From Rhizophagus irregularis (Eukaryota > Glomeromycota > Glomeromycetes > Glomerales > Glomeraceae), in assembly GCF_026210795.1 (NCBI RefSeq), contig NC_089441.1:3348001-3412000 (forward strand): a stretch of 64,000 nt of DNA, given 5' to 3'. The translations under genes and the position numbers were made by a program. The notes beneath the pieces are model-generated. The model was not told where the DNA came from. It saw only the letters and a list, made by a program, of their open reading frames with translations, and ran no database searches. Below, in pieces: positions 1 to 64,000 of this stretch. Every line of letters begins with the position of its first letter. Position 1 is the first letter of the stretch.

Positions 1-231
1 CAAAAATTGAATATTGATAGAACGACTATTAATAAAATCTGGAAAAGCCACGAAAAATGGCTTTCTGTTTTATCTACTTCACAAACTTCACATATTTTTC
101 GCCATCGTTCTGTTCAATTTCCAGAACTTGATAAGGCTATGCAAATTTGGACTTCACAAGCAATAGCTGATGGAGTTCCTTTAACTGATATGATCTTTGC
201 AGAAACTTCAATTTTTATCCAATGTCATTAA
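1..231 (+). pseudogene. CENP-B/pogo-type transposase HTH fragment (partial, cut by window start)
   Basis: The frame is open from base 1 and reads through a helix-turn-helix of the CENP-B/Tc5 type: NIDRTTINKIWKSHEKW followed by a second helical block HRSVQFPELDKAMQIW and the motif GVPLTDMI. In pogo/Tigger transposases this pair of HTH domains binds the terminal repeats. The expected text after the second HTH (entry into the DDE domain) is lost: after LTDMIFAE the frame drifts and stops at 231. There is no DDE catalytic core downstream. I read it as a truncated relic; the upstream part lies outside the window, so a spliced continuation cannot be excluded. Confidence 0.6.
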
Positions 232-1080
232 GATGTTTAATTAGAATCGGGACGGTACTGTGCCAATTGAATTCACGAGTAAGTTAACATTAAGTAATGG
301 AAAAAATTATGATATACTGCCATATCCGTTACTATGCATGGTAAATCATTTTAAATGTATTACAGATACATCACTTTAACTATTGTAAAAATATCGTAAC
401 AGTGCATTTAAATTATTTAAACTATGTTGTTAAATAACATTAAAGTAGTACTTTGCAGAAACTTACAAATATGACAACAATATGTCTTGGTTTATATAGC
501 AATCATATAGTGATAATATAACAACAATATATAAAATAATGTTATAAATAATTATAATACGTTGAAAATATCTCAAAATCTCAAAATGATTCATTTTTTC
601 GAAAAACAAGATTTCCTCCAATAAAATTCACGAACTTGATTTTACCGTAATTTGTGGTAAATAAAGACCAAGAATAAATTACTCTTGACCAAATTTCTTG
701 TGGTATGGAATTAAAAATGCCGTTAAAGCCTGTAAACCGGCAACTTCATTTCTGTTTTTGATGAATAATAAAGTAATATAATAAAATATGTTTATTATGT
801 TAGTAATATAATAACGCCATAAATAAACTATATTTCTATCTATACTGCATTATAATAATATCTGTTTAAAATCTAACTTTGATTTGCTTCATCATGCTCA
901 GTATTACATGTATTCATACAATAAAGAATACACATGGATTCCGATCAATAAACGTAATTGGAAAATTTTGAAACCACCGTAGTAATTCTTTAGGCTTCTG
1001 TAAAATAAAAATAAAATAAAATATTGGTATCATTTCATTAATAAAAATGGCTAAATAAATTTTAAAGTTTCTAAAATTAA
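232..1080. other. AT-rich intergenic stretch, no gene seen
   Basis: No reading frame with recognisable protein similarity, no clear terminal repeats and no RNA gene seen. It is low-complexity AT-rich sequence between a transposase relic and a cassette array. Confidence 0.4.
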
Positions 1081-1882
1081 ACTTACCATCCAATCCACCC
1101 AAGAACCAGAAATCCATTTCCTATAAAAAAGAGAGGAAAAGTAAATATTAATATTTCCTTTAAAAAAATTCAATATTGAAATAATTTAATTTCAAAATTT
1201 TGAAACTCACCATCCGATCCCATACGTAAATTGGAAATCTTTCCTATAAAAAAAAAGAAAAAATGTTAATCAAAATTTTTTATCATTTTTGAATTTTTTT
1301 CCCAAAAATTACCTTCAACCTACTAATTTCGTACAACCTGAACAATATAAAACCGTTATCATACTGAGAGTTCTGATAATTAAGTCAAAGGAAAACTACA
1401 AAATAAAAGAAGTCCTGTAATTAAATGTCTTTTCACAAGGGTTCTGAAACAGACCCCTACAAAAGAAATAAAAAAGGTTAATAAAAACTGTTTTTTAATC
1501 AATTACAAAAAATTTTTTTCGATAAAAAGTTTTTTTTAAAAAGGTTTGAATTCCTTTTTTTGAAACTTGCCATTATCTAGGATTTCAGTTTCCAAGTCGG
1601 AGAACCGATTTCCTACAAAGTGAAAAAAAAAAGTTAAAAACTTTTCTTTAAAGTTTCAAATTTCTGTTTTCGAAACTTACCTATCCTACGCGTCCAGACT
1701 TGTCTAAAAATATGAAAAAACCAAGGCCATTTTCTCACTGAGATTCTATATGTCCAGGCCGTCTAAAAAAAAAAGAAAAAAAAAGAAATTAGTAATTATT
1801 TTAAAAAACGAAATAAAGAAATTTTTTAAAAAAGTAATATACTCACCAAAATCCTATGTCCAAAGAACCAAAAAGTCGCCTA
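1081..1882 (-). repeat. Array 1 of exon-like mini-cassettes with splice-site borders (minus strand)
   Basis: Read on the minus strand, at least six short blocks are bounded by an acceptor (pyrimidines then TAG) and a donor (GTAAGT, GTGAGT or GCAAGT). Approximate exon-like blocks are 1087-1120, 1211-1243, 1571-1612, 1681-1703, 1738-1762 and 1847-1881, i.e. 23-42 nt each. The blocks share short motifs such as GGACATAGGAT and GGATCGGATG, as expected of diverged tandem copies. Spacers fall mostly in the size range of host introns in this window. Joined, the blocks give no obvious protein. Three other arrays of the same design occur here. Confidence 0.55.
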
Positions 1883-3987
1883 AAAAGAGAAAAGAAACAA
1901 AATATTAATAATTATTTCATTAAAGAGTTAGGCCAAAAACATTCCTCTTTACCAAAATCTTTGTCCAAAAATATTCAAAAAAATATCAAAATTTATCATG
2001 TAAAAAAAAAAAAAAGTGAGGGAAAGGGAAGTACGAAAAAGAGAGATAGGGGAAAAATGAAAAGAGGGAAAGGGAAATTATGAAAGAGAAAGGAAAGAGG
2101 AAAAAATGAGAGAGGAAAGTTTACCAAAAAAAAGTTTATTCCGAAAAAGTTTAAACATTTTTAGACTTTTTTTTTAAACTAGACTTTTTAAAGTTTAAAA
2201 AAAGTGATTGTTATATTGTTAATATTAAATCACATGATGCGCGTAATACTTAATTTATTACAAAAAGTTTGTATAACCGAAAATATGGACTTTTTTTTCC
2301 CCATTTAAAATACTTATTTAACGGGCGTCTATTTGATTTTTTGCATTTTTATAAAAAATTGGATTAAACTGAACTGAACCGCTGGTTTTTCAGTTCTAAT
2401 ACCCAAACTGAACCAAACTGAATTTTGAGCCAGTTTTGGATCAGTTCCCTGGTTTAACCCGAATTGTTAGGAGCTTTAAAAAGGATATTGAGAGAAAGTA
2501 AGGCCGTAAGGGGATAAACGGATAAACAATAAGCTGAAAGAGTAAACAATAAGCCACATATCACGTTAAACAATAATTATCATGTTTTTTATTTATTTAT
2601 TACAACAATAAATCAATAATAATATTCAATTTCACGTGACACTAGTGATCTTAACCGCCTGTTATTCAAAGTAATTACCTACTTAAAATATACTTAAATT
2701 ATACTTAAATTTAAATTTAATATATTATAAATATATTTTTTACATACTAAAAATATACTTATAATGGTCTTATAATATACTTAAATTTTAATTTAAATAT
2801 AATTTAAATATATTTTAAGTATATAGGTAAAAATTAAATATATTAGACATATATTTTAAAATAATTTTAAGTATATTTTAGATATATTAAAAATATATTA
2901 TAAGTATTTTGCAATTTTTAAATTAAGTATATTTTAAATTATACATGTAGTCAAAACCTTCATGAAGCTGGACAAGGTTTCGGCCTTTCAGTAATTTAAT
3001 TATAATAAATTATTAAAAACTATCCAGAAATCCATCTGAAACTTCAAAGACTTTATATTATAGTTTCAGCTGAATGTAGAGATTAATTTTTATCATTTTT
3101 TAACTTAATTTTGATTTAAAGATGTGGCCGAAAATCACGTGAAAAGGTTTTGGCTACAAGTATATTTTAAATATATTTTAAATATATTTTAAGTATAATA
3201 CTTTTTATAGGATATGTAAACATAATCATCTAAAATTTGTTAAAAGATTTTACTAGATTTTAGAAAGTGTAGAGAAGTTCTTAAATAATTTCAACCTTAT
3301 TAGCAACAATTTTAGCAAGGCTTATATATAAAGTTAATTAAGTGGATAAAGGTAAATAAGTTTAGCCAAAATTGTTGCCAATAAAACTAAAATTATCTGA
3401 GAATTTTCTGCCAAATCTCAGTTGGTTATTTTTATATACTTTGGAATTATGCTACAAAGTCAAAATTGGCCTAAAATTAAAAATTATTTTGGCAACATGC
3501 ATATATATTCAAAATCCTATACATATTTTAATAAATATCAGCTAATTTATATTAATATAAAAGATAAATGTAATTACATTAAAATAACTTTAAATATTAT
3601 TATTACAGTAGCAAATAATACATGTAATTTAATCTACCTATTATATTACTTCCTTTGCTATTCCTGGATATTTAATTTATAAAATCATCCTTTTTACTAA
3701 AACTCAAAAAATCATTTTTTGCAAATATCTTATCCAATTTTAATGAACTTTTTTAAAAATAATAGAACTTAATAAGGGTTATAAAATAAAAAATTTTCAT
3801 TAAAATTGGATGTATAACCCTAATTTTTAATTTTTTAAAAAATAGTTTAATTTATTAAAAGTATAACAAATGTGACTTATAACTTGTTTTAAAGATATAT
3901 CCAGAATCCTATAATTGGTATATACAAATTATAAATTATTAATTTTACAAATTTTATTAATTATTTTATTTTATAATAAATTAACTA
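1883..3987. other. Gene-free AT-rich repeat DNA with a purine tract and a palindromic module
   Basis: About 1985-2115 is a purine-rich tract (GGGAAAG, GAGAGG repeats) next to array 1; a similar tract at 35.57-35.69 kb flanks array 3. About 2360-2470 holds AACTGAACC-type repeats like those at hAT ends. From 2680 to 3200 the DNA is TATATTTTAAGTATA low complexity. About 3700-3840 is a diverged copy of the palindromic module also seen near 29.9, 32.3 and 34.0 kb. No gene is supported; short reading frames at 1856-2083 and 3422-3682 are compositional. Confidence 0.4.
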
Positions 3988-6882
3988 TTAACTATTAGTT
4001 AGAATAGCATTATCACTTTGCATATCATTTTCATAAATTTCTATATTAGAAATAGGAACATTTTGAGTTATATGAATTCTTGAATTTTTCATATATTCTT
4101 TAAAAGTATTTAATGCTTTCTATAAGATATTAACCAATAATAAAATTAAAATTAAAAATTAAAATTAATTTATTTAACTAATAATTAGTCAATCAAATTT
4201 AGTTAAGTAGATCCAAACCTGATAAGTATCCTTCATAGGGTCAAGTACATTTGACTTGATATTTATATTTTTAACCTTATCTAAATGTCCTGCTCTTTTT
4301 AACATATTTTTAAAATATCTCACCTATTGAAATAAGAAAATATATAAACCATATATATAAAGCAAATTTTTATCGTCAAACAATTTTAAGAACGCATACC
4401 TCTTGTGTTTCTACAAGACTATACGCTTCTCCATTACGCCCAGCACGTGCAGTTCTTCCAACACGGTGTACATACTTTTTCATGTAAACAGGAACATCAT
4501 AATTAATTACTGTATTCACTCTATCTAAATCTATACCTCGAGCTATCAAATCTGAGCATATTAATCTAACATAAAAAAGGAGACAGAATTAGTTATAATA
4601 TGTCGGAATTAACTAATAATATGTCGGGATTAATTTCAATGTTATACTAACAAACGAATATCGCCACGTTTGAACTTATTTAAAACATTTTTTCTTTCAT
4701 CCTTTGATAAATCACTAGAATATTCTGCAGCAATTATCGATCCCATAGGGATAGTACTTGTTATTGCATCTATAGTACTATTTTTTTGAATAGACTCTTT
4801 TAACCTTGAGTCTTCAAATAATTGTATTAATTGGGCGAGCCTATGAGCAGAATCTACAGACTTAGTAAAACAAAGTGCAGATGATATGTGAATGTTGTAA
4901 AGAAGATATATAACCATAAGAGGTTTCATTGATGATGAGGTGATAATCATAAATTCCTATAAATCCAAAATAATAAGTTAAATAAAATACAAAAATTTTT
5001 CAAATTATTAACTTACTTTCAATGTAGTTGGAAGTGTATATTTAATTTCGGCTTCATCTTTATCTAAAGATTGAATGGATATATATTGTGGGTTTACAAG
5101 TCGTAAACTTGCAATTTTGGCCGGGTTGTGTGTAAGGGTCGCTGAAAATAATAATTTTTGAATCTTTGATATGATAAATATAAAGATTATTAATAATATT
5201 TTTAATAAAGAATAATGTAAGAATAAATTCAACTTACTGCTGAAATTTTCGTTTCCGACATGTCCATTTTTGGAAAATTAAAGAAAGTTTCCATCGTTAT
5301 AGATGATATTGCATCATCATTATTAAATGAAAATCTATTTATATACTTTTTATGTTATTGTAATTATATTGATGATACACGCATCTAAACCAACTTAAGT
5401 ACCAACCCTATGGAATCAAAGTTAATTGTCTCTCTCTTATCAGTCACATTGCTTATAAGCCAGATAGCTTTAAGAGTATGATTTAACCAATCTTGATAAC
5501 TTTGATTAAGTAGTCGATCAGCTTCATCAATAATCTAAATTTGGTAGAAAGTAGATACATATAAGAAATAGCAAAATTTGTATTAAATCCAAAAAAAGTA
5601 ACACACCAAAAATCGCAAGTGTTGCAAAGTAAAATTGGGCGACAGTGACAAATGCTCAATTAGTCTGCCAGGTGTAGCAATTAAAATATCAACTTTACTT
5701 GTCCCTCCCATAAACCTATGATTTAGGATAAGTTAATTATACATTAAAATATAAAAATTACTACTATACTGACTCACAATTCTGGTGAACTGCCAACTAT
5801 TTGTTCTTGTTCGTGAATAAATGACTGTTGACCTGTCATTACACCGATCTTTAAGTTCAAAATTGAAATTAAATTTAAAGTATTCAAATAAAATAGATAA
5901 ATTAGAATAGAATGTAAATATTATTACTTTCAAAGACGTTCCTTTACAGAAAACATCAAAAGTTTCTTTAACTTGTGCCACAAGGTCTCTTGTTGGAAGA
6001 ACAACAAGTGCCCTTAAACGTGTTACTACGCGCTTTGAAAGGATCTTATAGTTTAAGACATAATATATTTTAATATAATATCTTGTTCGCCTGATTAAGG
6101 GTTTAAGAAAAATGCTTACTTCAATAATTGGAAGAACATAAGCGAGCGTTTTTCCACTTCCTGTTGGAGCAGAAACACATATATCACCAGGATGCTTATG
6201 AATGTCTGATAAACTTCGATTGTGTACCAACAAAGGGATAATTGCTGTCTGAACTGCAATTGACAAGAGGTCGTTATTGTCAATCAAGTTGAAATATAGA
6301 ATTAATTTATAGTTTCATTTTAAGATCAACTATATGACCAAGGAAATATTAACCTGCAAAGCATTCATGGATCCCTAATGTCTTACATCGATTTTTCAAT
6401 CGAATAGATAGCCCGAGAGAAGGATCGTCAATTGAAAGCTTTGTTTCTGGATCTATGACAGTAGGATTTGCTAGCCAATCTGGTATTCCCAATAGCTTAA
6501 TGGCAGCTGCCTCTTGAGGTGTCTGTATTGGTTTATCAAATGTTGGGAACGAATGCAACACTTTAAATTCTTCAGGTTCAATTTGTCTTTGGTGTACTGA
6601 GTTTATTCCTTTGTCTTCTTCATTTACTTCAAATATTGGATCGAATTCAGATACAACTCTTTTATTTGTACTTATTTTACTCTTTTTTTTGTTTTTAATG
6701 CTATTCTCATTGCTTTCCCGAGTTTTAATTAGTTCAGGTTTCTTTTCAAAATTTTCCTCTTTTGCGATATATTTTCTCTTAAGTTCAAGTTTATCATTAA
6801 TTCTAATCAAACGCTCTGTCGCTGAAGCAGGAGACAAGTTTTGCAAATCAGCATCAACCTCATATTTTTGAATTTGAAACAT
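3988..6882 (-). CDS. DBP6: DEAD-box ATP-dependent RNA helicase, DDX51/Dbp6 family (12 exons, about 684 aa)
   Basis: This is a DEAD-box helicase of the DDX51/Dbp6 group, known in yeast and human for nucleolar 60S ribosome assembly. Exons: 6354-6882, 6120-6253, 5928-6044, 5778-5848, 5607-5715, 5403-5534, 5238-5345, 5017-5163, 4652-4956, 4400-4565, 4219-4323 and 3988-4119; phases agree and sum to 685 codons. Motifs in order: Q-motif region ([12 protein letters not shown]), Walker [23 protein letters not shown] within [17 protein letters not shown] (motif III, SAT), then [37 protein letters not shown] closely matches the DDX51 form. The exon 9 donor is the GTTAGT that restores the DIRLLICSD frame. 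The N-terminus is a charged, lysine-rich extension. The ATG at 6882 lies 136 bp from the divergent ATIC start, suggesting a shared promoter. Confidence 0.9.
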
Positions 6883-7018
6883 TGTACAATAAATTGGTTC
6901 AATTTTTTGATCCCAAAAAAAAATTTTTTTTTGATAATCAAAATTTGATAATCATTTGTATAATAATTCCACATCAATTTGCTAATTGAATCGATTTTTT
7001 TACGACGAAACTTTTAGC
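6883..7018. promoter_or_regulatory. Bidirectional promoter region between the helicase and ATIC genes
   Basis: Only 136 bp separate the two start codons, so both genes must use overlapping 5' control sequence. The segment is T/A-rich with homopolymer runs; no individual factor site can be assigned. Confidence 0.45.
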
Positions 7019-9704
7019 ATGTCTCAACAAAAAATAGGTATGTTCATAATATAAAGGAAATAAAATTCTTTTAATGACACACTGCAAATAAGTGGCGCAG
7101 TAACCAAACTTCTTTATCGAAATTCTACCTTCTGCAAAGCAATCCTATCGGTTTACGACAAAACTGGTTTAATCGAACTCGCAAAAGAACTTAATGACCT
7201 AAATATACGTCTTCTCGGCTCTGGCGGAACAGCTAAAAAAATCCGGGAGGCAGGTATTCCTATCTCGTATGTAACCGACTACTCTTTTTTTGAATGATTT
7301 CTTGAAATATAAAAATTGTATTCTCAGTTATTGTCAACTGCATGTAAATATAATAGGGATATATCGGAAATAACGAACGCTCCTGAAATATTGGGTGGAC
7401 GTGTTAAAACTCTGCACCCAGCAGTTCATGGTGGTTCGTATTATTTCATCACGTGATAATATAAATGTCTTTTAATGATCATGGTTAAATTACATAGGTA
7501 TTCTTGCTCGTAATATTCCGAGCGATGAAGCTGATCTTGCTAAACAAAATATCAATAAGATCGACATTGTTGTGTGCAACCTCTACCCTTTCAAAGAAAC
7601 GATATCGAAAGAAGGAATCAGTATTACAGAGGCTGTCGAAGAAATTGATATCGGTAAGATTTATTGTCCCCGATTATTATACGGTGAACGAAAGGATATA
7701 TATAATATTCACTATATTTATTTTTAAGGTGGTGTTACTTTGCTGAGAGCTGCGGCGAAAAACCATGATCGTGTTACAATTCTTTCTGATCCCAAAGATT
7801 ATTCTAAATTCATAGCTGAATTAAAGAGTGGAAGTATATCTGAAAATTCACGTAATTGGTTTGCTTTGAAGGTACGTAACAATTCATTATGTATTATTTA
7901 TAAAATCTTTAGCATTTAATTACATTAACGTAATATGTAGGCTTTCGATCATACAGCTGATTATGATGAAGCAATATCCAATTATTTCAGACAGCAATAT
8001 GCCAAGAATATTTCACAACTTACTTTGCGATATGGTGCAAACCCACATCAAAAACCTGCTCAAGTTTTCGTAAAGGGTGGTCAACTTCCAATTCAAGGTT
8101 TAATTTACATTTCTTAAAATAGAATATTTGATGATATCATTATTAATCATAAAGTGTTATTAGTTCTCGCCGGATCACCTGGTTATATCAATCTTCTTGA
8201 TGCACTTAACGGATGGCCTTTGGTCAAGGTTTCTTATGAGCTTTCACGTTAAGCCTATTCAAAAATTTGTCACTTTAATTATATATGTTTTCGTTTTACA
8301 CAAATATTAGGAATTGAAAACCGTCCTTAAACTTCCTGCTGCCGCATCATTTAAACACGTATCCCCCGCTGGAGCCGCAGTTGGAATCCCTTTGAGTGAT
8401 ATTGAGAAAAAAGTTTATTTTGTAGATGATATAAAAGAATTAACGCCCTTGGCCAATGCATATGCTCGTGCCCGAGGTATTTATTTATTATATCTATGCA
8501 ACATAAGCTTAATTACAGTATCTTGTTTCACATGTTTCATATATTAATTAATAGGCGCAGATAGAATGTCTTCTTTTGGAGATTGGATCGCTTTGAGTGA
8601 TACTGTTGATGTTCCCACTGCAAAGATCATATCACGTGAGGTATTGTTGTTTGAAAGTTAGATTTTATAAATTTATATATAAACTGCCTTAAAAGCGATC
8701 TATGTCATCGATAGGTATCGGATGGTATAATCGCGCCTGGTTACGAGACAGAAGCTCTTGAAATCTTGCGTAAGAAAAAAGGCGGTAAATACACTGTTCT
8801 TCAGGTTGTATTATATTAACTATATATTTTAAAAATCTCGTGACATAAAAATTAAATATGGTTAAAAATATATTATTAGATTGATCCTAACTATGAACCA
8901 CCAGAATTGGAAACACGTCAAGTTTATGGATTATATCTACAACAAAAACGTAATAATGTTCAAATTGACGCGAACTTATTCAACAATATTACAACAAAGA
9001 ATAAAAATGTATGCAATCTTTGATTTTATGATGATTTTTATTTTATGTTTTTTTAACTGGTTTAAATGTTTAGCTTCCCGAGTCAGCAATCACCGATTTA
9101 ATTGTTGCTACAATCTCTTTAAAGTATACACAATCTAATTCCGTTTGCTATGCAAGAAATGGTATGGTAATTGGATTGGGTGCTGGACAACAATCGCGTA
9201 TTCATTGTACAAGGCTTGCAGGAGACAAGGCAGACAATTGGTGGTTACGTCATCACCCCAAGGTTTTGGCCTTTGATTTCAAGAAAGAATCAAAAAGAGC
9301 TGACAAAAGTAATGCAATCGACTTGTATATACTTGACAAAATTGGCGAGGTATATATGAATTTATAAATGTTAATTGACTTCCATTGATTGAAATAATGA
9401 TTTTATTGCATATTTAATTAACATGTAGGGTTCCGAGCGCGTTGCATGGGAATCACAGTTTAACACAATTCCCGAACCATTAACAAAGGAGGAACGTAAT
9501 AAGCATTTAGCATCTTTGTCGGGTGTTTCCCTTTCGTCGGATGCTTTCTTTCCTTTCCCTGATAACATTCATAGAGCATATCAATCGGGTGTTTCTTATA
9601 TTGCTGCCCCAAGTGGATCAGTGCAAGACGACGTAGTTATTAAAGCAGCCGATGAACATGGAATTGTTCTAATGCACACTAATTTAAGATTGTTTCATCA
9701 TTGA
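7019..9704 (+). CDS. ADE17: Bifunctional AICAR transformylase / IMP cyclohydrolase (13 exons, about 601 aa)
   Basis: This enzyme makes the last two steps of de novo purine synthesis: formylation of AICAR by 10-formyl-THF, then closure to IMP, in the cytosol. Exons: 7019-7037, 7101-7266, 7357-7433, 7498-7653, 7729-7871, 7941-8097, 8164-8228, 8311-8476, 8555-8640, 8715-8804, 8880-9008, 9074-9349 and 9429-9704; they sum to 602 codons, close to the usual 590-600. The first exon is only 19 nt. The cyclohydrolase (MGS-like) domain shows [15 protein letters not shown] and [18 protein letters not shown]; the transformylase domain shows [21 protein letters not shown] (catalytic Lys-His), [10 protein letters not shown] and the C-terminal HTNLRLFHH. 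It is the homolog of yeast ADE16/ADE17 and human ATIC. All core motifs are present. Confidence 0.95.
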
Positions 9705-10181
9705 AAATTACTGATCAAGTACCGCAAAGAAAATTCGACGTGTAAAAATAATTAAATTATTATATTTGATTAAAAGCTAAAATTTTGCCTCAATCATTTT
9801 TTCTTATGATTCGAATAAAATAACTTCATAAAAGATAAAACGCGATTTCCTGCTCACGTGATATAACTGTTCGCTTGTTAACACGTCTTGTGGGGAAAAA
9901 TATTTACATTTGATCAAGTGTTAGTATAAAATCTATTAGTAAATGGTAATCTTTAGCAAATCGGAATCTCTGTGGCGAATTTGATCACTGTTAACTACTT
10001 TTTTACATTCATTATTTTATTTGTGATACAACTAATATTCAATGTTGTGTAACTTTGTTTATAATCTTTTATTATAAAAACATACTATCAACTTAACATT
10101 TTAGCCGAAATTCGTTACCGTATCTGAGAATTTTCAACGAAAAATAAATTCAAGAAAACGTTGACTTTTCTCAAAATAATT
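9705..10181. promoter_or_regulatory. Intergenic region: ATIC 3' end and INO80 5' region
   Basis: This 477-bp AT-rich spacer contains AATAAA-like signals just after ATIC and a long T-rich tract before INO80. No gene or repeat is seen. A possible TTG start at 10161 is in frame with INO80, but the first ATG at 10182 is preferred. Confidence 0.4.
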
Positions 10182-17255
<7,074 letters not shown>

Positions 17256-17629
17256 AATAATTTTCCTTTTTTTAAAAAATTTTAATTTTACATTTTTTTT
17301 GCAGTCCTACTCATCGAAATTTTACACAATGGGCGGGATCACTTATAATAATCGTTTGTCAAAATAAAATAAATGACAAATAAATAAATAAATAAATAAT
17401 ATGTAAATTTTTAGAAATCACCATTACACTATTAATAAAATCAAGCTAGAACAGTAAATTTTATTTACTCAAATATTTACGTCAGTGATTACATATATTT
17501 CTAATTCTAAAGTTTGATTGGTCGATAACGCGTTTTATAATAACTCAAACACCACCATCAGATATCTTTTATTTTCTACTTGTTCTTTCCTTTTCATAAC
17601 CGTTAAAGAAATTTTTAACATATCATAAA
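17256..17629. other. Intergenic region between INO80 and the Spo12-like gene
   Basis: This 374-bp AT-rich spacer has an AAAT tandem tract (about 17375-17400). It serves as INO80 3' end and promoter of the next gene; no other feature is seen. Confidence 0.35.
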
Positions 17630-18099
17630 ATGAGTCAACAGTCTGCTATCGTACAAGTAGATCATAACTCACTCGATAATTCTACAAATTTTATTGAAAT
17701 ACAGGAAATGCACATCCGAAAATCCGAACGTTCTAGAGAAATCTTACCACCGAAGACTACACAAAAGTAAGTTAATTAAAAGAAAAGGAGATATAATGTG
17801 CATCTGAAATTAATTATTCTTATTTTCTTTAAAAAAGTTTCGTTTCTCCGACAGATAGAAACTTGTCACCATGTACCAAGCTGTTGCAAGCAAAAAAAGA
17901 AAAAAATTGCAAAAAGTATATTTCCAATGCAATTTTTTTGCTCTACATAATTATTTTAAGTATTTTTTGTTTCTAATTAGATATTTATAGTTTTAAACCA
18001 GTATTTCTTAGTAACATTTTCACTAAAGCTTTGAAAGAAGATCAAGAAAAACAGGCCAAAGCTGAAGTTTCTAATATGGAATCATCCAAAGATATATGA
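17630..18099 (+). CDS. Spo12-like cell-cycle regulator (3 exons, 107 aa)
   Basis: Spo12 family proteins act in mitotic exit and meiosis in yeasts (FEAR pathway); they are short, largely disordered nuclear proteins. The model is 17630-17766, 17838-17915 and 17991-18099, which sums to 324 nt with matching phases. The middle exon encodes FVSPTDRNLSPCTKLL followed by a basic run, which matches the Spo12 signature (SPTD..LSPCT.KL). The N-terminus has acidic and polar residues and a REILPPKTTQ segment. Without the 78-nt middle exon the signature would be missed. The gene lies 374 bp after INO80 and converges on the ALKBH8-like gene. Family assignment rests on this short motif, which I know from memory of the family; the exon model itself is firmly supported by phase. 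Confidence 0.65.
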
Positions 18100-18333
18100 T
18101 TATTTATTCTTACATTACAGTAAGAACAAATCGTGATTTTACTAATTCGACATAGAATAAAAAATTGGAGCATATTTTCTTCATTTTATATGTTCACAAT
18201 GTTAGAGTGATTAAACATTTATCGTACATTTTTACTTCAGCTTTATTGTTAAAAAAGAAAATTTTATTACGAATAAAACTATATTAACTTTAATATGAAA
18301 TATATGACACAATGGACCTATATTCAGGAATTC

Positions 18334-19648
18334 TCAACTCTTTGAGTTGATATTACGGTCACATAATTCTGGCCAAGAACATTTACAAATTCTATCTGGG
18401 TTAACTGTACGTAATGTAAGCGAAATTCTTTGTCCACGTTCTCTTACCTGTCCATTTTCTAATAAATCACTTTTTCGAGCCCTTTTGAAGATAAGAAAGA
18501 AAAAAATACTTTGTTAAAATAAAAACTTCGTAAGTTCCAATTTACATCCCTATACAAACCTTACAGCATGGCTCCAAGCATATCTTACATCATCTTTAAG
18601 CATCATTAAAGATCTTCTTGGTAAATCAATATTTACTACTTTATCAGTTTTTAAATTCTTAAATTCCATTATAACAGGATTTTCTAAACTAAAAGCAATA
18701 ACATTTGGACCAAAAGAAGAATGATGATCCATATGAGGTGGAATTCCCGTGCCAACTGGATAAAGTTGTATAGTCAATTGTTCAAATTTAGGCATTGAAG
18801 GAAATAACTTATTTAATTTTTCAAGTAATGGATTCATATACGATGGAAGTTCTAAATTTGATAATTTTGTTCCAACTTCGTTTAAATCATAATTAAAAGA
18901 GTAACCATAATGTAACTAAAAAATAAAGGAAATAAATTAAATTCGCATCTGATTTTTTTTAAAAAAATCTGGGTCCCAGTTAATTAATAAATAAAACAAA
19001 TACATACAACAATCCGATCTTGAACTGGAATCCATGATTTTGTTGAATATACATGTTGTAAAATGTTTTTTTCTTGTTTGACCGTAATAAAGTCTTCTAT
19101 TAATATTAGTCCTGGAATTTCAACTTTGTCTGAATTCTTGATTTGGTTTATAAAATTGTTATATGTTAAATTAACATATTCAATAAACATCATTTTTCCA
19201 TCTAAATCATCGCATGGTTTCTCATTAAGTGTTTCCCTTGCACGAGATGCATCAGAAGGTGTATTAAATATAATAAAGGAATATGGCTGCAAAAATGGTA
19301 AATAATAATCAAACAAATCTAAATCTTGAAATATAAATGATAGTTTACCTTGCCATGAGTTAATTTTAGTCCAAGATAACCATTAAAAGACTTGAAAATA
19401 TTAGATATCTTTTCTGTAGTTACTCCTCCGATACCACCAAAGCAAATGTTAGTTAAACATAAATACTGTGTAGGTTCCGAAGAAAAGATTTTTTTAAAAG
19501 GAGCTTTTTCAATTCTTTCTATAACTTGTTGAGCCTGTAATTTTTTTAATTGGACTTTTTTTAGTTTTCTTAATTCGTTACGTGTTAATAATGAAGAATT
19601 ATTATTTTCTCCTTTTGATAATGATGTAGATAAATCATTTTCAATCAT
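18334..19648 (-). CDS. ALKBH8: ALKBH8-like RRM plus 2-oxoglutarate/Fe(II) dioxygenase (4 exons, 360 aa)
   Basis: ALKBH8 hydroxylates wobble uridine modifications of tRNA. Exons: 19349-19648, 19008-19286, 18560-18915 and 18334-18481 (361 codons including stop). A basic coiled N-terminus precedes an RRM (YLCLTNICFGGIGG; then KPYSFIIFNTPSDASRAR). The AlkB domain follows: PGLILIEDFIT, LHYGYSFNYD, LTIQLYPVGTGIPPHMDHHS with the Fe ligands H-x-D, then LPRRSLMMLKDDVRYAWSHAV with the third ligand His, and RGQRISLTLR carrying the 2-oxoglutarate-binding arginines. Unlike human ALKBH8 there is no C-terminal methyltransferase (Trm9-like) domain; the protein stops right after the AlkB core. In fungi Trm9 is usually a separate protein, so this may be the normal arrangement. 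It is divergent from the carrier gene with 193 bp between starts. Confidence 0.88.
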
Positions 19649-19841
19649 CGAATTGTTGAAAAAAAAAGATGAATAGATTTAGATTTTTCTTATCAAAATC
19701 CACTTACAAACCAAATTTATTTATGGCATAATGACAAAATATTTGCATGTGATTTTTTTATTGTTTATGAAAAAAAAAATATATATATATATCTCGCGTT
19801 CATTAATAGCTTTTTCTTCATTCTTTAAAACGTATAAAACA
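19649..19841. promoter_or_regulatory. Bidirectional promoter region, ALKBH8-like / carrier
   Basis: A 193-bp gap separates two divergent start codons. It contains a TATATATATAT run at about 19781-19791, which may act as core promoter for the plus-strand carrier gene. Confidence 0.4.
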
Positions 19842-21333
19842 ATGGCTTCTCTCCCTACACCAATTACTCCCGTTACGTCCGTTACTCCTGCTACACCTAC
19901 TACTACAGCTGCTCCTGTCAAAACTGAAAAACGTAAGCTGGGAAAACCCTAGGTTATTTTTTTCTTTACATAAATAATCGAGGGTATTAAAAGAATAACT
20001 TATTTTGGTCGTCATTAGCTCTTCCGTTCTTATTTCATTTTACCGCTGGAGGTATAGCAGGAACAAGTGAAATTCTTGTTATGTGAGTATTAATACTTTT
20101 TTCTTAGACGCATAAATATAAAATTTACAATTGAAAATTTTATCTTTAATGATAGGTATCCGCTTGATGGTAAGAAAATTATAAATTCCTCAATTGATAT
20201 AACAAAACAATAATTGATTTATTTTCAATAAACTACTTTAGTTGTAAAGACAAGGTTTCAGTTACAAGTTTCTGGTGCAGGAGGAGAAGCATATACTTCA
20301 ATTATGGACTGTTTCAAAAAAATTATTAAAAATGAAGGGTAATTATTATTATCATTATTATTTAATGACTAAATCTAACTAAATATCTATTTTTGTTTGG
20401 CGGATCATTAGATTTAGTAGACTTTATAGAGGAATTCTTCCTCCAATCCTTGTTGAAGCACCAAAAAGAGCAATAAAATTTTCAGCTAATGAACAATATT
20501 CTACTCTATTTAAAAAAATTTATGGGAAAGACAAAATGAATCAATCATTATCTATTCAAGCAGGTATTTCTGCTGGTTGTACTGAAGCTGTTGTTATCGT
20601 ACCTTTTGAACTTGTTAAAATTCGTCTTCAAGACAAAGGAAATGTAAGTATAAGGTATGATAAATTATTCTATAAGATAAATTAAATTATTAATTTTTTA
20701 ATTTTTTGAAAAATTAGGCAGGAAAATATAACGGTACATTTGATGCGATAACAAAAATTATCAAACATGAAGGTCCTTTAGCTTTATATAATGGATTAGA
20801 AGCTACAGTATGGCGTCATGCTACGTGGAATGGTGGATATTTTGGTGTTATCTTTTCTATTAGAAGATCATTACCAAAAGCAGAAGTTGGTATTCTTTTT
20901 TCTAAAAAAATTATATATCTGATATATATTTATATTAATAAAGTTTTCCCCTTTAGAATAAACAACAACAACTTAGAAATAATTTTATTGCAGGAGCAAT
21001 TGGTGGCACAGTTGGTACAATACTAAATACGCCTTTTGATGTAGTTAAAACCAGAATTCAAAATGATTCTGGTACTGTTAAAAAATATAATTGGACTTTA
21101 CCTGCTGTTAAAATTGTCGCACAAGAGGAAGGGTAAATATAAACTAAAATATTTTTTAAAGAATTTGAATGATTATTAATAATGGTAATAAATCATAAAA
21201 AATTTTTTTTCACAGTTTTGGAGCTCTCTATAAAGGTTTCGTTCCTAAAGTACTTCGTCTTGGACCCGGAGGCGGTATTTTATTAGTAGTATTTGATCAA
21301 GTAACAACATGGATGAAAAAATATTTGTTGTAA
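19842..21333 (+). CDS. ODC1: Mitochondrial 2-oxodicarboxylate carrier (SLC25 family, 8 exons, 319 aa)
   Basis: This is a mitochondrial inner-membrane exchanger of C5-C7 oxodicarboxylates such as 2-oxoadipate and 2-oxoglutarate (yeast ODC1/ODC2, human SLC25A21). Exons: 19842-19932, 20019-20082, 20156-20169, 20242-20338, 20412-20643, 20718-20885, 20957-21132 and 21216-21333; 320 codons. Three carrier repeats are visible, each with a P-x-[DE]-x-[VLIAM]-[KR]-x-R signature: YPLDVVKTRFQ, VPFELVKIRLQ and TPFDVVKTRIQ. HFTAGGIAGTSEILVMYPLD and the EAPKRAIKFSANEQY segment are typical of the oxodicarboxylate subgroup. The N-terminus is a Thr/Pro-rich low-complexity leader. Exon 3 is a 14-nt microexon inside the first signature. 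The gene symbol refers to the yeast family; ODC1 and ODC2 cannot be told apart here. Confidence 0.88.
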
Positions 21334-21876
21334 AAAAAAATAATAATTTAAAACACAAATATTCCGTAAATAGAATAAATAGAAAATGATTTCATTTTAT
21401 TTAGCTTTTTATGCTTATTATAATACTATAAAAGAAGTTATAAATATGTAATATATATATAGCATGTATATTATAATCTGTACAAGATTATAACTTAATT
21501 TATATTTATAATAAAATAAATCAATAATGAGTGTTAATTTTAAGAATTGCCTGAACGAAGAAATGCCACAATAATGTATAAACTTTACACGAATAAATTT
21601 AAAATATTTCAGCTTCATAACATTAACCCTTCACCTAATAACAAAATGTTTAATTCTTTTGCCAATATATTAATTTCTACTCCTCGATATTATTTAACTA
21701 TAATAATAATAATAAACACATTAATGATATACTAACCTTAATTAAACTAATATGAAAAATAGACATCCAGTAATGAATGAATGAATATACACATACACTT
21801 TTGGTTTTTTTTTCTTTTTTTATAGAAAAAAAAATGAATTTTTCTATTTTAAACCTGTCGATTACCAACATTTCAT
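21334..21876. other. Convergent intergenic region, no gene seen
   Basis: This 543-bp AT-rich stretch lies between the 3' ends of the carrier (+) and the cold-shock gene (-). Short frames in it are compositional. It probably holds both polyadenylation regions. Confidence 0.35.
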
Positions 21877-23289
21877 TTAAGTTGTATTCGCGCTATTAAC
21901 GGAACCATTATATTGAGAAAATATGGGCTGCGCCGCGTACGCGAGATTTTGCGGTTGTGATACAGAATTATTACTCACATTAGGTGGTTGGCCGGTTGAT
22001 GGATTACCATATGCTTGAGCAACAAAATTGGTAAATTGTTGTGTACCAAATGGTTGTTGAGATGCGAAATGTGACATTTGTTGCTGAAAATAAGGAGTTT
22101 GCAAAGCATGATAAGCCTGGTTCATTCCCAACCGAGTTCCATATCCACCTTTTAAAAAAATAAATAAATAATGAATAAATAGATAAATAAGGTAAAATTA
22201 ATAAAGAATATATTCTTACCAGTATTATTATAAGTAGTACGATTTGTATCGACACTAAGGTAACTAAAATTTGTTCCAATATAATTGTTGCTGAAATTAT
22301 GTTGAATTTTAATCTTATATTTATAAAAGAAGTTTTTTTTTAACCAATTTTTAAGTGAAAAAGATGACTCACTTGTTAATTCTTTTATTACTACCAGGAG
22401 CATTCGGATCTCCTTTAACTGAAATTCCATTTGGTCCACTAACATTAGCAGCTTGAAGGCCTTTTGGGCCTTTGATCAAGTCAAATTCCACCTGTATAAT
22501 ATAATCAATATACATGTTAATATATACATAAATAAATCTTTATGTTAAGTGTGTGTGTAAAATACAATTATAATTGATAATAATTAATAATTAAACACAT
22601 ACATCCTCTCCCTAGAAATATGAAACGAAATATAAAAAAAAAGAGACGAGAAAATATAGTAAAATAGTATATTATATTAACGTTAGTAATAGAAAACGCG
22701 AAAATGCACTGAATAAACTAGAATTTGCACTTATGGTACCTCAGCAAGACTCTTAAAACCACCATTGTTATGAATTGCAGTATGATGCACAAAAACTTGA
22801 ATAAATTAAAATTCAATATATAAAAATAAAAGAACAAATAAACAAAGTAATTACAGATTATAAAGTATGTTCACATATATTAATAAATATAAAAAAGCAA
22901 TTATTTGATTAAGAATTTTAAAATATGATATGCAGATTGGTACAACGTAAAAAAACTTCAGACGTGTGCACAGGCCAACATTTTAATCGAGACACAAAAA
23001 TATGATGAGTCTGCGCCACATTTTAAGTAAAAAAATATCATTATTCCTTTTTTTGGAATAAAAAAAAAAAATTCTCAAATTCAAAGATTTTCTTGAACGC
23101 TAAAACATCAAAGCATGATAAAATGCGCAAAAAAAGTAACAATTATAAAAATGATTTGAATAAAAATATAATCCCACCTTCTACTTTTTCGCTAATACCG
23201 AGATTATGAGGAATGATAAATCCGTATCCTTTCTGGCAGTTGAAGAACTTGACTTTACCTTGCTTACGACCGTAAGGTATTGTGTTCAT
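21877..23289 (-). CDS. Cold-shock-domain RNA-binding protein with Q/N-rich tail (6 exons, 212 aa)
   Basis: Exons: 23178-23289, 22740-22795, 22603-22611 (9 nt), 22373-22491, 22220-22290 and 21877-22148; total 639 nt. The cold-shock domain starts GKVKFFNCQKGYGFIIP (RNP1-like KGYGFI) and continues VFVHHTAIHNNGGFKSLAE (RNP2-like VFVHH), GED from the microexon, then VEFDLIKGPKGLQAANV. This is the complete five-stranded OB fold that binds single-stranded RNA or DNA. The remaining half is low complexity, rich in Q, N, S, Y and G (AYGNPSTGQPPNVSNNSVSQ), as in proteins that enter RNA granules. Its role is probably RNA chaperoning or translational control; cellular function is inferred from the domain. 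The first intron is long (about 380 nt). Confidence 0.88.
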
Positions 23290-25340
23290 AATAAAAATCA
23301 CGCGTTTAATTTAAAGTTTTATTAGCTACGAGACAAAGTAAAATATTATATATTACCGAAAGTCGAGAACGCAAGTTACAAGGGACAAAATTTATATTAA
23401 TAATAAGTTCTAAAAAGACCGAGTAACTCATAAAAGGTCATAAAAAACATTTTCAAAAGTGGTTGATAACTTACCAATTTTGAGATCTCGAAAAGGTAGG
23501 TATTATATATAAAATACAGAGTTTAAAGAAATACGAGAACAAATTGTAAAAAATGTAAAAGAATTATAAATTAAACAAAAGGAAAATGAAAGTTGATATA
23601 TTCTTGCGGCTTAGAAAATGTCCTATGACTTTTCAAATAAAATAAGAAAAAAAAATCTTTTTTTTTTTCACTAATAAAATTGGTGAATGATCGTTTAATA
23701 TATATATATACTTTTGATAATCGGTTTAATCGGGTACTATTAGTAATTTAAAGGATATATGTTGCGTCATAAAGTAGAAAAAATGAATCATAAAAATTGA
23801 TTCGTAGGTGGCAAATGGCAATGAAAATCAGAAATAAATACGATAAAATCATTAAATTTAAAAGCCTATTTTCTCAGAAAATTTCATTACATTATCTGTC
23901 AATAAGATGTCAACCTTCGTTTTGTTGTAAATAACAAATTGTTTTAATCACTATAAAAGATTAATTTTGATGATTAATAACAAAAATCAAAAATCACACA
24001 ATGGTAATTTTTTTAAAAACAGTGTCGTTTTATTCATTCACAATTATCCAAAAAAAAAATGCATCTTATTATGCAACTTATAACAATATCCGGAAATTTT
24101 AAACAAAAGGTAATAAGGAAAAATATGAAAGACGAGGCCAATAATACGGAAATGATTGTCATAAATAATTTTATTAGTATTTTTTTTCCATACAATTGAA
24201 AGTTTTGAAAAATCAATTTTATGTTCATTTTTGTTCATTTTGGAAATTTTTAAAGCGAAAACTTAAAGTTAAATTCTTGAGTACATTAAGTACATTACGA
24301 AAGTTATAAAAAAAAACTCGATAACAAATTTGTCATAAAACTTTTCGTTATTTACCCATTTATCGCAGTAAAGTTTTCAAGCATTTGTTAATAATTAAAA
24401 TGAATCAAATTTACTGCCTAGTCATCTAGTCAAGTTCTAATATAATAGAAATAATTCGTAGCATACGCATGATCAAACACAAAAACTGTGGCGAATAAAC
24501 CGAAATTTCATTCGGCGACTACTATCGGTCCAATTAATAAATTAATTCACACCCCCCTACGTTTATGTTACATCTATATATAAGGGGTTCGTTTATTTAT
24601 TTTTATTTTTATTTTTATTTTATTTTATTTTTTTTCTTTTCCGCCACACTTATTATTATTAAAAACATTTGATTTATCTCTTTCGCTCCATTAATTGTCA
24701 AATAATACCGATTTAGTATTGAGTGCGTGCAAGGTGGTAAATGTGAAAAGGAACTTAGATATAGAATTTTTTTTAAATTTTGATTTCTTCACTGCAAAAG
24801 GAGGTTTAAAACGCATATGGAACAAGGCTTAGAGAAGTAAATAATTCGGTGAATAAAAAAATGTTGCGATATCGTAACTATACCATATGTAGATAGCACG
24901 AATTTTAAAAACGGAAACTAAAAATAATTCATGCACATAATTTATAAAGAACAATAGGCAAACCAATTTTTCTTAGTAATTTGCTCAAATTATTTTTTTC
25001 CAAACAGATAGGAAATTCCCTTTTTTTTTTCAATGAAAAGTTCTTCTTGTTTATCTGAATTTAATTATTTCGGAGTTATTTTGTATGCCACTTTTCTACT
25101 TTGAACGAATAGAACTTTGCCAACTAACTGAATATAGTATAAAATATCCAAATCGGATAGTCTAATGTTACAGGTTTTGTATTGAAAATTATAGATCGTA
25201 CAGCTGGAACATAAGATATGCAAGATACGGTGATACGAACTAATAACTGTTGTCCTTCCTTAATCAGTATTTAAAACCGAAATTTTTTAGAAAAGGGTCT
25301 TTTCTATTATTATCATTTTTTAAAATTCGAATATCAAAAG
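23290..25340. other. 2-kb intergenic region between two divergent genes
   Basis: No coding frame or repeat with clear ends was found. It must contain the promoters of the cold-shock gene (-) and the bestrophin-like gene (+). An ACACCCCCCTACG tract with a following TATATATAAGGGG (about 24550-24590) is the only GC-richer island and a candidate core promoter element. Frames at 24034-24238 on the minus strand look random. Confidence 0.35.
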
Positions 25341-26666
25341 ATGTCAAATAGAGTAGATAACCCAAAAGTGTATAATCCTTATTCATATCATCGACCACAT
25401 TTTATAAGATGGAGAGGTTCAGTTATTCCTAAAGTTCTTCCATCAACTATTGTGGTCACTTTACTCGCAGTCATTGTTTGTATTGTAAATTTAGAAACTA
25501 AAGTAAAAATAGGTATTCCATCAACCTTTATTCCTGTGCTTGGTTTTGTCGTTGGTTTATTATTAACTTATAGAACAAACACTGCTTATGATAGGTAAGA
25601 AATTATAAAAAAAACAAAATTTTTAATATTAAGATTTCTTCAATTAACATATTATCTTTTATTTTAGATATTGGGAAGGAAGACGTCTTTGGGCGGTAAT
25701 GGTTGTAGCTATACGTAATTTAACTAGAAATATTTGGATAAATATAAAAGAAGATGACGGAAAAAGCGATTTGTTAGAAAAGAAGACAGCCATTAATTTA
25801 TTAATAGGATTTGCGGTAGCGACAAAACACTATCTTCGTGAAGAAGATGGACTTCTTCATGATGATCTTAAACCTTTAATTTCAAATATTAAATCGAATT
25901 TACCAGGGTTTAAACCTTTCAATGAAATGGATCCATCATCCGAAGTTAATCATAATCTTCCATTAGAGATTACTCTCTATTTATGTTCTTATATTGATAA
26001 CAAAAGACAAAACAACAAAGTTGACGTTCCAACAACAAATTCTATGTATGGAGCTTTAAATACGTTGATTGATTGTTTAACTCAATTTGAAAGAATTTTA
26101 AGAAGTCCAATTCCTTTAGCTTATTCTATTCATTTAACTCAAACTGTTTGGATTTATTGTCTAAGTTTACCTTTTCAATTAGTTGATAGTCTTAAATATA
26201 TAACTATTCCTATTGTTTTCCTTGCTTCATTTATCTTAATCGGTATTCTGCACATTGGAGGTGAAATTGAAAATCCTTTCGGTTATGACGAAAATGATTT
26301 GGATTTAGATGATTTCTGCGGGTAAAAATTTTTCTTTTGAATTTAGTTTACCTTACAAAAAATTATAACTTATTTCCTTTTCCTTTTCTTAGCACTATTA
26401 AACGTGAACTTGACATAATTACTTCCCGCAAAAGACCGACCGTTAGCGATTGGGTATACAACCCTGAAAATCATCCGTTTGGTCGAGAAGAAATCACTGC
26501 TTCCGAAGCTCGTAAACTATCTATAGATGAAGTTCGTAATTTGCTTTATAAAGAAAATGAAAGAAATTCTATCGAAACTAATATTATTCGAGAAGCTATT
26601 CAAGAAGAGAAGGATGAAAAGGATGAAAAGGATGGAAATTCCAATGTCACAATTAAAGTGGACTAA
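25341..26666 (+). CDS. Bestrophin/UPF0187-type anion channel (3 exons, 393 aa)
   Basis: Bestrophin-family proteins form pentameric chloride/bicarbonate channels in membranes. Exons: 25341-25594, 25668-26321 and 26393-26666; 394 codons. Residues 28-80 carry two hydrophobic segments (VLPSTIVVTLLAVIVCIVN; FIPVLGFVVGLLLTYR), followed by the family hallmark TYRTNTAYDRYWEGRRLWA that spans the first intron. Two more hydrophobic segments occur at about 265-310 (LTQTVWIYCLSLPFQLVD; IPIVFLASFILIGILHIGGE), then ENPFGYDENDLDLDDFC, the typical cytosolic motif after the pore helices. The C-tail is acidic with a short DEKDEKDEKD repeat. The fungal members are often annotated UPF0187; the ion carried here is inferred. 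Confidence 0.85.
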
Positions 26667-27836
26667 AAAGCAGCTAGTATTTATAAAAAAAAATTGTAAA
26701 AATTAATTTAATAAAAACATTTACACTAATTAAATATATCTACGCTCCTGTCAGAATCGGGGAAAATATATTAATAATAAAGAACAATACATAGCTTTAT
26801 TATATATCACTGGGTACATCTGCAGGTCAGGTGAGGTGACCTTATAGGAAAATTTATGTATAGATTTTCGTCAATAAAAAAATTATCAACAAGTGTAAAA
26901 TATGGTAAACCTGTCACAGAAAAAAGTTTTTCGTCCTATATTCGAGTATGGAACTTTTCTTGTATCGGATAATGATCAACGCACCATACAGTGCGCATGC
27001 AGCTCGCATACATTTATGATTTATCTCCCTTTCATTGTATGTAAAAAAAATTGATTCCTTCGACTGAATATTACATTAATCGGTAGGGAGGTGCTTAATT
27101 TTTCTGGAGTATTATTGTATTACTTATATATACAGAGAGTGGTCAAAATTATCCGATCACTTTTCAAAGTAAAAAAAATTTTATATATATAATAAAACTT
27201 AAATATAATTTTATTTATTAATTTAAATAAAAATTAATAATAAATTCGCAATTCTGAAGTATGTTATTGATTAGTTCTACCCATAACATATAAAATCTTA
27301 TGTTACACTATATATATTAAAACCTTTCTTTACCATCACCCCCTAAATATTACATAATAATTTATTATTTCTGTAACCTGTTACGTTGCAACAGGATTAA
27401 TTATGCACTCTCAGAAAAAATATATTAAAAGAAAAAATTAGTAAAAAAAAATAAATAAATAAACATATATAGGAGGTGAAACCAAAAATTTTTTATATTA
27501 GCCCTACGCATAGGTTTTTATGGTAATTTGGTTAGTATACATTGCGCAAAAAATTGAAAATCACCCTCAAAGATTTCAGGGTGGAATCATACACATGATT
27601 GTCTAACTGAAAAATGTTTTATTAAAGAGAGTATTCTGTTTCTCTTCTGAAGAAACAAAGTTTCAAGGATATAAATTACCATGAAATTATGTAATACTAA
27701 ATGTATTGCATTAACTGGATAATACATGTAATTTCCGTCACGAAATCATGACGATTGGCTAAAATACATCTGCTAAAAATCACGTGCACGTTCCAGATCT
27801 CACCGGTCACGTGGAGTGAAATTTTAATTAACTACT
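26667..27836. other. Gene-free AT-rich region at the border of the transposon compartment
   Basis: No gene seen. At about 27135-27165 the text CAGAGAGTGGTCAAAA resembles a Tc1-type transposon end, but no partner end was found. Around 27780-27815 there are two CACGTG-containing motifs. Composition beyond 26.7 kb changes to repeat-rich. Confidence 0.35.
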
Positions 27837-28468
27837 CCACCAAAAAATTTTCGGTAACGTGACTTGATGAGTTTTATTGGTCAGATTTATTTTGTACAAC
27901 ATTATCTTAGAAAAATTTTCTCGGCTTTTTTCAAGAAAAAAAATAAAATAAGGAAACATTTATCTTAAAAATACTTGTAGATTTTATAAAAAAAAAATTT
28001 TAAAGAAACGTTTAATTTAAACATTTCTTATCAGTTATAGTTCTTTTTAAAATAAGTAAATAAATTATTTATTATTTTAGAAATTTAACAACAAATCTTC
28101 GTGTTTTATTTATATAATTTAATAATAGTAATAAAAAGATAATTTTTATAATGTATTAAATGGAAAAATCTTATTCTTATTCAAAACTTGATAGTTTACA
28201 GTACCTTTATACGCCCAAGGTTGTAAATAAATTTTGTATTTAATATAAAAAAACGTGTTTTTATTTTCACAACAAAATAAAATACAATAAGATTAAGAAC
28301 ATAGAATAAAGTAAACTATAATAAAAAAGAATAATATATATTTCAAGAGAAAAAACATGCAAATACAAAACAGTTGGAGTGAGAAGTAAGAACTATGAAA
28401 AATATCAAATATATCTACTATTTTTAGATTAGTAGTACAAAGTCACGTTACCAAAAATTTTTTGGTGG
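27837..28468. mobile_element. Non-autonomous terminal-inverted-repeat element, 632 bp
   Basis: The two ends (27837-27865 and 28440-28468) are inverted repeats of 29 bp with one mismatch, starting CCACCAAAAAATTTT and ending GGTAACGTGACTT. The interior is AT-rich and has no reading frame of note. No convincing target duplication could be read, so the superfamily is open. Confidence 0.6.
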
Positions 28469-28629
28469 TGTTCTTGAGATAGTTATTTTAATTGGTTACA
28501 ATCAAAGAAAATTTAAAAAAAAATTACATATCAATGCAAACTCAATTTTAAGGCTTATTATTTTTTAATGTATAAAGTATTTACGGTAATGTATTAAGTT
28601 TTTTTACTTAACATTATAATGTATTATAA

Positions 28630-29400
28630 ATAGTGACAAGAAAATTGTACCCAACCCTTATCAGAATAATCAACCTGTAATCGAAGTTTTCTAGGATGTT
28701 TAGGTAATATTACTTCTTTAATCTTTAATTTTTCTGGTGTTTTCATACATTTTGGAATTGTATAACTATTTTAAGATCGCCTCCATTTAAGAATGATTCA
28801 GTTACTGAAACAGACTTAACAGACTACTTTTGAACTGCTTCGCAATTTTCTTGGCAAATTGCCTTGTAAAGAATAAATATATTACAATTATAAGCATTGT
28901 GTGTGGGATAATAACTAAAAATAATTAATAAGTACCTTGAAGTTTAAAACCGCTATTAGAAGCATTAAAACATCTGGAAAATTTTTTTCATCATCAGACA
29001 CCTGCATTGACTCACTACGTTAAATACAGCACACATAACTAAATGGATTATCAAAACATCATCAGCCCTAGATATTTCAGAGTTGGTGAGTAGGATAATC
29101 ACTGTAAACTATTCCTGAATAAGAAAGAGATTACGTATCTGAATGAATTACCCCTACGGTTTGCAGCTTTATGCTATTATCTACTTTATTCATAATTTTA
29201 ATAGCATATCTTTTAAAACTTTGAGAGTTTTTATACTTGACTCTTTCAAGAATTTAAATTCGTGATTATCAATCCATATTTTCCTGCTTCCCCAATTCCA
29301 TATTCATCATTTTCTTGTGCATTTTTCCTGTCAGTACTTACAATGTTTACATACTCTCTCCAGCTTTACATAAATAAATAAAAAGCTACCCTTTTAGTTA
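28630..29400 (-). pseudogene. Decayed protein gene of unknown function
   Basis: On the minus strand, coding-like islands appear in shifting frames: KNAQENDEYGIGEAGKYGL near 29300, a KIMNKVDNSIKLQTVGVIHS segment near 29180, VSDDEKNFPDVLMLLIAVL near 28960 followed by a good GTACTT donor, SVTESFLNGGDLKIVIQF near 28780 and KEVILPKHPRKLRLQVDYSD near 28700. They are separated by stops and frameshifts. Order and composition suggest one former multi-exon gene. I do not recognise the family. Confidence 0.4.
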
Positions 29401-29450
29401 GAAATACAATGGACCTTATGGCATCAAAAAAGAATATATTTAGAGGCGTG

Positions 29451-29720
29451 CAATGGTGTTGTCGTTATAGGGACGGGACAGTCCAATGCGTACGGGACGG
29501 GGATGGGACAGTCCAGGACACGTCCAAAGATTTTAGCAATGTCCGGGACATTTGGACATTAAAATCACGTGATCTTAATTATAAATTATAGCCCATTAGG
29601 TGCTGTCTTGATAAGACAAATTGTAAACTTGGACAATTTTTGGACGACGCGAACGAAGACGGACAGGACAATATCCGGGATTATTAAAATTTTGTGGGAT
29701 ACGTCCCATGTACAACACTG
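29451..29720. mobile_element. hAT-type MITE, 270 bp, with exact 8-bp target duplication
   Basis: The ends CAATGGTGTTGT and ACAACACTG form imperfect terminal inverted repeats with inner GGGAC motifs. GAGGCGTG stands on both sides (29443-29450 and 29721-29728), an exact 8-bp duplication as made by hAT transposases. The interior is unusually GC-rich (GGGACGGGACAGTCC, GGACGGGGATGGGACAGTCC). The ends resemble those of the hAT element at 60.8 kb (TAGTGTTGTTATCGG), so mobilisation by that family is plausible. Confidence 0.75.
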
Positions 29721-29854
29721 GAGGCGTGCCAGAAATCACGTGATTATGCTCAATTAAAGACCTGACCCCCACCCACCATGTAATTGAATTCTGATTGGCT
29801 AAAAAAATATATATAATACTATATAATATATTATATTAATATATATATATTATA

Positions 29855-30549
29855 ATACAATTAGTTTGCTATCTAATAATCCAATTTGCATAAATTTTTT
29901 TTGTTTTGTAGTCCCATTTATGTTTTATAAAATAAATAATAATTCATTGAAATTGGACTGCTAGATGGTGAAATAATTGCAAAAAAGCTTATTAATAAAT
30001 AAATTACTATATATTATATATACAGTCAGCCCCCTTTATAGTTACATCCCTTCCGAAAAAAAAGGATGTGATTATAAAAAAAGTCATATGTTGTGACTAT
30101 AGAAGAGGTTTTTCTAATATATTTATTAGTACATTAGGCCAAAATATGGTGTGCTTATAAAGGGGAATTTTATATGTTGTGATTATACAGGGTAACTATA
30201 TAGGGGGTTGACTGTATATTATAATACAATTATTTCACTATCCAATAATCCAATTTGCATAAACTTTTTTTTGTTTTGTAAACCTCTTTATGCTTTACAA
30301 AACAAAAAAAAAATCATTAAAATTGAACTGCTAGATAGTAAGTTAATTGCAAAAAAGCTTCTTAATAAATAAATTACTATATATTACATATATATTATAA
30401 TACAATTATTTTACTATTCAATAATTCAATTTGCATAAACTTTTTTTTTTGTAGCCCTCTTTATACTTTATAAAACAAAAAATAATTCATTGAAATTGGA
30501 CTTTTAGATAGTGAGATAATTTCAAAAAAGCTTCTTAATAAACAAATTA
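29855..30549 (+). repeat. Three direct copies of a 155-190 bp unit, the first two split by a MITE
   Basis: Each copy reads CCAATTTGCATAAA, then a T-run, TGTTTTGTAG, TTTATAAAA, ATTGAAATTGGACTGCTAGAT, GCAAAAAAGCTT and ends AATAAATTACTATATATTA. Approximate limits are 29855-30020, 30217-30395 and 30397-30549. The unit belongs to the palindromic module family described separately. Confidence 0.65.
30023..30214. mobile_element. Pogo/Tc1-like MITE, 192 bp, TA target duplication
   Basis: It begins CAGTCAGCCCCCTTTATAG and ends, read inward from the other side, CAGTCAACCCCCTATATAG, flanked by TA on both sides. There is no coding capacity. CAGT termini plus TA duplication are typical of pogo/Tc1-mariner elements. 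It interrupts the direct-repeat array between its first and second copies. Confidence 0.75.
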
Positions 30550-30662
30550 CAATCCCCTCTTGATATAACGAACCCTGCATCCCAGCCGATCAGGACTTCA
30601 TTATAAGCAACTTCTTTAACACTATAACGAATTATTCAGTATAGGTATATTGGTCATATAGA

Positions 30663-30906
30663 TAAGGTTGCTTGTCTAAACCTCTTCAAAATCCTACGAT
30701 TAGTTTCATTAAAATTTTACTATAGATTTATTATAGTTTCAGCAGAGTTTTGGCAGTTTTGGCATTTATAATAAGTTTCTGCAGTTTCACCTTTCTCCAA
30801 AGTTTCGCCAGTTTTTTAATATAACTTTAATATAGTTTTGGCAGAATTTCACTTTTCGGCAAAACGCCATCTTGCCTAAACCCCTAGGTTTCGGCAAGCA
30901 ACCTTA
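30663..30906. mobile_element. TAAGGTTGC MITE copy 1, 244 bp, exact 8-bp target duplication
   Basis: Its termini are TAAGGTTGCTTG and CAAGCAACCTTA. CATATAGA is duplicated exactly on both sides. The interior holds repeated TTTGGCAG/TTTCGCCAG motifs. A second copy of identical length lies at 51508-51751. The 8-bp duplication points to hAT mobilisation. Confidence 0.85.
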
Positions 30907-30983
30907 CATATAGATCATGTGACTTGCTAATCTAATTACTGATAATTCAATTACTAACATTTTTTTTATTTTTTTTATTGTAG

Positions 30984-31511
30984 TGAACTTCCCAGACTTC
31001 AAAATGGTCGCCTGAAACGAGAAGTAAGTGGGAATAATTCATTTTTTTTATTAATTTCATTTAAGAACATTTACTAATGTTCTTTTTTTATTTTTTTTAT
31101 TGTAGTGAACTTCTCGGACTTCGAAATAGACGTCTGGAATGAGAAGTAAGTGGGAATAGCTCATTTTTTTTATTAATTTCATTTAAGAACATTTACTAAT
31201 GTTCTTTTTTTATTTTTTTTTATTGTAGTGAACTTCCCAGATTTCGAAGTAGATGTCTGGAACAAGAAGTAAGTGGGGAAAACTCATTTTGTTTATTAAT
31301 TTCATTTAAGAACATTTACTAATGTTCTTTTTTATTTTTTTATTGTAGTGAACTTTCCGGATTTCGAAATAGACGCCTAAAATGAGAAGTAAGTGGGGAC
31401 AATTCATTTTTTTTTATTAATTTCGTTTAAGAACATTTACCAATGTTCTTTTTTTATTTTTTTTATTGTAGTAAACTTCCTGGACTTTGAAATGAATGCT
31501 TGAAACGAGGA
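30984..31511 (+). repeat. Array 2: five 40-nt exon-like cassettes with splice borders, period about 122 nt
   Basis: Exon-like blocks lie at 30984-31023, 31106-31145, 31229-31268, 31349-31388 and 31472-31511, each 40 nt, beginning TGAACTT (TAAACTT in the last) and ending GAGAA (AAGAA, GAGGA in two). Each is preceded by a T-rich tract ending ATTGTAG and followed, in the first four, by GTAAGTGGG. Spacers are 82, 83, 80 and 83 nt, the size of real introns here. The fifth copy has lost its donor. The block length (40 nt) is not a multiple of three and the blocks contain stops, so a joined product is unlikely to be a protein. Confidence 0.8.
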
Positions 31512-31559
31512 ACTCATTTTTTTTATTAATTTCGTATAACATTATTTACTAATGTTCTT

Positions 31560-32249
31560 TACTATCAGTGGTGATTTTTTTGGTAGTATTTTATAATGCT
31601 TTTTAAATAATATTAATAGGAATTTTTGACATGTCATGTAAATATCATATTTAATAACATATATATTAATAAGTCTATTAACAAGTATGATATTTAATAT
31701 TAATATTGTAACTAATATAAAAGGATAATTGTCATATATTACAAAATTATTATTTTACATTTCATTGTAATATGGTATTTTAATATATATTAAATTATAA
31801 TAGCAATTATATTGTCAATTATTTCAAAATATACATTATAGGATTATTATATGATAATCAAAAAAATAGGCACTGATAGCTAAGTTTCTTTTTTTAGTTT
31901 TTTATTGCAGGGAATGCTTCCTGAAGTGTTCTACTTTTTTTTGTAGATTTTAGTTTGGAACTTGAAAATGGAGACCGATGAGTATTTTTAAAGGGTTGGA
32001 AATGGGTTTTTAATTTTTTTATGTAAAAATGTTTATTATAATTCTTTTTTTGTAGGAAATAATTTAATGTTGTTTACAATAACTGACTATATAATAAATA
32101 AATAATTATTGTTTTTTAATGATATGTTAATTTAATCAGAAGTATTCTTTAAGGTCCTGTTACTACTGTGATAAATATAAATTAATAACAACTCACATCG
32201 AATCCTAATACAATTAAATTAATGTAAATTAACATAATTCTGCCTAAAT
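31560..32249. other. AT-rich interior of the 2.4-kb element, no gene
   Basis: Low-complexity AT-rich DNA. One further acceptor-like block, TTTTTATTGCAG followed by GGAATGCTTCC, occurs at about 31901-31925. No coding frame seen. Confidence 0.35.
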
Positions 32250-32544
32250 AGGACCCCAGATATCTCCAAAACAGGTCATAAGTCACACTTTCGGCAGATT
32301 GGCCCATTTTTCAGGGGCTCAAAAAATCGTTTTTGTAAATATCTCGGCATCCAGTGGTCCAATTTTGATGAACATTTTTTTAAATTGTAGAGCTAAATGA
32401 GGGCTACAAAATAAAAAAAATTCATTAAAATTGAATTACTGGATGCTGAGATATTTACAAAAAACGATTTTTTGAGTTTCAGCAAAAAGGGGTGTTTTTG
32501 GCCAAAAGTCCATTATGACCTTTATATTAGATATCCGGGGTCCT
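32250..32544. mobile_element. AGGACCCC MITE, 295 bp, exact 8-bp target duplication
   Basis: The ends AGGACCCCAGATATCT and AGATATCCGGGGTCCT are inverted repeats; GCCTAAAT is duplicated exactly on both sides (32242-32249, 32545-32552). The interior is a near-palindrome (about 32320-32485), with TTGTAAATATCTCGGCATCC facing GGATGCTGAGATATTTACAA, so the transcript would fold into one long hairpin. Confidence 0.85.
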
Positions 32545-32552
32545 GCCTAAAT

Positions 32553-33121
32553 ATTAAATAAAATAGCCAGAATTATCAATCCTAATACGATCTTGATATG
32601 ATTCTGATCTATAATTTAAGTATAAAATACGGGAATGATGTTTAATGTCATACAATATTTGTGCATTAATCTAATTATTAATAAAATTATTTAATTACAT
32701 ACAATCAAAAACTGCAAAATTCTTTGTTATACTGAAAAAAAATTCAGTATAAAAAAAATCCGTTATATTGAGAGGTATTTTTATATAAGCAATTTACACA
32801 CTTTACTTCATACTACATTATACGGTAAATAAATAGTAAACTTCATTATATCAAGGTTTTTTTTATATTTAAAATCAGTACCATACTGAAAATCTGTTAT
32901 ATCGTGTTATTTGTTATATAGAGGTTCACTGTAAAGAGGGAGACTGTATATATTATTTACTATAAAAAATATACTATTACCATAAAAGGTATATTATGAT
33001 ACCTAATTGCAGGACTACTAAATCACGTAATTTTTGGCATGCCCCTTACCGAACAACTGAGATTCCATTCAAACCAAAAAAGCTCTGATCAATAATAGCA
33101 TTCTACATATAGCAATTAAAC
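32553..33121. other. Repeat-derived DNA, end of the pogo-like element and outer shell of the nest
   Basis: Contains subterminal GTTATAT repeats up to 32946. At about 33013-33040 the text AATCACGTAATTTTTGGCATGCC is the inverted counterpart of GGCGTGCCAGAAATCACGTGATT at about 29722-29745, suggesting that the whole 29.4-33.0 kb block is one older element filled with later insertions. No gene. Confidence 0.4.
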
Positions 33122-33334
33122 AGGACCCCGAAATATACATAAAAGGGTCAGGTCAGAGTTTGCGTATAATGAGTCAAAAAAATCATGTAGATCATTCCTT
33201 TTATGGATAATCCCAGCCAAAATAATATTTCCTAATTTAGATAATGGCTGAAATTATCGTAATTCTGGCCCTGAAAGAATGCGTATTTTGGACCACTTCT
33301 GGACCTGACCTCTACATATATATTTCGGGGTCCT
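33122..33334. mobile_element. AGGACCCC MITE, 213 bp, exact 8-bp target duplication
   Basis: Ends AGGACCCCGAAATATACAT and ATATATATTTCGGGGTCCT are inverted repeats; AATTAAAC flanks both sides exactly. An inner inverted pair GGGTCAGGTCAGA / GGACCTGACCTCT follows the ends. No coding capacity. Confidence 0.85.
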
Positions 33335-33392
33335 AATTAAACCACGCTTCCAAATTTTGATTCTTAAAATTATCATTATTGATCTCTCTTAT

Positions 33393-33505
33393 TAAGGTTG
33401 CCAGCCTAAATCTCTCCTAAATTTTATGATTAATTTCTCCAAAATTTTACTATAATTTTATTATAGTTTTGGCAAGGTTTCAGCAGTTTCAACCAAATAA
33501 TAAAA
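33393..33505. mobile_element. Left-end remnant of the TAAGGTTGC MITE family
   Basis: TAAGGTTGCCAGCCTAAATC, then ATTTTATGATTAATTTC, TTACTATAATTTTATTATAGTTTTGGCA and TTTCAGCAGTTTC follow the left half of the 244-bp copies with substitutions. The right half is missing at this position. Confidence 0.6.
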
Positions 33506-33890
33506 AAAAAAATAAAACCAAAACTAAGATTCATATATACTTATAAATCTTAGTTCTTTTTCATTCTTCAGAATTTGGAAATCTACCTGATCCTAAAAAT
33601 AAAAACAGTTATTAGTAATCGTTTATTAATAATATTATAAAAAAAAAGAAAAAAATCAAGATTTATAATTAATAGTTACTTATGAATCTTGATTTTTCAT
33701 TCTTCGGAATTTGGAAATCCACCCGATCCTAAAAAAAAGTAAAAAACGGTTATTAGTAATCGTTCATTAATAATATTAAAAAAAAAAAAATCAAGATTCG
33801 TAATTAGTAATTATTTACGAATTTTAATTTTCCGTTCTTCAAAATTCAGAAATCCACCTGATCCTAAAAAAAAGTAAAGAACGGTTATTA

Positions 33891-34204
33891 CCATATATCG
33901 CGGGCCATAGTACCCCCCTATGCATAGTACCCCCTTGAAAAATTTCATAGAATTGTATGGTACCTAGAATGATATTTTACAATTATCTCATGATCCAGTG
34001 ATCAGATTTGAGCCATCTTTTTTTTGTTTGATAGCTCTCATTGAGCTCTACAAAATAAAAAAAATGATCTTTCAAATTAGACCAGTAGAACGTGAGATAT
34101 TCGCAAAAAATGGAATTTTTAAGCTTTGTTTAGTACCTGGGAGTACAGGGTCAAACCCCCAATTTTTGCAAGATACCCGGGGTACTGTGGCCCGCTATAT
34201 ACGG
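33891..34204. mobile_element. MITE with TATATNGCGGGCCA termini, 314 bp, TA target duplication
   Basis: The left end CCATATATCGCGGGCCATAG and the right end (read inward) CCGTATATAGCGGGCCACAG are inverted repeats; TA flanks both. The interior again has the palindromic module (TGAGCTCTACAAAATAAAAA with arms ending in GTGAGATATTCGC and GATCCAGTGATC). It interrupts array 3. Confidence 0.75.
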
Positions 34205-34226
34205 TAATAACTGTTCATTAATAATA

Positions 34227-34855
34227 TGGTGCGTACAGTCTAAAGCCACCACTTTTTTATTTTTTGGCCGAATTTTTATAAAATCACGTGAGCAAATTTC
34301 ATTGGTCAATATTTACTTATCATATATATATATAGGTGGTTTGTAGAATAGAATACCAATTGTTTAGCCAGAATTAATATTAATTCTAGCTAAAATGATT
34401 TATAAATTCATATTATTAGAAATTTTATTATATATAAAATTGTGATACCTATTAAATTTTTTCTATATTCATTAAGAATAATAAATATATATTTAAATTG
34501 TTTCAAAAAAAAATAAAGTTTATAGATAAATAATTCTCATTCAGTTATTTTAAACAAAAATATTTTTATATTAATTCTTAATTTAGGCCAGTTTATAAAT
34601 TTTGGCCTGCATTATATTAGTATTAAACTGGCCAAATTCCTCCAAATTTATTCAAAACATAGTAAAATAACCAAAATTAAAACTTACATATCTTATGCTA
34701 CAGTAATTCAATTTGAAAAAACTCTCTGTTATATAAAAGTATACTGTTTAAACTACAATTACAGAAAGTTTTTTTAAAAAATATTGATTAAATTTTTTTT
34801 TCTATTCATTTGAAATCACATAATAAAAAGTGGTGGCTTTAGACTGTGTACACCA
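34227..34855. mobile_element. MITE with long inverted ends, 629 bp, TA target duplication
   Basis: Left end TGGTGCGTACAGTCTAAAGC and right end (inward) TGGTGTACACAGTCTAAAGC continue as CACCACTTTTT, giving about 30 bp of inverted repeat; TA flanks both sides. The interior is AT-rich with no gene. It sits 17 bp after the previous MITE, within the same array unit. Confidence 0.75.
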
Positions 34856-35345
34856 TATTAAAAAAAAAGAAAAAAAATCAAGATTCGTAATTAGTAGTTA
34901 CTTATGAATCTTGATTTTCCGTTCTTCATAATTCAGAAATCCACTTGATCCTAAAAAAAAGAAAAAAAAACAAAACCAAAATTTATATATACTTACGAAT
35001 CTTAGTTCTTTTCCATTTTTCAGAACTAGAAAGCCTGCCCAAAACCTAAAAAGAAGAAAGGAACGGTTATTAGTAACCATTTCATAATATTAAAAAAAAC
35101 AAATAAATAAACCAAGATTCGTATTTACAAATCTTGGTTCATCCATTCATCGGAAATCCACTGAACCTATCATAAAAAGAAAGAAAGGAACAGTTAGTAA
35201 CCGTTCTGAAATATTTAAAAAAAATAAAAACCAAGATTCTTAAGAATTTTGTTTCTAAATCCCCATCTTCCTTCTCACATTTTTTACCTTAAAGTTCAGT
35301 TTCATGTTAAAGCTGGCGTCCTCCTATGCGTCCTACAAAAAAAAT

Positions 35346-35731
35346 AATAAAAAGAAACGTTAATTCATTTCTTAAATTAACAAAACTTCCTCTTTCCCAT
35401 TTTTTAAAGTCAGACTCCTACAAAAAAAAAACAATGAAAAGAAATGTTAATTCATTTCTTAAATTAAAAAAAATATATAAAATTAAAAAAAAATAAATTA
35501 AAAAAAAACATGTAAGTTTCAAAATGAAATTTACATTACTTCCAAGAAAAAGAGGCGGAAGAAAGGTATGAAAAAAGGGGAAGAGCGAAAGGAAAAGCAA
35601 GGGAAGGACGAAAGGGAAAGGAAAGGATAATAGGAGAAAGTAAAGAAGTAAGGGACGAAGGGAAGTGAAAGGAAGGAAAAGGGAAAGTTTAAAAAATATC
35701 CTTTTTTAAACTTTTGATATGCGTAATGCGT
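35346..35731. other. Purine-rich tract bordering array 3
   Basis: Between 35570 and 35690 the plus strand is almost all purine (GGGAAAGG, GAAAGG repeats); on the array strand this is a long polypyrimidine leader. The last 9 bases, GTAATGCGT, are the target duplication of the next element. Confidence 0.45.
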
Positions 35732-36559
35732 AGCATAGCGGACATGCTTATATCACCTTGCCGATCATTTGCCGATCACATAATTCTGGATTTTAAAAAC
35801 TTGTTGAAAAGCCATAAATAATTTTAAAATAATGTGGCAAAAAAATAATGGAAATCCAAGATAAGTACTAAATTATCATATAATTTTAATTATGTAATTA
35901 TTAGTATAATTTTTTATATTACAATAACACATTTTTCATATGTGATAATTCAGTCATTTTTGCGGATCATCAGACAAAAATTGATGGGCGAAGGTGAATA
36001 TGCATGGGCGAAACTTGAAACTTTGCACAAATATTCTTTATCTTATATATAATATATATTATAGTAAAAATAAAACAGTGATACGATCTATTAAACAGAT
36101 TTTTTATTAGTAAGGTATTTAACAAATAATTTTGCAAAATGAATAAATAAATATCAAATAAATCAGTGTCACAAAATTAAGTAAATACCATGAAATTACA
36201 TAAATTAATGCCACGAAATTAAGTAAATTGATGCCATGAAACTAAATAAATCACAAAATTTAATAAATAATACCATAAAACATATGCTACTAACTAATTA
36301 TTTTTATTAAAATTTAAAACAATAATAAAAGTTAAAAAGTTGCTACTAATAAAAGTCACTCAATAACAATCCAATTCAAATAAAATTTAATATACAACAA
36401 TTATAACCAAACTTAAGTTTTTTGTAAATTTTGAGCATATATTATTATGTAAAATTTTCAATAACGGCATTTATTATGTGATATAATTGAATAAATGATC
36501 GATAAATGATCAGCAAATGATCAGCAAAATTGTGATAAAATAGGGATGTCCGCTATGCT
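35732..36559. mobile_element. MULE-like non-autonomous element, 828 bp, exact 9-bp target duplication
   Basis: Terminal inverted repeats begin AGCATAGCGGACAT and continue into repeated GATCATTTGC motifs on both sides. GTAATGCGT is present exactly at 35723-35731 and 36560-36568. A 9-bp duplication is characteristic of Mutator-like elements. The interior is AT-rich with AAATTAAGTAAAT repeats (36170-36260) and no gene. Confidence 0.85.
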
Positions 36560-36568
36560 GTAATGCGT

Positions 36569-37083
36569 GACGTTTAATTAGACTATTTGACCAATATCTG
36601 TTTGGCCTATTCTGAAAGGACGACCTACATATAATGCCGAAAGCAGCCAAAAATGCGAAACTGCGAAACCTGTCAAAATTGTGAAACTGCTGAAACGTAC
36701 GCGTACTCTATAATAGGTTTCTCCGTAGTTTTGGCATAGTTGATCATAAGATTTGCATATAGTTATGCCAAGTTACACCAATTAATAATATAATTTAGAT
36801 GATCAAATAATCTACAGATAAAAGATTAAACTTCAATATTTTACCGTCGTCTTAGTTCTTTTAAGCTTTATCTAGTGCTAGAATTTTCATTTCTAACTCC
36901 CATATTAATATTATAATATTACACGTTTTTGCAGTTTTTTTTAAGGGGCTTATATTCATTAAAGGAAAATGCGTAACATGCATTTAATAAACCCAATTCC
37001 GTCATCTCCTTTAACACTGAACTAAAGTTTCTTTTACTTTCTTCCATTTTCTTAATAATAAAATTAATAATAAACTGTTTCAA
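36569..37083. other. 5' region of the decayed hAT gene
   Basis: About 36640-36780 has GCGAAACTGC and TTTTGGCA motifs similar to the interior of the TAAGGTTGC family, consistent with subterminal sequence of a related full-length hAT. The last 100 bp are a T-rich leader before the ATG at 37084. Confidence 0.35.
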
Positions 37084-40035
37084 ATGACTGATCATATAGA
37101 AGATTCACCCATTAAAAAGAAAAATAAAGGAGGTTGGCCACCTAATAGCATTTGGGAAGATATTAATAAAAGAGAAGCTGTTGGTTCTGGCAAATTTGCC
37201 GCCTTCTGCAAGTACTGTAAGAATACATGGTCACGCGGTGAAGTTTCAAAGCTCAAAGAGTATCTTTCAAACCATTGTCCAGATGAGGACCCCGAACAAT
37301 ATATATAAAGGTAGGTTTTGAGTTTGCTTAACCAACATATAAAAATTTTTCCTATGTGAGATTTATTATTGCTTATTTGATAACATAATTTTTAAATAGT
37401 CAGATATAATTATGCGTAACAGAGTATTAAATTATTAATAGTCAGATATATATTTGCGTAGCAGGATAGATTTTTTTAATATATATATATAATATAATAT
37501 ATATTTACATTTTTCACATTAAAAAAATTTAATAAAATATGTAAACAAAGTTATAAATATGTTTATGTAAAAAAAATTTACTATTTTTAATACAAAGAAT
37601 AAGTTAATTGTATACGTAATACAGGAATCATTTTTAGACGTGATCGTGTAATGTGTTTTGATAAAACAAATACGCGTCCACGTAACATTAAAATTATAAA
37701 TCATATACGCGTCCGTGTAATAGTAAAAAAATATATATTGAAAATAAGAGCAACGGGTGGATGGGAAGGGAAAAATAAGTGTTTTTCTGTTTTTTTATAA
37801 TTTTACACTATAATTTTTGTAATAATCAATAAAAGTTATTTCATTTTTACTTAGAAAATTTTTTAAAAATATTTTTTTGACAAATTTTACAGTAAATTTT
37901 AAAAATAAAAATTCCGCGTATTGGTGGCGTTACAAAAAACATAAATAAATCCATAAATATCTATTCAATCATGATAAAAATTTATATGTAAGTAGATTCG
38001 AACCTGCTGAACAACTTTACTTAAGAAGGTTTTGGATGTTTCCTTTGACTAAAGCGCCTAAATTACGCTCTAAAGTCACAGAACAGATATACGAAATATT
38101 AATAAGAAACATTTATAAGTTGTAATATTACAAAAAAATAATAATAGCTTTATCTATACATTATTTCAAAAATTTTTGTTTTTTTAGTTTTTTTTATATA
38201 CATATTTTATAAAAAAAATTATATATAAATATATATATGTCATAAAATAAATTGCTTAGCAGTGTAAAAAATTTATGAGTTAGATAAAAGTTTGCTTAGC
38301 AGACATGAAAAATATTTGCTTATTGACCTTAGTAAATTTTGAATTTTTTATCTGACTTATATATATATTGTTCGGGGTCCTTTCAGATGCGCCAGCAGCA
38401 GTTGTTAGAAGGTATATAACTAAAGTAATGGAACAGCAAGATAAGTCCAAGTCATCCAAAAAAAGAAAATACTCTGAAAATCAAAGTAACATGGATGATT
38501 ACCATGATTCAACAGAGCTTAACGAACAAAGATGTACACGAATTAATCGTGCATTAGTTAAATTTTTTATTGCATGCAGAATTGCATTTAGAATAGTGGA
38601 ACATTCCTTTTTCATCAATTTTATAAAAGAGCTTAATGCCAGGTACAATATACCAACAAGGGAAGTATTAGTAAATCAACTACTTGAACGTGAATTAGCT
38701 CAAGTGAACTTCAAAGTTAATTCTGAGCTTGAAAAGAAAACGAATTTAACGTTAGGTTTGTTAAATTAAATAGGCTATCATACATGATTTTTATTTAATC
38801 TTACTTACTATATAATATTAATTTATAATTTAGTCTTTGATGGTTGGACGTCTGGTACACATCGTTCAATTTGAAACTTCATTGTAATGACTCCATTGCG
38901 TAAAGAATATCTTTATCAACTTTCTGATTTGTCTGAAAATTCGCACACTGCATAATATTTAGTTACAGTAATTGAAAAGGTTATAGAAGGTATTAGAAAA
39001 AATCGAATATGTGCTGTAGTTTCTGATAATGCGGCCAATGTTCATAATGCATGAAAAATTATACATGAGAATCATCCAACAATTGAGAATGCACATTCTA
39101 TCAATTTAATTGCATGCGACATCGTTAAGAAGAAGTTTGGGAAACGTTTATTAAAACATGTTAATATTTTGACAACCTTTTTTAGAAGTTCTCATCAGGC
39201 TAATGCAAAACTTGCTCAAATAATTAAAGAAAAAGGAATTAGTGGAGGAGGATTAAAATTATATTGCAAGACATGCTGGACTACTGCTAGTGAATCTGTA
39301 AATTCAGTAATAAATTTGGAATCAGCACTAGAAGAAATGGTCAGCGATCCCGATAAAATGCTAACAAATGACAAAATAAAACTAATTATTCAATCAAGAA
39401 ATTTTTTTCAAATTTACGAGTTCTTGGATTTGTTCTGGATCCTCTAAGAAAAGCAGTACTTTCATTAGAATTGAGAAGAGCTACACTTGCAGATTGTTTC
39501 CTGAGCTTGGTAAGACTTGCAGCTACATTAAAAAAGTTACCCAAATCATTAAATCCTGCATTCCGAAGTCATTGTATCAAAGTAATAAATGAAAGATTTG
39601 ATGAGTTCGATGATGATAAGTATATTACTTGTTTTTTTATGGATCTCAGATTTAGAAACGCGCCACTTAAAAAATGCGCCCTCATGAGAATTATCAAATG
39701 TGCAGCTTCAATCGGAAAAAATTTAGGTTTCAACCGTTACAAAGCTGAAACTTTATGTGATCAAATACAGAAATATATTAATGAGCAAGAACCATTTACC
39801 TAGATATCGGTTTTGCTAAAGATAATCCCGTGAATTGGTAGAAATATATTAATACCGAACCAGAACCAGATGTCCTGCCAAGAATTGCAAGTTATCTATT
39901 TGCAATATGTCCTAACTCAGCAACTTGTAAACATGGATTTTCAACTTTAGGATGACTATTTCATAAACGTCGCTTAAATCTTAATGTGGATAAACTAGAA
40001 TCCATGTGCAAATTAATTTTGTATTAAAAATCCCA
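37084..40035 (+). pseudogene. Decayed hAT transposase (zf-BED type), interrupted by a 1,096-bp insertion
   Basis: The N-terminal exon has a BED-like finger (SIWEDINKR, FAAFCKYCKNTWSRG, LSNHCPD). Skipping 37286-38389 (element plus one target copy) the frame continues directly as NHCPD-APAAVVRRYITKVM, then an RNase H-like core (SFDGWTSGTHR, VVSDNAANVHNA, HSINLIACDIV), and a C-terminal dimerisation block (NPVNW, PDVLPRIASYLFAICPNSA, CKHGFSTLG, KRRLNLNVDKLESMCKL). In-frame stops occur near 38874, 38954, 39052, 39839, 39950 and 40024, several at expected Trp codons, and there is a frameshift near 39405. An intron is visible at 38755-38834. The transposase is dead. The upstream array 3 is on the opposite strand. 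Confidence 0.75.
37286..38381. mobile_element. AGGACCCC-family element, 1,096 bp, inserted in the hAT gene
   Basis: The ends are perfect inverted repeats beginning AGGACCCCGAACAATATA. The flanking 8 bp are TCCAGATG (left) and TTCAGATG (right), a target duplication with one change. Subterminal direct repeats of the form TTGCTTA or TTGCGTAGCAG occur several times on each side. The interior has two ATACGCGTCC-GTGTAA repeats and no long frame. On the minus strand near 37990-38060 there is a GGTTCGAATC B-box-like sequence in a poor tRNA-like context. This is the longest member of a family with short copies at 32250 and 33122. Confidence 0.85.
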
Positions 40036-40108
40036 AGATTGCTTGGCTAAACTCATTTTAACTTTTGATAAAAGTCTAAACTTTAATTAGTAATAGTTTA
40101 AACTATAA

Positions 40109-41454
40109 CAGTCAGTGGTCATATCATGTTTTTTAGGAGTGTCTTATAATTACTAATAAATAGTAATTTTTATATTTATATTAATATAAATTTTCTTAAG
40201 TTATATATTATAAAAACTTTATATATTTTTATTCTTTAGGAACTTTTTTACTTATTTAAACACTTTTTTTTTTAATACAATACCTATATAAAAAATTTAT
40301 ATTAAGCTAACTTTTATAGTTTCAACCTCCAGATGCAATTTATTGGTAAAAGGTAAATATTACTTTTAAATATATAAATATATGTAAATTTTTATGAGGA
40401 ATCAGTTTACTTAATAAATAAAAAGTAATTTTCTTAATAAAATTTATGGTAAATTTAAATTTACAATTTTAGTAAAAATTAGCCAATATTAAACTTATAA
40501 AATTTATATAAATATTTGCTAATTTTTTTGTATAAATACAATTTTAATTGCAAATTACATGTTTTAATAAAATAATATTTTAAATATTTACGATATTTAA
40601 CAAATTTTATAATTTGACTAATTTTTAAAAGTTATTTATAGTAAAAATATTTCAATAATTATTTAATTTTAATAAAATTTAAAGTATAATCATTTTAATT
40701 GATTATAAAACAGTATGTAAAATTTGAGAATATGTTATTTATAGAATTATTGAATAAATATACTGTTACACAAAATGCAGATTATTTAGTTGATATGTAA
40801 AATACTAATTGATATTTTGAAATATTTTACATAATAATATATACTAAAATTTTACAGGCTATTTTATATCCTTTAAAAGTAATTATATATTAAATTATAT
40901 TAAAATTGAATAGTTATTGAAATACTTTTACTATTAACAACTTTTAAAAATTAGTCAAATTATAAAATTTGTTAAATATTGTAGATATTTAAAATATTAT
41001 TTTATTATAACATGTAATTTGCAATTAAAATTGTATTTATACAAAAAAAATTAGCAATTACTTATATACATTTTATAAGTTTAATATTGGCTAATTTTTG
41101 CTAAAATTGTAAATTTAGATTTACCATAAATTTTATTAAGAAACTTGCTTTTTATTTATTAAGTAAACTGATTCCTTATAGGAAAATACATATATTTATA
41201 TATTTAAAAGTAATACTTACCTTTTACCAATAAGTTGCATCTGGAGGTTGAAACTATAAAAGTTAGCTCAACATAAATTTTTTATAAAAGTATTATATTT
41301 AAAAAAAAGGTATTTAAATAAGTAAAATAGTTCAAAAAGAACAAAAATATATAAAGTTTTTATAATATATAACTTAAGAAAATTTATGTTAATATAAATA
41401 CAAAAAATTACTATTTATTAGTAATTATAAGAGAAATGAAATGACCACTAACTG
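40109..41454. mobile_element. Foldback element: giant inverted repeat of 1.35 kb
   Basis: Two arms of nearly 600 bp (about 40109-40700 and 40868-41454) are inverted copies, about nine in ten bases alike by eye, around a loop of about 165 bp. The outer ends are CAGTCAGTGGTCAT and, from the other side, CAGTTAGTGGTCAT, a Tc1/pogo-like terminus. ATAA stands at both borders. Matching landmarks include TTTCAACCTCCAGATGCAA in the left arm and TTGCATCTGGAGGTTGAAA in the right. No coding frame. Confidence 0.85.
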
Positions 41455-41603
41455 ATAACAAAAGGTTTCGACAATAGCTAAATGTCTAAACTATGTCTAA
41501 ACTTTTTAATTAATAAAATTTAAAATAAATAATTATTAATACATTATTATATATATTTAAATAAATTTTTTATAAATAAATATTATATAATTATTAATAA
41601 ATA
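41455..41603. other. Spacer between two transposable elements
   Basis: AT-rich, with GTCTAAAC repeats resembling the ends of the TAAGGTTGC family. No gene. Confidence 0.3.
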
Positions 41604-41958
41604 TAGTTAGACTTCCATATAGTAACATTTCATATAGTTACATCATAAAAATCATATCGGCTAACTATCAAAATTGGGCCTAATTTTATATAGTAATTTT
41701 GATCAACATTACACAACTACAATTAGTAAAAAAAAAAATTCTCATGATCAAATTTAGCGAACGCACCCTTAAAAAAAATAACATATTAAAAAACGCGTCT
41801 AACCGATGAGCGCAGTCTAAAACCGATGAGTTTGAGTAGTGGAAGACTAGTAGAAGGCAATTGGCATCTCGCAATTTCGAATGTTACCAGTTATTAGTTG
41901 TAAATAAAATTAGTTTTTGCAAAACTATTTTTTATTTTTATTAAAATATTTTATATTT

Positions 41959-42624
41959 TTTTCAGATTCAATTACTAATATGTCAACACTTACAACGTCT
42001 TTTACTACTTCTGCATCAGAATTTATCTGTCCTACTTGTCAAAAAAGATATAAGAAACAAGGTGGACTTTCACGGCATTTGAGTATTGTGAAAAGATATA
42101 ATATTTCACATAGTGATTTGGATAAATTACCAGAAACAAATAATGAAAAATTCAAAAGTATTCTGGTTTATTTAATTCACCGCAAACTTCCACATGGATT
42201 TAAAAAGGGAGGTCATCAATTAGTGTCGCTTGCATGTACTGAACATCAGTTTTTTGATATTTTCAAAGGGTATATCCATCATCATAGCAATAGAAATGTC
42301 TACAAGTGTATTTTCCGAGGATCTGCTGGATATCAAATATTAAGTGAAATCTTGAATAATCCATTGTGAGGTCGAAAATTTTATGATGAAGAACAACAAA
42401 CTTATGTTGTTTTATTTAATGATCCACCTGAGCATTTGAAAAATAATCCACTGGCTATTGCAACTCGTTGTGCTACTGAAAGTATAGCCACTCATAGACG
42501 CAAATCTAGATATAATCCTGGAGAAGTTATTATTAAATGGAAAATTAAAGGTGAAAAAGATGCAAAAGAGAATTATTGTGAAGCAGGATTTATATACATA
42601 CATTTTTGGGTGAGACAAATCTAA
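41959..42624 (+). pseudogene. C2H2 zinc-finger protein of the 3.7-kb transposon (one in-frame stop)
   Basis: The frame opens in a T-rich leader; the first likely Met is at 41981 (MSTLTTSFTTSASEF). A single C2H2 finger follows, FICPTCQKRYKKQGGLSRHL, though the second zinc histidine is not clear. The protein continues for about 120 residues to a TGA at 42367, and the same frame goes on for 85 residues to 42624 (YVVLFNDPPEHLKNNP; KRRKSR-like basic segment; EAGFIYIHFWV). One nonsense change therefore splits an otherwise open frame of about 215 codons. It is probably a DNA-binding accessory protein of the transposon; function is inferred. Confidence 0.5.
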
Positions 42625-42840
42625 AATTTTATTGTAATAGAAAAAAAAATTATATACATATGTTTAGAATTTTTTCTTTTAATTAAAGACAATTTTTTCA
42701 ATGTATATAAAATGTATTAAAAGAAATTATAAAATGTGAATATGTTGAGGTTTTGGATAGGAAAGAGAGATGTTATTTTGAGTATAAAATAAAAGTCGGT
42801 TTTCATGTTCCAAAATTTCACAAATTGCTGATGTTTTATT

Positions 42841-44909
42841 TTAAAATTTTCCGCCATTCTTGAGAGTTTTCTTAAAAAAATAACAGACATGATCGTGATT
42901 CTTTTTTTCAACAGCACTACATGAAAATGCGTTTAATCCCCACCTTTTATGGATAAGCATAAATTCCCAAACATGTGATACTAAAACATGTATATAAGGG
43001 GTTATATCTGATGATCGATAAAGTCCTTGTTCTAAAATAGTATTAGTTTTGGAATCTATTACCGTTTTTTTCAAAAATAATTCACACCATACTTTTGCTT
43101 TTAAACGAAAATATTGTGGATCTGTTGTTTTTTCTCCTAAAAGATCATATAATTCAGCAAATCCATTCCACAAACTTTTAATTAATGCGGCTCGTTCTGG
43201 ATCAAAAAGTTTTGTCAAATTAAAATTTCGAAGAACACAAAGCTTATCATCACCCATTAAGAAAGTGTAATTCCAATTATTAGTACCATGAATATTCCAA
43301 AACTCAAACCTGATTTTTAAATTTTCCATCTCCTTAATTATAATATTCCGAGTTATGTCATTAAATAATCCCTCATTTTTGATTTCTTGTAAAACTAACT
43401 CCCATAAACGGTCAGTAATACGTAACATTATATGAAGTTTATCTGGAACATGATTTTTAAGTGAAATCATATTGAAAAGTGGAGGTAATTTATGACCATA
43501 GTATGCTGTTGGATTTTCATTTAAACTACTCATTGATTTACTAATTGTCCAGTCATTTTGCCCATTTCCACGTTGATTTTTTGTTATTTCACACCATAGG
43601 CAAAAATTATTGGAATTTGCAGCATTAAAACCTAAACAAGTAGCAAGAAATTTCCAATCTGAGCTAAAAAAAAACTCAAAATTCCAAAGAGTATTATTGA
43701 TAACTATTCCTACATTACTCAGTTCTTGCAATTCCTGAGTAAGAGCATTTGCTGCAACTTTTAGAGTTGGATAATTTTTACTTTCCGGAAATAAGATAGT
43801 TGTATAATGGTAATTGGGCTTACAAATGTTTATTGAATCATCCAATAGTGCTATGGTAATCATCACACGCTTCACCTTTCGTCCTACATTCTGCCCATCA
43901 CCAGATATTCGAAGATGAATAGTTGGTATTGCAGGATCTAATATTCCCTTTTCAACATATGATGGTATTATATACTCAAGAATTTTTTTAACATTTCGGT
44001 AAGCACCTTTTCCAGTTGCATTAATAACTTGATCAATAATTAATGGATCAGTTATATCAGATTCTTCTGAAAATCCTTCTTGCATAATGGTAGAATTTAA
44101 TTAATGGGTATTAATTCTTCCATATATGCATTAATCTCTTGACGAGTTTGAGAAATAGCATATTCTCGTGGTAATATTGATTCTACAGCTGCAAGATGAC
44201 GATATGCATCACGAGGTATATTTTCTACGTCTTGTACATATGCAATTGATTGCAATTTTTGTTTTTTTTTAACATAATTCTCATCACCAAATGTTACATG
44301 GTATTCTTTATTTTCTACAGTAAAATCTATAGCCTTTAAAACTACACGATCTTTGGGATTGTAAAAATCTTTAATTGTATTTTCAAAGTGCATCTGTTCT
44401 TTTTTTGCAAGACCTTTTGCACGTTTAATTTGTGTAGTTTTGCTTGATTCTTTATGAAGTTTCAATTCACGTGGTCTACCTTTGCGATTTCTATTAATGC
44501 ATTTTAATTGAAGTCCAAAAAGATGAACTCCAGAAACAGCAGTTCTCCTATCCGGTGTTATAATCTAATAAAGTATGTATATATTAGAAGCATCAAATGG
44601 TGATTGAGCTGAAAAAACTTGATATTGTAAATTATCTCTAAAACAAATTAAGTAATGAGGTTTTTCTTCTACATAGTAAATAGAACATTGAATAGTACGG
44701 CTGTTATTAGCCTGACACCAGGTAGTTTTAATAGTATAATTATCAGGTATAGGAAAATAATTAGGCGCTTCAGTATAATTCACAGCCGGTGGGTAGATAC
44801 CTTCTTGAATGACAATATAAACAAATTTTCGGTCACCATAGTATATTATTTCAGGTGAAATAGGGTAATTTTTTTCTTTATAAGGTCTTTGCTGATTAGA
44901 ATTTGACAT
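42841..44909 (-). pseudogene. Unclassified transposase-like gene of the 3.7-kb transposon (nonsense and frameshift)
   Basis: Three minus-strand frames form one damaged gene: 44565-44909, an in-frame TAG (YILY*IITPDRR) leading directly into a second frame ending at 44097, then a frameshift into 42841-44085. The N-terminal part is hydrophobic-polar with no known domain; the middle has a coiled, lysine-rich region (KRAKGLAKKEQ). The long C-terminal frame has LRISGDGQNVGRKVKRVMI, FFFSSDWKFLATCLGFNAA, NNFCLWCEITKNQRG and HVPDKLHIMLRITDRLWEL. Conserved Asp in SGDG and SSDWKF, a C-x2-C pair and a late acidic residue recall an RNase H-like DDE core with a zinc-binding insert. I cannot assign the superfamily. 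Confidence 0.5.
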
Positions 44910-45341
44910 TTAGAAAGTAACAGTTTTTTTGATACGTTAAAAAAAATTAACATGATATAAAAAATTGTACAACAGATCTACAAAAATGTGATAAGTACGG
45001 TAATTAAAATTCAGTACGAGTCTCAATATCATATTTCTTTACTGCTATAAAAGAAAAATCGAAATAATATATAAAAAATTTTGTGTCATTGGTGTTACCA
45101 TAATGTCAGGTGATTTGACTATCATTATGATTGGTTTACAAAATTTGAGGTTATCTCAAAAATTTAGGGTTAGGGTATAGATTAGCGCATATGTTTCTCC
45201 TTATAATCACACCTTTGGGAAACTACAATTTATATACTTATTATATAAAAAAACCTTTATATAATTACATTATAGTAAAAACTTCTATATAGTTACCAAT
45301 TTTTATAGAACTGATTAAATAACTATATAGAGATCTAACTG

Positions 45342-45676
45342 TACTAATAATAATATATAAAAAGTAAATTATAAAACTGGTTATTAATTAAACTTACTAT
45401 ATATTTTAATATATATAATGATTTAAATAATTAATATAATGTATATTAAATTGTATAATTGCAAAACTGGTTAAATTTATATTAAATTATATAATTTATT
45501 ATAATAAATGGTAAACTTTATTAATTACTATGTAAAAATATGTCTAAACCTTTTACAGTTTTATCAGTTTTGTCAGTTTCGCAGTTTCACAAATTTTTAA
45601 TTTTTTAATAAAATGTTTCAACTAGTTTCGATTTTAACAATTGTCTAAACTACTTAGTTTCGCCCAGCAACCTTAG
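45342..45676. other. AT-rich spacer ending in a TAAGGTTGC-family right end
   Basis: About 45540-45675 has GTCTAAAC, TTTCGCAGTTTCAC and terminates GCAACCTTA, as the right end of the TAAGGTTGC family does. No left half lies beside it. The rest is low complexity. Confidence 0.4.
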
Positions 45677-45679
45677 AAA

Positions 45680-46123
45680 ATCCAATTCAAAAACTGAACT
45701 TGGATTTTATGGAATTGATCAAAAAAAGAATACTCGTCTTAGTAATGATGAGATCAATATACGTATTGCAGAAGCTTTTGCAGAAGATGACGATAAGGAA
45801 TATAATGAGGAGCAAGCTTCTACTCAGAGATTAACTACAAGCGGCAAAACAATACCTGAAGACAATTGCCGTGTAGTAATCAAAAGTCTATGGATTGATC
45901 AATTTGTTAATTTATCGCATGATTCAATTACTAGTGAAATCAGCGATATTCCAAGAGATATATTGGATGATTCAGATGAAAATAATGCAGAAGATGATGA
46001 AGTTGATGATAGTAGTAATAACAAGAGAGCTGGGGAAGGTGACTATGATTATGATATAGATGATGTATTAGGTATAGATGATGGTGATAATAATGACAAT
46101 AATTATGATGATAATGAGAAATA
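45680..46123 (+). pseudogene. C-terminal fragment of a protein, possibly a pogo-type transposase tail
   Basis: An open frame without a start begins next to the transposon end at 45675 and runs to a TAA at 46121-46123. It reads NSKTELGFYGIDQKKNTRLS, EINIRIAEAFAEDDDKEYNE, CRVVIKSLWIDQFVNLSHDS and ends in an acidic, Asp/Asn-rich tail. The length (about 145 codons) and smooth composition show it was coding. The 5' part appears to have been separated by the adjacent transposon. The pogo assignment is tentative. Confidence 0.4.
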
Positions 46124-46738
46124 ATAATAATGAGAAATAATTACAATAGTTAATCCAATGAAAATTAATTCTAATATCATGTGATTTAAATAATGATACT
46201 ATTTAGGAAATAAATGATGTAATTATGCAGAGCAAAATATTTGCGATCAAAGTCCAGTTAATATATAATTATGCAGGCAATTGTAATTTTATATTATATT
46301 TTAAAACATTGCAATTTAATTAAGGAATAAGGATAAGCATATTATATTTTAAAAATAGTGCAATTTAATTAAGGAATAAGGATAAGCATATTTTATTAGA
46401 ATCAATAAGTTTTAAGGACTTCGTTAATTAAATTTATTACATTAGATCAATAAATTTTAAGAACTGCGTTACAAAAAAAAATTTAGAACTGCGTTAATTA
46501 AATTTATTACATTAGAATCAAAACTATGTTTATTTTGTTATAAATACTTTAATTATGTAGAATGTTATTATATTCATCAGTTCATATTTTAAACATTATA
46601 ACGAATTTTAAAATTAGTATAAATATTATGAAATTTGAAGTATATAGGATTTTTTTTTCGCAATTCAAAACCAAATTGTATTTTAATTTTCAAATTGTAT
46701 TTAATTTTCAAGTTATGAAAAAATCATAAAAATAAAAA
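46124..46738. other. AT-rich spacer with short direct repeats
   Basis: Two direct copies of CAATTTAATTAAGGAATAAGGATAAGCATATT occur within about 46308-46395, and GCGTTAATTAAATTTATTACATTAGA is repeated at about 46420-46515. No gene. Confidence 0.4.
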
Positions 46739-47218
46739 ATGGTAGCATTAGTACCTTTTATTCCATCACCACCACCAGCATTCCAATTAACAATTAACGC
46801 TGCTAGGCAATTAATCGCTGAGCAAAGAAATTTACATCAGCAATTCAAAAGAATTGCAAACTGTCACCATGTAAATATATGGACAATAATAGCAAATAGA
46901 GTGTTCGCTGCAACCGGATTTGCAGCGACATCCAGGCAATGCTCTACAAAATGGAATACCCTCAAACGTGGTTATGAAAATCTCAGTAGGATAATAAATA
47001 ATAATGATGACGACATTCTTATTATAAGCCCAAATAGTTTCAATAGAGCGTGTTTTGCTAATATGAACGATGAATTTTGGCTACAAACTGGTAATTATTA
47101 TTAATTATTATTTTAAATTAATTTTATTTAGGCAATTCATTCAATTCATTAATATTTTTATTGGATTTTAGATCTGTTTAGACGAGAGTATCGATGGCGG
47201 CATGCTGCGCATAATTGA
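46739..47218 (+). CDS. Myb/SANT-like DNA-binding domain protein (2 exons, 132 aa)
   Basis: Exons 46739-47090 and 47172-47218 join in phase (399 nt). A Pro-rich start (PFIPSPPPAFQ) leads into a trihelix/MADF-like fold: helix one LTINAARQLIAEQRNLHQQF, helix two NIWTIIANRVFAATGFAATS, helix three RQCSTKWNTLKRGYENL. The second exon encodes DLFRREYRWRHAAHN and a TGA. Such single-domain proteins are frequent in fungal and plant genomes and often accompany Harbinger-type transposons. Just after the TGA the same frame continues as an Arg/Ser-rich tail with further TGA codons, so the true protein may once have been longer. Confidence 0.55.
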
Positions 47219-47405
47219 CATCGATATGAATATAGATTGTGAAGGGAAAGAAGGAGGTCGCAATCTAGGTCTTGATCAAAAAGTAGAGATAGAAGTAGAG
47301 ATAGAAGACGAGACAGAAGTAGAGATAGAAGATGAGATAGAAGTAGAAATAGAAGAAGAGGTAGAAGCAGGTTCCCACATAGAAGATAAAGATATTAAAT
47401 TTTAA
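47219..47405 (+). repeat. Coding minisatellite: RS-rich in one frame, VEIE-rich in another
   Basis: A GTAGAGATAGAA unit of 12-24 bp is repeated from about 47282 to 47372. In the frame of the upstream Myb-like gene it encodes SRDRSRDRRRDRS; in the next frame it encodes EVEIEDETEVEIEDE. Stops in the RS frame are all TGA and fall where Arg (CGA) is expected. Confidence 0.55.
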
Positions 47406-47544
47406 TTTTTATTATATTTTTAATCGTATATTTTATTAGTTTAATATTAAATATTATAAAATAAATATTTATATACAAAAAATTATATTGTCTTTATTTT
47501 TATAAATTGTTTAAATGCCATAACTCTAATTGAATCATATAGAA

Positions 47545-47706
47545 AGTATTGCCGAAACACCAAAACAGTTTCGGCAAGTTACGGCAGTTTCATGATTTTG
47601 ATAGGTTTCGCAGTTTCAGCATTTCTTGATGATTTTGTGAAACTAGTTTCGGCAGTTTCGCATACGCCATTCTGCTGAAACCCTCTAATTTTGGCAAGCA
47701 ACCTTA
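47545..47706. mobile_element. Right-end remnant of the TAAGGTTGC family
   Basis: CAGTTTCGGCA-type repeats followed by CTAATTTTGGCAAGCAACCTTA match the right end of the 244-bp copies. The left terminus is absent. Confidence 0.55.
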
Positions 47707-49040
47707 TTCATCATTACCAAAATCATTGAACTTAGGGATAATGAAAAGTTTGTGAGAATGACAGCTTTAAAAAAAAAATACAAATATATTCTCAACTTTG
47801 ACAATGCACCCTTATTCTTTGGCCTGGAATTCTCATATGACTAAATTATTGTTGTTTGTAATTTGATCTATTGAATCCACCATAAATTGCCAGGTAAAGC
47901 AAATTTTTATTAGACAACCATAGCTTCATCAACAAACGTTGCAATGTGTTTGGACGAATGACAACTTGTTTAATAAGTTTTAAATGGGCAAACGTGGTCC
48001 TAAAACCCATTACAAGATAGGCTGCAAGAAGTGCAAAGCAACCTACCTAACCCATGAGTGGGTCTAAGAGTTAGGGAATCAATTATATGCCAAACACACA
48101 CAAGTTGGTATGGAGTTAAAGTCTTACAAACTAAAAATTATTTTTGCCACTTAATTCTCCAATAATCAATGTTATAAAAAAGTTACTTACGACTTAAGCC
48201 TACTTAATTATATATAAAATGACACTTCAAACAGACAGAGCTCATGATATATGAGAATATCCCATCATGCCTATTTTAACCTTTGATTAAAGGATTTTCA
48301 TTACACTATCAAACTGATTATATAAGTTTTACGCTTATATAACATAAGCTTATACTTATATAATCAATCAAACAAGTCCGCCTTTTTTTATAACACACTA
48401 TGCATGACGGCAAACGGTATAAGAGGTAGACTCTACTTTTCAGAAAGAAAGTTTTTTTAAAAAAAAAAAATGTACAAAATAAATAGTCTTAAATAAAATA
48501 GTGGTTAAATTGACTTTTTAGAAATTAATAGGCCTTATAGCCTTTATAATATACGCAATCATTTAATATACACGATTATCTAATCAGACAATTTATTAAA
48601 TTTGGTATTACACAAACTTGATCAACCTGATAATTGTTTAGTCTCTTTATAGGTGGATATTTCTTAAATTATCACCTGAACTTTTCAATTTTTTGCAGAA
48701 TTGAAGATGGAAACTGGAAAAGTATTCTGATTCAGAATTTTTTTTTAAGAAATGTGTTTGTTATTTTGTAAATTACCAGTCAGAATTGGCTTAAACTTTA
48801 AAGTTCTTACTTTATGCAAATGTTATGCAAATGTATTTTTTTTTGATTTGTATAAGAACGTCAAATATAATAACCATTCCATTTTTAACAAAATAACAAT
48901 TACTTTTTAAACTTGAAAATGTTATATTTTAGACAAACATTTTATAGTTTTATACATCCATTTTATTTTATATTATTATCACTCGACATTATGGTATAAT
49001 GTTTAGTTTCATATTATCATTTACTTGTAAAAATTTACTA
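47707..49040. other. Largely empty AT-rich region with a tiny zinc-knuckle-like frame
   Basis: At 47984-48067 a 27-residue frame reads MGKRGPKTHYKIGCKKCKAT and then stops; it is less AT-rich than its surroundings and has a C-x2-C pair, so it may be a fragment of a former gene. The rest shows nothing. Confidence 0.3.
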
Positions 49041-49159
49041 AATTTATTCAATGTAATATCATTATAAAATGCATAATTTTATAAAAAAAATTAGAGTGTT
49101 TGCTAAGATTTATAACTATGTATAATTTAATATTATTATTAATAACTATAATTAAAGGA

Positions 49160-50312
49160 TATGAAGTATCAGTATAAATAAAATAACTTACCGATAAAGA
49201 ATCAACGATCTTATTTCCGCTCCTAGAAGGTATCATTAATTCTTTGGTTATATTATCTAATTCTTTAATGGTGGACAAATTTTTCCATTTCACATAACCC
49301 TAAAGGTTTCTCTTACGAAATTAACCAAAATATCGAACCCTCCATTTCTTGTTAATTCTGAAATATTAACAGCTACAAGCTGTCAGCTTAGAATCTTTTG
49401 GACAAATTCTTCATCAACGTAATCTATAAGTTCCTTTTGAGATAAACTTCCAGTAGATGCTCTATAATTAAATTAATAATTAATACAAAACTATTTGGTT
49501 AGCTACAAAACAATTAAATAAATACCTGTTTTTTCGTATTTCTTTAAATTTTTCTACAAAGGTTAAAATAATTTAATTAAACTTGTTTCTGAAATCTATA
49601 AAAAATTTTCAGGTTTTTTCGAGATAGCTTTTAGCTTCGTTTGAGTGTATTTTAATTTTGAAAATTTTTGTTATCAATCCATCAAAAACTTCACCACGTG
49701 GACTTCTCGCACATAAAAAAAGACACTTGACACTTTCGTCCTATGGACGAATTTTATCCTAAAATATTAAAAATACATTATTTAAAAGATTTAAACATAA
49801 TAAATATTATCATATTAATTTAATACTTACGTCTATAATTTTACTGGATGATGAAATAGCAACATCCGTTTTGTTCATTTTTAGTGCCAATCTTAAAATT
49901 TCCAGATGGTTGACGAGCCAAGCAACTATTTCTAAATTTGACTTTGATTGAAATACTTCGGGGTTTTTATGATCTTCCGTCTTACCCACATCATCCTTAT
50001 CATCATCATTACTACTTTTTTCACTTACTACTACAACTTCTTTATCAGCAGATTTGGCAGCTTCTTTATTACTATGGTTTTTACTTTTTTTTATCAACTG
50101 ATTGGCCTTCTCAATGTTAATATCTCTTCTTTTTTTCATAATTTATTTTTTTTTGATCCTATTATACATATTTTTGGTATTTATTAATTATTCTTTTTAC
50201 ATATAACTATATAAGCAAAACTTACAAGAGAGTTATATCTACATACCTTCTTCAACTTCTATTTCTTGATTATCATCAGACGATTTATTAGGTGATTTAT
50301 GTTTAGTCGTCA
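49160..50312 (-). pseudogene. Decayed multi-exon gene, unknown function
   Basis: Minus-strand islands in order: MTTKHKSPNKSSDDNQEIEV at 50246-50312 with a good GTATGT donor; a Lys-rich then acidic segment at 49810-50139 ending KMNKTDVAISSSSKIIDV; ESVKCLFLCARSPRGEVFDG near 49700; STGSLSQKELIDYVDEEFVQ near 49440; NISELTRNGGFDILVNFV near 49350; and KWKNLSTIKELDNITKELM at 49170-49290. Stops (for example near 49740 and 49388) and frameshifts (near 49300) separate them. The hydrophobic and acidic spacing suggests a real former protein; I do not recognise it. Confidence 0.4.
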
Positions 50313-51507
50313 TAATATAAAAAAAAAATATAAGCGAAAAAAAAAGTGGAAAACCTTTTTGTTTAAAAGTAGGTCATATATATTGAGAAAATATAAATAA
50401 ACAAAAAAAGTAAAGCAACTTTCTTGCTCAAAAAAGTAGGTGATAAATATCGAATGAACAAAAAAAAAAGGGTGAGGTTATCATGATATAAATTTGAGAT
50501 TTTAGTTATTGTAATTATGATTGTAGTATTTAATTGGAAAATATACATGATCTCAATGTCATTATGTATCTTGTAAAATGCAGGATCAGTTAAAAATATC
50601 AGGAGATGGGAAAACTAAAAATTATGATTTCTAGAAGATTGAAAATTAAATTTAATTTATATAAATAATTTGTATTTCATTTAATAATAAAAGTGAATAC
50701 TGGACACTTTTTTTATATAGAAGATTACTTCAAATCAAATTTTTACAGTTCAAATCTTTATTATCTGTTATTGCGTATTTACGATTCAATTTTATAAATT
50801 TTATAATAATTTTTTTAGGCCATATAAGAAGTGAGAAGAAAAATATTAGAAGAAAGGAGTGAGAAGAAATTAATCATTTGAAGTATCATTTTATGTGATA
50901 CAATAATATACACCAAACTCAAAAAGTATAGCCATTATAGCTACTATTATCGTTCAGCAATGCAGATTATCGATAATTGCATTAAATTATATAATATTAA
51001 TGATATTATTGCATAAGATATTTCCAAATAACCCAATCAAACCTTTTTACTCATATGTGACTGATTACTAAATTTGCGAAAAGACAAGGCAACTCCTTAA
51101 CATATGATTTTTTGTATATTATTGTACAATTATGAAAAGAAAGTTGTGATTCAATAATAGCAGTCTATAGAATATTATGTAAAGCTACAAAATTTAAGTA
51201 AACAAATTTACATTTCAATAGTACCTTTAAATAGAAATTTATAAACTTAACTGCTAAAGGAAGAGAAATTTTTTAAACAATAAATGGATAAAACATAGTA
51301 CAGTTTGATGGTTGCTAAAATACTCTCAAAATAATTTTCATGATTAATTGTGGAGGTTATAATTAAAATATTCCAATTGAAATAATACAGTGACAATCTG
51401 CTTATTTGCTTATTTAATGATTTGGCATATTTTATTATTTTATGTTTAATTTAAGCAGTAAAGTAAATAGTATATAAAATTTTTTCATAATTAATGAAAG
51501 ATACATT
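50313..51507. other. Gene-free AT-rich region
   Basis: No reading frame, RNA gene or element ends recognised. Confidence 0.3.
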
Positions 51508-51751
51508 TAAGGTTGCTTGTCTAAACCTCTTCAAAATCCTACGATTAGTTTCGTCAAAATTTTACTATAGATTTATTATAGTTTTGGCAGAGTTTCGGCA
51601 GTTTCGGCATTTATAATAAGTTTCGGCAGTTTCGCCTTTCTCCAAAGTTTTGCCAGTTTTTTAATATAACTTTAATATAGTTTCGGCAGAATTTCGCTTT
51701 TTGGCGAAATGCCATCTTGCCTAAACCCCTAGGTTTCGGCAAGCAACCTTA
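51508..51751. mobile_element. TAAGGTTGC MITE copy 2, 244 bp
   Basis: Same length and termini as the copy at 30663-30906 and nearly the same sequence. Flanks are GATACATT (left) and GATACATC (right), an 8-bp duplication with one change. Several differences from copy 1 are C/T or G/A at CG or TG sites (for example TTTCGGCAG versus TTTTGGCAG), with copy 2 keeping more CG. Confidence 0.85.
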
Positions 51752-51882
51752 GATACATCGTTCAGAAAATAAAAAATTGAATGTTGTATAGCAATATAAT
51801 ATTAAGCAAAAAATTGAATGTTGTACAGCAATATAATATTAAGCAAAATTGAATGTTGTACAGACATCAATATAATAAAATA

Positions 51883-52054
51883 CAGTCAACCCTTGTTATA
51901 ACGAACCCTAGGTTCCAGACCTCAACTTCGCTATAAGGCTATAGTGAAGATTTTAAGAGATTTGATTGGTTAATTCATTATAGCAAGGGGAAATTTATTA
52001 TAGTTGTCTGAAAAATTCACTATATCAAGGGTTCGCTATATCAAGGTTTGACTG
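51883..52054. mobile_element. Pogo-like MITE, 172 bp, TA target duplication
   Basis: Ends CAGTCAACCCTTGTTATAAC and (inward) CAGTCAAACCTTGATATAGC are inverted repeats; TA flanks both. The interior TATAGCAAGGGG/CTTGTTATA pattern makes a hairpin. Between 51769 and 51870 three direct AAGCAAAATTGAATGTTGTACAG repeats precede it. Confidence 0.8.
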
Positions 52055-52444
52055 TAGTAATTATGATTTGAAAGATTTACAATTTCATATGAAGTGAGGT
52101 GAGCGTAAACGGAGAGGCAAAATTATTCAATTTTAATGATTTCATAATATGAAGGTGAGCCTCGTAAACGGTAAGTTGTAGGTAATGAGTGATGGAGGAG
52201 AGGTGTAGGTGATGAGTGACGGAGAGGTGTAGGTGATGATGATGAATGTAAACGGAAAGGTGATATAGGTGAGCATATTGGTGAATGTAGTGGTGAGGAT
52301 GACGGAGTTGTTGTATGGCTCGTTGTGTTGATTTCGTGAGCAATATCATAAATTGTTTTTAAATAAATAATCAGATTAATTTATGAATTAAATAAATAAA
52401 AAATAAAATATTTACATGGTTTTCCAATATTTACGTCATTTTTC
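52055..52444. repeat. GTGATGAGTGACGGAGAGG minisatellite tract
   Basis: Imperfect repeats of GGAGAGGTGTAGGTGATGAGTG and GTAAACGG occupy about 52095-52310. The minus strand gives a His/Leu-rich frame (52077-52349) that I regard as repeat translation. Confidence 0.45.
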
Positions 52445-52781
52445 CTAAAAACGTTCACTGAATTCCTCGTAGTACTTCGCTCCTAGAGCACTACTTCTTC
52501 CCTTTGGCTGACCATCAATATATAATTGCATTTTCTAATAAAATTATATTAGTACTATTTAATATACTAAAATAGTAGTTGAACCTGAAATAATATTTAT
52601 ATACTTTATAAGCTCGCACTAAGCTGTTAAATTTTTCTTTACATTGCCTCCCCGTATACGTAGTTCCAAATTCAAGGTTTATTTTGCTTGCTAGCTCTTT
52701 CCAAAAGTTATGCTTCATATTACCACTAAGTTCGTGAAAATTATCATTTTCATTTTTTCTTTCATTAATTAAAACTCGCAA
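52445..52781 (-). CDS. Small Myb/SANT (trihelix)-like protein (2 exons, 88 aa)
   Basis: Exons 52605-52781 and 52445-52534 join in phase (267 nt) to give a compact protein: MRVLINERKNENDNFHEL, MKHNFWKELASKINLEFG, TTYTGRQCKEKFNSLVRAYK, then KMQLYIDGQPKGRSSALGAK and YYEEFSERF. The WKELASKIN...TGRQCKEKFNSLVRAYK segment is a trihelix/Myb_DNA-bind_4-type fold. The N-terminal first helix appears shortened, so the ATG may lie further upstream or the gene be truncated. It lies alone among repeats. Function is probably DNA binding, perhaps as a domesticated or transposon accessory protein. Confidence 0.5.
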
Positions 52782-53980
52782 TTATCTATCAGTTCACATG
52801 TTATTAAAGAATTAATGAAATGAAAGAATTTTGTAAAAGGAGTGGGAAAATAAAAAAAAATCTGTAAAAAAAAAAATTTGTGTAAAAAAAAAAGTGTAAA
52901 AAAAATAAAATCAAATTATTACGCCTACAATCTATGAACACAATAAGAAATTGCAATAATGTGAAATAAATAGTTTAAACAAATTTGTTAAACAAATTTG
53001 GATAAGCCATGGGTATGCCGCAGGTATGTCATGGGTGTGTCGCAGATATCTTTATGGTAAATTAAAGCATTTACCGTGGGTAAGTCACAGGTCAATTTGA
53101 GGACTTACTATGGAATAATAAAGATGTTTTTATACACGTAATTATCTTTTATAGTGGTCAATTTAGAAGTTCAATCAGGGAAGTTTTACCACAACATTTA
53201 TTTTATTTTGACAATGGCTTAAAATTAACAAAAATTGATTTAATTGGTCTGCTAATAACGATCATGGTGTTTAATGAATTCACTTCATTAGTTTTAAATA
53301 CTTTTAATGTTCAAAAAATATAATCGTAAATTAAATATATAATCGTAAATTAAATCATACTTTATCTATTATTTTATTAAATCGTAAACTTTAATACTCT
53401 ACTACTAAATTAACTAAATTATTATTTCGTGAGAGCATTTTCTATTTATTAAGTATAATTTTCAACCACTATTTTTTATAATCCTGCATATGAATTTACA
53501 GGTCAAAAACTTCGCAATTCAATTAGTTTAATTTTCGAGTTTTTTGACGGATTCGTGAGATTTAAGCAAGTATAAAATAAATTTTTTTATACTAATTGAA
53601 TTTTTATGTATTGATAAAAAAATATGTGCTACTTGATTTTGTATACGATTGTGTTCCAAAACTTGACGATTGTGTTACTTTCAAAACTCCAATCAGAATC
53701 TATAGCAAATCGGTAATAATTTTAACTGAATTGATCTTGGGTTTTTTGGTTTTTTTATCGATATGCTAACAATATAAAAGGTATTAAGGGTATTAAGGTA
53801 TTTAATAAATAATTTTTATAAAGATTTATTGAATTTTATAAAATTCTAAATTAAGTTAAAGATTTAAATTGTTAAAAGATGAGAAAACAATATAGCCACA
53901 ACAAACCAATAGAATAAATTCGAATTCAAAATCAGTTTTCTTACAGCAAACTTAATAAGACAACAGATTCTGACGAAAGA
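52782..53980. other. Gene-free AT-rich region upstream of the large decayed transposase
   Basis: Contains A-runs (52850-52910) and GGGTATGCCGCAGGTATGTCATGGG-type short repeats (53010-53095). A good acceptor (TTTTCTTACAG) at 53936-53946 opens the next coding region, suggesting a missing first exon here. No gene by itself. Confidence 0.35.
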
Positions 53981-56900
53981 GTGGCAATTCATTCGCCTGT
54001 ATATTCATCTGATAATGATAACGATGACATGGACTTTCAGTATAATCATAAAGATGATTTAAGTTTTCAAGACATTAATGATGACAATAATGCATATGGA
54101 TCAATTAATCCTCAAAACTACAATGATGAGATAATATTTTCGCAAGATAATGTCAATTCATCTAATACTGAAGAGGAAGAAGAAAGTGATAATGAATACA
54201 ATTATGAAGAGGAGGAAGAGGAGGAAGATAATAATGAAAACAATGACGAAGAGGAGGAGAAGGAAGGTAACAATGATGATAATAATAATCAAGTGGAAGA
54301 GAAACATAATAACGATGAAGAGGAACATAATAATGAAGAGGAAGAAATAGATCAAATTGTTGAAGCGTTAGATGAAGACAAGTTACCGTTCTGCAATGGT
54401 GAATTTGCACTGTACTTTAATAATTATACAACTATGGCATTATTTTGCTGGCTTCAGAAGCATAATGTTTCTACAAAAGTATATGAAGATCTTGTCAATA
54501 TCATTCACAATTCTCAATTTGAACCTATCCATGTGGTAAAAAATATCCGAAGATTCCAATCATGGAGAAAATGTCTTCCTCTCCTACCAATAATAACAAA
54601 GTCTATTAAAATTTCACCAAAAAAAACTCCATCAACCTCACAAGGATCAAAACTTTCATATCAACTCTCAATTAGTGAAATTATATGGCATGTTTTTAAT
54701 AATCCGATGCTAATGAAGCATATGTATTTTGAACCTGGTATTAATTCTGAAGAAAAATCAGAATTTTGGCATGGAAATTTATGGAGGGAATCTCCACTTT
54801 TTGGACAACACGAAATATTAATATCAGAAGGTTATAAAATAATACACTTTGATACAATTATAATTTATTATCATTGATAATATTTATTAAAGTTATTTTT
54901 AATAAATAGTATTGTACCGATCTGGTGATTTTGTTTACTATCATGATGATAATGGTCAAAAAAAACTTGGAAGATTAAGATCAATTTTAAAAAATGATGA
55001 TGGATATTATCAGTTACGAATTCAAAAAATTTTGGAATATAGTGATTTACCTGGAAATTTAAAAGGGTTACCAGGACAACGTCATTCTATTACTGGTGAA
55101 GTATGGTTACAAGATGAACCATTTTTAATTATAATGACTTCTCAAATTTTAAAAAAAGTAACCATATTGATGATGTTTCAACATCAAAATATTCCTGATA
55201 GTTCATTGCGGATTAGTAAAATAATTTATAAATGTAATGACTGTTGGCACGTTCGTAATGTAAAGCTTTCATACCTACATCCATCTGATTACATTTCTAT
55301 CAGAAATCCACCATCATCATTTATACCAATCTATAAGCTGTTTTTAGATCTTTATTATGATGATTTTGGTACATTTAGAAATGTATACCATTCTCTAGGT
55401 GGTGTTTATGTACAGTTTGGAAATATGCCAGTACATCAAAGAAAGCTAATAAAGAACTATTTTGTTATTGGGTTTATCTCATTTGGAGGAAAATTTGACG
55501 AATTTATGATACCATTCATTTCAGAAATGAAGGAATTAGAGAAAGGAAAGGTGATGACTGTCCAAGGATAAGATGTATGGATAATTGCTGGTTTAGGCGT
55601 TATTATGGCAAATTTACCTCAAGGTAATGATATGACAGGAGTACTAAGGTATTTTTTCAACTTAGTTAATAATATAATAATATAATTTTATGACAACTAT
55701 TAAAATTTTTTAAAAAATAAATTTAGACATAATGCAAATAAGGGTTGTCGTACTTGTAAAACTACTAAAGAATCATTGAGTGCTTCACAATTAAGATATC
55801 GTAACAACATTACGTTATCATCATATTACAGACGAAGAAATCTTAAAAATTTCTGCGACTATAATGTCGTTAAGAGATCAACTTTGTACGGAATATGGTT
55901 TACGATCATTATCTAGTATTTTAGATAAATTAAAAAGGGAAAGACATTTACAGACGCCGCAGGATGTTTATCATGTGACTGCAGGAAAGATTGGGTGGCT
56001 ACTAAAATTAACTTGTGAATTATTTTTACGAGAAGGAGAAGATACATATCCGCCGATTTGCAGAATTTGCTGATCATCAGTTATGTGGCGCAGTACCGAT
56101 TAAAATCGATCAAAACCCGTTCCTACATAAGAAAAAATGTCAAAAAATATATAAAAAAACTTTTAAGACCTCTCCCAAAATATTTACCTCTTTAACCCAA
56201 AACCAGTAGAAGGAGTTTCTAGAAAAAAAAAGGAAAAAAATATTATAAAGTTAGTTTATTAGAAAAAACAAAAGAAAACTTTACAAAATTCAGAATATTT
56301 AATGATTTAACGAAAAAAAATTAACTGAAAAATAATTAATATTGTAATAATAAATATCAAATAGATTTTAATTAAACAACTGATCAATACATAATCTAAA
56401 TTCGCTAAAACATCGTTATAAATATTTAGAGTTATTTATTTATTGAAAAGATTTTTTTTGAATAATTTTGCTTTCTAAATAAATTTTTTCTATAAACTAT
56501 AAAAAAAAAATAAAAAAACAGCTCCAAGTTGTATCTAAAATAAAATAATTACAAATATACTTGCAAAAATTCTCAACTTACTTGATGTAAAAACTGTTTG
56601 AAAAGTTGATGGAGGAGTTGATGGGGAGTTTAATAGGAAGTTTATGAAAGAAAAAAATTTTTTTAACGCTACTTTTTGTTGAAGTAATTTCTTAATATCT
56701 GTCATATGATCATGTAGCACAAGTGTGATCATTTTTGCAAAACTTAATTTACCTAATTTTTATTAAATTATTGTCAAATTCCTTAATTTAGACAAATTTT
56801 GTTAATTCCGCAGATCGGCAGATATGAATTTTATCGAAATTTGGAAAAATTTTGAAATCCCAAAAAGATGGTCTCGCTTACCAAATCTGATTACTTACTA

Positions 56901-58254
56901 CAATAGTTTTATGATGTTGGATTTACTTAGATTAGCTATGATTATACCATTTTTGTTAAACCAGTTTTTAAAAGAATCAAGTATTAAACGTAATGAAACA
57001 GCCATGATTCAACAAAGAATTGATGCATTTTGAGTTAGTTCAGTTCCAAAAATTATTATATCTTATTGGATACATGTTGCAAAAACTATAAAAGCGGTTT
57101 TTAACAAGAAATTTACATCAGATAGCTATGAGGAATTGCAACAATGTTTTGAAGAAGAGTAGTTTTCAATCCTTCCAAAGGTATAGTTACAAATTTGATA
57201 TTGAAATATGGAATAATTTCAAATAATTAACAATATTTTACTTTTTATAGGTTTTTGTAAATTTTGTTAATTTACCAAACATACACGTTAATATGCATCT
57301 TTTGATGCATGCTAAAACCTTTAGAACACTTATTAATACCCAAGTTGGTATAAAAGAAATGGTCTATCATATTTTTAAGGGGATGGTACCAAAGACTAAT
57401 TGCAAAAACATAGATTTGGATTTATTAAAGCATTACAATACTTTATTTGCAATTCGACATTTAGCAGATGGTGGTATTGATCCAAGATTTAATAGATCTT
57501 GTACTGGATTTACAAATTCAAATTTTGGACAATTATTTTTAAATTGGTATATTACAGAAGATAAATATTCAACTGAAGCAACTGAACAAGTTCAAGACGA
57601 TGATGATAATACAAAAAGTAAGTATTTTATTGCATATAATAGTACATGTTTGATATTTATATTTACTAATCTTTTAATTTAGTTATATCTCCAGTAAACT
57701 TTATTTCCAATATTTCATTAAAAAAAAGAATGCCAAAGCAGGAACATGATAAACTTCTTTTAATTTTACATAATTTTAAAACTGAATTGTTTTTATCTTA
57801 TGTGAATATGAAGTTTGAGGCGACACTTATAAACTCTTCAATTAGTTGGTACAAATTTGCATCATATATGATTGAAGAAGAAAATGGTATCCTTTCAAAA
57901 GTTCACCTACATTTTGATGATTTTATCACAATTTATGAAGAAGATCATGAAGAATCTTATGCAATAATCAAAAGTATTTTTCAACATAAGGGTAACAATA
58001 ACAAATATTAAGCATTTATTGTTGTAGATTGGTTTGAAGATACTATGGTTAAACATTCAGTATTAAAATGTCCACTTTACCGTCTTCAAGCAACAGGAGA
58101 TAAATGGAGATGTATTTTTCCAATTACTGTAATAGATAATGTTCAAAAAGTACATTTTATTCATAATTGTAATTCAGAAAAGTGCCAACTACCAAATCAT
58201 AATACTACAAATAGAATTTGGATAAAAAATAATTTTTATTTTACAGCCATATAA
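53947..58254 (+). pseudogene. Large decayed DNA-transposon transposase (KDZ/Plavaka/CACTA-like), several stops and one insertion
   Basis: A long acidic N-terminus (poly-Glu/Asp/Asn, about 53980-54360) is followed by GEFALYFNNYTTMALFCWLQ, then SEFWHGNLWRESPLFGQHEI. An intron (about 54834-54911) leads to YRSGDFVYYHDDNGQKKLGR and a Cys-containing CNDCWHVRN. The core is FLDLYYDDFGTFRNVYHSLG, IGFISFGGKFDEFMIPFI, VWIIAGLGVIMANLPQGNDM, NKGCRTCKTT, then the EIPKRWSRLPN block at 56860. The paired acidic residues and the C-x2-C are typical of these large transposases. Stops: TAA at 55570 (expected Glu), TGA at 57031, TAG at 57160 and TAA at 58009. A 775-bp insertion splits it at 56.05 kb. The exact superfamily is inferred. 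No ATG fits the 5' end; it may start in a lost exon. Confidence 0.55.
56048..56822. mobile_element. Inserted element of about 775 bp within the large transposase gene
   Basis: The left border CCGCCGATTTGCAGAATTTG and the right border (inward) GCCGATCTGCGGAATTAAC are inverted repeats. The coding text EGEDT before it is expected to run straight into NFIEIWKNFEIPKRW after it. Target duplication is unclear (ATACATAT versus AGATATGA). The interior is AT-rich, with no gene. Confidence 0.55.
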
Positions 58255-58840
58255 TTATATTAATTATATAAATATAATAAAATAATTATTTTAATTTGTA
58301 TCGTATAAAATTTTGGTTAAAATCAACCAATAAAATCATATACATGATGTAATAATAAATTAAAATTAACCAATTAAAATCACTTTAATTACATGCATGT
58401 GATATCTAAAAATAACTAAAATTCGCGTTTATTAATGAGATTTTTTTTTGTTTATTTTCAAAAATACGCTTTTTTCTTGTCTTTTATATTAACACTTTAC
58501 GGTATTTTAGTTCATCTTTTTTTTCTCTTTTTAAAGTATACTTTAATTATCTTTTTACAATATTAACAATACTTTGGGACACTTTAGTTTATATATTCAA
58601 CATAGTAAGACACCCACATACGAAAAGCAAGAATAAAAGCAAGAATAAAGAAAAGAAAATGTACCCACCATTTACATACGAAAGAAAAGAATAAAAGAAA
58701 GGAAAAATATACCCACCTACCCACGTACAAAAGAGAAAAAAGCCATTTTTTAAATAAATAGTGGAGCTGTTAAGCAAGGTATGAAAATAGGATATACGCG
58801 TATTTTTCATATTTTTTTACAATATGTTGTGGTTTGAGTA
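58255..58840. other. AT-rich DNA with AAGAATAAAAG / ACCCACC repeats
   Basis: About 58606-58740 has alternating ACCCACC and AAAGAAAAGAATAAAAG blocks, a simple-sequence tract seen again near 59580-59680. No gene. Confidence 0.4.
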
Positions 58841-59031
58841 TTTTTTTATTAGACTGTGGTATAAATGTAAATATATTTTTCAACGGCCATGTATCTATTG
58901 CTTGTTAAATATATTTGCAATTTCTTTATTAGACTGTGGTATTACAATATGAAGTGTGAATATATTTTTCAACGGCTATGTATCTATTGCTTGTTAAATA
59001 TATTTGCAATTTCTTTTGTAATATTTGCTTT
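58841..59031 (+). repeat. Tandem duplication of about 90 bp (two copies)
   Basis: TTATTAGACTGTGGTAT, then ATATATTTTTCAACGGC and ATGTATCTATTGCTTGTTAA through ATATTTGCAATTTCTTT occurs twice in direct orientation, the second with a short insertion. Noncoding. Confidence 0.6.
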
Positions 59032-59160
59032 AGCCTAAAAGAAAATGTTGTAAAATAGGGCTGGATATTTATGGCATTTTCCGCCTTCCAATTACTTTAT
59101 TCGGGGGTAGCCTGACAATTTGTCGTTGTCTGTCAGTCATAGCAACCAGCATTTTTTTTA

Positions 59161-59337
59161 TACATGCTACCCAAATTATTTTGGGCTGCCGTAATTATAA
59201 GTAAAATCCCAAATTCAATTATGACATCTCAAATTATTTTAGCACTTTACATATATAGTAAATTATATATAAACTAAATAAATTACAGTATCCCAAATTA
59301 TAATTATGGCATCCCAAAATAATTTGGACAGCATGTA
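59161..59337. mobile_element. Palindromic MITE, 177 bp
   Basis: TACATGCTACCCAAATTATT opens and AATAATTTGGACAGCATGTA closes the element as inverted repeats, continuing as TTGGG(C/A)TGCC inside. The centre repeats CCCAAATTATAATTATGGCA motifs. It would fold into a long hairpin. Confidence 0.65.
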
Positions 59338-59744
59338 TAATTTTTTTACAATATTATGATTTTAAGAAATAAAACACTCTCAAAAAAATTTAAAGAAAGA
59401 ACTAACTTAAAAATATTATCATTTTTATTATTCTTTACAAAATCCCAGAATTACCTGCTCTAACTATTATCCCAAGGTTATGTATTAAATTTTAAATATA
59501 TTTTACAAAAAGTACATTTTATTAATCATGATTGTTTTTATATATATATATATATATATATTTTTTAAAATTGAAAATGACATATCTATCCACTCATATA
59601 TGAAAAGAAAAGAATAAAAAAGAGAAGAAAAGAATAAAAAAAAAGGAAGAAAAGAAACGTATTCCACTCACTCATAATAATTCACTAATAAAAAATTATT
59701 ATTATTAATATATAATAAATAATAAACATATATTACAATAAAAA
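59338..59744. other. AT-rich spacer, simple repeats
   Basis: Contains a (TA)n run at about 59540-59560 and the AAGAATAAAAA tract. No gene. Confidence 0.35.
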
Positions 59745-60310
59745 TATTTTTGTGATGTTAATTTGGTGTTAATATAATATCATTACAACGTTACGATATT
59801 AAAATAAATGTAAAACATTTTTTGTAATATTAATTCGATATTAATATGATATTATTATGATGTAGTTATGATATCAAATAAAATTGTAATATTAATTTAA
59901 TGTTAATACGACATCACTACGTGATATCAAATAGATGTAAAATATTTTTGCAATATTAATTCAATGTTAATATGATATTACTACGATGTGATTATGATAT
60001 CAAACAAAATGTCAAATATTTTTGCAATATTAATTCGATGTTAATATGATATCACTACGATATGGTTACGATATCAAATAAAATGTCAAATATTTTTGCA
60101 ATATTAATTCAATGTTAATATGATATCACTACGATGTGGTTACGATATCAAATAAAATGTCAAATATTTTGTAATATTAATTCAATATTAATATGATATC
60201 ACTACGATATGGTTACGATATCAAATAATGTCATATTTTTGTAATATTAATTCAATGTTAATATGACATTACTACGATGTGGTTACGTGATAATATTTAC
60301 ATCGCATAAT
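59745..60310 (+). repeat. Minisatellite, about 8 units of roughly 75-80 bp
   Basis: The unit reads TTTTTGCAATATTAATTC, AATGTTAATATGATATCAC, TACGATGTGGTTACGATATC, AAATAAAATGTCAAATA. Copies at both ends are more diverged than those in the middle, as in an array growing by unequal exchange. Most units contain one or two GATATC palindromes. Confidence 0.75.
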
Positions 60311-60480
60311 GATCGCAGTGATATTGCAGAGATATCGAACTAATCAATGTCAAATAAATACAGTTATGACTAACTTAATGACGTCGAATCTATTTTTTAT
60401 CAAAATATTGTAATGATATTGTAATGATATCATTGCGATATCTAATCAATATTGATTGTAAACTCCAAGTTTCAGCAAAA

Positions 60481-60816
60481 ATGGCAGATAATACTATTGT
60501 AAATTTAGGAGCAGTATTTTATACAAATAATGAAGAAAGAGAATATTCAGTATATTCAAGTTTATTTCTCTAGTTATCATCAACTAGTGCAGAAATAGTA
60601 GCTATTTTCTTGGCATTACTGACAGCACCAGAAAATTCCAATGTAACTATATATATAGATAGCCTAGGTACTATTAATTCAATTAACTTAGCTTTTGATT
60701 CAACAACTAGAAAATAGCTCAAAAAAACTAATAATTTGATCATTATTAAAATAATTATGCAGATCAGAGAGACATCAATAAATATAAAGCTGATTAAAAT
60801 AAAGAGACATAGTGGC
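60481..60816 (+). pseudogene. LINE-type RNase H domain fragment, cut by the hAT insertion
   Basis: Reads NLGAVFYTNNEEREYSVYSS, then a TAG, STSAEIVAIFLALLTAPENS, VTIYIDSLGTINSIN (RNase H catalytic Asp-Ser), a second stop (TRK*LKK), and ends KLIKIKRHS. The order E (in SAEI), D (in YIDS) and the final KVKAHSG-like motif is the RNase H1 fold used in non-LTR retrotransposons. It ends exactly where the hAT terminus TAGTGTTGTT begins, so the hAT probably inserted into it. Confidence 0.6.
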
Positions 60817-61183
60817 TAGTGTTGTTATCGGCCCAGTTCGGTCTGACTTGAAGCTAAAGTCAAGCCACGCTGATAAAAAGTCAAGCTGAACCAAGCCGAA
60901 CTGAATCGACTTGAAGTTATAAGTCGAACCAAACCGTAAAGCCAACGGCGGGCTGATGGAGTCGATGAAGTCGATGGAATCGATGGCAGGCTGATGGCGG
61001 GCCGATGGTCAATATAATGGCGGGCTGATGGGGGTCGATGGCGGGCCGATGGGGTCGATGGAGTTGATGGAATCGATATAATCAAATAAATCAATAAATT
61101 TATAACTAAATAATAAAAACACTTTAAATTTATTTTTATATTTAAAATTTAAACTTTATTTATTAATTTTATAAAATATAAAT

Positions 61184-63210
61184 TCAACTAAATAGTTGTA
61201 TCCATGAATTCAAACACATACATGCTTCAATTGCACTATCTCCCAACCTATTTCTTCTTTTATTAATCAATTCACCAGATTTGGAAAAAGCTTGTTCACT
61301 TGGGACAGATGTAGAAGGTATACCTATATAATCACGTGCAATTTTGGATAAAAGTGGATAATGTAACTTGTGATTTCTCCACCATTCACAGGGATTAATA
61401 TTTGAAGGTTCTAATGGAATTATTAAATATTCATTAATCTCATTACGTGATTGTGAATTATTGGATTTTTTCTTTTTTTGAAGCATATGATCTAAAAGTC
61501 CAATAGATTTTCTTTTATTTCCTTCTAAAGTATCATTATTATCTTCATCAAATAGTTTTTCCAAATCTTGATAATTATTAAATTTATCTATAAGCATCTG
61601 TTTTAAGTCTTCTTCATTAATATTATCAGGAAGTATTCGTGTCTTATAGCAAGGATCTAATACTAAAGCCAAATAAGCACTTGTATTATAAAGATTTCCT
61701 AATATAGAATTAAATTTGTCATTCATTTCTTGAGCAACTTCTTTTACCAATTTTATTTTGGTTTTATGTATAGTTGTTGTTATATAATCAGACAAATGAT
61801 CCAAAAGAAGTAATAATGTTCCAAGAGTAGGATAATTGGATCCAGACATTACTTCTGTAAAATCAAAAAATGGCTTTAAAAAACTGCAAAAATGTTCAAT
61901 TTCCTTCCATTCACTTTCTGATAGATCCAATTTAACAAAATCTTTATTTAAGGATAATACAGAAGTAATTATTAATTTGTTTGTAAGAAAAGATTCCAAC
62001 ATAGAATATGTGCTATTCCATCTGGTTCTGACATCACGTATTAATTTCTTATAATTGACTTGCAATTTCTCTGCCAAATCTAACAATTCTTGTTCTTTTT
62101 TTGGTGATCTTCTTATTTCTACAACAAAAGCTCTTACCTTATCAATAACAGGTTGTAATTTTTTTAATCCAGCATTTACTACAAGAGCAACTGTATGAGC
62201 ACCACACCTAATTATATTGAAATTTACTTGCAATTCACTTGAAAGGTTTGTAGAAAGTAAATTCATTCCTGCAACTTGATTATCTCCATTATCAATAGTA
62301 ATTGTTGAGGCTTTTGTTGTAATAGAAAATTCTTGAAAAATTTTCAAAGTTGCTTCTTTAATTTGTTCACCAGTGTTAGGGTGAGGAAATCTTTGAAAAG
62401 CAATTACTGTATGTTTCAAATCCCATTTATCATCAATCCAATGTGCAGTAAGGACCATATATGGAGCACCAGTATCAGATGTCCACATATCAGATGTAAA
62501 TGAAATTTTTGAATCATTTTCCTAAATAATTAAACAATTTAAGTAATGATAATAATTTTAAATAATCCATCATAAAATAAACTTACCTGAAATAATTTTA
62601 TAATATCTTTTTTATATTGACCATATTTTTCACCAATTTTTTTACGAAGAGTTTGTCTTGAAGGAATTTGAAATCTAGGATTAAGGCTTGTAATAAATTT
62701 TTTAAAATGGAGATTATCAACAACTCTAAATGGCTGGCAATCTGCAATCACCCAATTTACAAGATTATTTAAAATATCTAAATATTCTTCCCCTTGTAAT
62801 TTTGCATATGTTGTTTGAGCCCTACTAAATGCAACTTCAATTGATCCTGCTCCTCCAGGTTGAACCTTTGAATGCTTTTTTTCCCAATGATCATTGAGAG
62901 TAGTTGTGGAAGATTTTGAACTATAACTTTGATTACAATAATTACATTTAATACTTATACGATTACCATTTTCATCACAAATTTTTTCAAAATGCTGCCA
63001 AACTGTGCTTGGTGCACGAGTTGGAGGTATATTCTTCAGTTTCTTTTCTAATGAATGTAGCGAAACCTCTTCATCAGTCCTTTCTTCCTGCATCTCCTGC
63101 ATATAATCATCATCATTAATTATTTGAACAATTGGTTCTAATATACAATCCCCAATTGTCAAATCCCTTTCATTTTCACGATCATTATCCTTTTCTAGAT
63201 TATCACTCAT
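61184..63210 (-). CDS. hAT family transposase, zf-BED type (2 exons, 653 aa), apparently intact
   Basis: Exons 62587-63210 and 61184-62521 give 654 codons without a stop. Residues 1-65 are acidic; a BED zinc finger follows (STVWQHFEKI, CNYCNQSYSSKSS, LNDHWEKKHSK, with C-x2-C and H-x4-H). Then come ADCQPFRVVDNLHFKKFI and the RNase H-like core, with SFTSDMWTSDTGAPYMVLTA (first catalytic Asp), TITIDNGDNQVAGM (second Asp) and CGAHTVALVV, RTRWNSTYSML, LALVLDPCYKTRIL. The C-terminal hAT dimerisation domain reads WWRNHKLHYPLLSKIARDYI, STSVPSEQAFSKSGELINKR and LGDSAIEACMCLNSW. All expected blocks are present, so it may be active. Confidence 0.88.
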
Positions 63211-63369
63211 AATGAAAAATTGGAATGGGTTAGATTTTTCTGGATTCTGGAAATTTGAATTGTGAAATTAGATAATCAAAGTTTCTTCTATTTTTGATTT
63301 CAGTCATTTCACTTTTTAAATCTCTACTAACCTTCTCTTTTCATTTTTTTTTTGTATTTTTCTTTTTAG

Positions 63370-63735
63370 GAACGTCCAAAACACTCAGAATGGTTTCTTT
63401 TGATCGAAATTCGCCTAGAAACTCCGGAATTTAGGTAAGTTAATTCTTTTTTTTCTTTTATTTTCATTATTTAAGATAAATAGTTAAATACTAACCTTTC
63501 CTTTTGTATTTTTCTTTTTAGAAACGTCCGGAACGCTCAGAATGGTTTCTTTTGATCGAAATTCGCCTAGAAACTCCGGAATTTAGGTAAGTTATTTCTT
63601 TTTTTTTCTTTTGTTTTCATTATTTAAGATAAACATTAACCTTATTGTTTTTTTTCGCTATATTTCTTTTAGGAACGCGTAGAACGGTCTTGGCTCTTGA
63701 CTTCGTTGAAAATTGTTGAAAGTTAGGGGTTAAGC
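63370..63735 (+). repeat. Array 4: exon-like cassettes upstream of and divergent from the hAT transposase
   Basis: Two nearly identical 65-nt blocks, 63370-63434 and 63522-63586, share CAGAATGGTTTCTTTTGATC and CCTAGAAACTCCGGAATTTAG. Each is preceded by a pyrimidine tract ending TTTTTAG and followed by GTAAGTT. A third, diverged block starts after TTTTAG at 63673 (GAACGCGTAGAACGG). Spacers are 87 and 86 nt. The array begins 160 bp from the transposase start, on the other strand. Confidence 0.7.
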
Positions 63736-64000
63736 AAAACACTTAGGCGTTCCATCTTTACCACTTTGGCTTGGAGCCTTGGACGCTTGGATACTTGAAA
63801 AAAAAAAATGTGGCTTAAAAAAATAATCACCGATCAGGCGAAGATCAGCGATCAAGTAACTATCGACTCCATCAACTTCATCGGCCCGCCGCAGTCAAGT
63901 CGAACCGGACCGCGACTTGAATTCCTTAAAGTCGAACCAAACCGATTCGACTTCAAGCTTGAAGCCGAACCGAATCAACCCCATCAGCCTGGCTCGGCCC

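Follow-up and report, generated by a model that had tools for sequence, protein, structure and literature searches.

The window analysed here is a 64,000-nt stretch of the forward strand of Rhizophagus irregularis (C13:3348001-3412000); the genome searched comprises 146,748,485 bases in 32 contigs. At the right end of the window lies a hAT element with a transposase on the minus strand and a short run of exon-like blocks and predicted introns on the plus strand. Its features are as follows.

60817-64031: hAT element, 3215 bp; the last 31 bp lie past the window end and were seen in L001
61184..62521, minus strand: transposase exon 2, 445 codons plus stop; hAT RNase-H-like fold and dimerisation region
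62522..62586, minus strand: predicted transposase intron, 65 nt, GTAAGT..TAG
62587..63210, minus strand: transposase exon 1, 208 codons, open; zf-BED
63211..63369, plus strand: region from the ATG to block 1, resembling the 3' end of an intron (TACTAAC at 63325, T-tract, TAG at 63369)
63345-63496 and 63497-63648, plus strand: the two units of a 152-bp tandem duplication (TRF)
63370..63434, plus strand: exon-like block 1, 65 nt
63435..63521, plus strand: predicted intron 1, 87 nt, GTAAGT..TACTAAC..TTTTTAG, score 10.1
63522..63586, plus strand: exon-like block 2, 65 nt, 61/65 identical to block 1
63587..63672, plus strand: predicted intron 2, 86 nt, GTAAGT..CATTAAC..TTTTAG, score 8.5
63673..63735, plus strand: third block, after the third acceptor (which ends at 63672); its 3' limit is that of the first-pass annotation

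The element is bordered by terminal inverted repeats (TIRs), TAGTGTTGTTA and TAACAACACTA, at 60817 and 64031, which match at 11 of 11 positions, and a perfect 8-bp target-site duplication (TSD), ATAGTGGC, flanks both ends. These borders enclose the array, as the first-pass annotation had proposed. The transposase ATG is at 63210 on the minus strand and the array lies 160 bp away on the opposite strand, which bears out the head-to-head layout described there. PF02892, PF14372 and PF05699 (zf-BED, hAT-like RNase-H and hAT dimerisation) score above their curated cut-offs in the transposase, and Hermes is among the solved structures (PDB) matched by it with phmmer. The 8-bp TSD, the short TIR and the zf-BED, RNase-H-like and dimerisation domains place the element in the hAT superfamily, and together with the Hermes matches they are shared with elements of the Hermes/Ac type; the window element differs in its plus-strand exon-intron duplication between the transposase start and the right end. 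We know of no hAT element described with such a duplication. The transposase had been called intact, and the window copy is indeed open in both exons, with all three domains; it is the only copy found in which both exons are open. AATAAA occurs shortly after the stop codon on the transposase strand, and inverted subterminal repeats (I9/I15) are present at both ends of the element. About 0.5 kb to its left, a 74-bp tandem repeat is present in five copies (window 59923-60287).

Both 65-nt blocks start after a T-tract and AG and end in TTTAG directly before GTAAGT. Their coordinates, GTAAGT donors and T-tract/AG acceptors are as first described, and the blocks (61/65) are more alike than the 87- and 86-nt spacers (70/89 aligned columns identical), as was claimed. 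Within 63201-63700, the only GTAAGT motifs are those at the two block ends; TACTAAC is found at positions 63325 and 63489, and the second spacer carries CATTAAC in its place. No confident donor for the intron-like 3' end at 63369 was found in 63211..63369. The third block is unlike the first two (38/71 aligned columns), and no clear donor was seen at its 3' limit (63735). The description as an array thus holds in part: an intron/exon unit is repeated, but by a single 152-bp tandem duplication followed by a dissimilar third block, and the two units are hence not independent. A second, protein-coding gene of the element was considered and rejected, as the joined blocks 1+2+3 contain stops in 3/3 frames through to the element end.

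As a working class, a cassette array is a tandem series of short exons and ~65-110-nt introns with consensus donor, branch point and acceptor; the hAT array falls within this class, though with two units only. Introners are introns made by DNA transposons: the whole element acts as the intron, its splice sites lie at its ends or close to them, and it is inserted in genes. The present element resembles them as mobile DNA bearing splice signals, but it contains whole exon-intron units, its splice motifs are internal and its ends are hAT TIRs. Exon and intron gain by tandem genomic duplication is a known process, and the 152-bp duplication likewise adds one exon and one intron; here, however, the duplication lies inside a transposon and the joined blocks have no open frame.

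By an ad hoc consensus score (cut-off 5.5), which was devised after the array was known and whose shuffle figures therefore favour the array, the top intron of the 64-kb window on both strands reaches 10.1, matched in 0/1000 dinucleotide shuffles of the 821-bp region; a score of 8.49 was reached in 1/1000 of these, and two or more introns at the cut-off were found in 2/200 shuffles of the array region. No intron was called at this cut-off on the transposase strand of the region. On the array strand, neither AATAAA nor ATTAAA occurs from block 1 to the element end. Assignment to a known RNA family was also rejected, the single match being sub-threshold (CRISPR-DR26, E 0.52). We infer from the sequence motifs that the array strand is probably transcribed and spliced.

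A sister copy on C30 (3141 bp) is identical to the window copy at 3088 of 3138 aligned bases (98.4%), contains the array and has a different TSD (GTCTGCAG/GTCCGCAG, 7/8). Its transposase exon 2 is open, but length differences that shift the frame interrupt the BED region of exon 1. The idea that intact copies keep the array agrees with the sole intact copy, that of the window, but the sister copy has the array as well and, because its exon 1 is broken, this comparison rests on one intact copy. Over its 366 bp, the array of one copy differs from that of the other by 9 substitutions, each of them a transition; the non-coding part to the left has 10 in 312 aligned bp (a further 55 bp being gapped), that to the right 12 in 295 bp and the stretch from the ATG to the array 3 in 159 bp. 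The array thus appears to change at about the non-coding rate and looks neutral. Substitutions number 11 in 1338 bp in exon 2, 5 in 603 bp in exon 1 and 0 in 65 bp in the transposase intron; the exons together (16 changes in 1941 aligned bp) lie below the non-coding parts, including the array, which may be due to CpG content. The coding differences comprise 2 synonymous and 14 non-synonymous changes, and there is no sign of purifying selection on the transposase between these copies. As this coincides with the broken exon 1 of the C30 copy, the array's lack of constraint is weak evidence; at least one copy of the pair is decaying. Intron 1 differs between the copies at two positions, each in a splice signal: the last base of the branch point (TACTAAC/TACTAAT) and the G of the acceptor, where C30 retains an AG displaced by one base. 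In the C30 copy the second intron alone passes the cut-off, and 47/200 shuffles likewise have at least one such intron.

Among the best candidates scored in the genome searches, the array DNA matches only two full copies, those of the window and C30. Block 1 DNA and the block 2 peptide likewise match only at these two loci among the best candidates scored, and pattern searches, with the same scope, gave one extra match, on C10, with 2 mismatches. The blocks could have been part of a nested dispersed repeat, as the first-pass annotation had considered; these searches gave no sign of one, the matches being confined to two element copies barring the C10 pattern. The idea that a TPEFR-like peptide is common in R. 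irregularis predicted proteins was dropped, as one peptide search led to the two elements only.

Seven further loci (L003-L009) are 73-77% similar over the transposase. L003-L007 span the transposase to the right end and L008 and L009 are partial, so that the array comparison covers five relatives. Blastn of the array against L003-L007 gave no similarity except two short T-rich matches in L004, and Smith-Waterman scores of 33-40, compared with shuffle maxima of 37-47 (60 shuffles each), were not above the shuffles. The region upstream of the transposase is well conserved within subfamilies (L003/L005, L003/L004, L006/L007), which points to three subfamilies each with its own 5' region: A (window, C30), B (L003, L004, L005) and C (L006, L007). 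They differ over the whole 0.6-0.9 kb region. Subfamily B has pyrimidine tracts on the same strand as the array and an internal repeat, with no intron above the cut-off; subfamily C has no such pyrimidine tracts and one intron, score 9.4, on that strand. This score, in L006, was equalled in 0/500 shuffles, and by count alone 42/200 shuffles have one intron. Internal repeats were considered as a feature of the family and rejected as unspecific: they also score above every one of 40 shuffles in 3 of 7 control regions (L011, L024, L025). Across subfamilies, a layout that is conserved while its sequence changes fast is possible. A 621-bp non-autonomous relative on C7 (L037 2067-2687) has both element ends and a TSD, TCATTTAC, on both sides. 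Its sequence, read through, has an unrelated interior in which the array is absent; the array is therefore not needed in cis for mobilisation.

Outside the window family, the 820 bp upstream of the transposase were compared at 19 hAT loci, several of which share one family. At none of the 19 loci does the divergent strand carry more than one intron, so that a general divergent upstream array in this genome's hAT elements was rejected for this set. One divergent-strand intron was called in each of three loci (L018, 5.5; L024, 7.8; L028, 8.5), and the same 820 bp contain transposase-strand introns in L013 (four), L023 (one) and L029 (one). Pyrimidine tracts upstream of the transposase are absent in 18/19 of these loci; the exception, L026, has no splice signals and on reading bears no resemblance to a cassette array.

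L013 (1383 onward; C16:726382-731095) represents a second hAT family, with TIR TAAAGATGGTCA, TSD GAAGACGT and a transposase frame interrupted once. Six introns are called before its transposase, on the transposase strand (shuffle mean 0.94, maximum 4 in 200), and two on the strand opposite the transposase; the introns sit between the left end and the transposase, with short exons between them. Copies on C9 (L046 from 3301) and C27 (L047), found by an array-region query and with sequences that stop before the right ends, share the six introns.

A third case is a mariner-like TIR element of ~1.6 kb, with ends CAGTC next to TA, to which an array at window 30961-31509 belongs. An interrupted copy lies at about 30548-32948 of the window and another at L033 1959-3550. 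Six near-identical copies (L031-L036) carry the array, with 7 introns in L033; presence in all six is by construction, the copies having been fetched by array match. No transposase was noticed in L033. A 554-bp query from this array gave at least 86 matches (best 40 of 92 candidates). The units are ~110 bp long (GTAAGT..TTTACTAAT..TTGTAG) with exons of 30-40 nt, and the exons vary more among the six copies than the introns or flanks. Minority letters in the six aligned copies number 1/336 at the branch point, 3/252 at the acceptor, 8/251 at the donor, 14/2477 in the rest of the intron, 32/5013 in the flank and 23/1175 in the exon; as tandem repeats blur the alignment, these counts support the limited conclusion that the splice sites are not clearly protected.

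Exon-intron cassette arrays are common in the R. irregularis genome. An arbitrary sample of eight 9-kb stretches (72 kb) contained one clear array (L038 445-1014, five introns, exons of 42-47 nt) and, in L044, a 181-bp repeat with two introns called; an intron pair in L042 was discounted, the exon between being 1 nt, and the remaining five stretches had no intron run. In the window itself, runs of at least two introns were called at 998-1323, 1613-1952, 33593-33818 and 35046-35421 on the minus strand and, on the plus strand, at 30919-31471 and in the hAT array. The minus-strand runs (998-1952, 33593-33818, 35046-35421) have exons of 33-82 nt and are possibly spliced non-coding genes. Elsewhere, on C10 (about 3060000-3062350; L010 1500-3850), long exon-intron arrays have 13 introns called, and one kind of unit there ends in GGAATTTAG before GTAA, resembling the hAT blocks.

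On balance, the hAT array probably arose by neutral duplication of an exon-intron unit within a non-coding, probably spliced part of a low-copy hAT element, and is one of a common class of arrays. This reading builds on what is seen: the anatomy of the array, the borders of the element, the presence of the array in both near-identical copies, the lack of detectable homology in the relatives and the many similar arrays elsewhere in the genome. In this view, the low-copy element has transposed so recently in R. irregularis that two of its copies are still 98.4% identical. Its short non-coding stretch between the transposase start and the right end would read outwards as intron, short exon and intron, and one 152-bp tandem duplication, which took in an intron's 3' half, the whole 65-nt exon and the 5' part of the following intron, would have doubled the exon. 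If the strand is transcribed, the spliceosome would most likely remove the 86-87-nt introns of the window copy, leaving a putative non-coding RNA. Substitutions in the duplication would accumulate as they do in the element's remaining non-coding DNA, any role in transposition being hypothetical, and the array would be a member of a genome-common cassette class carried by several DNA transposons in either orientation. Judged by sequence features, the neutrality of the duplication, the non-coding nature of the RNA and the transcription and splicing of the strand are all plausible.

The first-pass annotation had suggested a special link between array and transposase, and this suggestion was not supported by the comparisons: the five relatives L003-L007 have no detectable homology to the array, L037 lacks it, the change between copies is neutral-like and includes splice-signal differences, similar arrays are common in the genome and the other hAT family has the opposite orientation. 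The occurrence of arrays in transposons in either orientation argues against any mechanism that requires the head-to-head layout. A broader proposal is that unrelated transposons (this hAT, the second hAT family and the mariner-like non-autonomous element) keep near-consensus intron arrays as a trait, because efficiently spliced transcripts are better expressed or exported, or are less visible to spliceosome-coupled silencing; we consider it unlikely. Rather unlikely, too, is a functional divergent RNA. Here a single bidirectional promoter would serve the array as well as the transposase, and the element would benefit from the spliced RNA or from the act of splicing: the transcript might be stable, might evade RNAi coupled to the spliceosome or might regulate the transposase. 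The 160-bp head-to-head spacing, the near-consensus introns, the intron-like or pyrimidine-rich features that subfamilies B and C retain on the same strand and the multi-intron arrays in other transposons of this genome are consistent with such an RNA, as is the observation, in part of the text of PMC5851062, that poorly spliced transposon transcripts in Cryptococcus feed siRNA via SCANR. However, no sequence conservation is detectable across subfamilies, change is neutral-like, with altered splice signals in C30 and one intron there passing the cut-off, the array strand lacks AATAAA/ATTAAA from block 1 to the element end, and in the second hAT family the orientation is opposite.

Alternatively, the element may have taken up a piece of a genomic cassette-array locus by transduplication. 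The abundance of cassette arrays in the genome, the five related copies with no detectable homologous stretch at this place and the C10 array locus, which has the same exon-end pattern with 2 mismatches, would fit such a capture. We nevertheless regard it as quite improbable: no donor locus turned up, with the two element copies alone matching the DNA of block 1 and the peptide of block 2 among the best candidates scored, and subfamily differences over 0.6-0.9 kb are also expected from fast divergence. It is very unlikely that there are no introns here and that the T-tracts instead serve the transposase promoter as poly(dA:dT) elements, the blocks being a doubled promoter unit or a doubled binding unit for the transposase, even though the unit is directly upstream of the transposase and pyrimidine tracts occur on the array strand in subfamilies A and B, for GTAAGT, TACTAAC and TAG are correctly ordered and spaced, with 0/1000 shuffles scoring as high, 18/19 other hAT loci have no such tracts (the exception, L026, being without splice signals) and the inverted subterminal repeats (I9/I15) are probably better candidates for transposase binding than the array blocks.

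By itself, a doubled exon-intron unit in a hAT element of two copies is of minor importance; what deserves interest is that multi-intron arrays borne by transposons recur as a class. In this arbuscular mycorrhizal fungus, near-consensus intron runs are present in non-coding sequence of at least three families of transposons. Non-coding transcription from fungal transposons is described in part of a study on Blumeria hordei, where antisense lncRNAs derive from transposable elements (PMC10648671), whereas the multi-intron anatomy of the hAT array is predicted from its sequence. In Cryptococcus, spliceosome-coupled nuclear RNAi (SCANR) links the splicing quality of transposon transcripts with silencing, according to portions of PMC5851062; a corresponding system in R. 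irregularis, and its action on this array, would be hypothetical. Whether these arrays are spliced would bear on the question of whether the silencing of transposons depends on splicing quality in organisms other than Cryptococcus. Sections of PMC10234402 report abundant small RNAs around young genomic regions in R. irregularis, and those of its passages that contain 'intron' concern gene models or read mapping. In the open-access literature no description of such arrays in Rhizophagus was recognised; 'intron' and 'tandem' occur 0 times in PMC11075540, as do 'intron' and 'splic' in PMC8647823.

A further feature concerns the branch point of some arrays. In the hAT array, branch-point palindromes have stems of 3-4 bp only, not above shuffles, and none was found in the 11 introns of three other window arrays; several arrays are without it, and 3/14 of the single predicted introns in the window have stems of 7-8 bp. 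In three unlike arrays, palindromes with stems of 9-10 bp, such as AAGAACATT-TACT-AATGTTCTT, frequently have the branch point in their loop; the loci with palindromes are window 31024-31348, L038 445-1014, L010 1800-2340 and L006 3039-3121. Of the 23 introns of those three arrays, 9 have a stem that is equalled in 0/200 shuffles.
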